Both the position numbers and the translations under genes were made by a program. This document shows, in pieces, positions 1 through 36,129 of a stretch of DNA of 36,129 nucleotides; position 1 is the first letter of the stretch, and every line of letters starts with the position of its first letter. Source of the DNA: a virus; IMG/VR virus record IMGVR_UViG_3300037504_000493, positions 1 to 36,129 of that record. One strand, 5' to 3'. The notes beneath the pieces are model-generated. The model did no database searches. It was not told where the DNA came from and saw only the letters and a program-made list of their open reading frames with translations.

Positions 1-2
1 AA

Positions 3-425
3 TTTGAGGAAATCATTTGGTCGCTAACAATCCTTCTAATGGCGACAGCGGCCTTAATGTTAGTATTTTTTGCAATATTAGCTATGAGACATGCCACAAA
101 CGAACTACACCAAAAAAACAATGAACTCCGCCAAGAAAACAATGAGCTCCGCCAAGAACTGGGATACTTCAAAAATAAATACGGGGACCTTGACAATGCG
201 CTTGTAAGCTCAGCAAAAAAGGAGTATAATGAAGAATATAGATGCTTAGAGTTCTCAAAAGACTTGGTTGAAGAGTTAAAATCAAAAGGAATTCAAGCAG
301 AAGTTGTTAAGGGAGAATCTCCTGCAACAATTGACGATCCCTGGGGGCATGCTTGGGTAGGAATATGGATTGACCCCCAAAGCGGAAAATTCACTAAAGA
401 CTATCAACTGTGGACAAAAAACTAG
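3..425 (+). CDS. Membrane-anchored coiled-coil protein with transglutaminase-like C-terminus (5' end outside window)
   Basis: The frame is open from base 3. If the window ends are joined, it starts at an ATG at 36126-36128 and reads MQFEEIIWSLTILL before the internal ATG at 39. An N-terminal hydrophobic helix of about 25 residues is followed by a short heptad coiled coil containing NNELRQENNELRQEL, encoded by a 21-bp direct repeat. The C-terminal half has Cys69 (numbered from the ATG at 39) at the start of a helix, His104 in HAWVGIWIDP, and Asp112. That Cys-His-Asp order and the HAW...DP pattern are typical of transglutaminase-like cysteine peptidases. The domain is small, so activity is uncertain. 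It may act at the cell envelope. Confidence 0.7.
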   Translation, partial: FEEIIWSLTILLMATAALMLVFFAILAMRHATNELHQKNNELRQENNELRQELGYFKNKYGDLDNALVSSAKKEYNEEYRCLEFSKDLVEELKSKGIQAEVVKGESPATIDDPWGHAWVGIWIDPQSGKFTKDYQLWTKN

Positions 426-625
426 CCGAACTAACAGACGAATACGTCACAATTAGGTTCTCTGCTAGAACAGCACTTGAAGTTGGCTGTTCTGTTACAG
501 AAAAAGTTAAGGTTTACGATGTCGGACCAAATGGAATCATAGCGTCCCGAGACTCAAAACTGGAGCTTTACCCGTGGCACACGATCCAAAAATTAACTCT
601 AACAGAAGAATGGAGCTCGCAATAG
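410..625 (+). CDS. Small hypothetical protein, beta-rich
   Basis: This 71-residue protein starts at a GTG that overlaps the end of the preceding gene by 16 bases, which suggests translational coupling. The middle is a run of predicted beta strands (KVKVYDVGPNGIIASRDSKLELYPWHTIQKLTL) broken by Gly and Asp turns, the sort of pattern seen in small beta-barrel proteins. No catalytic or metal-binding residues stand out and no family is recognised. It belongs to the small-gene block that ends at the terminator near 1400. Confidence 0.6.
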   Translation: MDKKLAELTDEYVTIRFSARTALEVGCSVTEKVKVYDVGPNGIIASRDSKLELYPWHTIQKLTLTEEWSSQ

Positions 626-807
626 GAATCCTAATAGGACTCAATATTATCTGGATAACTAACAAGACAAATGAAAAATTAAGAAAATCAAAAATAATCC
701 AGAAAATTAAAAGCAAAAAATCATCAATAGTGAAAGTACCTTCTAAAGAAGAAGAGGAGTTTAATAAACGTAAACAAAAAGGAGAAATATGGGAATCAGA
801 CCTTTAG
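610..807 (+). CDS. Small single-pass membrane protein
   Basis: The start at 610 (MELAIGILIGLNIIW) is preferred over an in-frame ATG at 574, which would overlap the upstream gene by 52 bases. A hydrophobic helix covers roughly residues 2-18. The tail is strongly basic and then acidic, rich in Lys and Glu (KIIQKIKSKKSS, KEEEEFNKRKQKGE). This looks like an N-terminally anchored protein with a charged cytoplasmic tail. The tail encodes the GGAG Shine-Dalgarno motif used by the co-chaperonin gene that overlaps its 3' end. Function unknown. Confidence 0.6.
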   Translation: MELAIGILIGLNIIWITNKTNEKLRKSKIIQKIKSKKSSIVKVPSKEEEEFNKRKQKGEIWESDL

Positions 808-1052
808 GCAAAAACATTCAAATCAAAGTCCAAAGAAGAGACAAAACAAAATCCGGGCTCTATGTGGCTAATGAAGGGTCACTAATCTATGAGTACGCAG
901 AAGTTCTGGAAGTAGGAGATCAAGTCTCCAAAGTAGAAAAAGGCCAAACAGTTTTGTTTAAGAGTTGGGCGATTGACGAAGTGGAGTTGGAAGATCAAAA
1001 AATACAATTCATAAACGAAGATCAAATCCTAGGATATGAAGCATCTACATAA
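789..1052 (+). CDS. groES: GroES-like co-chaperonin
   Basis: At 87 residues this is close to the roughly 95-residue bacterial GroES. It begins IRPLGKNIQIKVQRRDKTKSGLYV, matching the family start (IRPLgDrvlVk...ektagGi.l). It continues with YAEVLEVGDQV, VEKGQTVLFKSWAIDEVELEDQKIQFINEDQILGY, which matches the family pattern of G.VvavG, v.vGD.Vlf..y.g.ev...ge.yli..e.dILa. GroES caps the GroEL barrel; phage versions (T4 gp31, RB49 CocO) replace host GroES for capsid folding. The segment between the GLYV strand and the YAEV strand is the mobile loop that would contact GroEL. Unlike most genes here, it has a good Shine-Dalgarno motif (GGAG, 5 bases before ATG). Confidence 0.8.
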   Translation: MGIRPLGKNIQIKVQRRDKTKSGLYVANEGSLIYEYAEVLEVGDQVSKVEKGQTVLFKSWAIDEVELEDQKIQFINEDQILGYEAST

Positions 1053-1230
1053 ATACAACCCGATATTCGAAACGGGAGAGGTAACACTAGAAGTTTGCGA
1101 AATTTGCAAAAAAAGACTTTACACCAGAAAAGATAAAAACGGAAGAATCGACAACGAACTTTATCGCAAAGAACACAAAAGAGAATTTCTCCAACCTTGG
1201 GAGAAAGAATTTAAAAAGTATTATAACTAA
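1036..1230 (+). CDS. Small hypothetical protein with one CxxC pair
   Basis: The 64-residue protein overlaps the end of the co-chaperonin gene. It contains CEICKKRLYTRKDKNGR, one zinc-knuckle-like CxxC pair next to a basic beta-hairpin, and two upstream His residues (MKHLHKYN) that could complete a metal site. The C-terminal half is charged and aromatic (EFLQPWEKEFKKYYN). The pattern resembles short zinc-binding phage proteins, but no named family is recognised. Confidence 0.6.
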   Translation: MKHLHKYNPIFETGEVTLEVCEICKKRLYTRKDKNGRIDNELYRKEHKREFLQPWEKEFKKYYN

Positions 1231-1234
1231 ACAG

Positions 1235-1381
1235 ATGAAACCAAACCAAGTACAAATCCTAAAAATCGACAACGGAATGTTGGTAACTGTAACAACTGTT
1301 CGAGAAGGCCAGCAATATCAAAACACTCGCTATGTCAAAGACATGGAAGAGTTAACAGAATTTTTGAAAACTCTCGCCTAG
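1235..1381 (+). CDS. Very small hypothetical protein
   Basis: A 48-residue reading frame (MKPNQVQILKIDNGMLVTVT...) fills the space between the previous gene and the terminator, starting 4 bases after the preceding stop. It encodes a plausible small beta-sheet with an amphipathic C-terminal helix (KDMEELTEFLKTLA). Its stop lies 5 bases before the terminator stem, as expected for the last gene of an operon. No family recognised. Confidence 0.6.
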   Translation: MKPNQVQILKIDNGMLVTVTTVREGQQYQNTRYVKDMEELTEFLKTLA

Positions 1382-1385
1382 GCAT

Positions 1386-1417
1386 GACGGGGTGTTGCTA
1401 ATCCACCCCGTCTTTTT
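1386..1417 (+). terminator. Rho-independent terminator
   Basis: A perfect 9-bp stem, GACGGGGTG pairing with CACCCCGTC, encloses a 9-base loop and is followed at once by TTTTT. It ends the small-gene block containing the co-chaperonin, which on a circular map would be the end of the early transcript running over the window junction. Confidence 0.9.
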
Positions 1418-1488
1418 CATATAAAAAACTTATGTTTAAAATTTTCAAATCACTATTACCAGAGAAATCACAACTAAAATAAAAAATA

Positions 1489-1686
1489 ATGAAATTCAAA
1501 CAAATTGAATCCGGAACTTACAGCTTCTATAAAGAACACTCGCGCAGTCTTCATATCAGACACTGCCTGTACGCCCTATCAGAAGAAGGAGTTCCTTACA
1601 AGTATGTATTAAAACTTAAAAAATGGATCCCCCTCGACGAAATAGATCCCTATTACAGAATCACCGAGGAGGACCAGAAAGATTAA
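1489..1686 (+). CDS. Small hypothetical protein
   Basis: The 65-residue protein is rich in Tyr, His and charged residues (YSFYKEHSRSLHIRHCLYALSEEGVPYKYVLKLKKW). It starts one codon after an A-rich leader with no Shine-Dalgarno motif and ends one base before the small terminase start. In the preceding 70 bases I see only a possible 16-codon frame at 1432 (MFKIFKSLLPEKSQLK) that cannot be supported further. Its place suggests a role near packaging, but no family is recognised. Confidence 0.6.
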   Translation: MKFKQIESGTYSFYKEHSRSLHIRHCLYALSEEGVPYKYVLKLKKWIPLDEIDPYYRITEEDQKD

Positions 1687-1687
1687 A

Positions 1688-2095
1688 ATGGCCAGACCAC
1701 TCAAATTTAAAACACCAGAAGAACTCCAAGAGAAGATCGATAATTACATGCAGGAAGTCTCAAATCAAGACAGAGTTCCCACAATAGCGGGATTGGCTGT
1801 TAGTCTTGACACAAATAGAGATACACTTTGTAACTATGGAGACAGAGAAGAGTTTTCTGACACTATAAAAAAGGCCAAGACTTTAATAGCCGCTATTCAA
1901 GAGGAAATGGCGCTTAAAAATAGGATCAACTCCTCTGTTTGGATTTTCTCCGCAAAAAACAATCTTGGTTATAACGACAAAAAAGAAGTCAGCCAAACAA
2001 CTAAACTTGAAGGAGAATTTAAGATTAACAAAAAGGCAGAGTCTATTGCTAGTAAATACGAAGAAGAACTTAAAGAATCAATAACATCAACATGA
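1688..2095 (+). CDS. terS: Terminase small subunit, P22 gp3-like
   Basis: The 135-residue protein follows the layout of the P22 gp3-like DNA-packaging family: MARPLKFKTPEELQEKIDNY, then PTIAGLAVSLDTNRDTLCNY (helix-turn-helix-like), EEFSDTIKKAK, and FSAKNNLGYNDKKE. In this family the small subunit recognises the packaging site, forms a ring and hands DNA to the large subunit. The tail is a charged helix. Its stop overlaps the next ATG (ATGA), and the large subunit lies about 0.9 kb downstream. The motif match is strong even without an alignment. Confidence 0.85.
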   Translation: MARPLKFKTPEELQEKIDNYMQEVSNQDRVPTIAGLAVSLDTNRDTLCNYGDREEFSDTIKKAKTLIAAIQEEMALKNRINSSVWIFSAKNNLGYNDKKEVSQTTKLEGEFKINKKAESIASKYEEELKESITST

Positions 2096-2367
2096 CCACC
2101 CCAGAAGAACACCTTAAAGAGGCAGAGAAGCAAATTAAATACGCACTAGCGAAGATGAATTTCAAGGGAGAGTATAATCCACCAAAAGATTTCTCTGGCA
2201 CCTTTGTATTAGTAGACAAAAAAAACAAAACAATATTCCACATAACAAGAGAAGAGGCAGAGTATATAGCGACACTACCAAACAAAGATTCCGCCCTAAG
2301 AGAAAAATACACGGGTAAGAACTTTGAACGGGACCTGCCAGGAATTAAAAAAGCAATAGGATTATGA
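2092..2367 (+). CDS. Hypothetical protein between the terminase genes
   Basis: This 91-residue protein is coupled to the small terminase by an ATGA overlap and to the next gene by another. It begins with a charged helix (PEEHLKEAEKQIKYALAKM), then a beta-hairpin (SGTFVLVDKKNKTIFHI), then a helix and a basic end. Nothing identifies a family. Its fixed position and translational coupling suggest it is expressed in step with packaging proteins. Confidence 0.6.
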   Translation: MTTPEEHLKEAEKQIKYALAKMNFKGEYNPPKDFSGTFVLVDKKNKTIFHITREEAEYIATLPNKDSALREKYTGKNFERDLPGIKKAIGL

Positions 2368-2621
2368 GAAAACCATGCGCAGCTTGCGGAGGTAACAACT
2401 TCATCGCAAGAGTAAGAACTATTTACAAAAGAATAGAACTAAAAAGATCTTTGTGGGATAAACTACTAGGCAATTATCCAGCAAAAAGCAAAGAGCTTGG
2501 TCAAAAGCTAATGTTGGCATGTGCTGATTGTGGGCACATGAGATCAGAAAAATTCCACGACAACGAGAGAAGAAAAAAAGAACTAGACAACCTCGGGGAT
2601 ATTGTAGTTAGCATGTTTTAG
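2364..2621 (+). CDS. Zinc-ribbon protein
   Basis: Two CxxC pairs, CAACGG near the N-terminus and CADCGH around residue 51, bracket a basic segment (YKRIELKRSLWDKLLGNYP). This is the signature of a zinc ribbon that folds as one unit. A basic and then acidic helix follows. Small zinc ribbons of this kind in phages usually bind nucleic acid or a protein partner; the specific function is unknown. It starts by ATGA overlap with the upstream gene. Confidence 0.65.
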   Translation: MRKPCAACGGNNFIARVRTIYKRIELKRSLWDKLLGNYPAKSKELGQKLMLACADCGHMRSEKFHDNERRKKELDNLGDIVVSMF

Positions 2622-2766
2622 GTTGCTTCCATAAACAAGGCGGAAGGCTTCCAGTTGCCAGCACTTCAGTGCCAAAAGTGCCCGGCGGCCCGTAAAGCGC
2701 AAAGACAACAATGATTATCCTAGGAAATCACTTTAACTCTTGGCTGGAGTAAGCACCGCCTGGTTT
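2622..2766. other. GC-rich structured spacer, no supported gene
   Basis: About 145 bases separate two genes in a genome where overlaps are the rule. The first 80 bases are more GC-rich than their surroundings. They can fold into GCACTT/AAGTGC extended by GCC/GGC, and GGAA/TTCC hairpins. A 13-codon frame at 2711-2752 (MIILGNHFNSWLE) is possible but unsupported. There is no U-tract and no clear promoter. It could be a leader RNA or a remnant of an inserted element. Confidence 0.35.
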
Positions 2767-3033
2767 ATGAAAACAACAAGAACACGAGCAAAAAAATTTA
2801 AGAGGCTTTTTAATAAAGGCAGGATAGAGGAGGCCGTTCGTTGCTTCAGGTTAAAGTTGACAAAAAACAAAGAGGTGGTGCCAATTCTCATTAAGTTGAG
2901 TAAGCACTACCGTCTAGGAATTAGTGAAAGAAAAATAAAAGGAATGGTTAACGAAGTTAAGCTTAAAAAATTCGGGGTAGGAGCATTAGAAACTTATGAA
3001 GTTAAGCATTCTAAAATAAAATTAGAATGCTAG
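2767..3033 (+). CDS. Basic hypothetical protein upstream of the large terminase
   Basis: The ATG at 2767 gives MKTTRTRAKKFKRLFNKG, an 88-residue, strongly basic, helical protein. A TTG at 2740 would add nine residues but has no support. The net positive charge suggests nucleic-acid binding. Its 3' end overlaps the large terminase start by 7 bases, so the two are probably translationally coupled. No named domain is recognised. Confidence 0.6.
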   Translation: MKTTRTRAKKFKRLFNKGRIEEAVRCFRLKLTKNKEVVPILIKLSKHYRLGISERKIKGMVNEVKLKKFGVGALETYEVKHSKIKLEC

Positions 3034-4556
3034 AGAAAGTATCAATACATAGATGGATACAGAAATATGGGCTGAAAACAGAACAGGGCGACCCCATATC
3101 ATTCAAAGACCACCTATTCTTATTTGATCCATACCGCGACTTAACCCCGAAACAGGTTATCTTCAAGGCAGCTCAAATTGGATTCAGTACCCTGGCAATT
3201 CTGAAGTCTTTATGGATAGCAAAAAACAGAGGTCTAAATATAATCTACACACTACCAACAGAATCAGACCGTAACGCTTTTGTAGGAGGCAAGGTTAACA
3301 GGATCATTACCCAAAACCCAATCCTACAAGAATACACCAAAGACAAAGACAGTGTAGAACAGAAATCAGTAGGAGAAAGTATCATAAACTACAAGGGAAC
3401 CTGGACAGAGAAAGCTGCAATTATGGTATCAAGTGATCTTAATATCTATGATGAAGTCGACGCTTCTAAGCAATCAGTAGTAGAACAATACTCTACAAGA
3501 CTTCAGCACTCTAAGTTTAAGTGGGAATGGTACTTTTCTCACCCTTCAGCAGTAGGATCAGGAGTTGACACTTATTGGGATAGAAGCGACCAAAAGCATT
3601 GGTTTATTAAATGCTCCAGATGTAATTCTCACCAATTCATGGAATGGCCGAAGTCAATAAGAGATGGTCAATATATCTGCAAAGCTTGTGAAAAACCACT
3701 AAGAGAAGAAGACCGTCGAGTTGGAGAGTGGGTACAAAAATACACAGACAGACAATTTTCCGGATATTGGATACCGCTGATGATTTGCCCTTGGGTGCCA
3801 GCAACCGAAATTGAAGAATATCACAAATACAAGACAGAAGAATATTTTTACAACAAAGTCCTCGGGCTTCCTTATGTAGGAGGAGGAAATAAGCTAACCA
3901 AGGACCACTTCATGAGAAACCTAACAACCAAGATACTAACACCAGACAGAAATGAGAGAGTAGTGATTGGAGTGGACACCGGAAAGCAAATTCACTATGT
4001 TTGCGGCGGTCAATACGGACTATTTTACTATGACACCGCCAAAGACTATGACGAAATAGAGCAACTCTTTCACCGTTGGCCAAGATCAATAGCAGTTATC
4101 GACCAAGGAGGAGATCTCATCGGCCCTAGAAAACTAAGAGAAAAATACCCTGGCAGGGTGTATCTTTGTACATTCGGAGAAGACAGAAAAACCAAAGAGC
4201 TTATCAGGTGGGGGCAAAGAGATGAAGATGGCGCAGTGATAGCAGACCGGAACAGAATGATTCAACTTACAGTTGATGAATTCACCGACAAACTAATTCC
4301 GGTGCAAGGAACAGAAAATGACTGGTTTGACTATTGGCTACACTGGAATAACCTCACAAGAAGGAAAGAAATGGACGAAAAAACAAACACGGTAAAAAGG
4401 AAAATATGGATAAGGAGTGGAGATGACCACTGGGCACTTGCCACCGTATATTGTAGAATTGGGCTGAGCAGATTTGCTGGAGACTCTCAGATATTAGGAG
4501 GAGAGAGTGAGTTAGGCTTCAAAAAAGGAATAGAACTAACATCTAGAGACATATAA
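3027..4556 (+). CDS. terL: Terminase large subunit, GpA-like
   Basis: This is the ATPase/nuclease that pumps DNA into the prohead and cuts it. At 509 residues it is short for lambda-type GpA. The ATPase domain has the Walker-A-like FKAAQIGFST (residues 46-55) and Walker B IYDEVD (140-145). A zinc-knuckle pair, CSRC and CKAC (residues 195-198 and 217-220), lies between ATPase and nuclease, as is common in the GpA family. The RNase-H-like nuclease starts at VVIGVDTG (Asp316) and continues with AVIDQGGD (Asp358) and a late GDDHWALA Asp pair. It sits a short distance upstream of the portal gene. Confidence 0.88.
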   Translation: MLEKVSIHRWIQKYGLKTEQGDPISFKDHLFLFDPYRDLTPKQVIFKAAQIGFSTLAILKSLWIAKNRGLNIIYTLPTESDRNAFVGGKVNRIITQNPILQEYTKDKDSVEQKSVGESIINYKGTWTEKAAIMVSSDLNIYDEVDASKQSVVEQYSTRLQHSKFKWEWYFSHPSAVGSGVDTYWDRSDQKHWFIKCSRCNSHQFMEWPKSIRDGQYICKACEKPLREEDRRVGEWVQKYTDRQFSGYWIPLMICPWVPATEIEEYHKYKTEEYFYNKVLGLPYVGGGNKLTKDHFMRNLTTKILTPDRNERVVIGVDTGKQIHYVCGGQYGLFYYDTAKDYDEIEQLFHRWPRSIAVIDQGGDLIGPRKLREKYPGRVYLCTFGEDRKTKELIRWGQRDEDGAVIADRNRMIQLTVDEFTDKLIPVQGTENDWFDYWLHWNNLTRRKEMDEKTNTVKRKIWIRSGDDHWALATVYCRIGLSRFAGDSQILGGESELGFKKGIELTSRDI

Positions 4557-4709
4557 ATGAAAAAAGACCGCACCCTAGTGCTCGCTACAATAGAACAAAG
4601 AATCAAAGAGCTTGAAAAACATGGTCAAGGCAAGGTAGTTATCTTCATTAAAAAACACTCCATTGACACTTGGACAACTGTCAGAGAGGAGAGGTCAACC
4701 GAGAGTTGA
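4557..4709 (+). CDS. Very small hypothetical protein
   Basis: A 50-residue frame (MKKDRTLVLATIEQRIKELEK...) begins one base after the large terminase stop. It encodes a basic amphipathic helix, then a beta strand (KVVIFIKK) and an acidic end. The stop codon lies inside the -35 box of the following promoter, which leaves the gene room to be real but offers no further evidence. No family recognised. Confidence 0.5.
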   Translation: MKKDRTLVLATIEQRIKELEKHGQGKVVIFIKKHSIDTWTTVREERSTES

Positions 4710-4733
4710 CAAAAAAATTAAATAGCGTAGAAT
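4706..4733 (+). promoter_or_regulatory. Sigma70-type promoter upstream of the head genes
   Basis: TTGACA, a 16-base spacer and TAGAAT. The consensus -35 box and the 16-base spacing match the other promoters in this genome. It would start a transcript near 4740 covering portal, scaffold and capsid, though these late genes might also be read from further upstream. Confidence 0.7.
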
Positions 4734-4757
4734 AAGAAAAACGCTCAAACCTACAAG

Positions 4758-4794
4758 AGCCGTAACCCTAATTGGTTGCGGCTGTCTTTATTTA
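4758..4794 (+). promoter_or_regulatory. Leader hairpin before the portal gene
   Basis: AGCCGTAACC pairs with GGTTGCGGCT (10 bp, one U-G pair, 6-base loop), followed by a U-rich stretch broken by single A residues (GTCTTTATTTAT). It lies within the first 50 bases of the transcript predicted from the promoter at 4706. It may be a partial terminator, an attenuator or a 5' stabiliser; the U-tract is too interrupted for a confident terminator call. Confidence 0.55.
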
Positions 4795-4800
4795 TAAACA

Positions 4801-6603
4801 ATGGGATTTTTTGACGGAGTAGCCCCTTTATTTAAGGGCAATAAAAACATCGGAACCAGCGGCGAAGGTCTAAAAAGTGAAGGACCCCAAGAGGAAGCTG
4901 ATGAACTTACCTTGTCGATGGATGATGAGGAGCTTCTGGCACTCGCTAAAGAATGGGAAACAGAGTACGAAGACTACAACGCCAAAATCTCAAAAATTCA
5001 AGACAAAAATGAGAAGTACTGGGCCTATGGATGCGAAGGTGAAGACAAGAACAATGTAGACAACCTAATCTTTGAAGCCCTCGAGACTTTTCTTCCTATT
5101 GCAACCCAAAGAAACCCTGAGCCGGTAGTGATAGCAGACAACACCCCAGAAGGAGAGAAGTTGGCGAAGAAAGTCAATAAAATGCTTGTTTATTTGGCAG
5201 ACCACCTTAGCCTGAAACTCAAACTTAAAAGAGCCACCAGATACTGGGCTCTTCACTTACTAGGGGTAGCTAAGCTTGTATGGAATGAAGAGGAGGAAGA
5301 AATTGAAGTTCAAATACCAAGAACTAAAGATATAATACTAGACCCCAACTTCTCTATTAATGACAACATGCAATATGAGGGCGAGTATATTGGAGAGAGA
5401 ATAAGAGACAAGGCCTCAGTGATGGTAGAAAAGTTTCCAAAAAAGAAAAAAGAGATTGAAGCTATGGTTAACGGCAAGATGGGAACGATAATTGATTATA
5501 CAGAATGGTGGACTGATGACTATGTATTTTGGACTCTTAAAGAAATTGTTTTAGATAAAGCAAGAAATCCGCACTGGAACTACAGAGAAGAAAGAGAGAC
5601 CGTTGACGAATTCGGCGAGCCAACTATGGAAGAGATACCGGAATTCAATCACTTCCTTTCGCCTCAAAAGCCTTATGCCTTCATGTCAATTTTTAACTTG
5701 GGGGATCAACCTCATGACAGCACCTCTCTAATAAGCCAGAACATTCCGAACCAGAAGAGAATCAATGAATTGCACAAGCAAATCGAAAAGAACGTTAAAA
5801 TGATGAACGGGGGAATGGCAATCTCCGGAGAGAGATCTGGATTGTCCAAGGAGGAAGCCTCTAGGGCTGGTAAGGCTCTAAGAGATGGTCATATCATATA
5901 TTTTAATAGCGGAGACCCGAACACTTCGATGGCCAGGTATAACCAAGGGTCCCTTCCTGCCGATGTGTTCAATAGCCTTTACGATTTCCGAAACGAGCTG
6001 AGAAGTATTTTTGGCGTTAGTGGGTCAACCGCAAGTGGGACCCAACAAGAGCAGACCGTGAGGGGTAAAATTATTGTAAGACAACAAGATCAATCTAGGA
6101 TCGGAGGAGGGGTAACAGAGTTTCTAGAGCAATTTGCCGACAGAATATTCAATTACATGCTCCAGATGATGATGGTCTACTATGATAAGGAACATGTAGC
6201 ATCCTTAATCGGAGAAGCAGGCGCGGATGAATATGTAACATTGAGCAGGCAAGAATTCATGCAAGTCCCCGCCAAACTTACCGTTAGCGTTAAGGAAGGC
6301 TCTTTGATTCCTAAGGACCCCCTTACCAAGTCTAGCCAAGCAATAGACCTTGCCAACGCCGGAATGCTAGACCCTATTTCCTTATTTGAAGCGCTAGACT
6401 ACCCAGACCCAAGAGGAACAGCAGAAAAAATGTACAAATGGAACAACGCCCCCGAAACATTGTTCCAAGAGAACCTGGAAGGGATGGACGTAGTAGGGCA
6501 AGTACAGCAAGCCCAACAGCAGGCGCAAATCAACCAACAAAACCAACAAGCAGCAGTAGAGAACGCAGCGCTTGGGATAGGAGAACAAACTCCGTTAGCA
6601 TAA
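4801..6603 (+). CDS. Portal protein, podovirus type
   Basis: The 600-residue protein forms the dodecameric ring at the capsid vertex through which DNA enters and leaves. Recognisable features are an acidic N-terminus, the wing/stem region (QIPRTKDIILDPNFS; FLSPQKPYAFMSIFNLGDQP), the segment YDFRNELRSIFGVSG followed by QEQTVRGKIIVRQQDQSRIGG, and a Gln-rich C-terminus typical of P22-like portals. Start: ATG after ATAAACA, with no Shine-Dalgarno motif. It is followed by scaffold and capsid genes in the usual order. Confidence 0.87.
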   Translation: MGFFDGVAPLFKGNKNIGTSGEGLKSEGPQEEADELTLSMDDEELLALAKEWETEYEDYNAKISKIQDKNEKYWAYGCEGEDKNNVDNLIFEALETFLPIATQRNPEPVVIADNTPEGEKLAKKVNKMLVYLADHLSLKLKLKRATRYWALHLLGVAKLVWNEEEEEIEVQIPRTKDIILDPNFSINDNMQYEGEYIGERIRDKASVMVEKFPKKKKEIEAMVNGKMGTIIDYTEWWTDDYVFWTLKEIVLDKARNPHWNYREERETVDEFGEPTMEEIPEFNHFLSPQKPYAFMSIFNLGDQPHDSTSLISQNIPNQKRINELHKQIEKNVKMMNGGMAISGERSGLSKEEASRAGKALRDGHIIYFNSGDPNTSMARYNQGSLPADVFNSLYDFRNELRSIFGVSGSTASGTQQEQTVRGKIIVRQQDQSRIGGGVTEFLEQFADRIFNYMLQMMMVYYDKEHVASLIGEAGADEYVTLSRQEFMQVPAKLTVSVKEGSLIPKDPLTKSSQAIDLANAGMLDPISLFEALDYPDPRGTAEKMYKWNNAPETLFQENLEGMDVVGQVQQAQQQAQINQQNQQAAVENAALGIGEQTPLA

Positions 6604-6611
6604 TTTTTTAA

Positions 6612-6650
6612 ATAGGGTGCCAAGTGTAGATCTCACCCGCCTACAAACAA
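6612..6650 (+). promoter_or_regulatory. Leader element before the scaffold gene, shared with 9722-9770
   Basis: GGGTG (6615-6619) can pair with CACCC (6634-6638). The run AGGGTGC ... CTCACCC.CC.TA ... CAA ... ATG also occurs before the gene at 9771 with different loop sequence. Both copies sit directly upstream of an SD-less start. A shared translation- or processing-control element is possible. Confidence 0.4.
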
Positions 6651-7421
6651 ATGCTAGAACAAAAAAACGACGAAGCCCAAGAAGAACTTGACGACCTCTT
6701 ACAAGAGGAAGAACAGTTCGGGGAAGAGGAAGCAACACCTGAAGATTCGTCACCTTCAAACGAAGAGGATGACCAACCTGAAGAGTCAGGGGAAGAGGAC
6801 CCCGAAGAAAACCTCCCATTTCACAAGCACCCTCGCTGGAAGGAGATGCAAGAAGAGCGCAAGCAATATAAAGAAGAGCGTGAGCAACTCAAAAAAGAAC
6901 TTGAGTCAATTAAAGGAAGAACTCAAGAGATAGACCAGCTGAAGGAGCAATTTAATAAGCAACCAGACGAACTCCCGGAATTCTATAAGAAACTCTGGGG
7001 AGACGACGAAACGGCAAGGGAGGCCTACAAGCTCTACAAGCAAGCAGAAGAAGAAAAACTTGCTAGCTTGAAAGAAAGCGTTAGGCAGGAACTTGAAGAA
7101 GAAAAGCGCCAAGAGGAGGCGAGACAAAAAGAAGCTCAAAAAATGATCGACGATCAGTACAAAGAGCTTGAGGAAAGTGGATACAAATTCAACAAGGACG
7201 AACTAGCTAATATTGCTATCGAACTTGACTTGTACAACCCACAGACCGGAGTCTACAACCTTAAAGCTGCTAATGAAATTCTTCAAGCCAGGAAGAGCCA
7301 GAGTCCATTAACTGAAAAGAAAAAGGGACTGGCTTCAAAAACCACCTCTCGAGCTTCGTCATCTCCCAAAAAAAATAAAACTTGGACAATCAAGGAACTT
7401 AGAGAGAATAGAATCTGGTAG
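6651..7421 (+). CDS. Head scaffolding protein
   Basis: This 256-residue, very acidic, almost wholly helical protein lies between portal and major capsid genes, the usual place of the scaffold that shapes the prohead and then leaves. The N-terminal 55 residues are disordered Glu/Asp-rich sequence. LPFHKHPRWKEMQEER is a motif often seen in phage scaffolds, and a long coiled coil runs to about residue 170. The C-terminus is basic (KNKTWTIKELRENRIW), fitting the capsid-binding end of known scaffolds. Assignment rests on position, composition and the HPRW motif. Confidence 0.75.
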   Translation: MLEQKNDEAQEELDDLLQEEEQFGEEEATPEDSSPSNEEDDQPEESGEEDPEENLPFHKHPRWKEMQEERKQYKEEREQLKKELESIKGRTQEIDQLKEQFNKQPDELPEFYKKLWGDDETAREAYKLYKQAEEEKLASLKESVRQELEEEKRQEEARQKEAQKMIDDQYKELEESGYKFNKDELANIAIELDLYNPQTGVYNLKAANEILQARKSQSPLTEKKKGLASKTTSRASSSPKKNKTWTIKELRENRIW

Positions 7422-7443
7422 AAGTCTGAATTAACTCAAAACA

Positions 7444-8484
7444 ATGGCAGTTTCTGATCAAAAGAATGTAATCACCTCGACTCAGGACGAGATTGCACCA
7501 CACGTCGTTAATCATGTATTCGACAGCAATGTCCTCTTGAGCAAGGTTTTGCCAAAGGCAAAAATGTGGGTAGGTGAAACTCACAAGGAGCCGATCATGT
7601 ACAAAAGCGGTCCTGCCGGAAGGTCCTTTCAGGGAGCCGACACCTTGGGAACCTCTGTAGCTGACAACTTCGTGAACATGCAATTTACTCCGACTAACTA
7701 CGACATTCATGTATCATTGCCGGTTGACCAGATCATGTACAACAAGGGTAAGGCTCAAGTTGTAGATCTAGTTAAGCGTCAGATGCAAACTCGAGCGATG
7801 CAAATGGCCGACGAACTGGGAGACATCTTTTATGGAGACGGAACCGGTAACAACGGGAAAGACTTTGATGGTCTGGAGTCATTAGTTGACGACGGTACAA
7901 ATGTTTCCACAATTGGAAGCTTGAGCCGGTCAACTTACAGCACTTTGAATTCTACTGTTACCGACACAAGCGGATCCCTTACTTTGCTCAAGATGCGAAC
8001 TTTGTGGAACAGCGTTTCCTCTGGGAGGGTAACCCCAACTGATTTGTTCACTACCGAAACCATCTACAGCCTCTACGAGAGCTTGCTAGATCCTGAGCGC
8101 CGAATCATGGTGTCCGGTGATGGAAAAATGCAAAACGGTGGCTTCGGATTCGACACCTTGTCTTTCGAAGGAAAGCCCATCTATAAGGACGAGAAATGCC
8201 CAAGCGGTACTATGTATTTCTTAAACATGGACTTCCTAGAGTTCCGAGCCAAGCCTTGGAAAATGGACTTTATGGGAGCAAAGTATAAGGAAGTTAATAT
8301 CGCTGGAGACATCGTCAAGGATAATCAGTACAGCGAGGGAGTTAAGGGTCTTGGATTCTCAATGACAGACTTTATCCAGCCCACTAACGCTCACGTTTTA
8401 ATTTCTCATATTGTGTTGTCCGGTAACATGATCACTTCTAACCCAAGAAGGCATGGTAAGTTAACCGGAATCACTGGAGTATAA
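7444..8484 (+). CDS. Major capsid protein, HK97 fold expected
   Basis: The 346-residue protein is the expected main shell subunit. It begins with a short N-terminal arm, then IAPHVVNHVFDSNVLLSKVL. It carries DIHVSLPVDQIMYNKGKAQVVDLVKRQMQTRAMQMADELGDIFYGDGTGN, a pattern common in phage capsid proteins in which a spine helix is followed by FYGDGT. The C-terminal beta-rich part resembles an A domain. It lies directly after the scaffold and before two head-surface candidates. The start follows AACTCAAAACA without a Shine-Dalgarno motif. No protease gene is seen, so maturation by cleavage is unlikely. Confidence 0.85.
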   Translation: MAVSDQKNVITSTQDEIAPHVVNHVFDSNVLLSKVLPKAKMWVGETHKEPIMYKSGPAGRSFQGADTLGTSVADNFVNMQFTPTNYDIHVSLPVDQIMYNKGKAQVVDLVKRQMQTRAMQMADELGDIFYGDGTGNNGKDFDGLESLVDDGTNVSTIGSLSRSTYSTLNSTVTDTSGSLTLLKMRTLWNSVSSGRVTPTDLFTTETIYSLYESLLDPERRIMVSGDGKMQNGGFGFDTLSFEGKPIYKDEKCPSGTMYFLNMDFLEFRAKPWKMDFMGAKYKEVNIAGDIVKDNQYSEGVKGLGFSMTDFIQPTNAHVLISHIVLSGNMITSNPRRHGKLTGITGV

Positions 8485-8488
8485 TCTT

Positions 8489-8962
8489 ATGGCGCTCGAA
8501 CTAGAAAACTATGATCCAGCCAGGAAGTACGGCGCTGTAGCCGGAGAAGCTGACTTGGCTGTATCACAAGGTAGTGTGATTATTGGAGACTCCAATGGAG
8601 CGGGGACTGAACTTGACGCTTCCGGGAGTGGTAAAGTATTAGTGGGGAATGGAACAACTGCCGCTTCAGTAGCAGTATCCGGAGATGCGACATTGGCATC
8701 TAACGGAGCTGTAACATTAGCGGACGACTCTATCTCCAAGGCTAAGCTAGACTATGAAGTAGTAGAGGTAACTGTATCTACCGGACAGACTTCCGGGACG
8801 GCTACCGTCACGGAAGACGCTGAGATTCTAGGTTATTACCCAACCGGCAATCAGGATCAATTCGTTGACAATATTGCAGTCTCTACCACCACCTTGACCT
8901 TAACATTAGCGGCCGCAGCAACCGCTGATAACACCTATAAGGTGACTCTAATCAAACCTTAA
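8489..8962 (+). CDS. Putative head decoration or fibre protein
   Basis: This 157-residue, Ala/Gly/Thr/Val-rich protein lies just after the capsid gene. It contains VAVSGDATLASNGAVTLADDSISKAKLDY, a repeat type found in phage fibres and head fibres, followed by a beta-sandwich-like region (EVTVSTGQTSGTATVTEDAEILGYYPTG). Its position suggests a protein exposed on the capsid. There are no catalytic motifs. Decoration versus fibre cannot be settled from sequence alone. Confidence 0.6.
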   Translation: MALELENYDPARKYGAVAGEADLAVSQGSVIIGDSNGAGTELDASGSGKVLVGNGTTAASVAVSGDATLASNGAVTLADDSISKAKLDYEVVEVTVSTGQTSGTATVTEDAEILGYYPTGNQDQFVDNIAVSTTTLTLTLAAAATADNTYKVTLIKP

Positions 8963-8971
8963 CAAAACATT

Positions 8972-9691
8972 ATGACCCAAATTACAGGGGCAATGTTGAT
9001 TTCCCCCCAGGAAATCTTCAACGAAAGCTCTGTTCAGAATACCGACCTCGGTCAAGTTGCAATGACTCCAGACGGTCGTTGCTTCCGTTATGTTCAAGCG
9101 GGATCAACAGCTTTAGTTGCTGGTAAGTTGCAACAGGCCCCCGCTATCGTTGCCAACCATCAGAACATTGCTGTTGCAGAGGCAGCTAGCGCTGGAGCAA
9201 CCACGGTAACCGTAACCTTGGGAGCAACCGCCGCAACCGCCAATGCGTATTCTAACGGATACCTGGTTGTTAACGACGCAGACGGTGAAGGATACACGTA
9301 CCAAATCAAATCTCACCCTGCCGCAGACGCTTCTTCTAGCTTGGAAGTGGAGCTTTATGACGAATTGGAAGAGGCTTTGACCACCAGTTCTGAGGTCTGC
9401 TTGATTCCCAACAAGTATAACGGAATAATTGTTAACCCAACCACCGCAACTAATGTGCCAGTTGGAGTAGCAGTTAAGGATATTACCGCTAGTTACTATG
9501 GATGGATCCAGACCAAAGGCCCAGTTGGCTGTCTAAACGACAGCGCAACTGGTGTAGGCCTAGGCTTGGCACCTTCTGGCAGTGTAGCGGGCGCTCTAGC
9601 AACCGTAGCGGCTACTACTAACCAAGTAGCCACCGCTTTGCAAGCTGGGGTAGACACCGAATATCGAACAGTCGACCTTCGAATGGAATAA
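8972..9691 (+). CDS. Virion structural protein, likely capsid decoration
   Basis: The 239-residue beta-rich protein contains DGRCFRYVQAGSTALVAGKLQQAPAIVANHQN, which I recognise as a conserved motif of structural proteins encoded beside phage capsid genes. It continues with beta strands rich in Ala and Thr and a segment NKYNGIIVNPTTATNVPVGVAVKDITASYYGWIQTKGP typical of the same family. It closes the head block, being followed by a strong hairpin. A role as surface cement or decoration is inferred from position and family resemblance. Confidence 0.65.
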   Translation: MTQITGAMLISPQEIFNESSVQNTDLGQVAMTPDGRCFRYVQAGSTALVAGKLQQAPAIVANHQNIAVAEAASAGATTVTVTLGATAATANAYSNGYLVVNDADGEGYTYQIKSHPAADASSSLEVELYDELEEALTTSSEVCLIPNKYNGIIVNPTTATNVPVGVAVKDITASYYGWIQTKGPVGCLNDSATGVGLGLAPSGSVAGALATVAATTNQVATALQAGVDTEYRTVDLRME

Positions 9692-9698
9692 ACGGCTT

Positions 9699-9756
9699 CT
9701 AGGGGGTGTGCCCAACACCCCCTAGGGTGCTAACTCATAGGAACTCACCCACCCTA
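9699..9756 (+). promoter_or_regulatory. Strong intergenic hairpin with an alternative second stem
   Basis: CTAGGGGGTGT pairs perfectly with ACACCCCCTAG (11 bp, loop GCCCA) right after the decoration gene. TAGGGTG (9723-9729), which shares TAG with the first stem, can instead pair with CACCCTA (9750-9756). No U-tract follows, so a simple terminator is unlikely; an RNA-processing or stability element between head and tail genes is more likely. Confidence 0.6.
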
Positions 9757-9770
9757 TAATCAACAATAAA

Positions 9771-10181
9771 ATGAAAGCTATTCTTTTTACTAACTGGACC
9801 GACGAAGACTTTAGCTGGAAGTGGGACGGCGTAATTTACGAATTCCCCGCTAAGCAGTCAATTCACCTACCAGAATATCAAGCAGAGCACTTTTCCAAGC
9901 ATTTAGTAGACCGGGAGATGAACAAACTAAAAATTAGAGCTAACGACCCAATCAGGGAGGAGCTAAAAAAGAAATGTTTTAGCGGCGAATCAATGGAAGC
10001 TCAAGACGAGGCGAGCTTACAAGTAAGAATTGCCAACGCTAAAAAAGAAGCTAAAGAAGAGGAGAAGTCAATGCGAACCAAAAAAGAAGACGATGAGGAC
10101 ATCAAGGAAGAAGCTAAGGCACGAAAACAGCTTAAAAAGAAACTAGAAGAAGAAGATAAATTTGAGGGCAAGAAAAAATGA
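9771..10181 (+). CDS. Conserved phage structural-region protein with charged coiled-coil tail
   Basis: The N-terminal 70 residues (FTNWTDEDFSWKWDGVIYEF, then HLPEYQAEHFSKHLVDREMNK) form a compact domain that I recognise from proteins encoded after capsid genes in many phages, with no agreed function. The C-terminal half is an alternating Lys/Glu helix. It overlaps the next coiled-coil gene by 4 bases. It may take part in head completion or be a co-expressed accessory protein. Confidence 0.6.
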   Translation: MKAILFTNWTDEDFSWKWDGVIYEFPAKQSIHLPEYQAEHFSKHLVDREMNKLKIRANDPIREELKKKCFSGESMEAQDEASLQVRIANAKKEAKEEEKSMRTKKEDDEDIKEEAKARKQLKKKLEEEDKFEGKKK

Positions 10182-10870
10182 AGCTTTTCAGCGCAAAAGA
10201 AATCTCTAAACAAAAAGAGGATCGGCAAGTAAAACTTACAAGAGAAGCAATTGAGATTGAAAACAAAGTATCTAAGATGCGGAATGACCTTAGAGACTTT
10301 AAGGAAAAATTTGCCGACAAGAAAGAAAAAATAGAGAAATCTTTTGAAAACTTTAAGAAAAAAATCAAATCCAAGGAAGGAGAGCTTCTTGGAAGAGTTA
10401 AAGAGCTAGAAGAAAGAAAAAGGGAAGCAAAGAAGCCTCTAATAGAAATGGAAAACGCCCTCTATACAAAGGAGCAGGATCTTGAAAAAGAAAGGGAAGG
10501 TTTGACCGTTTGGAAAAAATCACTCGAAAATAAAGACATCAAACTAACCAGAATAACGGCCAAACTAGACAAGGAGCAAAAAGAAACCCAAAAGAAAATG
10601 GAATTGGCGGAAGACAAAAGAAAGGAGGCCAACAAGGAGCTCAAGAAACTTTCCAAAAAGGAGGCGTTGGTTGACAAGAAAGAAAAAGCCATCAATGAAA
10701 AAGAAGCTAAACAACAAGCCGACTTCAAGGAACAGCGCAAGTCTTTGAAAGCTGAAAAAACAGCCTTGGAAACCATTAAAAACCAACTAGACAAAGAGCG
10801 AGAGCAGCTCGAAAAAGAGAAAACAAGATTAAAGCAATACAATGCAAAGGTCAATCTCCCCAACAACTAA
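10178..10870 (+). CDS. Long coiled-coil protein
   Basis: Nearly all 230 residues are Lys/Glu-rich heptad sequence with no Cys, which predicts one long coiled coil about 30 nm in length. It starts by ATGA overlap. It is the first of two such genes here (the other at 11141), separated by a small beta protein. The size and location between head and tail genes could suit a connector, a virion filament or an assembly chaperone. No enzymatic motif is present. Confidence 0.6.
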   Translation: MKLFSAKEISKQKEDRQVKLTREAIEIENKVSKMRNDLRDFKEKFADKKEKIEKSFENFKKKIKSKEGELLGRVKELEERKREAKKPLIEMENALYTKEQDLEKEREGLTVWKKSLENKDIKLTRITAKLDKEQKETQKKMELAEDKRKEANKELKKLSKKEALVDKKEKAINEKEAKQQADFKEQRKSLKAEKTALETIKNQLDKEREQLEKEKTRLKQYNAKVNLPNN

Positions 10871-11144
10871 TGTCAACACACCGGAGATCCTCACCTCAGA
10901 GGGAACCGTTCTCACCGAGAACCAGGACCGAAGGTCTTGGCATATTCAAAATTTGGGGACCAACCCCTTATATGTACGATTAGGAGGAACCGCATCAAGT
11001 ACGGTTTTTCATGTTGTTCTTAAAGGAGGCACAACCAATGATGATGGAGAAGGAGGAACATTCTCCGAGAGTAGCGGCCTCGTATATGGAGGTTTAATTT
11101 CAGTGGCGGGCACTTCGCCACGTTATGTAGCAAGAGAATCATGA
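10842..11144 (+). CDS. Small beta-sandwich structural protein
   Basis: The protein has 100 residues and contains RRSWHIQNLGTNPLYVRLGGTASSTVFHVVL followed by a Gly-rich turn and SGLVYGGLISVAGTSPRYVA. This QNLGxNPLYVRLGG pattern recurs in phage virion proteins of unknown exact role. It overlaps the upstream coiled-coil gene by 29 bases in another frame. The start at 10842 is chosen because it is the only upstream ATG that preserves the conserved region. Confidence 0.6.
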   Translation: MQRSISPTTNVNTPEILTSEGTVLTENQDRRSWHIQNLGTNPLYVRLGGTASSTVFHVVLKGGTTNDDGEGGTFSESSGLVYGGLISVAGTSPRYVARES

Positions 11145-11617
11145 TCAACCAACCCGAAAACTCGAAACTGCCTTATGAAGTAAAGCAAGCCCTCTCTCGG
11201 GTTAATAGGCAGGTTGAAGCTGCCAAAGAAGACCTCAAAAAGATGAACAAAGAAAGGGCAAGCGTCAGAGCAGAACTAGAGCAAAAAACTAAAGACTTGG
11301 AGAGCGTCCAGAAAGAGGTCTCAAATTATGAGAGTATGAAAGTAGAGGCTATGGATGACTACAACAAAATTGAAAGCCAAAAAGACTCCCTAGAGAGAGA
11401 AAAGCAAGCTGCTGAAAAAAGAAAAAAAGAAGCAGAAAAAGAGGCAAGTTTCCTAGAAAATAAAGTAGACAAACTAAAAGAGGTGTTAACCGAGCACCAA
11501 GAGAAAGTCAAGGAAGCAGAAAAACTTAAAAAGAGCTCAGAAGCTGAGTATAAAGCGCAAAAAAACAAAACCGAAAAACTAATCGAGAAGTTAAGTAAAA
11601 TTGTATGGGAAATGTAA
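11141..11617 (+). CDS. Second coiled-coil protein
   Basis: The 158-residue protein is a continuous Lys/Glu helix after a short N-terminal segment (NQPENSKLPYEVKQALSRVNRQVEAAK). It resembles the gene at 10178 in composition, so the two may be partners or paralogues. It is linked by ATGA to the gene before and overlaps the one after by 13 bases. No motif beyond coiled coil is visible. Confidence 0.55.
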   Translation: MINQPENSKLPYEVKQALSRVNRQVEAAKEDLKKMNKERASVRAELEQKTKDLESVQKEVSNYESMKVEAMDDYNKIESQKDSLEREKQAAEKRKKEAEKEASFLENKVDKLKEVLTEHQEKVKEAEKLKKSSEAEYKAQKNKTEKLIEKLSKIVWEM

Positions 11618-11895
11618 CTCATGGCGTGGCGTCGGTCTCAGGATTGGCATCGGAGGCCAACCAGACCACTATTATAGACAACCAAGACAACCTATTGGCA
11701 GAGGTAAACAAGATAGTCGGATTCGAAATTGGAGACTATGATTATATTGAAATTACGTATGTAGCATCCGGAAACGGGGTGGGAGAAATTGAGACTGTTA
11801 CATATAAAACCGGAGGTTCAGGAGGAACCGCTGTAGCCACCCTAACCCTAACCTATGATGCTAGTGATAACCTTTCTACTATAACCAAGAGCTGA
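11605..11895 (+). CDS. Small structural protein
   Basis: The 96-residue protein has a short N-terminal helix (SEANQTTIIDNQDNLLAEVNKIVG) and a beta-rich C-terminus (YIEITYVASGNGVGEIETVTYK, ATLTLTYDASDNLSTIT). Related short proteins that end in such a beta-hairpin occur in phage tail-fibre gene clusters. It shares one base with the fibre gene that follows. Function is unknown, with virion structure most likely. Confidence 0.55.
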   Translation: MGNVTHGVASVSGLASEANQTTIIDNQDNLLAEVNKIVGFEIGDYDYIEITYVASGNGVGEIETVTYKTGGSGGTAVATLTLTYDASDNLSTITKS

Positions 11896-13580
11896 TGTCC
11901 TACACATTTAACCCATTCACTGGAAACTTTGACTCCGCCCCCTCCGGAGGTGGAGGGGCTGTTGAAAACGGAACTGCCGACGGTCAGATGGCTTATTGGG
12001 ACAATACAGCAGGAGAATGGAAACACACCGAGACGGATGAGCTGTTTTGGGACGACACAAACAAGTTGCTAGAAGTATCAGAGGCGACTGTATACGGAAA
12101 CAACTTTGTAACATCGCTAGGTAAGAATGCGGCGGCCTCTTCTATCCCTAGCGGACCTGGTGATGTAGTAGCCATTGGCACATTTGCTTGCGTTACAAAC
12201 TCAGGGGATGGAGCAACTGCCGTGGGGAAAGAAGCGATGAGAGCTAATTCCGGGAACTTCTGCACCGGAATTGGGAAAGAAGCCCTGGAAACTAATAGTC
12301 AGGTGTTCGTAACCGCGGTTGGTTATGAGGCCGGACAAAACAACGGCGGTAGCTACAGTGTTATGTTAGGAGCATACGCCGGAGAGAACAATGGCGGGTT
12401 CAGGAACACCTTAGTTGGACAAGAGGCCGGACAAAACAACGCCGGAAACTGGAACGTGGGGATTGGCTCTGGAGCTTTAGACAACAATGCCTCATCTTAT
12501 TGTGTTGGTATAGGCGCTAACACAATGAATTCCAACGTCACCAACAGAAGTAATTCAATAGCGATCGGATATCAATCTATGAGGCTAGCAGATGGGATAG
12601 ATTGTATTGCAATAGGAAGAGAATCCCTTGAATCAAACGACGCGAATTATTGCATAGGAATTGGTAGAGATTCTCTAACGGCTAACACCGGAAATTATAA
12701 TGTTGCTATTGGCCACCATGCCGGAACAGACCACACCTCGGGATCCAACAACGTATACCTAGGAGCGTTAACCGGTGACAATGTAACTACCGGATCAAGT
12801 AACATCCTTATTGGGTACGATATAGCGGCTTCAGCGGTAGATGTAAGTAATGAGTTGAATATTGGTAACACACTATACGGCGATCTAAGCACTAACGACC
12901 TTTGGCAGCCGAATGATAGCGACAAATTCTCCTGGGGAGCAGGTAAAGACATGTCTGTTTACTATGACGGAACGGACGGCTGGATTAAAACAGATGAAGT
13001 CGCAGCAAGTGACCTTAATATCTCTTGTGGAACTGACAAGACCATTGAACTTCAAGAAACGGTCTGGGACGACATTAATCTTGGGGCGGCTCAACTATCA
13101 CAACCAGCTTCAAGTCAACCCGATATTGATACCTTTGTTGATAACACTGGGACGGATACCGGAATTGAGACCTATGCTTTCGCTACCGGCGAAAAAGTAC
13201 ATGGAGAATTTGAGCTCATCCACACTTATAAAGAAGGGACAGACTTAAAACCTCACATTCATTTTCAAATTAAAGACGCTCCCAGCGGCACTGATTATGT
13301 AAGATGGAAAATTACTTACACAATTGCTAAATCTGGCAACACGCTTTCACCTGTTTCAACTATAGAAGGCGAGTGTGCAGTCGATACTCAGTACGAAAAC
13401 TACTTTTGCACCCTTCCCGATATTACGGGTACGGGGATAGAAATAGGCGACCAATTCTTAATGACACTGGAGAGAATCACAGCGACAGGGGACGCTTTTG
13501 CTGGAGATGCCCTCCTTCAAACCGTAGGAATCCATCACGAAGTTGACACAATGGGATCAAGACAAATAGCATCTAAATAA
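11895..13580 (+). CDS. Tail fibre with YadA-head-like beta-roll
   Basis: The 561-residue protein begins SYTFNPFTGNFD, an N-terminal tag common in phage fibres. Residues of roughly 85-300 hold repeats of the kind AVGKEAMRANSG, GIGKEALETNS, AVGYEAGQNNGG, AIGYQSM, AIGRESLESND, each of 14-24 residues. This is the pattern of the left-handed parallel beta-roll of YadA-type trimeric adhesin heads. The C-terminal 150 residues form a separate beta domain (HGEFELIHTYKEGTDLKPHIHFQIKD). It probably binds host surfaces as a trimer. Confidence 0.7.
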   Translation: MSYTFNPFTGNFDSAPSGGGGAVENGTADGQMAYWDNTAGEWKHTETDELFWDDTNKLLEVSEATVYGNNFVTSLGKNAAASSIPSGPGDVVAIGTFACVTNSGDGATAVGKEAMRANSGNFCTGIGKEALETNSQVFVTAVGYEAGQNNGGSYSVMLGAYAGENNGGFRNTLVGQEAGQNNAGNWNVGIGSGALDNNASSYCVGIGANTMNSNVTNRSNSIAIGYQSMRLADGIDCIAIGRESLESNDANYCIGIGRDSLTANTGNYNVAIGHHAGTDHTSGSNNVYLGALTGDNVTTGSSNILIGYDIAASAVDVSNELNIGNTLYGDLSTNDLWQPNDSDKFSWGAGKDMSVYYDGTDGWIKTDEVAASDLNISCGTDKTIELQETVWDDINLGAAQLSQPASSQPDIDTFVDNTGTDTGIETYAFATGEKVHGEFELIHTYKEGTDLKPHIHFQIKDAPSGTDYVRWKITYTIAKSGNTLSPVSTIEGECAVDTQYENYFCTLPDITGTGIEIGDQFLMTLERITATGDAFAGDALLQTVGIHHEVDTMGSRQIASK

Positions 13581-13581
13581 T

Positions 13582-14004
13582 ATGAACGCACCAAGAGATG
13601 ACAATGATATACCAGTATTACTGGGCCAAGACGCAACCACGGGAGAGGCGGTGCCGTTATTGGTAGATGAAGAGGGAAGGCTTCTAACAATGCTTGTTTA
13701 TTCTGAATTTGAACCAGAACCAAACCAGGAGATTGCAATAGATGACAATTATAATTATGTAGGACTAGCAGTTACAGACGAGGAAGAGGGGGAAACGATT
13801 GAAGCGGGAGAATCAATGGGGTTATTGTTGTCGTTAACTTACCCAGAAGAAACAGTAGTGGAAGAGGCAGCGGCAGGAGGAACAATTTACCCCCTAATCG
13901 CCGACCCAACCACTGGTTACTTATTAGTAGATGTGAGTAAGACCGACGAAGAAATAATCACTGGATCTCCTATGGGGCTCCTATTATCATTAACATATTC
14001 ATAA
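13582..14004 (+). CDS. Tail protein with a shared fibre-anchor motif
   Basis: The 140-residue protein starts NAPRDDNDIPVLLGQDATTGEAVPLLVDEEGRLL. The DAxTGExxPxLVDxxGRxLT part also occurs near the start of the fibre at 16562, suggesting a common attachment module. It then holds two copies of a SMGLLLSLTY / PMGLLLSLTY element, about 50 residues apart. It is highly acidic and has no enzymatic motif. It is separated by one base from the genes on either side. Confidence 0.55.
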   Translation: MNAPRDDNDIPVLLGQDATTGEAVPLLVDEEGRLLTMLVYSEFEPEPNQEIAIDDNYNYVGLAVTDEEEGETIEAGESMGLLLSLTYPEETVVEEAAAGGTIYPLIADPTTGYLLVDVSKTDEEIITGSPMGLLLSLTYS

Positions 14005-14005
14005 A

Positions 14006-15220
14006 ATGGCAGACGCAAATGTAGACATAACCCAGGGGTCGGGGACTAGCATTGATACCAGAACAGAAACCACTAACGGTCATCACCGGCAAGTTGTGGT
14101 TTTGGGAGACCCTACAACAAACGCCGGTGTAGCAGCTGTTGACGCAATCAACGGCGTAAGTGTGAATGTAACCAACGCAACCTTGTCAGTTGATGCGGTA
14201 ACCTCAATCACCAACGCAATCGACATTGCGGATATTTCAAGCGGAACTCAAACCAATGATGTAAAAGTTACCCTTGACAGTGAAACGGTTGACATTGGGA
14301 ATATTAGCTCAGGAGTACAAACTAATGATGTTAAAGTAACTTTAGACTCTGAAGCAGTAGTCTTGGGAGCTGGAAGCGCTAGCATCGGTAAGTTAGGCGC
14401 TAATAGCGGGGTAGACATTGGGGATGTAGATGTAACCTCTATGCCAGCAACCGCAGGAGAGGCAGGAGCCTTGCCTAGCGAGTTTGTAGTGGTGGCAGCG
14501 GACAACGGAACCAATACACAACCACTCCAAACATCAGCAGGCGGAGACCTTAAAGTAACCTTAGATAGTGAAGAAATCGCAGTTACCTTAGCAACTGACT
14601 CAGTAGGATTAGCCCTTGAATCGGGTGGAAATCTAGCCACTATTGCCGGAGCAGTCAGCGGGACTGAAATGCAGGTGGATGTAGTTTCTAGCGCCCTTCC
14701 TACCGGAGCAAGCACCTCAGCCAACCAAACCACTATCATCGGACACGTAGACGGCATTGAAGGATTACTGGGAACAATTGACGCGGACACTTCTTCTTTG
14801 GCGGGAACAGTAAGCGGAAGCGAAATTCAAACTGACATTGTAGCCGAACTACCAGCCGGAACTCAGACCATCGGTAAAATCGCACCAAACGATCAAGACC
14901 TTTCTGGAAGCACCACTCTAACCAAAAAATATTACACCAACGCTGGAGCCGTAACCGACGGAGTTGTTTGGAGTCCATCAGCAGGCAAGCGATGGTATAT
15001 TACAGATATTTTCATTAACACCTCAGCAGCAGCAACCGTGACCCTTGAAGATGACCTTTCCGGAGGAGATAGCCCAGTTTGGAAGGCAGAACTAGCAGCC
15101 AATTCAGGGTGGAGTCATAGCTTTAACACGCCTCTATTTAGCGGAGAAGATGGAGCTGATTTATTAGTAACTACTGATGCTGGAAATGTTTATATAACCA
15201 TCACGGGGTACGAAATTTAA
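14006..15220 (+). CDS. Repetitive tail fibre-like protein
   Basis: The 404-residue protein has few aromatic residues and carries internal repeats such as GTQTNDVKVTLDSETVDIG and GVQTNDVKVTLDSEAV, followed by DLKVTLDSEEIAV. Spacing and Asp/Gly turns suggest a beta-helical or fibrous shaft. SGSTTLTKKYYTNAGAVTDGVVWSPSAGKRWYITDIFIN marks a C-terminal globular beta domain that ends in VYITITGYEI. It probably forms a trimeric or filamentous part of the tail; receptor binding is inferred from context only. Confidence 0.6.
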   Translation: MADANVDITQGSGTSIDTRTETTNGHHRQVVVLGDPTTNAGVAAVDAINGVSVNVTNATLSVDAVTSITNAIDIADISSGTQTNDVKVTLDSETVDIGNISSGVQTNDVKVTLDSEAVVLGAGSASIGKLGANSGVDIGDVDVTSMPATAGEAGALPSEFVVVAADNGTNTQPLQTSAGGDLKVTLDSEEIAVTLATDSVGLALESGGNLATIAGAVSGTEMQVDVVSSALPTGASTSANQTTIIGHVDGIEGLLGTIDADTSSLAGTVSGSEIQTDIVAELPAGTQTIGKIAPNDQDLSGSTTLTKKYYTNAGAVTDGVVWSPSAGKRWYITDIFINTSAAATVTLEDDLSGGDSPVWKAELAANSGWSHSFNTPLFSGEDGADLLVTTDAGNVYITITGYEI

Positions 15221-15237
15221 ATTTAATACTAATAATA

Positions 15238-15528
15238 ATGAAATTTAGAACCCTCACCACAAAAGAAAAAGACAAGATGATTGTTGCTTTTTTGAAGAGT
15301 CAAGAGACAGATTTGTATTTAGCAGAAATCAACAGAGAAAGGTATGTCAAACTTCTAGATGAGAAAAACATTAGTAAAGATTTAAGAGAAAAAACTGAAA
15401 AACTTTTAATTTCTTCAGAAGAAAGCATTAAAAACACCAAAGCGATACTGAAAGCAACAGAAAGTCAAATCCCTAGTGAAGAAAGAATTAAAAAAGCCCT
15501 AAAAGAGTTAGATAAGCCAGAAAAATAA
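15238..15528 (+). CDS. Small helical hypothetical protein
   Basis: This 96-residue, Lys/Glu-rich, all-helical protein lies between two fibre-like genes. An A/T-rich leader with TAATACTAATAATA precedes its ATG, without a Shine-Dalgarno motif. The composition differs from the Thr/Gly-rich neighbours. A fibre-assembly chaperone is conceivable from its position but there is no direct evidence. Confidence 0.5.
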   Translation: MKFRTLTTKEKDKMIVAFLKSQETDLYLAEINRERYVKLLDEKNISKDLREKTEKLLISSEESIKNTKAILKATESQIPSEERIKKALKELDKPEK

Positions 15529-15533
15529 TTACT

Positions 15534-16559
15534 ATGGACATAGCAGTATCACACGTCTCCTCCCCCTACATCACAGCCTATCCTTGGTCGTCTGGCTTTG
15601 GAGCCAAGTATAGCAATCCAAGCACTCTTCCTACTGGGGCGGGATACGGCGTTGCATTCTCCCCGGATGGAAGCGACATAGCGGTAGCCCACTTCAATTC
15701 ACCCTACATCACAGCCTATCCTTGGAGTGGTGGCTTTGGCTCCAAGTATACCAATCCAAGCACCTTACCTGCTGGGTCGGGATACGGCGTTGCATTCTCA
15801 CCGGATGGAAACGATATAGCAGTAGTCCACTTCAGTTCCCCCTACATCACAGCCTATTCTTGGTCTTCTGGCTTTGGCTCCAAGTATACCAATCCAAGCA
15901 CTTTGCCTGCTGGGAGGGCATTTAGCGTAGCATTCTCCCCAGACGGGAACGATATAGCAGTAGCACACGATAACTCACCCTACATCACCGCCTATTCTTG
16001 GTCTTCTGGTTTTGGAACCAAGTACAGCAATCCAAGCACTTTACCTGCTGGGAAGGGAAGGGGAGTTGCCTTCTCACCTGACGGAAACGATGTAGCATTA
16101 GCCCATTTCACCTCACCCTATGTTACAGCCTATCCGTGGTCGTCTGGCTTTGGCACCAAATATGCCGATCCAAGCACTCTTCCTACAGGGATTGGATACG
16201 GCGTTGCATTCTCACCTGACGGGAACGATATAGCGGTAGCCCACTTCACCTCCCCCTACATCACAGCCTATCCTTGGTCGTCTGGCTTTGGAGCCAAGTA
16301 TAGCAATCCAAGCACCTTACCTGCTGGGGATGGAGAGGACGTTGCCTTCTCACCAGACGGAAACGACGTAGCGGTAGCACACGACACCTCACCCTATGTT
16401 ACAGCCTATCCTTGGTCTTCTGGCTTTGGAACTAAGTATAGCGACCCTAGCACTTTGCCTACAGGGACTGGAATTAGAATTGCATTTGGGGGAACAACAA
16501 CATCAACAACATCAATCAAAGATATAATTTCAACGGGATTTATCCCTTTTAATCGATAA
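15534..16559 (+). CDS. Seven-repeat beta-propeller virion protein
   Basis: Seven consecutive 46-residue repeats fill residues 2-323. Each follows D[IV]AVAHxxSPY[IV]TAYPWSSGFG, then KYxNPSTLPxG and GVAFSPDGN. FSPDG followed by a strand and an aromatic strand is the signature of WD40/YVTN-like propeller blades, and seven blades make a closed ring. The Thr-rich tail (TTTSTTSIKDIISTGFIPF) would lie outside. It carries no catalytic residues. Position among fibres suggests a carbohydrate- or protein-binding tip. The start (one codon before repeat 1) lies after AATTACT without a Shine-Dalgarno motif. Confidence 0.75.
   Translation: MDIAVSHVSSPYITAYPWSSGFGAKYSNPSTLPTGAGYGVAFSPDGSDIAVAHFNSPYITAYPWSGGFGSKYTNPSTLPAGSGYGVAFSPDGNDIAVVHFSSPYITAYSWSSGFGSKYTNPSTLPAGRAFSVAFSPDGNDIAVAHDNSPYITAYSWSSGFGTKYSNPSTLPAGKGRGVAFSPDGNDVALAHFTSPYVTAYPWSSGFGTKYADPSTLPTGIGYGVAFSPDGNDIAVAHFTSPYITAYPWSSGFGAKYSNPSTLPAGDGEDVAFSPDGNDVAVAHDTSPYVTAYPWSSGFGTKYSDPSTLPTGTGIRIAFGGTTTSTTSIKDIISTGFIPFNR
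15537..16502 (+). repeat. Seven tandem 138-bp coding repeats
   Basis: The propeller blades are also similar at DNA level, with long matching stretches such as ATCACAGCCTATCCTTGG and TTCTCACCTGACGG recurring every 138 bases in phase. Blade boundaries fall at 15537, 15675, 15813, 15951, 16089, 16227 and 16365. This invites gain or loss of blades by recombination. Confidence 0.85.
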
Positions 16560-16561
16560 CA

Positions 16562-18148
16562 ATGGCGAATCAGCAAGCAAAAATTGACGGAAATTATCAA
16601 AAAACTCTTCTTGCCAAAGACGCTCTGACTGGTGAAACTAGGCCGGTTTTGGTAGACAACGCTTCAGGAAGGATGCTTACCGCTTCCGTGGTTGCTCCGG
16701 ATTCAGGGTCTGGAATTACTCAAATCAACGCCGACGCTTCTACTTCCCAAACACTAGCAACCGGAACTAGCGGAACCGACTTTAACATTGCCACGGCAAG
16801 CGGCACTCATACCTTCAACATTCCCACCGCCTCAGCAACCAACAGAGGACTTTTAAGTACAACCGACTGGAGCGACTTCAACAGTAAGCAAGATGCTTTA
16901 ACGGCGGGAGAGGGTGTTGATTTAACCGGAGGCACTCTATCAATTGATTATGCAACTTTTGACGAATCCTCAATTGACGCTAGCAACATTACTTTATCAG
17001 ACCTGGACTTTTCAACCATTACAGCTTCTCAGTTAGGCAATATAGACCACGATCAGCTCCTTAATTATAATGCGACTGAACACTTCACTCAGACGGATAT
17101 TGTTCAGGTAGGAACTGTCACTAGCGGGACTTGGCAAGCTGGCGCAATCCAAGAAGAATACGGCGGAACTGGACAATCAACCTACACCAAAGGAGACATT
17201 CTTTACTCTGACGCTTCTAACTCCTTAGCGAAACTTCCGATAGGAACTGATGGCCAACAGTTAAGAGTAACATCAACCGGAGAATTGGAGTGGTTCAACT
17301 CTTCAACTTCTTCAGCTTCCACCACAACCGAGGGAGTTGTGGAGTTGGCCACTAACGCCGAAGCTGAGTCTAAAGTTGACACTACTAAGGCAGTCACGCC
17401 AAGTAACCTGGGAGCAATCTTTCTTGACGAGGATGACATGGCAAGCGACAGCGCGACTAAATTAGCCTCTCAGCAATCCATAAAGGCTTATTCAGACTCA
17501 GGAACGCAAGCGCTAACCAATAAGACTATTAACGCTGACAACAATAATATTTCTAATCTCGCTCACGGCTCGGAAGTGGATAATCCCACAAGTGGAGTGC
17601 ACGGAGTGACTGGATCGGTGGTAGGGACTTCCGACGCCCAAACCTTAACGAACAAGACGTTAGGCCTAACTAGCAACACGATCAGCGGAACCACAGCAGA
17701 GTTTAATACAGCGTTATCAGACGGCGACTTTACAACCTTAAGTGGCACGGAGACGCTCACAAATAAAACATTGGATACCCCAGTAATTAACAACCCATCC
17801 GGTCTAAGTAGTGGAGACTTAAGTGATTTTATCGATAATAGTGGGTCTTCCGGGCATGTTAAGTTGGGAAATTTAATGATCCAGTGGGGAGAAACTGGAG
17901 TGTTAACCACTGTCAATAGCCTTTCTGGAACCAATCTCTACTCCTCCGCTGACGCCTCCGTTTCGTTTGCTGTTGCGTTTAAGGTAGGAACAACCCCCAA
18001 GGTATCTCTCGGGCTGAATGGTTCCAGTAAAACATCTTGGGCCAATATGAGCTCGCCCGATAACACCGGCTTTACCGCTAATTTATTGTCTGGGAACTCT
18101 TCTGACTCCTCAGTTATAACATGGATAGCCATAGGCACACACCAATAA
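16562..18148 (+). CDS. Tail fibre protein with gp53-like tip
   Basis: The 528-residue protein has an N-terminal anchor-like motif ([22 protein letters not shown]) shared with the gene at 13582. The shaft contains [19 protein letters not shown] and repeated TLTNKTL elements typical of phage tail fibres. The last 100 residues ([16 protein letters not shown] ... [15 protein letters not shown] ... [11 protein letters not shown] ... ITWIAIGTH) match the C-terminal tip domain of gp53-like/H-type fibres, which binds host receptors. This is the best classical receptor-binding candidate in the genome. Confidence 0.75.
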
Positions 18149-18152
18149 AATT

Positions 18153-19043
18153 ATGCTTACTTACACCGGAGCCCGTAATTATTACGGCAAACTAACCAAC
18201 AATACCGATTCCGACAACCTAATCCTGGGAGACCAGCTTATTAATGAATCAATCAAAGAGATATTGTCTAGCAGCGATTGGCCTTTCTTGGAGACTAGCT
18301 CGGACATTACTACGGTAGAAAGCCAGCAGTTCTATGATATTCCCGCTGACGCAGACAAAATTATCCAGGTGGTGGTGAATGTCGGTACATACAACTTCGT
18401 TCCCTACCGATGCCCTTCAAGGGAGGGGTGGGAGCTAATGAACCAAACTCAGCAATTTGAATCGAGCTATCCCCAATGGTACTACGTAACAACGGACAAG
18501 ATTGGTCTTTACCCAATATCATCTCAGGACGGTGACACGATAACAATCTATTATACAAAAACCCAAAAAGATTTATCACAAGCTGATTACGCAACCGGGA
18601 CGATTACAACCGCCACTAATGGAGACAAGACAATAGTCGGAAGCGGGACAACCTGGATTGATGACATGACTGGAAGATACATAAGAATTGACTCACCGGG
18701 TGGAGATAATCAGTGGTACAAGATAGCAAGCATAACAAGCAATACCGAACTGGAGCTTTCTAAGAATTATCAAGGATCGTCAATATCATCCGGCTCAGCC
18801 TCTTACACAATTGGAGAGGTTTCAATAATCCCAGAACAGCACCAAAGACTCCCGGTTTATAAAGCAGCTGAAATCTATTTTCTTACAGAACAGCCTGATC
18901 CGAATAGATCGGACAGATTCAAGAGACTTTTTGACGAAGGAATGCAGAAAATGACGGAAGAATACGAGAGGTCAACGGACCCCGTTTGTCTAGACACCGG
19001 AGACTTTAGAATTGATAACCCTAATTTATATGTCGAACTTTAG
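18153..19043 (+). CDS. Head-tail adaptor / neck protein
   Basis: The 296-residue protein begins with helical sequence of adaptor type (YYGKLTNNTDSDNLILGDQLINESIKEILSSSDWPFLE) and has a small inserted beta domain (TGTITTATNGDKTIVGSGTTW ... RYIRIDSPGGDNQWYKIASI). The C-terminus is helical (HQRLPVYKAAEIYFLTEQPD). Phage neck proteins placed just before a large beta protein have this layout. P22 gp4-like function (connecting portal and tail) is an inference from layout. It is one gene before the tail-hub candidate and overlaps it by 14 bases. Confidence 0.6.
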   Translation: MLTYTGARNYYGKLTNNTDSDNLILGDQLINESIKEILSSSDWPFLETSSDITTVESQQFYDIPADADKIIQVVVNVGTYNFVPYRCPSREGWELMNQTQQFESSYPQWYYVTTDKIGLYPISSQDGDTITIYYTKTQKDLSQADYATGTITTATNGDKTIVGSGTTWIDDMTGRYIRIDSPGGDNQWYKIASITSNTELELSKNYQGSSISSGSASYTIGEVSIIPEQHQRLPVYKAAEIYFLTEQPDPNRSDRFKRLFDEGMQKMTEEYERSTDPVCLDTGDFRIDNPNLYVEL

Positions 19044-20583
19044 AGTAGCAATTGAGAATATTTTTGACGGAATCTCAAGCACGAGGTATTTTGGCGCAAA
19101 ATCTAGTTATGATTCAGCGATTGGGGTTGATCCGGACTATCCAATTGAGGGACAAATTAAGACTTCCGGAATGCTTTGCCCCACCCCTTACGCTAAATTT
19201 AGCAGCATCACCGGAGCCCCGATGTGGATTGTCACAAATCCCAAAGAGTCTAATGTCTATGTGTATACAACCGACGGAAGCTTTGTTAGATACGATGAGG
19301 ACCTTGACAACGAAACCAGCCTAACCTCTCCCACCTCAGGAGCTGGCAACGGAATGGCTTATTATAATAACTATATCTACCTCGCCACTCCTACTAATAT
19401 ATCTCGGTACGGTCCAATGAACGGAACGCCCACCATGGCTCAAAATGTTTGGACCAGTGCGCTATTGGGAACTCAGACCTCACTTGGTAACTTTACTTAC
19501 CCGACAATTAGAGGGGTTAAGGTACCCAACCACCCGATGCACGTGCATGGAGATAATTTTTTGTACTTTGGCGATGTAGTGGATGGTCAGGGAGTGATTC
19601 ATGCAATCGGAACTCAAAAAGGATCTGTAGAAGGAGATACAGATGATAGTTCAGCGTATAATGTCCTAGATTTACCTTTTGGATATATACCTACAGATAT
19701 AGCTAGTTATGGAACGGACCTTGTAATTTTGGCGATGCAAACCCGAGACGACAAAGTAAACCAAGGCGGAGCTTCTCTTTTCTTTTGGGATACTTTTGAC
19801 GATACTTTTTATAATGAAGTTCCTTTAAGCGACCCAATGGCTACAGCAATTTTAAACTCGAATGGTAGGCTATATATCTGGAGTGGCAACAGCCAGAACG
19901 GATGCAGGTTAAGCGAATATCTCGGAGGAGATTCTGTCAGAGAGATAGCTTACTTAGAGGAAGGAGCACCACCGTTTGCCGGAGCAGTTGACTCCTTGGG
20001 ATCAAGACTAGCCTGGGGGGTGTACACTACCTATCCGGAAGACAGCGCCTCAATCATGGCCTTTGGGTCTAAGTCAAGCAGACTACCGGCAGGAATGCAT
20101 AATATAATCAGAGCCACCTCTAGCGGAGCAAACAGAAATGTTACCAGCGCAAAATTCGTTCAGCAAAGCTCCAACATAAGACCCAGGATGGTGGTGGGAT
20201 GGAATGATGACAGTGGAAGCGGATTAGATAAATACAATTCCGGAGCAACCCTTAACAATATATGGAGGAGTAAACTTTACACAATTGGAAACAAATTCAA
20301 TATTCACAAAATATCCATGAGGCTAGGGAGAGAGATTGCCGCTAATATGGAGGTGTCGGTTAAGATATACATTGATGATCTTAGTAGCAGCTTTACTCTA
20401 GATACAGTTAATAACACCAACTTCTCCGGAAGAAAGGTAATATATAAGAGGCCGGGGTTAGACAATGTAAGAGGGGAGAATAACTTTCTGATTGAATTAA
20501 GCTGGGGAGGAACCGCCGAACTACCGGTGACACTACCCCTCACTATCTACGGAGAAGTGTTTGAAGACGAAACAGCGCAATGA
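19030..20583 (+). CDS. Tail hub / stabilisation protein, P22 gp10-like
   Basis: The ATG at 19030 (MSNFRVAIENIFDGISSTRYF) fits the family better than an ATG 18 bases upstream inside the adaptor gene. The 518-residue product is wholly beta-rich, with repeated short motifs such as NVYVYTTDGSFVRYD, MAYYNNYIYLATPTNISRY and GTDLVILAMQ, which suggest propeller blades. P22 gp10 is a hub protein with this character placed after gp4. There are no catalytic motifs. The assignment is by order, size and beta-propeller feel. Confidence 0.55.
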   Translation: MSNFRVAIENIFDGISSTRYFGAKSSYDSAIGVDPDYPIEGQIKTSGMLCPTPYAKFSSITGAPMWIVTNPKESNVYVYTTDGSFVRYDEDLDNETSLTSPTSGAGNGMAYYNNYIYLATPTNISRYGPMNGTPTMAQNVWTSALLGTQTSLGNFTYPTIRGVKVPNHPMHVHGDNFLYFGDVVDGQGVIHAIGTQKGSVEGDTDDSSAYNVLDLPFGYIPTDIASYGTDLVILAMQTRDDKVNQGGASLFFWDTFDDTFYNEVPLSDPMATAILNSNGRLYIWSGNSQNGCRLSEYLGGDSVREIAYLEEGAPPFAGAVDSLGSRLAWGVYTTYPEDSASIMAFGSKSSRLPAGMHNIIRATSSGANRNVTSAKFVQQSSNIRPRMVVGWNDDSGSGLDKYNSGATLNNIWRSKLYTIGNKFNIHKISMRLGREIAANMEVSVKIYIDDLSSSFTLDTVNNTNFSGRKVIYKRPGLDNVRGENNFLIELSWGGTAELPVTLPLTIYGEVFEDETAQ

Positions 20584-21842
20584 TTAAAATAGACAAAAAA
20601 GAGCCAAAAAACCTTGAACAAGAGAGGGTTGATGATATAACTCTACCCGAGAATAAACACCTCAATGAGGCGGAAATTAGAGCACTTTTAAAAGCGGAAT
20701 TGGCTAATTATAGAGGAATAATAAGGGTGAGAAGTGGCAAGTTAAGTTCCGGAGGGACAGAATTGAGCTCAAGCGGGTTGCTTATCGGAGGAACGGCGCC
20801 AGGAACGGAGGTTTCATTGCTTGATTGGTCCAACACCTTAACCTTTAGTGCGGTGGATCATGATACAGTTGAATGGAATAGTGGAGTAATAACGTTGTCA
20901 GACGGGACCATCTACAACATCACGGCTGGGAATACTGGGGACATGTCGACTGTTACATATATTTATTTAGATGTAGCGGTTAGTGAAACTACTCTCCAGA
21001 CCACGATTGACGCCAACGACGCAGTTGGTAACGGTAAGATATTAGTTGGTGTAGCAGATAACAACGCTGATACTACAAGCCAGGCCAAGTTTAAGAAGTT
21101 TGGAGGGGGACCACTTGATGACTTGTTGACAGCTGACAACCTTGCATCTAACACCATCACGGCTAACGAGATAGCGGCAAACACGGTGACAGCAAACGAG
21201 ATCGGAGTTGCTCAGCTCAGTTCAATAACCGCCGACATTGGTTCAATAACCGCCGGAACGATTGAGGGGGTAGACATTACAGCTAAAGGAGGAGGAAGTG
21301 GGGTTGATGTCAAGCTCAACTCAACAACAGGGAGACTAGAATTCTTAGATGGGACCGATGTAGCGGGCTATGCTGAGTTAAACGAAGTAACACAAGATGT
21401 AACAATCAACGCTGATAATAACTTAGTATTAGAGGGAGATGGAGTTAAGATTGAATACGATGACGACGATAAGGGAACCCCAGATTGTGAATGGTTCTCG
21501 AATGGAAACCTAAGAATGAAGCTTGACCAGTCCGGGAACCTTTCAATCGACGGATCATATTCAGACGGAGGAGCGGGGTTTTGTGAAAGATTTGATTCTT
21601 TGGAGCCTCTAGAGGCAGGAGAAACGGTGACCACCGAAGGAGACAATATTAGAAGATGTAAAGAAGGAGAAGAGCCAATTGGTGTGATTCCATTTAATCC
21701 GGCTTTTATCGGACGAAGAGACATAGAAGGCCCAGCCGTTTCTTTCCTTGGTAGAGAGTGGGTTAAAAAAGGAGAGGTTATTGGAAAATCATGGGTAAAG
21801 TTGAAAGAGGATAACAATTTAATTGAATATTTAGTCAGGTAA
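20580..21842 (+). CDS. Tail fibre with peptidase-G2-like C-terminal chaperone domain
   Basis: The 420-residue protein has a helical start, a beta domain, and a shaft with repeats (NTITANEIAANTVTANEIG; DIGSITAGTIEGVDI). The last 90 residues (GSYSDGGAGFCERFDSLEPLEAGETVTTEGDNIRRC, then EPIGVIPFNPAFIG and EWVKKGEVIGKSWVKL) follow the pattern of the intramolecular chaperone domain called peptidase G2, known from phage phi29-type appendages. That domain trimerises the fibre and then cuts itself off. The exact nucleophile cannot be named here. Confidence 0.65.
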   Translation: MIKIDKKEPKNLEQERVDDITLPENKHLNEAEIRALLKAELANYRGIIRVRSGKLSSGGTELSSSGLLIGGTAPGTEVSLLDWSNTLTFSAVDHDTVEWNSGVITLSDGTIYNITAGNTGDMSTVTYIYLDVAVSETTLQTTIDANDAVGNGKILVGVADNNADTTSQAKFKKFGGGPLDDLLTADNLASNTITANEIAANTVTANEIGVAQLSSITADIGSITAGTIEGVDITAKGGGSGVDVKLNSTTGRLEFLDGTDVAGYAELNEVTQDVTINADNNLVLEGDGVKIEYDDDDKGTPDCEWFSNGNLRMKLDQSGNLSIDGSYSDGGAGFCERFDSLEPLEAGETVTTEGDNIRRCKEGEEPIGVIPFNPAFIGRRDIEGPAVSFLGREWVKKGEVIGKSWVKLKEDNNLIEYLVR

Positions 21843-21927
21843 GCCCCAGCGTTTTTTAGCGCCTTTGAGTCCGTTTTCTCTCATTTTTTTAGAGTCATAT
21901 AAAATAGCAGTATTAACTTGTCAAATT
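21843..21927. other. Short AT-rich gap, no supported gene
   Basis: The 85 bases hold T-runs (GTTTTTTAG, CATTTTTTTAGAG) without a clear stem, and CATATAAAATAG, a possible -10-like sequence without a matching -35 box. It separates the last fibre gene from the internal virion proteins. A + strand promoter cannot be supported. Confidence 0.3.
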
Positions 21928-22599
21928 ATGAAGTACAATGTAAGCAAAAGAGAAGCCCGAGAACTAGGAATAAAAAGAGTCCCTCTAGACGGGGGTTCTT
22001 CAAGCTCCTCAAGGTCGTCAGGAGGATTTGACTCCGGCAAAATGAGAGACCTCCAAAAGAGGTACTTGGGGATGATGGAACCATCTGATGCCGAAAAAAG
22101 AACCGGCAAGCAGTTGGAAAACTTAATCTCTTCCCGGGAGTTAGGGCTTCAACATGCTCAAGACAAGCCGGTGGCTGCTCCGTTCGTTCGGGGTAGACAA
22201 GCATCGATTCAGAGTTCCACAGCCCGCCAAGCAATCCCCCTTCAAACAAGACTTCAACAACTGCAGTCTGAGAGGATGGCTAAGGCCCAAGGTTTGGCAG
22301 GAGCAACCGGAATCGAGAGAGCAATCCAACAAGGCAATCTAGCCTATGATCAATTTGGATTGCAACAAGATAGGTTTAATCTTCAAGAGAGAGCCCAAGA
22401 GCAAGCCATGAGATTAGCGAGGGAGAGAGCAGCCAGGGCATCAGCAGGAACTTCTAGAAATACCGGATACCTTAAGAACCTATTAGGACAATTTAGGAGG
22501 AAAAAAGCACCAGCAACTAGCACAAGCGATGGGGTAATGTACGATGGCCAAATTATCCCTCCAGAAGTAGCTAAAATAAGAAACTTATTTGGAAGATAA
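21928..22599 (+). CDS. Putative internal virion / ejection protein
   Basis: The ATG at 21928 (MKYNVSKREARELGIKR) is preferred over an upstream ATG that would add an unlikely hydrophobic start. The 223-residue protein has a Ser/Gly-rich linker and a helical Gln/Arg-rich stretch (RLQQLQSERMAKAQGLAG, YDQFGLQQDRFNLQERAQEQAMRLARERAARAS), with a Pro-rich end. Such Gln/Ala/Arg helices directly before a large late protein are typical of phage ejection proteins that enter the cell with the DNA. Confidence 0.55.
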   Translation: MKYNVSKREARELGIKRVPLDGGSSSSSRSSGGFDSGKMRDLQKRYLGMMEPSDAEKRTGKQLENLISSRELGLQHAQDKPVAAPFVRGRQASIQSSTARQAIPLQTRLQQLQSERMAKAQGLAGATGIERAIQQGNLAYDQFGLQQDRFNLQERAQEQAMRLARERAARASAGTSRNTGYLKNLLGQFRRKKAPATSTSDGVMYDGQIIPPEVAKIRNLFGR

Positions 22600-22603
22600 A
22601 ATT

Positions 22604-23608
22604 ATGAGACAACAATACAGAAACACCTCTGAAGAACTTGGAGACTTTCTTAAATCAGAGTTTACTTCTCTTGATGATTTTAGGGGGGCAATGAGACCAA
22701 CTGAAGCAACGCTACAGCCAAAACCAACAATGGACAGTCAGCAGATTAACCCATCGCAGCAACCCGCCACGCCTTCCCAGCCAACTCAAGGGCTAATGAG
22801 ACCTCCGGCTGCTCCGCAGGAAGCCACACCACAGCCCTCAGCTTCTATCTATGATATACCAGAACAAGCGCGCCCTTACCCTACTGCAGTAGACAGAAGC
22901 GGGAAGCCCCAGGGAAACTTTGACTTAGGAACGCCTTCCGGAGCAATTATGTTTGCAAGATTCCGAGGGATGGACGACTCCCAAATTGCGGAGTCTATGG
23001 GTGTTCAACCTGAAGAGCTAGACCAGATGGTACAAGAGGACATTCAAAGAATCGCACAGCAAACGCAAGACACGCTAACTCCTCAAACATTCTCAGAAGC
23101 ACTGGCTCTTAAAAAATTTGAGGCAGAGCAAGCCAAGGAGCCAGAAGAAAAACCTAAGTCTGTCGACGAAAAAAAGGCCGAGAGCTTCTATAACAGAATG
23201 AGCGAATCAGAGAAAACACTCAAGGAGTTTGAGGAACTAGGAGGAGGACTGGGCGGCTTGGTGTTCGGACCAGAAGGAGGGGGTTTTCAGAACCTCCTTA
23301 AAAGTTCTGATAGGCAGCAATTCGAGCAGGCCCAAAGAGACTTTATCAACGCCCAATTGAGGCGAGAGTCAGGAGCGGTAATTTCTCCAGAAGAATTTGA
23401 GAACGCAGCCAAGCAATATTTTCCACAACCAGGAGATTCTCCTGAAACAATCGCTCAAAAAAGGAGAAACCGAGAGATTGTTGTAGAGAACATGGCCAGA
23501 GAAGGAAGAGTAACGCCACCAGAAGGAACCCCGCCAGAAGGCGAAGAGAACACTGGAGGACAACCATTTACTGGGCCCGACGGTCAACAATATGTATTTA
23601 TAGACTAA
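22604..23608 (+). CDS. Internal virion protein with HTH-like segment
   Basis: The ATG at 22604 begins MRQQYRNTSEELGDFLKSEF; an alternative TTG 15 bases upstream overlaps the preceding gene. The 334-residue protein has a Pro/Gln-rich N-terminal region, then ARFRGMDDSQIAESMGVQPEELDQMV, which resembles a helix-turn-helix, and a C-terminal domain with FINAQLRRESGAVISPEEFENAAKQYFPQPGDSPETIAQKRRNR. That YFPQPGD signature recurs in phage virion proteins of unknown exact role. It is the middle gene of the three-gene ejection block. Confidence 0.6.
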   Translation: MRQQYRNTSEELGDFLKSEFTSLDDFRGAMRPTEATLQPKPTMDSQQINPSQQPATPSQPTQGLMRPPAAPQEATPQPSASIYDIPEQARPYPTAVDRSGKPQGNFDLGTPSGAIMFARFRGMDDSQIAESMGVQPEELDQMVQEDIQRIAQQTQDTLTPQTFSEALALKKFEAEQAKEPEEKPKSVDEKKAESFYNRMSESEKTLKEFEELGGGLGGLVFGPEGGGFQNLLKSSDRQQFEQAQRDFINAQLRRESGAVISPEEFENAAKQYFPQPGDSPETIAQKRRNREIVVENMAREGRVTPPEGTPPEGEENTGGQPFTGPDGQQYVFID

Positions 23609-26001
23609 TGGCAATACCAATCACTAGAGCCGAATATCAATCTAAGTTCGGACAACAACCACCACAACCAACTCAGGGGAAACCCATTCCAATTACTAGA
23701 GCCGAATATCAGGCCAAGTTTGGGCAACAGCCACCTCAGCAACCAACTGAAATTTCAATCGAAGCCCCCAGAGGAGGGGGGATGGAGTCTATTGACCAAT
23801 GGCATCAAGAGCAAACTGATAAATTGATGAGAGCCTACCAATCAGGCCAAATCTCCGGAGAGAAGATGCACGAAATTAATCAGCAACTTCTCCAGGAAGC
23901 GCAGGGAAGCACAGACAGAGAGAAGCCTATCTTGCTTAGGGCAGCCGAGGCAACAGAAGAAAGGATTGAAAAAGGGAAAGAGGCTGATGTAGCCGGAATG
24001 AAAGGAGAGCAAACATTCTTCGAATCCGGAGCCCAAATAGCCGGCCAAATGGCTGGTTGGTTTGGTGATATGGGGGCGTTAGCTGTTAGTGAAGCTATAC
24101 CGGAGTCAGTCAAGGAAGGAGGGGAGGACGCCATTGCTAGCTTCATGGAAACAGAGGCCGGGCAGCAGGTAGCAGAAAAAGCTCAAGAAGTTCAGAAGTG
24201 GGCTGAGGAAAACCCAAGAGCCGCCAGGAACTTAGCAGCCGCCGGAAACCTGCTATCTATTGTACCCACTACCGGAGGAGCAGGAGCAGGAGTTAAGGTC
24301 GGGACTAGAGCCGCTAGAGAAGCGGGGGAGCTTGGGCTTGATGTTGCAGAGCTAGGGGCAAGGTCGGCACTGGGAACGGCAGAAGGAGCGCAGGGGCTTC
24401 TCAGGAGAGGAGCTTCTGCAGTAGAAAAGAGGTTGGGAGTTGAAAAACAAGTGGATGATGTTATTGGAGAAGTTCTCCAGGGTGAAACCAAGGACAAGGC
24501 TGCAGGAATTAGAGCTCTCAGCACAATAGACACTGAAGGAGTAGAAACCTTCGAAGACCTATCAAGAAGACTTGACGAAGCAATCCCAGGCATCGCCAAG
24601 GAAGTTGACGAGAAGCTTTCGGCGGACACAAGCAGAAGAACAATCCAAGACCTTGCAACAACCACAACCTCAGCATCTGGCAGAGAAATTACTACAAATT
24701 ATGTCCAGAAGTCCCTTGATGACCTCGCTGAAATGTACGAAAAAATAAACGATCCAGTGAAAAAGGCTGACGTTGAAGATTTGATTGACAAAGCTAACAC
24801 TCAAGGCTTAACAAGAAAAGAGGTCAACGATATTTCCAGGGAGTACAACAATGTCTTTGGAAGGAAAGCTTTTTCTAAGAAGGGCGACCCCCTAACAAGC
24901 GTTAATGCTCAGGCATATGAGAACACAAGAAAAGGATTAAAAGAGGTTGCCAGAGAAGGATTGCCAGGAGAACAAGCAAAAGTTAAAGACAAGATGCTCA
25001 GTGATATATATAACACCAAGAGGTTGATTGAAAAAAATGCGGAAGCAGTTAATAGGCTCAAGCAAAAAGCTGAAAAAATGGGACTTGGAAGGTTGGCCGT
25101 CAGAAAAATTATTCAGGCACTTGACGCGCTCAGTCTTGGGGCAACAAGGGCGATTAGGGAATCTTTAATTCAGAGCAACATTGGGAGGAAGACCATGAAC
25201 TATCTTGATTTAGAAGAGGCCCTTCAGAAGAACTTAAAAACCTTGAGACAAGCTGAAAGCCAAACCGATCCTCAGAAAATCACTGATAAACTCCGAGAAT
25301 CGATTAATTTAACGGATGAATTCCAACCGAGAAGCGGGCTACTAAGGCGAGCTAAAGAAGGTAAGATTAGCGCCGGTATGTCCATGAGAGATGTTAGCGA
25401 CCAAACGCGACCCACCAAAAACCTAACCCAAGAAGCAAGTGGGATAAAAATAGGAGATGAAACCGACCGAGGGAGGGTGGAGGACGTATTCACGCTACAA
25501 AGTGGGTTACAGCAATATAAGATTAACGGGGAGTGGATAAATGAAAGGCTAGTTAATAAAGTTGACGCTCCTGTGGGGCTCACGGAAGAAGCAGCGGTAA
25601 AGCAAATAAGAAAGTTCGGGGAGGATGAAGTTGAAAAACTTAAAGAAGCTGGGAAGGGGGACTTAATTGATGATGACGGGTATATTACTCTCTACCACGG
25701 GGGGCGTTTTAAAGGCGACAAAATAAAGGCCGATGACGACGGAATATTCTTTCTTACCGACAAAGCCTCAGAGGCTGCTGAATACGCCAATCTTCCAAGA
25801 AACAAAGGGAAGGGAGGGGTTACCGAGATTAAAGTTAGACCTGAGTTTGTAAGGTTCAATGAAGGTTCTGGAGAGTTTGAAATATCAACCAATCTAGTTA
25901 AAAAAGGAGACCGCTTTGAGGTTGAAAATCCAATAGAGGTAGCAAATAGAATTAAGGAGGCCCAGTCAGCCCAAGGGAAAGGATTATTAAGAAGAAAATA
26001 A
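23608..26001 (+). CDS. Large ejection-type virion protein ending in an ADP-ribosyltransferase-like segment
   Basis: The 797-residue protein is mainly helical and acidic. A tandem motif, IPITRAEYQSKFGQQPP and IPITRAEYQAKFGQQPP, opens it. The last 100 residues differ: ITLYHGGRFKGD (His697), GIFFLTDKASEAAEYAN (Tyr726) and GGVTEIKVRPE (Glu740 or Glu746). YHG, then a strand plus helix ending in A.YA, then a late Glu is the H-Y-E order of small ADP-ribosyltransferases found at ends of phage head and polyvalent proteins. If active it could modify host proteins on entry. The catalytic Glu is not certain. Confidence 0.65.
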   Translation: MAIPITRAEYQSKFGQQPPQPTQGKPIPITRAEYQAKFGQQPPQQPTEISIEAPRGGGMESIDQWHQEQTDKLMRAYQSGQISGEKMHEINQQLLQEAQGSTDREKPILLRAAEATEERIEKGKEADVAGMKGEQTFFESGAQIAGQMAGWFGDMGALAVSEAIPESVKEGGEDAIASFMETEAGQQVAEKAQEVQKWAEENPRAARNLAAAGNLLSIVPTTGGAGAGVKVGTRAAREAGELGLDVAELGARSALGTAEGAQGLLRRGASAVEKRLGVEKQVDDVIGEVLQGETKDKAAGIRALSTIDTEGVETFEDLSRRLDEAIPGIAKEVDEKLSADTSRRTIQDLATTTTSASGREITTNYVQKSLDDLAEMYEKINDPVKKADVEDLIDKANTQGLTRKEVNDISREYNNVFGRKAFSKKGDPLTSVNAQAYENTRKGLKEVAREGLPGEQAKVKDKMLSDIYNTKRLIEKNAEAVNRLKQKAEKMGLGRLAVRKIIQALDALSLGATRAIRESLIQSNIGRKTMNYLDLEEALQKNLKTLRQAESQTDPQKITDKLRESINLTDEFQPRSGLLRRAKEGKISAGMSMRDVSDQTRPTKNLTQEASGIKIGDETDRGRVEDVFTLQSGLQQYKINGEWINERLVNKVDAPVGLTEEAAVKQIRKFGEDEVEKLKEAGKGDLIDDDGYITLYHGGRFKGDKIKADDDGIFFLTDKASEAAEYANLPRNKGKGGVTEIKVRPEFVRFNEGSGEFEISTNLVKKGDRFEVENPIEVANRIKEAQSAQGKGLLRRK

Positions 26002-26468
26002 TGTGCAATAAAAAAGAAGCAGCGCAAATAGCAGAGAAAAAAGCAACCGAGCTCAATAATGAGTTAAGGCAGGATTTGTTTAACCACGTAAACAAGACAA
26101 TCCACACCACCGCACCAGAGACCAAGGAATTAATCTGGTCCATGCAACGGGAGTTTATGAAGGAGATTAGTGAATTAAGGAAGGAATCAGCTGTAACCGC
26201 GCAAAACATTAACTCCATGACCCTACTACTCCAAGAAGAGAGAGAGTGGCGAAAAAAGACTTGGCCAAAGATAGAAGAAAGTTTTGCGACTAAAGCTGAT
26301 CTTGCAAGAATTAAAAAAAGAGCGGACGACTTTGTTGACCGCAAAGACTTCTTAAACTTAAGCGAAGATTTCAGGCAAATAAAAAAACTAATCTGGGCAA
26401 TAGTTCTACTATTCGCGGGATCAACACTAGCTTCGATTTTCGTGAGTGTAGGACTGCCATTCTTATGA
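26001..26468 (+). CDS. Coiled-coil protein with C-terminal membrane helix, lysis-associated
   Basis: The 155-residue protein is helical and charged for about 130 residues and ends in one hydrophobic helix (KKLIWAIVLLFAGSTLASIFVSVG). This C-tail anchor and coiled-coil layout resembles XhlA-like and other accessory lysis proteins. It is coupled (ATGA) to the peptidase gene behind it. It could work as a holin partner or anchor of the lysin; there is no signal peptide or lipobox, so a spanin is less likely. Confidence 0.6.
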   Translation: MCNKKEAAQIAEKKATELNNELRQDLFNHVNKTIHTTAPETKELIWSMQREFMKEISELRKESAVTAQNINSMTLLLQEEREWRKKTWPKIEESFATKADLARIKKRADDFVDRKDFLNLSEDFRQIKKLIWAIVLLFAGSTLASIFVSVGLPFL

Positions 26469-27292
26469 AGCACCTTCTAGCACACAACCAAAAAAACCTA
26501 GTCAAAAAAGGAGACCGAGTTACTAAGCAAACTCCGGTTGCTACAATTGGCAAAGGATACAGAAATGAATACAGCGCCCACCTTCATTACTCAGTTAGTG
26601 AAGGCCTAAGCAACGCCGATCTTAAGAAATATGTTAGTGGATGGAGTAAGGCAAAAATCCTTGACTACTTCCAAAAACCCAAGCCTGACCATCAGAAAAT
26701 GTTTGGGAAAAAAATGAATACAACTTACGGCTGGGGTTGGCTCGAAAAAACCCCTTACGGCTGGCACCCTGGAATTGATTATAACGACCCTCGGGGCGGA
26801 GATTCAGACCTTGGGCTTAAATACAATTCTCCTTGCAATGGAAGGGTTATTGAAGCCGCTAATTGGGGCAAGGGTTGGGGTAAGGTTATTATTGTCGAAG
26901 AGGACGCCATGCAAGATGAGTCTTGTGAACTAATTAAAGCCGAACTCTCTCACCTCAAAGCTAAAGACAAGATGATGGAAGATAGAATTAATAGTCTCAC
27001 AAAAGAGAAGAATCAAAAAGACAAAGAAAATGAAACGCTGGGAAGAAAAGTAGAGGCTCTAGAAGAAGAACTCGAAAAAACTAATCAGCTTGTAAAAAAG
27101 CTTAAAAGCAACAAATCAGAGTTAAGGAAGAGAGCAGAATCCGGCGCTATTGTAGGCTCAATCACTGTCATTGTAGGTTATATAGTCATGCAATACGATT
27201 TACCTGAAGAGGTGAGGACGGCGATTATTGGTTTGGCGGTTGGTATCGTAACTCAAATCACAAAGTACTTGCACAATTTAAACAAAAAATGA
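26465..27292 (+). CDS. Circularly permuted M23 peptidase fused to coiled coil and holin-like tail
   Basis: M23/LytM peptidases cut peptidoglycan cross-bridges with Zn bound by HxxxD and the second His of HxH. Here the halves are in reversed order. Residues 1-44 match the usual C-terminal half: AHNQ (His7), VKKGDRVTKQTPVATIG, AHLHYSV (His39, His41). Residues 98-125 match the usual N-terminal half: WHPGIDYN (His101, Asp105), NSPCNGRVIEA, GKVIIVE. All five key residues are present. A coiled coil (about 130-205) and two hydrophobic segments (GAIVGSITVIVGYIVM, TAIIGLAVGIVTQI) follow, resembling a small holin. The N-terminus shows no export signal. Confidence 0.7.
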   Translation: MKHLLAHNQKNLVKKGDRVTKQTPVATIGKGYRNEYSAHLHYSVSEGLSNADLKKYVSGWSKAKILDYFQKPKPDHQKMFGKKMNTTYGWGWLEKTPYGWHPGIDYNDPRGGDSDLGLKYNSPCNGRVIEAANWGKGWGKVIIVEEDAMQDESCELIKAELSHLKAKDKMMEDRINSLTKEKNQKDKENETLGRKVEALEEELEKTNQLVKKLKSNKSELRKRAESGAIVGSITVIVGYIVMQYDLPEEVRTAIIGLAVGIVTQITKYLHNLNKK

Positions 27293-27294
27293 CT

Positions 27295-27322
27295 TTGCAA
27301 AATACAATGATTAGTGTACAAT
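27295..27322 (+). promoter_or_regulatory. Putative promoter of the small RNA gene
   Basis: TTGCAA, a 16-base spacer, TACAAT. The spacing equals that of the other promoters here, and the -35 box has 4 of 6 consensus bases. It overlaps the end of no gene: the lysin stop is just upstream. A start near 27329 is expected. Confidence 0.55.
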
Positions 27323-27328
27323 TTAATT

Positions 27329-27465
27329 GCATGCCCAGACACTGGAAGGCGTAATGCGACATCGCCACCGCAACTACCTCTACTCCGGAGAACCGGAGCC
27401 CTGTCACGCCTCTCATTGAAGCGAAACCGGCAGGAAAAAAGCAGTCCCAAGCGGGCTGCTTTTTG
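27329..27465 (+). ncRNA. Candidate small structured RNA
   Basis: A roughly 137-base unit lies between a promoter-like sequence and a strong terminator, and no reading frame fills it. AGGCGT (27347-27352) can pair with ACGCCT (27406-27411), enclosing GCG/CGC and CTCCGG-AGAA-CCGGAG hairpins, which makes a branched fold. It is GC-richer than the flanks. It is not a tRNA, tmRNA or RNase P that I recognise. Its place at the late/early boundary suggests a regulatory RNA. Confidence 0.55.
27435..27465 (+). terminator. Rho-independent terminator
   Basis: A 12-bp stem, AAAAAGCAGTCC with GGGCTGCTTTTT (one U-G pair), has a 5-base loop and ends in TTTTT. It ends both the candidate small RNA and any read-through from the lysis genes. 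Its A-run upstream also allows a weaker reverse-strand function. Confidence 0.9.
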
Positions 27466-27558
27466 TTATGCAATAAAATTGTAAAAAGTCAATATAGTTA
27501 ATAAACACCACAACAAAAGGGAAAAACAACAAAGCTTACCTAAATTCTCTTTTCCCCC
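27466..27558. other. AT-rich gap before the early promoter
   Basis: I see no gene here. GGGAAAA near 27522 can pair with TTTTCCC near 27550, but that stem would overlap the following promoter and has no U-tract. Otherwise the stretch is plain A/T-rich spacer. Confidence 0.4.
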
Positions 27559-27586
27559 TTGACATTCTTGCACAATCTGCTACAAT
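27559..27586 (+). promoter_or_regulatory. Early promoter, extended -10 type, copy 1
   Basis: TTGACA, 16-base spacer, TACAAT preceded by TGC, an extended -10 (TGn). CCCCTTGACATTCTT and TCTGCTACAAT recur at 29648. A transcript start near 27593 is expected. The first bases of the RNA (CAAGGT, 27595-27600) can pair with ACCTTG (27641-27646). Confidence 0.85.
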
Positions 27587-27669
27587 GTAGTCAACAAGGT
27601 AAGAGAGAGGGCAACAATCTAAAAACCCCCTGCTACTCAAACCTTGCATAACAACAATAATCTAAAAAA

Positions 27670-27858
27670 ATGACTACAGAAAAAATCAGAGTGACAAGAC
27701 AAGATGATCTCGATACTTGGACTCCCGAGTATATAATCGAAAATGAGACACCCCACAAGCGGGCAGAATTCAACAAGATTCTTACAAGCTGCGGAGAATT
27801 CTCCGACACTCTACTCAGGAATGGTGAGACCGACACCTACACCATCCCAGCAAAGTAA
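27670..27858 (+). CDS. First early gene, hypothetical
   Basis: The 62-residue acidic protein (MTTEKIRVTRQDDLDTWTPEYIIE...) starts behind a 77-base leader that ends in AATCTAAAAAA, with no Shine-Dalgarno motif. A similar CAACAATCTAAAAA occurs 40 bases upstream. Being first from a strong early promoter, it may act against the host, but no family is recognised. Confidence 0.6.
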   Translation: MTTEKIRVTRQDDLDTWTPEYIIENETPHKRAEFNKILTSCGEFSDTLLRNGETDTYTIPAK

Positions 27859-27864
27859 AAAAAC

Positions 27865-27948
27865 ACTCAATAGCGCCTAGCAGGGGAGGGGACGATTCCC
27901 AAATAAAAAAACTGTTACCCCTTGGGGCTCTGCTAAGCGCTATTGAGT
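27865..27948 (+). promoter_or_regulatory. Long intergenic stem-loop before an early gene
   Basis: ACTCAATAGCGCCTAGCAG pairs with CTGCTAAGCGCTATTGAGT, 18 of 19 pairs, closing a loop of 46 bases with G4 and C4 tracts (GGGGAGGGG, CCCCTTGGGG). An A-rich tail of 12 bases then leads to the ATG at 27961. There is no + strand U-tract. On the - strand it would be followed by a T-run, so it could stop antisense transcription. More likely it protects or processes the mRNA. Confidence 0.7.
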
Positions 27949-27960
27949 AAATTAAAAAAA

Positions 27961-28176
27961 ATGAGAAAAACAGCACAACACTTCCGGCAAAAAGCTGAAG
28001 AGCTTGACGAACTAATCAATGGACCGGTCGACCTTGTAGACAATGAACTCCAATTCAAGCGAAGATTGGTCAAATTTATTAAGGAGGACCCCACCCCCTT
28101 TGACAAGGTCCTAACCCTTGTCAAAGAGGTGGTTGATGACTTAGAGAGGGCGGAGCAAGAAGAAGCTAACAAATAA
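27961..28176 (+). CDS. Small helical early protein
   Basis: The ATG at 27961, 12 bases after the long hairpin, gives MRKTAQHFRQKAEELDELIN, a 71-residue helical, charged protein. A TTG 18 bases upstream lies within the hairpin and is rejected. It contains a perfect 11-bp inverted repeat in its coding DNA (28098-28126). No family recognised. Confidence 0.6.
   Translation: MRKTAQHFRQKAEELDELINGPVDLVDNELQFKRRLVKFIKEDPTPFDKVLTLVKEVVDDLERAEQEEANK
28098..28126. repeat. Perfect inverted repeat inside a small early gene
   Basis: CTTTGACAAGG and CCTTGTCAAAG, 11 bp each, separated by 7 bases. Each arm contains a TTGACA-like sequence, but no -10 box lies at a matching distance. It could be an operator or an mRNA hairpin; no U-tract follows. 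Confidence 0.5.
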
Positions 28177-28186
28177 AAATAAAAAA

Positions 28187-28744
28187 ATGAAAAACGATAA
28201 CGAAAAAATCTTTGTACTCTTTGTTTTAGCGGTCCTGGCTCTTCTGGTAATGTTCTTAACGAGCCGAGACTGGGGGCCGAGGACTATGATTATTGAGAAG
28301 GCAGAAGCCCAAGAGCCAGACCCCGATCGATTCTGTGGCCTCAAGGTTGTAGTTTGCCCAGGCGAAGAATACACCCCCCCCACTCCGGCCTACACCGAAG
28401 AGGAGCTCATTATCCAAGAGATTAAGCGAACATTCCCAGAGGACCCAGTCACTGCTATCGCTGTTGCAATCGGTGAGAGTAGACTAGACCCACAAAACAA
28501 TTATCTTAATCCTGGCGGCTCAGCTCCTGGATCTATAGATAGAGGGTTGTATATGATTAACGATTATTGGCACCCTACAATATCCGATTCTTGCGCCTAT
28601 GATTGGAAGTGTAACCTTAAGGAGGCCCGTAAGATATATGATGATCGCAAGAGAATAACGGGCAATGGGTGGGAGGCTTGGTACGCCTATGAGGGACCTA
28701 ATTGGAAAAAAAACATAACCGAAGCTAAAAAATTATTAAATTAA
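28187..28744 (+). CDS. Membrane-anchored lysozyme / lytic transglycosylase-like protein
   Basis: An N-terminal helix (IFVLFVLAVLALLVMFL) acts as anchor or uncleaved signal. A Pro-rich linker follows, then from about residue 70 a lysozyme-like domain: TAIAVAIGESRLDP with the probable catalytic Glu97, GSIDRGLYMINDYWHP, and ARKIYDDRKRITGNGWEAWYAY. E-S-R/xLdP followed by G-L-(Y/F)-x-I-N is the SLT pattern. It cleaves peptidoglycan glycan strands outside the membrane. Lying in the early region, far from the lysis genes, it may act on entry or in wall remodelling. Cys50 and Cys57 could form a disulfide. Confidence 0.75.
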   Translation: MKNDNEKIFVLFVLAVLALLVMFLTSRDWGPRTMIIEKAEAQEPDPDRFCGLKVVVCPGEEYTPPTPAYTEEELIIQEIKRTFPEDPVTAIAVAIGESRLDPQNNYLNPGGSAPGSIDRGLYMINDYWHPTISDSCAYDWKCNLKEARKIYDDRKRITGNGWEAWYAYEGPNWKKNITEAKKLLN

Positions 28745-28756
28745 TTAAACCAACAG

Positions 28757-28827
28757 CTTCCCCGTGCCGCCGACCAAGTTCTGGGCGTTAAGGCTAATAG
28801 GGCTTAAGAGGTTTTAGGGCGGGGCAG
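28757..28827 (+). promoter_or_regulatory. Structured leader before the YopX gene
   Basis: CTTCCCCG (28757-28764) can pair with CGGGGCAG (28820-28827), 7 of 8 pairs, or CCGCC can pair with GGCGG in the same region. TTAAG/CTTAA forms an inner hairpin. No promoter is seen upstream, so it probably lies within the early mRNA. Confidence 0.4.
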
Positions 28828-28838
28828 TGAAGAAACTT

Positions 28839-29192
28839 ATGAGAAATTTAAAATTTAGATTCTGGGATAAAACAAACAAAAGAATGAATAAAAGATTTGC
28901 TATTGATCCCCGGGGTGATCTAATCGACAGAGGGAAAGGCTTTAAATACATTCACGGAAACAAAGCAAAAAATATTATCGTAATGCAATCAACCGGCCTA
29001 AAAGACAAGAATGGAAAAGATATTTTCGAGGGGGATGTTGTGGAATGCTCGACAGGTCGCACGCATGAAGTTGCCTGGGATGACTTTAGGCCTGGGTGGG
29101 GTCTTAGCGGGATCGATTATGAGTACAAATGGACGGGGACAGAAGAGGTTATTGGGAATGTTTACGAAAACCCAGAATTAATTAATTTATAA
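28839..29192 (+). CDS. YopX family protein
   Basis: The 117-residue protein has LKFRFWDKTNKRM at the start, STGLKDKNGKDIFEGDVVE in the middle and EEVIGNVYENPEL at the end, the three signature blocks of the YopX family widespread in phages and prophages. YopX proteins have a beta-barrel-like fold and no established role. The ATG at 28839 after AAACTT is preferred over the GTG 12 bases earlier. Confidence 0.85.
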   Translation: MRNLKFRFWDKTNKRMNKRFAIDPRGDLIDRGKGFKYIHGNKAKNIIVMQSTGLKDKNGKDIFEGDVVECSTGRTHEVAWDDFRPGWGLSGIDYEYKWTGTEEVIGNVYENPELINL

Positions 29193-29208
29193 TTTAACTA
29201 AAAAACTT

Positions 29209-29448
29209 ATGAGCTTAGAAGCACTAAAAAAAGAGGCGATAAAAGAGTTTGAAGACTTAGAGAGAAAAACCGAAAGGGGAATGTGGTGGGTAAGACTTGA
29301 TAGAGTCCAGCAAATCAAAGACTCTCTTATCACTAAAGCATACAAAGAAGCGGAAAAAGAAATTTTAGTTAAAATCTCGAAAATACCTAAAATTGAAATG
29401 ACCTTTACAGATATAAAAGAAGCACTAAAAAATAATCAATACAAATGA
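29209..29448 (+). CDS. Small helical hypothetical protein
   Basis: The 79-residue protein is helical and charged, with one central aromatic patch (GMWWVRLDRV) and a C-terminal segment with MTFTDIKEALKNN. The leader AAAAAACTTATG recurs before several genes here. It is coupled by ATGA to the HTH gene that follows, suggesting joint expression. No family recognised. Confidence 0.55.
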   Translation: MSLEALKKEAIKEFEDLERKTERGMWWVRLDRVQQIKDSLITKAYKEAEKEILVKISKIPKIEMTFTDIKEALKNNQYK

Positions 29449-29651
29449 AAGTACTGAATCTAACAGAAGCAGGGGAGTTCGCAAAAAAGAACAATATAAG
29501 AGACTTCCAGTCTCGCAACACCATAAAAAAGTATATAGACAAAGGGAAGTTGCCGGCAATCAAGACCGGAGCTGGTAATAAGCCTAGATATGTAATTAAG
29601 ATGGATGACTTCCTTAAATTTTTAGAAGATAACGCAGGATTTACCCCTTGA
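29445..29651 (+). CDS. Excisionase-like / MerR-type HTH DNA-binding protein
   Basis: In 68 residues it packs LNLTEAGEFAKKNNI, SRNTIKKYIDKGKLPAIKTG and PRYVIKMDDFLKFLEDN, the winged-helix pattern of excisionase/HTH-17 proteins: recognition helix, wing and a final helix. With no integrase in the genome, a transcription role is likelier than excision. Its 3' end overlaps the -35 box of the next promoter, an arrangement compatible with control of that promoter. Confidence 0.7.
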   Translation: MKVLNLTEAGEFAKKNNIRDFQSRNTIKKYIDKGKLPAIKTGAGNKPRYVIKMDDFLKFLEDNAGFTP

Positions 29652-29675
29652 CATTCTTTTACGTTCTGCTACAAT
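29648..29675 (+). promoter_or_regulatory. Early promoter, extended -10 type, copy 2
   Basis: TTGACA, 16-base spacer, TACAAT with upstream TGC, almost a copy of the promoter at 27559 (CCCCTTGACATTCTT and TCTGCTACAAT shared). The transcript starts near 29682 and has only a 20-base unstructured A-rich leader. Confidence 0.85.
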
Positions 29676-29702
29676 AGAAATATAACAAAATAACAAAAAA
29701 CC

Positions 29703-29867
29703 ATGACAAGAGACAAACTAATCGACGAACTCAACGCCAATCTCGAAGCCCTGGAGCGGGAGATGTACTCCGCCCGCCCAACCGAGATTGAAGACATGGC
29801 CCGCTTAGAGCGAGCCAAACAAATCCTTAACGAAATTAACGAAAAACAATGGACAAAAAATTCATAA
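29703..29867 (+). CDS. Small helical protein heading the recombination operon
   Basis: The 54-residue frame (MTRDKLIDELNANLEALERE...) is the first downstream of the promoter at 29648. It encodes one long charged helix with heptads and overlaps the next gene by 19 bases. The A-rich leader (AACAAAAAACC) has no Shine-Dalgarno motif. A role in coupling translation of the next gene or a small coiled-coil partner is possible; no family recognised. Confidence 0.6.
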   Translation: MTRDKLIDELNANLEALEREMYSARPTEIEDMARLERAKQILNEINEKQWTKNS

Positions 29868-30460
29868 TCAATCTACAAGGCAAGGAATTCGTTAAGTTTG
29901 AGGGCCTGCTTGATGAGTTCCACAATAACAAGGGACAGACAATCACGACGGAATTTCTTAAAACTTACAAACTAAGCACTCCCAAAGGCGAAATTTCCGG
30001 GGTAATATTCAAGGCAACCGTAACCGGAGAAAGGGGAACCTACCAAGGCCACGGTGACGCTGATGATACGAATGTTGGCGAAATGCTAATACCGCACAAA
30101 ATCAGAATGGCAGAAACCAGGGCCATTGCCCGAGCATTAAGATTGTATAACAACATAGGAATGACCAGCTCCGAAGAATTAGGTGACACAATGGAAGGGG
30201 CTAATCAAAAAACAACTAATGCCCTTAAGTCTAAATTGTCTTACAATGAACAAAGAGAGCTCGCTAAAGAGGGTAAATTGTTCTGTTTAGATTGCGGAGC
30301 AAAGGCGGTTGTTAAAGACAATAAGTTTATTAATTGCCCCAATTTCGACTTTCAGAACAGAGAGCGTCATAAGGCCTTTGCAACAGCAGAAGAGCTACAA
30401 GACGCCCAAGAGATACCAACCATTGATCCACCCAAACATAACCAACCTATTCCATTCTAA
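29849..30460 (+). CDS. Putative single-strand annealing / recombination protein
   Basis: Residues 1-110 contain FVKFEGLLDEFHNNKG, a beta region (SGVIFKATVTGERGTYQGHGDAD) and then IPHKIRMAETRAIARALRLYNNIGMTSSEELGD. The basic helix AETRAIARALR...NNIG resembles the core of Rad52-like annealing proteins (TDAlKRAlR..GN.lG). The C-terminal part has a partial zinc finger (CLDCG...NCPN). Early operon position and small helical partners fit phage recombination. The family call is an inference. Confidence 0.5.
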   Translation: MDKKFIINLQGKEFVKFEGLLDEFHNNKGQTITTEFLKTYKLSTPKGEISGVIFKATVTGERGTYQGHGDADDTNVGEMLIPHKIRMAETRAIARALRLYNNIGMTSSEELGDTMEGANQKTTNALKSKLSYNEQRELAKEGKLFCLDCGAKAVVKDNKFINCPNFDFQNRERHKAFATAEELQDAQEIPTIDPPKHNQPIPF

Positions 30461-30630
30461 TGAAACAAACAAAAGCAGAGCTGCTCGAAAAATTAAAAAA
30501 CGGCCACCTCAAAGACCTAGAAAGATTCAACACGAAAATTGAAGAGCAAAGAAAGGCCTTTATGTACATTACCGCCGGATTCTTTATTCTAGGTCTTGTA
30601 TTGGGGCATATGTTAAGTAAAGCTTTATGA
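30460..30630 (+). CDS. Small membrane protein
   Basis: The 56-residue frame (MKQTKAELLEKLKNGHLKDL...) shares one base with the preceding stop (TAATG) and overlaps the next start (ATGA). A charged helix leads to a C-terminal membrane segment (FMYITAGFFILGLVLGHML). Such tail-anchored tiny proteins are common in phage early operons; function unknown. Confidence 0.6.
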   Translation: MKQTKAELLEKLKNGHLKDLERFNTKIEEQRKAFMYITAGFFILGLVLGHMLSKAL

Positions 30631-30875
30631 GGAAAGCAAAACAAGTGATTCTTGAGTCTGGTGGTGATTATAAGGATTACAAGACAGACGATATATTGTG
30701 GGAGGAGGCGGCTAGGGCGATACACCAAGAGTTTAAAATACTTAAAAATAAAAGAGAGCGGACTTACGAAAAACAAAGAGAAGAAATCGAAGACTTAAAA
30801 GTAAACCTGATGCTCTCTTATATTGTTACGCTATTACTAGCTATTATAAATATATTAGCTATATTAAGCTTATGA
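30627..30875 (+). CDS. Small tail-anchored membrane protein
   Basis: The 82-residue protein has a charged helix (KNKRERTYEKQREEIEDLK) and a C-terminal hydrophobic segment (LMLSYIVTLLLAIINILAILSL). It repeats the layout of the gene before it and is linked to it by ATGA. The pair may form a membrane complex. No family recognised. Confidence 0.6.
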   Translation: MRKAKQVILESGGDYKDYKTDDILWEEAARAIHQEFKILKNKRERTYEKQREEIEDLKVNLMLSYIVTLLLAIINILAILSL

Positions 30876-31222
30876 GCACAATCCAACAACTCCTCTCACA
30901 ACCTGAACTCTTGGAGCAAGAGATTCTAAAACTTCCACGATCAATCGAGGAGGCTGAAAAGCAAGCCGCTGATGCTAAATATCAAATGGAGCAGTCCAAG
31001 GCTGAACTAGAACGATCCACGGCGCATTATATTTTAAGCTCCGACAAGCCAAACGCTACCGAGAAAAAAGCATACGCCACCCAGTCTACTGTTTCGCAAC
31101 AAGACAACTACTTAAAATCTAAACACTACTACGAGCTTAAAATGGCATCTTTAACAGCACTAAACAACAAGTTTACAGCCTTGCGCAAAGTTGCAAGTCT
31201 GGAGCTTGAATTAAACAAATGA
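30872..31222 (+). CDS. Helical accessory protein of the recombination operon
   Basis: The 116-residue protein is almost entirely helical (LEQEILKLPRSIEEAEKQAADAKYQMEQSKAELE ... LKSKHYYELKMASLTALNNKFTALRKVASLELEL). Proteins of this kind accompany phage single-strand annealing genes, which supports but does not prove the recombination call upstream. ATGA links on both sides show tight co-translation. Confidence 0.55.
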   Translation: MSTIQQLLSQPELLEQEILKLPRSIEEAEKQAADAKYQMEQSKAELERSTAHYILSSDKPNATEKKAYATQSTVSQQDNYLKSKHYYELKMASLTALNNKFTALRKVASLELELNK

Positions 31223-31437
31223 ACCAAAAACAAAAACTAGAAGTATTAGAGGGAGTCTATAGCTCTCTCTCGGAAGAAGCTAATAAGGTGGCTGAAGAGT
31301 TACAAAGAGCCCTGAGAAAGGCTCCTAACTATAAAAGAGCGGTTTGCGGTAGGGAAGTTCGTAATAAAATTAAAAAACTGAAACAAATCGCCACACAATC
31401 CACGGAGAGCAATTCAAGGACTCAGACATCAACTTAA
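31219..31437 (+). CDS. Small basic helical protein
   Basis: The 72-residue protein has an acidic half (EVLEGVYSSLSEEANKVAEELQRALRK) and then a basic half (KRAVCGREVRNKIKKLKQIA) with a polar tail. It is last in the ATGA-linked series started at 29703 and is followed by a structured gap. It could bind nucleic acid; no family recognised. Confidence 0.55.
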   Translation: MNQKQKLEVLEGVYSSLSEEANKVAEELQRALRKAPNYKRAVCGREVRNKIKKLKQIATQSTESNSRTQTST

Positions 31438-31451
31438 CAAATAAAACGCAC

Positions 31452-31539
31452 GAGAGACCCTAAATTTTTAGTCTCTCCTGCCCCGCCAGCTTTTTTTGGT
31501 GAATTCAACACCTTTTGTTTATCTGGCGGGGTTAGGGAG
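31452..31539 (+). promoter_or_regulatory. Paired hairpins in a 123-base gap
   Basis: GAGAGA and TCTCTC with an inner CTAAA/TTTAG make hairpin A (31452-31477). CCCCGCCAG (31481-31489) pairs perfectly with CTGGCGGGG (31523-31531) as hairpin B, with GGTG/CACC inside its loop. CTCC of arm A' can instead extend B through GGAG (31536-31539), so the two are partly exclusive. T7 lies inside loop B, not after a stem. An A-rich leader then reaches the ATG at 31561. Confidence 0.6.
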
Positions 31540-31560
31540 GTTAAACTTAAATTTAAAAAA

Positions 31561-31785
31561 ATGATAGAAGGAATCGGAGATGTTCTCAGCTCTCTTAAAA
31601 TAGCCTTTTCTGTTTTTGGAGAACAACTAAAAATGCGAAGGAGCTCTCAAAGTAAATATACTTATGTAACAGCTATAAGCGTAAGCTTTAGCTCCGACGA
31701 AAAGGGAGCCGTTATAGCAGCTAAAAACTTTTTCCACCAGAGGATTGGAGAAGCCCACGATGAAGCAAAGGAAAAATACTTATAA
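31561..31785 (+). CDS. Small hypothetical protein
   Basis: The 74-residue protein begins MIEGIGDVLSSLKIAFSVFGEQLK, amphipathic, followed by a basic stretch and a helix (AVIAAKNFFHQRIGEAHDEAKEKYL). It follows the paired hairpins and an ATTTAAAAAA leader without a Shine-Dalgarno motif. No family recognised. Confidence 0.55.
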   Translation: MIEGIGDVLSSLKIAFSVFGEQLKMRRSSQSKYTYVTAISVSFSSDEKGAVIAAKNFFHQRIGEAHDEAKEKYL

Positions 31786-31792
31786 CAAAATA

Positions 31793-31993
31793 ATGAATTG
31801 GATTTGCGCAAAATGCGGGGAAAAATACGGCACCAGAATTCCCGAACTTGCCACTTGGCACAATGGAACTTGCGACTACTGCAAGAAAAGTAGAGCGGTA
31901 ACAGAACCAAGAGATTTTGGAATTATAGAAAAAGTTACCCCCGAAGAGTTTGATAATTTTATTAAAACTTTAAGGAATTCATCTAAAAATTAG
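31793..31993 (+). CDS. Zinc-binding phage protein
   Basis: The ATG at 31793 gives MNWICAKCGEKYGTRIPELATWHNGTCDYCKKSRAVTEPRDFG, then a helix, 66 residues in all. CxxC ... CxxC with a central HNGTC make a four-Cys zinc site. The WICxKCG...H.GTCD.C....VTEPRDFG pattern recurs in phage proteins of unknown role. An upstream ATG at 31745 would overlap the preceding gene and is less likely. Confidence 0.7.
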   Translation: MNWICAKCGEKYGTRIPELATWHNGTCDYCKKSRAVTEPRDFGIIEKVTPEEFDNFIKTLRNSSKN

Positions 31994-32002
31994 AATAGTT
32001 GA

Positions 32003-32299
32003 ATGAACGAAGAACGCTGGGATTATATTGCATCAATGCTTTATTCTTACTTAGAAAAAGAGGATGCGGATAAAATTTTAAAAGAAATTAAGGGGTGTGT
32101 TAAAAAGGAAGGTGGAAAAATGAAAAAAAGAATTCTTTGCCCTAAGTGCGAAGGGAACGGTAGCCACGAAGTTCTTTTTTCTGGTGAGATGTTTTTAGTA
32201 ACCGCCGGTGTTCCTATGATAAGAAAATCCGTTGAATGCAAGGTTTGCGAAGGAAAGGGATATCTTGAGGAGGAGCACAAACTTGACAAAACAAGGTGA
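32003..32299 (+). CDS. DnaJ-type zinc-finger-like protein
   Basis: The 98-residue protein has a helical N-terminus and two CxxCxGxG motifs, CPKCEGNG and CKVCEGKG, separated by a 30-residue beta segment. This is the repeat of the DnaJ central zinc domain; two rather than four copies are typical of small stand-alone versions in phages. A second in-frame Met (KMKKRILCPKC) is an alternative start. Its last codons overlap the next promoter. Confidence 0.65.
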   Translation: MNEERWDYIASMLYSYLEKEDADKILKEIKGCVKKEGGKMKKRILCPKCEGNGSHEVLFSGEMFLVTAGVPMIRKSVECKVCEGKGYLEEEHKLDKTR

Positions 32300-32310
32300 A
32301 AAGGTAAGAT
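32283..32310 (+). promoter_or_regulatory. Promoter of replication module 1
   Basis: TTGACA, 16-base spacer, TAAGAT. With the next four bases it is nearly identical to the promoter at 32886 (2 differences over 32 bases, counting AAGGTGAAA and GGTAAGATGAAA). Overlaps the 3' end of the preceding gene. Confidence 0.8.
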
Positions 32311-32327
32311 GAAACCATAAATACGGT

Positions 32328-32444
32328 CTGGAAGCCGTCATTCAACGAAATAACAAAGCTTTTGAAATTCCATGCTCTGCAACAACCCTTTCGTTGAGGT
32401 TCTTCCAGGGCAGGGCATTGGATTTCAAGGGCTTTTAATTTTTT
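32328..32444 (+). promoter_or_regulatory. Attenuator-like leader RNA of replication module 1
   Basis: Arms lie in the order S1, S2, S1', S2'. S1: CTGGAAG (32328-32334) and TCAACGAAA (32342-32350). S1': TTTCGTTGA (32389-32397) and CTTCCAG (32402-32408). S2 (32355-32380) pairs with S2' (32410-32435) at 25 of 26 positions including four wobble pairs, followed by U-rich TTTTAATTTTTT. S2 is a terminator-like stem. S1 cannot coexist with the full S2 because the connecting loops are 4, 8 and 1 bases. Confidence 0.75.
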
Positions 32445-32452
32445 AAAAAAAC

Positions 32453-32869
32453 ATGAAAGAAAAACCAAGTTATTACGCAATCTTAACCGCTGAAGTAAGG
32501 TATGCAAAAAACCTCACGATGTTTCAAAAAATTCTCTATGCCGAGATGACGGCACTATCGGAAAAAGAGGGGTTTTGTTGGGCTAGCAATAAATATTTTG
32601 CCGAGCTTTACGATAAATCAGAAAAATATATCAGCAGCACAATTTCTGATATGAACAAAAAAGGATACATAGACACATTTATAAGCCAAAAAGACGGGAT
32701 AACCAGAAAGATATACATTGGAGCTACCCATAAAAATCTGGATAGCTACCCAGAAAAATCTGGGGAGACCTACCCAGAAAAACCTGAACATAATATTACA
32801 AGTACTAATACTAAAAAAGAACGGGAACCCTCTTACGAGGATTCCCCTGTCACTTATAAGACAAAGTAA
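32453..32869 (+). CDS. Replication-associated winged-helix protein, module 1
   Basis: The 138-residue protein holds YYAILTAEVRYAKNLTMFQKILYAEMTALSEKEGFCWASN, KYFAELYDKSEKYISSTISDMNKKGYI and a short basic beta strand, the N-terminal helix-turn-helix domain of phage replication initiators (DnaD-like/HTH-36). It lacks the long C-terminal part of its neighbour at 33056. The last residues (SYEDSPVTYKTK) recur in that neighbour. It follows AAAAAAACATG without a Shine-Dalgarno motif. It may be a truncated paralogue that competes with or regulates the full initiator. Confidence 0.7.
   Translation: MKEKPSYYAILTAEVRYAKNLTMFQKILYAEMTALSEKEGFCWASNKYFAELYDKSEKYISSTISDMNKKGYIDTFISQKDGITRKIYIGATHKNLDSYPEKSGETYPEKPEHNITSTNTKKEREPSYEDSPVTYKTK
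32829..32866. repeat. Palindrome pair, copy 1
   Basis: CCTCTTACGAGG, 12 bases, CTTATAAGACAAA. The same two palindromes with the same 12-base distance recur at 33462-33499 inside the neighbouring replication gene. Both lie in coding sequence. Confidence 0.6.
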
Positions 32870-32885
32870 AAAAGATTATCGAGAC

Positions 32886-32913
32886 TTGACAAAATAAGGT
32901 GAAAGGGTAAGAT
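32886..32913 (+). promoter_or_regulatory. Promoter of replication module 2
   Basis: TTGACA, 16-base spacer, TAAGAT, a near copy of the promoter at 32283. Starts the second leader RNA near 32920. Confidence 0.8.
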
Positions 32914-32918
32914 GAAAA

Positions 32919-33042
32919 TGCAACAAATTAGGATTCAAACTATAAACAAAGACCTATTCAACTGGCGGTTTGCTCGCAAATCGCCGAGCATAGAGGGTTT
33001 GAATCCCCCTTGTTGCACCGTCAGTTGAGTGGGTCTTTTTTT
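32919..33042 (+). promoter_or_regulatory. Attenuator-like leader RNA of replication module 2
   Basis: Same arm order as at 32328. S1: TGCAACAA (32919-32926) and GGATTCAAAC (32931-32940). S2: 32948-32964, AAAGACCTATTCAACTG. An inner 9-bp hairpin (32964-32985) closes on CTCG. S1': GTTTGAATCC (32997-33006) and TTGTTGCA (33010-33017). S2': CAGTTGAGTGGGTCTTT (33022-33038), running into T7. S1 gives 8+10 bp, S2 17 bp with two wobble pairs. The terminator stem is clear. Confidence 0.78.
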
Positions 33043-33055
33043 AATACAAAAAAAC

Positions 33056-33889
33056 ATGGAAAAAACACTAAGAAAAGAGGGGGTACCGTTTGTGCAGGTC
33101 GCAAACGAAGTACTAAATAGTGAAACTTTAACATTCAAAGCCAAAGGCCTTTATGCGTTTATTGCATCAAAGCCGGACGGGTGGCAATTCTCCATTTACC
33201 GGATAGCGCTACAAACAAAGGAGGGGAGAGACTCAGTTTCAGCGGGATTAAAAGAGTTAGAAGATGAGGGATGGCTAGTTAGGATGCGGAAAAATGACGG
33301 AAGAGTGGAGTATGTTTTATATAATTCCATAAAACCAGCATCAAAAAACCCCACAACTAAACCAAAACCGGAAAATCCCACTGTGGGAAAATCCCAAAGT
33401 GGGAAAATCCAACCAGTAAGTAATAAAGAGAATATAGCAATAAAGAAGAGTATAGACGACACCTCTTACGAGGCGTCGCCTACCACTTATAAGACAAAAC
33501 AAAAAATATATAAACAAAGAGGATTAGATTATAAACCTAAAAAGTCTCGTTTTATAGAAGTAGGAAAGGTAGTTGAAGAGTTCCGCGCCGCCGCCAGCGC
33601 CAGAGGATTTAACCTCCTAAAGTCGGACGGCCAACGGAATAAAAGAATCCGAGGACAGATTGAGGCGCTCTTGATAGCGGGTAAAGACCTAAAAGGCCTT
33701 ATAAATTGGTGGTTTAGAGGAGAAGGTGATTATTGTGGGTACGCTCCCGAAAACCTTTTTACAGAAAGAACTGTCGAAACATACCAGGTTAAAAATAAAA
33801 AAAAGGAAGTTAAAGATACAACACCAGACTTCCAAAAATTAAAAGAGAAATGGAAATCACAAAACAAGAACCAGAGAAAAAGGTCTTAG
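33056..33889 (+). CDS. Replication initiator / helicase-loader-like protein, module 2
   Basis: The 277-residue protein starts with a winged helix (FVQVANEVLNSETLTFKAKGLYAFIASKPDGW, then IALQTKEGRDSVSAGLKELEDEGWLVRM). A Pro/Lys-rich linker follows, then a C-terminal helical domain (VVEEFRAAASARGFNLLKSD; IEALLIAGKDLKGLINWWFRG). This layout fits DnaD-like phage replication proteins that bind the origin and load helicase. Its gene overlaps the DnaB-type helicase gene by 40 bases. The ATG at 33056 follows AAAAAAAC; an upstream ATG inside the terminator stem is rejected. Confidence 0.75.
   Translation: MEKTLRKEGVPFVQVANEVLNSETLTFKAKGLYAFIASKPDGWQFSIYRIALQTKEGRDSVSAGLKELEDEGWLVRMRKNDGRVEYVLYNSIKPASKNPTTKPKPENPTVGKSQSGKIQPVSNKENIAIKKSIDDTSYEASPTTYKTKQKIYKQRGLDYKPKKSRFIEVGKVVEEFRAAASARGFNLLKSDGQRNKRIRGQIEALLIAGKDLKGLINWWFRGEGDYCGYAPENLFTERTVETYQVKNKKKEVKDTTPDFQKLKEKWKSQNKNQRKRS
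33462..33499. repeat. Palindrome pair, copy 2
   Basis: CCTCTTACGAGG, 12 bases, CTTATAAGACAAAA, matching copy 1 at 32829 in both palindromes and spacing; the 12 bases between differ. It encodes SYEASPTTYKTK. Confidence 0.6.
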
Positions 33890-35118
33890 CCACCTTATAT
33901 CTCGATCCCAATAAAATATCCGGCCTGAAACTAAAACCGGAGCACTTCACAACAGAAGAACACGGCAACGTGTACGACACAATAAGGCAAGGATACCTTA
34001 ACGGGCTTAAAAAAGATGACATAAGAGAAGATGTCCGCAAACTTGGATTCACCTCAAGCTACTTCACCGAGGCGTCCATGATAGACTCCGACTTTCTTTT
34101 CAGTTGTGACAAAGTATTAAAAAATTATCACTACAGGGAATTGCACCGCTCCTTATCAGAATCTCTCCAGGAAATTGCCACCTCTCCAAGAGATATTCAG
34201 GAAGTGACAAAAAAAATACAAATAAAACTCTTAGAAAACCAAATTGAAAACAAGGAAACCGAAACCCCAAGCCAAATTCTAAAAGAAATTGAAAAAGATC
34301 AATTAGAGTATTATAATAAAAAAGCTCAAGGGTTAACTTGTCTTGGGATCCCAACCGGCTTTCAGTTCCTGGATGATGCTATTGACGGCTTAAGGCCCGG
34401 CCACCTCTGGCTAATAGGAGGCTACACCGGCACCGGAAAATCAACATTCATGCTTCAAATTCTGAAAAATATCCTAGAAAGCTCTTATAAAGTATCCTTA
34501 TACTCCCTGGAAATGGGAGGTAAAGACATAATAACAAGGATACTAGGGATGGAATCAGGTCAAAATGGCCAACACCTAATTAAGGATGTTGATGATGACT
34601 TTTTTCATAGAGAATACGAAAAGGCAGCAGAAAGAATCAACGCCTACCGGCTTTCCATTCACACAAAAAAAAGAGATATTGAACAAATAGCTCTATCGAT
34701 GACAGAAGAAGCCGAAAAGGGAGTTGACGTCTTTGCTCTAGACTATGCGCAAAACCTTGACTATGGAAAAAAGTCAGAATATGAAGCTCTTACTTACGCC
34801 GCTAATGTTCTTCAAGACGTTGCTAAACTAACCAACAAGCCAATCATCCTTTTATCGCAAGTAAACAATGAATCAGTTAAAAACAAATCTGAGGTTATGG
34901 GCTACAAAGGAACTGGCGCCCTTCCTCAAGTTGCTGATTTAGCCCTTGAACTAGCCAGGACAGAAACCCAAGAAGAACTTGAAGAAAAAAAGGCCTACGG
35001 CAATTACAATTATGAAGTGATGGCCAAAATTAGGAAAAATAAACACGGTATAACCTTTAATAAACTACTGGACTTCGATCCAGTAACAGGACAATATAAT
35101 GAAACATTCCCAAACTAA
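33850..35118 (+). CDS. dnaB: DnaB-type replicative helicase
   Basis: The 422-residue protein unwinds DNA at the replication fork. It has a DnaB-like N-terminal helical domain (EKKVLATLYLDPNKIS, EEHGNVYDTIRQGY) and a RecA-like motor: GIPTGFQFLDDAIDGLRPGHLWLIGGYTGTGKSTFM (Walker A near residue 191), YSLEMGGKDIITRIL (H1a), VFALDYAQNLDYG (Walker B, H2) and IILLSQVNNES (H3). The final MAKIRKNKHG matches H4. It is the only recognisable replisome enzyme; host polymerase must be used. Confidence 0.9.
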   Translation: MEITKQEPEKKVLATLYLDPNKISGLKLKPEHFTTEEHGNVYDTIRQGYLNGLKKDDIREDVRKLGFTSSYFTEASMIDSDFLFSCDKVLKNYHYRELHRSLSESLQEIATSPRDIQEVTKKIQIKLLENQIENKETETPSQILKEIEKDQLEYYNKKAQGLTCLGIPTGFQFLDDAIDGLRPGHLWLIGGYTGTGKSTFMLQILKNILESSYKVSLYSLEMGGKDIITRILGMESGQNGQHLIKDVDDDFFHREYEKAAERINAYRLSIHTKKRDIEQIALSMTEEAEKGVDVFALDYAQNLDYGKKSEYEALTYAANVLQDVAKLTNKPIILLSQVNNESVKNKSEVMGYKGTGALPQVADLALELARTETQEELEEKKAYGNYNYEVMAKIRKNKHGITFNKLLDFDPVTGQYNETFPN

Positions 35119-35144
35119 CCGTTTTGTTTGTTGGCTAGAAGCTT

Positions 35145-35384
35145 ATGAAAAAACTAAAAGAGTGGCACAAATCAGTTTGCGAAAAAGCAAATTATAAATG
35201 CCAAAAATGCAGAAAAGATTTTAGTTATCCTTGCTACTTTGACGGTGACGTTAACCAATACGTAACGGGCCATCATGTTAAATCGCAGGGTTCTCATCCG
35301 GAACTTAAATTTGAGGTAAGCAATGGGAGGTGTTTGTGTCTGGAATGCCACAACGGCGTTCATTCTGGCAACTTGACACTGTAA
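35145..35384 (+). CDS. HNH endonuclease
   Basis: The 79-residue protein has CQKCRKDF, then YVTGHHVKSQGSHPELKFEVSNGRCLCLECHNGVHSG. The HH pair, the Asn in NGRCLC and the final H make the HNH site, and two CxxC pairs bind the structural zinc. Small HNH enzymes in phages either help packaging or act as mobile homing nucleases. Here it stands alone, 27 bases after the helicase gene, so homing or an accessory function is more likely than packaging. Confidence 0.85.
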   Translation: MKKLKEWHKSVCEKANYKCQKCRKDFSYPCYFDGDVNQYVTGHHVKSQGSHPELKFEVSNGRCLCLECHNGVHSGNLTL

Positions 35385-35403
35385 AATACACACAACAAAA
35401 GAC

Positions 35404-35431
35404 TTGACATTTTTTTTCAATCTGCTACACT
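35404..35431 (+). promoter_or_regulatory. Early promoter, extended -10 type, copy 3
   Basis: TTGACA, 16-base spacer, TACACT with TGC upstream; shares CTTGACATT and TCTGCTACA with the promoters at 27559 and 29648. Transcript start near 35438. Confidence 0.8.
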
Positions 35432-35439
35432 ACATTTAA

Positions 35440-35499
35440 AAGCAGGGGTGCATTAACGAGCGCTCTATTCATCCCCCTGCTTAGAGCGCTTTTTAATTT
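35440..35499 (+). promoter_or_regulatory. Compact attenuator or pseudoknot leader RNA
   Basis: S1 AAGCAGGGG (35440-35448), S2 AGCGCTCTA (35459-35467), S1' CCCCTGCTT (35474-35482), S2' TAGAGCGCT (35482-35490), then TTTTTAATTT. Both stems are perfect 9-bp pairs, interleaved, sharing one U. Short stems and loops of 10 and 6 bases would allow a real H-type pseudoknot. S2 with its U-tract is a terminator-like hairpin just upstream of a small gene. Confidence 0.75.
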
Positions 35500-35505
35500 A
35501 AAACT

Positions 35506-35616
35506 ATGAACCAAAGAGACCTCTACATTCAAAAGAGAGAACTGGAAATCTTGATGGAAAGAGAGTTGATATTTGGAGGCAAGCTGTACAGCCCCAACCA
35601 AAAAAGCATTACCTAG
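35506..35616 (+). CDS. Very small helical protein
   Basis: A 36-residue frame (MNQRDLYIQKRELEILMERE...) follows the compact leader. It is charged and helical with a short Gly-rich end. It is the first gene after the promoter at 35404. Either a real micro-protein or a leader peptide whose translation affects the leader structure; the frame starts after the terminator stem, which argues for the former. Confidence 0.5.
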   Translation: MNQRDLYIQKRELEILMERELIFGGKLYSPNQKSIT

Positions 35617-35634
35617 AACAATTAAAAAAAAGAA

Positions 35635-35805
35635 ATGACAACACTAATCAAGATTCTATTCAGTGCACTGAGCGCTTGGCTAATAATTAAGGGCTTTGTT
35701 GCTGATTGGCATTGGGCCTTAAGACTATTATCTTTCGCTGTTGGTCTAACCTTAATCCCTTATATACTATGGCCGCCAAGAGTTGATAGAATAGGAGAGG
35801 AATGA
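35635..35805 (+). CDS. Small two-helix membrane protein
   Basis: The 56-residue frame (MTTLIKILFSALSAWLIIKG...) has two hydrophobic segments, LIKILFSALSAWLIIKGFV and LLSFAVGLTLIPYILW, around a short polar turn, and ends with a charged tail (PPRVDRIGEE). Links to the next gene by ATGA. The size and topology resemble small holin-like proteins, but in this early unit such a role is doubtful. Confidence 0.55.
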   Translation: MTTLIKILFSALSAWLIIKGFVADWHWALRLLSFAVGLTLIPYILWPPRVDRIGEE

Positions 35806-36020
35806 ACATAAGAACACTTAAAACAGGGGAATTAAACAACTGTGAAAACTGTCTAAGCACTTACGGAGAGTACACCATTGACGGTAATAGTAATTTTTCA
35901 GAGTATTGGGGTAAGTACACAACTTACGAAGGAGAGGAAATCAAAAAACCAAAAGGGCTTTGCCAATTTTGCAACCCTAAAAGCCGATATTATATTGAAG
36001 CCAAAAAGGAGGAGAAATGA
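35802..36020 (+). CDS. Zinc-binding hypothetical protein
   Basis: The 72-residue protein has CENC near residue 14 and CQFC near residue 54, bracketing an aromatic beta region (NFSEYWGKYTTYEGEEI). Two CxxC pairs are consistent with a four-Cys zinc site. It is coupled by ATGA to the membrane protein before it and has a GGAGAGG sequence just upstream. No named family. Confidence 0.55.
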   Translation: MNIRTLKTGELNNCENCLSTYGEYTIDGNSNFSEYWGKYTTYEGEEIKKPKGLCQFCNPKSRYYIEAKKEEK

Positions 36021-36049
36021 TTTGCAAAAATAATTATTAAGTAAGGCAT

Positions 36050-36129
36050 GTGAAAGTATATATTATTAAGTCTGATAAAGATTTAGAGAAGTATAGAGAT
36101 GATTTTGGTTACCACATAAAAGGTAATGC
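36050..36129 (+). CDS. Small hypothetical frame running off the window end
   Basis: A GTG at 36050 opens MKVYIIKSDKDLEKYRDDFGYHIKGNA, still open at the last base. If the ends are joined, it continues GCA ATT TGA and stops at base 7, giving 28 residues and overlapping the ATG at 36126 of the first gene. The N-terminal beta-helix pattern is plausible but too short to classify. Confidence 0.4.
   Translation, partial: MKVYIIKSDKDLEKYRDDFGYHIKGN

Follow-up and report, generated by a model that had tools for sequence, protein, structure and literature searches.

Leader RNAs with crossing, non-overlapping helices before replication genes of a phage and its relatives: candidate transcription attenuators with exchangeable sequences

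Introduction

In leader-peptide attenuators of the trp type, a short open reading frame (ORF) runs across alternative hairpins that end in a terminator. Part of the leaders described here share this layout, but the arms of their helices are not shared, the peptides are dissimilar, the start would be leaderless and several leaders have no ATG near the predicted transcript start (+1). In the plasmid attenuators of pT181 repC and pIP501 repR, the terminator's 5' arm is itself the pairing partner of a pre-emptor, and an antisense RNA tips the balance (PMC5703833; PMC4981023). The locus studied here resembles them in having a leader in front of a replication gene, a terminator-like hairpin just before the start codon, an alternative pairing that would keep the terminator off and a plausible copy-number logic. 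It differs in that its helices cross and share almost no sequence and in that no antisense promoter stands out, so that the analogy appears to hold for logic only.

Two phage systems are also relevant (PMC4825925). In P4, the processed CI RNA has two complementary sites with which it pairs, one upstream and one downstream of itself. As predicted for our locus, a phage element here uses an RNA to shut down its own replication genes, whose transcription ends prematurely in the leader. In RNA immunity of the P4 CI and P1 C4 type, one RNA segment is complementary to two sites of a single leader transcript; our leaders have one crossed pair, with no second complementary site in the window. In Gifsy-1, the terminated leader RNA IsrK activates translation of its own read-through mRNA. 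A terminated leader that acts in trans on its own read-through transcript is a precedent for the self-feedback idea discussed below, although repression by termination, and not activation of translation, would be at work here. In the literature searched, whose coverage is partial, we found no description of attenuator helices that cross without overlapping.

Results

Three leaders with crossed helices

The window, that is, the whole stretch of DNA analysed, is a 36,129-bp virus record of IMG/VR. It encodes a P22-like portal, a GpA-type terminase and a DnaB-like helicase, and no tyrosine integrase was found in it. Among 50,697 annotated phage records, the portal matched only those of a TM7 (Saccharibacteria) phage and a spring-water phage (26 and 23% identity, respectively); judging from sequence, the host is likely of the Patescibacteria type (tiny bacteria). 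None of the annotated phages showed DNA similarity to the leader region. An Rfam search of the window, riboswitches included, gave no match at the gathering score, and over leaders 1 and 2 nothing but sub-threshold noise.

Three leaders are located near the right end of the window (Table 1). Their arms, first read from the sequence and then located by a strict ungapped scan, follow each other in the order S1-S2-S1'-S2' between a sigma70-like promoter and an ATG. The two helices are separate and crossing, with at most 1 nt of shared sequence, and S1' adjoins S2' with a gap of 0-1 nt in all three leaders; in leaders 1 and 2, S1 consists of two nested segments with an internal loop. S2 is a stable hairpin directly followed by a U-tract (terminator-fold z between -3.7 and -5.4), which places a terminator-like hairpin between the promoter and the start codon of the replication gene. 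After the T-rich tract comes an A-rich ATG without a Shine-Dalgarno (SD) sequence. The initial annotation had reported this common order in three leaders of unrelated sequence, and it was right; the same order was also found in several other phages. It had moreover placed the leaders at or near the predicted 5' end of the transcript: the crossed helices do start within about 10 nt of it in all three cases, but S1 of leader 1 begins about 10 nt after the predicted +1, and not at it.

The promoters of leaders 1 and 2 are 94% identical over 34 nt. The helicase gene comes next after the HTH_36 gene behind leader 2, and the ORF behind leader 3 has 36 aa in the window as compared to 61 aa in the near-identical phage L003 (IMGVR_UViG_3300037504_000626).

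Table 1. Positions in the window of the features of the three leaders
Feature	Position	Strand	Details
Leader 1, promoter	32283..32310	+	TTGACA 32283-32288, 16-nt spacer, TAAGAT 32305-32310; consensus score
Leader 1, S1 5' arm	32328..32350	+	Segments 32328-32334 and 32341-32350; scan, folding, S1 test
Leader 1, S2 5' arm	32355..32380	+	Scan, folding
Leader 1, S1'	32389..32408	+	Segments 32389-32398 and 32402-32408; 1 nt before S2'
Leader 1, S2' and T-rich tract	32410..32443	+	S2' 32410-32435; terminator-like
Gene behind leader 1	32453..32869	+	HTH_36 protein, 138 aa; Pfam PF13730, 2e-8; SD-less A-rich start, ATG 32453
Leader 2, promoter	32886..32913	+	TTGACA 32886-32891, 16-nt spacer, TAAGAT 32908-32913
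Leader 2, possible leaderless upstream ORF	32918..33028	+	AUG near predicted +1; 36 codons plus stop
Leader 2, S1 5' arm	32919..32940	+	Segments 32919-32926 and 32931-32940; folding, S1 test
Leader 2, S2 5' arm	32948..32969	+	Scan, folding
Leader 2, central hairpin region	32963..32992	+	GGCGGTTTGC..GCAAATCGCC..GCAT; common to the replacement leader in L003
Leader 2, S1'	32997..33017	+	Segments 32997-33006 and 33010-33017; flush with S2'
Leader 2, S2' and U-tract	33017..33042	+	S2' 33017-33038; terminator-like
Gene behind leader 2	33056..33889	+	HTH_36 protein, 277 aa; Pfam PF13730, 1.6e-5; ATG 33056
Leader 3, promoter	35404..35431	+	TTGACA 35404-35409, 16-nt spacer, TACACT 35426-35431
Leader 3, S1 5' arm	35441..35448	+	Scan, folding, S1 test
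Leader 3, S2 5' arm	35458..35467	+	Scan, folding
Leader 3, S1'	35474..35481	+	Flush with S2'
Leader 3, S2' and T-run	35482..35494	+	S2' 35482-35491; T-run 35490-35494; ATG 35506

Comparison with chance and order of folding

The leaders might be ordinary terminators with an S1 read into the sequence by chance. In fact, loose scans yield many crossing pairs in shuffled sequence too, and our permissive duplex scan was discarded for its excess of chance pairs. In the strict scan, crossing pairs with min(S1,S2) of at least 22 occurred 0.33 times per window on both strands (40 dinucleotide shuffles). Leaders 2, 3 and 1 scored 24.5, 22 and 21.5 (the last with the inner S1 segment only), and all three matches fall exactly between promoter and ATG. 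Since any terminator supplies an S2, S1 was tested alone, keeping the S2 arms fixed and shuffling the rest: the probability of an equally strong flush S1 was 0.0015, 0.0005 and 0.004 for leaders 1, 2 and 3, respectively. The crossed-helix architecture of the window leaders is confirmed as real and above chance.

When minimum free energy (MFE) folds of the growing transcript were calculated, S1 was the first helix to form, at about -23, -36 and between -13 and -16 kcal/mol in leaders 1, 2 and 3, respectively, and the full-length MFE fold was the S2 terminator (-41, -49 and -21.6). This agrees with the earlier proposal that S1 is completed before S2. Considering that 0-1 nt between S1' and S2' leaves no linker for a full pseudoknot of such long helices, the folds were taken as alternatives, and the geometry suggests that they are mutually exclusive. 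A steric block of S2 by S1, as initially put forward, fits both this flush, non-overlapping geometry and the S1-first folding.

Exchange of a leader in a near-identical phage

The DNA of L003 is 90-97% identical to that of the window along this region, but shows no similarity over leader 1. At that place, L003 has an ORF of 86 aa together with a second promoter and a different leader that follows the same plan. Compared with leader 2, this replacement is a diverged copy, in which the central hairpin (TGGCGGTTT..AAATCGCC..GCAT) and the 5' AUGCAA are kept, and 16 of 36 aligned pairs are changed on both sides, with one broken. In S2, 8 of 21 pairs show two-sided compensatory changes, 2 are changed on one side and 1 is broken; in S1, with the inner part aligned by position, 8 of 15 pairs are changed on both sides and none is broken. 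A second homologous pair, L171 and L173, has a single two-sided change in each of the two helices. The covariation evidence consists of these two pairs. The initial annotation had named lack of covariation in S1 or S2 as grounds for its refutation; compensatory change is present in both helices, so that it is not refuted on this point. In silico, binding between the L003 copy and leader 2 is weak (-2.2 and -2.5 kcal/mol), as compared to self-binding (-12.1 and -22.3, respectively).

A search with the central-hairpin pattern returned 47 contigs, which, L003 aside, is about the number expected by chance, and none was convincing. They were used as background: in the 46 other viral contigs (412 kb), no element scoring at least 65 with an ATG was found.

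Recurrence in wider relatives

Relatives were collected via the terminase, from their full records and among relatives of one D5-type helicase; a search of viral contigs with the promoter pattern gave no match, and a helicase profile scan gained no further contigs. The same plan recurs with unrelated sequence in 12 further leaders from other contigs, some of which are mutually homologous (L169/L172 and L171/L173). The promoter-anchored strict scan gave 16 matches (some repeated) in real sequence and 0 in shuffled sequence. The set of 16 leaders covers few independent families. Because it was partly found using the feature that it describes, no more than three lines of evidence are independent of the search, namely the S1 test of each leader, the covariation and the count in the helicase family. 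The S1 test was passed by 14 of the 16 curated leaders; L108, with a gap of 7 nt between S1' and S2', and L055 (p = 0.16, retained in the tables) failed it. Across the set, terminator-fold z ranges from -2.5 to -6.9, S1' is flush with S2' in nearly all leaders and, in most, the RNA stretch preceding S2' adopts the S1 fold. Some relatives (L171, L173) have a weak U-tract. Together with the two-sided pair changes and the empty viral background, the promoter-anchored scan and the S1 tests make chance a highly improbable explanation, one that we regard as largely refuted.

Crossed leaders sit mostly before replication genes, which code for Prim-Pol/D5_N/DUF5906 primase-helicases, a TOPRIM/CHC2 primase and HTH_36-like proteins; in the doubtful L055 a portal gene follows. 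In the D5-type primase-helicase family, a leader was found in 7 of 9 members, directly upstream of the gene in 6 and one small ORF further upstream in L170, and none was found in L166 and L168. Most relatives with an identified leader have one, as compared to three in the window, and none was convincing in the TM7 and spring-water phages with related portals. "Phage-wide", as the system had been called, was thus an overstatement.

Some candidates were not counted as crossed leaders, namely L013 (minus strand, around 414), where the stems are nested, and L044, with a nested stem and no U-tract. Relatives of the first HTH_36 protein were set aside as a source of leaders, since the leader position is coding in nearly all; L129 and L130, which belong to them, have a plain terminator-like hairpin.

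AUG near the predicted start and search for a trans partner

Counted by distance from the -10 hexamer of strong promoters, the ATGs in these phages peak at precisely 7 nt, with 16 cases as compared to about 3 at most other offsets; for this reason, AUG probably stands at the very start of many of their transcripts. An ATG 5-8 nt after the -10 hexamer is present in ten of the 16 leaders and opens ORFs of at least 14 codons. The one of leader 2, with 36 codons, was absent from the initial annotation; its length has a P of 0.16 in shuffles. In the helicase family, several upstream ORFs end no more than about 12 nt away from the main ATG, and that of L170 continues into the main ORF. Such observations, and the generality of the ATG peak, would suit an attenuator or coupling linked to translation, in which a leaderless ribosome on the 5' AUG decides whether S1, S2 or neither folds, and may reinitiate at the adjacent SD-less main ATG. 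We consider this unlikely as the general explanation, given that window leaders 1 and 3, L094, L022, L068 and L055 (6 of 16) have no such ATG, that the lengths of the frames depart only mildly from expectation (P 0.09-0.48 each) and that the peptides differ from leader to leader. The upstream ORF was rejected as a universal trigger for the first of these reasons; translation may contribute in some leaders.

An antisense partner of the pT181/pIP501 type, to which the initial annotation had pointed by analogy of logic, would bind the leader from the opposite strand, prevent S1 and let S2 terminate. The position before replication genes and the general logic are the same. However, in nearly all leaders the sigma70-like promoter scores on the opposite strand do not exceed those of shuffled sequence, the exception being L167 (1 in 40), and S1 arms are not shared with S2, which makes this mechanism very unlikely here. 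Nor was a second copy of the long specificity arms found in the window, where the long S1' arms have one complementary partner only. This result, like the lack of antisense promoters, would be expected if no trans signal existed and S1 and S2 merely formed a partial terminator or protected the 5' end, fixing the level of read-through, delaying translation or stabilising the message. Such an unregulated element is rather improbable, considering that it explains by itself neither how near-identical phages came to exchange specificity while the scaffold was kept, nor why S1 stays crossed and flush with S2'.

Discussion

We lean towards the view that the leaders are bistable transcription attenuators, in which S1, being the first helix to form, prevents formation of the terminator S2. 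S1 would close as soon as its 3' arm exits the polymerase, at a time when the 5' arm of S2 is enclosed in the S1 loop and S2' is still unmade. With S1' and S2' flush and the helices long, both could not stand fully together. On an estimate from folding energies, and not from simulation, S1 would be too stable to open in the roughly 1 s before the polymerase passes the U-tract, so that the default would be read-through into the replication gene. If S1 were kept from closing in that window of time, S2 would form and transcription would stop. In this scheme, the anatomy, its recurrence, the compensatory changes and the in silico order of folding are observed, and termination, the default state and the trigger are what we infer.

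S1 might be opened by the leader itself, by a ribosome near +1 or by a protein, or there may be no signal at all. In the first case, the S2 fold of a terminated leader would leave both S1 strands largely unpaired. They could then bind the 5' arm of S1 in a nascent copy, and a homotypic negative feedback on replication genes would result, rising with genome number. In the second case, a ribosome on the AUG near the predicted +1 would act. In silico, homotypic binding between nascent and terminated leaders amounts to -6 to -22 kcal/mol and exceeds heterotypic binding in 6 of 7 leaders tested, which may be taken as consistency only, considering that the arms of any hairpin can do so. That specificities are exchanged while the scaffold stays speaks for a partner that recognises sequence. 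No matching sequence was found apart from the leader, and therefore self-feedback is proposed. More specifically, the leaders might form a family of self-sensing attenuators, in which the terminated leader displays both S1 strands and drives termination of copies of its own sequence only. Each type would then sense its own copy number and form a separate incompatibility (superinfection) group; the crossed-helix scaffold would be fixed, and the specificities that it carries hypervariable and swappable. We put this forward tentatively, as a possibility that is on the whole improbable.

A folding plan that is kept while the sequence changes completely points to a kind of RNA switch with interchangeable specificities, of which we found no description in the literature covered here. 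The attenuators compared here obtain exclusive folds through shared sequence, whereas in these leaders exclusion seems due to the crossing of helices with almost no sequence in common. In such a design, both helices can change their sequence freely. Such leaders would provide naturally evolved, mutually orthogonal transcription switches, and would give a first handle on the timing of replication, and possibly on mutual exclusion, in phages of a largely uncultured bacterial group.

Gene pair, enclosed genes and leader variants

The two HTH_36 genes of the window, which lie behind leaders 1 and 2, have in common a repeated C-terminal stretch (83% identity over 48 nt), and their promoters are 94% identical over 34 nt. 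The two leaders, which are located between promoter and gene, gave no alignment to each other. The likeness of the genes and promoters, as read from the sequence, appears as it would after a duplication.

In L003 (IMGVR_UViG_3300037504_000626), a near relative of the window with a different leader 1 of the same plan, an additional ORF of 86 aa, without a Pfam match, is present behind the leader 1 promoter. The two copies of a 14-nt inverted repeat (AAAAAGTCAAGGGC / GCCCTTGACTTTTT) lie on either side of this ORF, and there is an overlap between the 3' copy and the -35 box of the next promoter. This repeat would be a terminator-like stem with the entire gene inside its loop. A small ORF of L247 (MW202566), with a long inverted repeat (AAAGTAATCCCACCA / TGGTGGGATTACTTT) at its start and end, resembles this arrangement.

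The ORF downstream of leader 3 encodes 36 aa in the window as compared to 61 aa in L003, its A-run being one A shorter in the window; the missing A may be either a real frameshift or a sequencing error.

A further intergenic stretch of the window contains long overlapping inverted repeats followed by an SD-less, A-rich ATG, with no U-tract after the last repeat arm. The distant HTH_36 relatives L129 and L130 carry a plain terminator-like hairpin and a T7 tract directly before the ATG, and also a small competing hairpin (GGCAATATTGCC). In L068, the leader preceding a TOPRIM/CHC2 primase gene has three interleaved helices instead of two, their arms running a b c a' b' c'.

Positions of the features in the window and in the compared phage records
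Record	Feature	Position
Window	HTH_36 C-terminal repeats	32829-32876; 33462-33509
Window	HTH_36 promoters	32281-32314; 32884-32917
Window	Leader 3 ORF	35506-35616
Window	Inverted repeats GAGAGAC/GTCTCTC; CCCCGCCAG/CTGGCGGGG	31440-31560
L003	86-aa ORF	479-739 (region 440-790)
L247	Small ORF	1241-1426
L129/L130	Terminator-like hairpin	~60 nt upstream of HTH_36 ATG (locus 5001)
L068	Three-helix leader	minus strand, from ~5171
L173	Promoter, ATG at +7	~3160
L090; L100; L121	Promoter, ATG at +7	

Start codons near promoters

At strong sigma70-like promoters of the relatives' loci, for example those of L173, L090, L100 and L121, the ATG peaks at exactly 7 nt past the -10 hexamer (n = 16, vs. about 3 at most other offsets). 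For this reason, leaderless mRNAs seem to be common in these phages.
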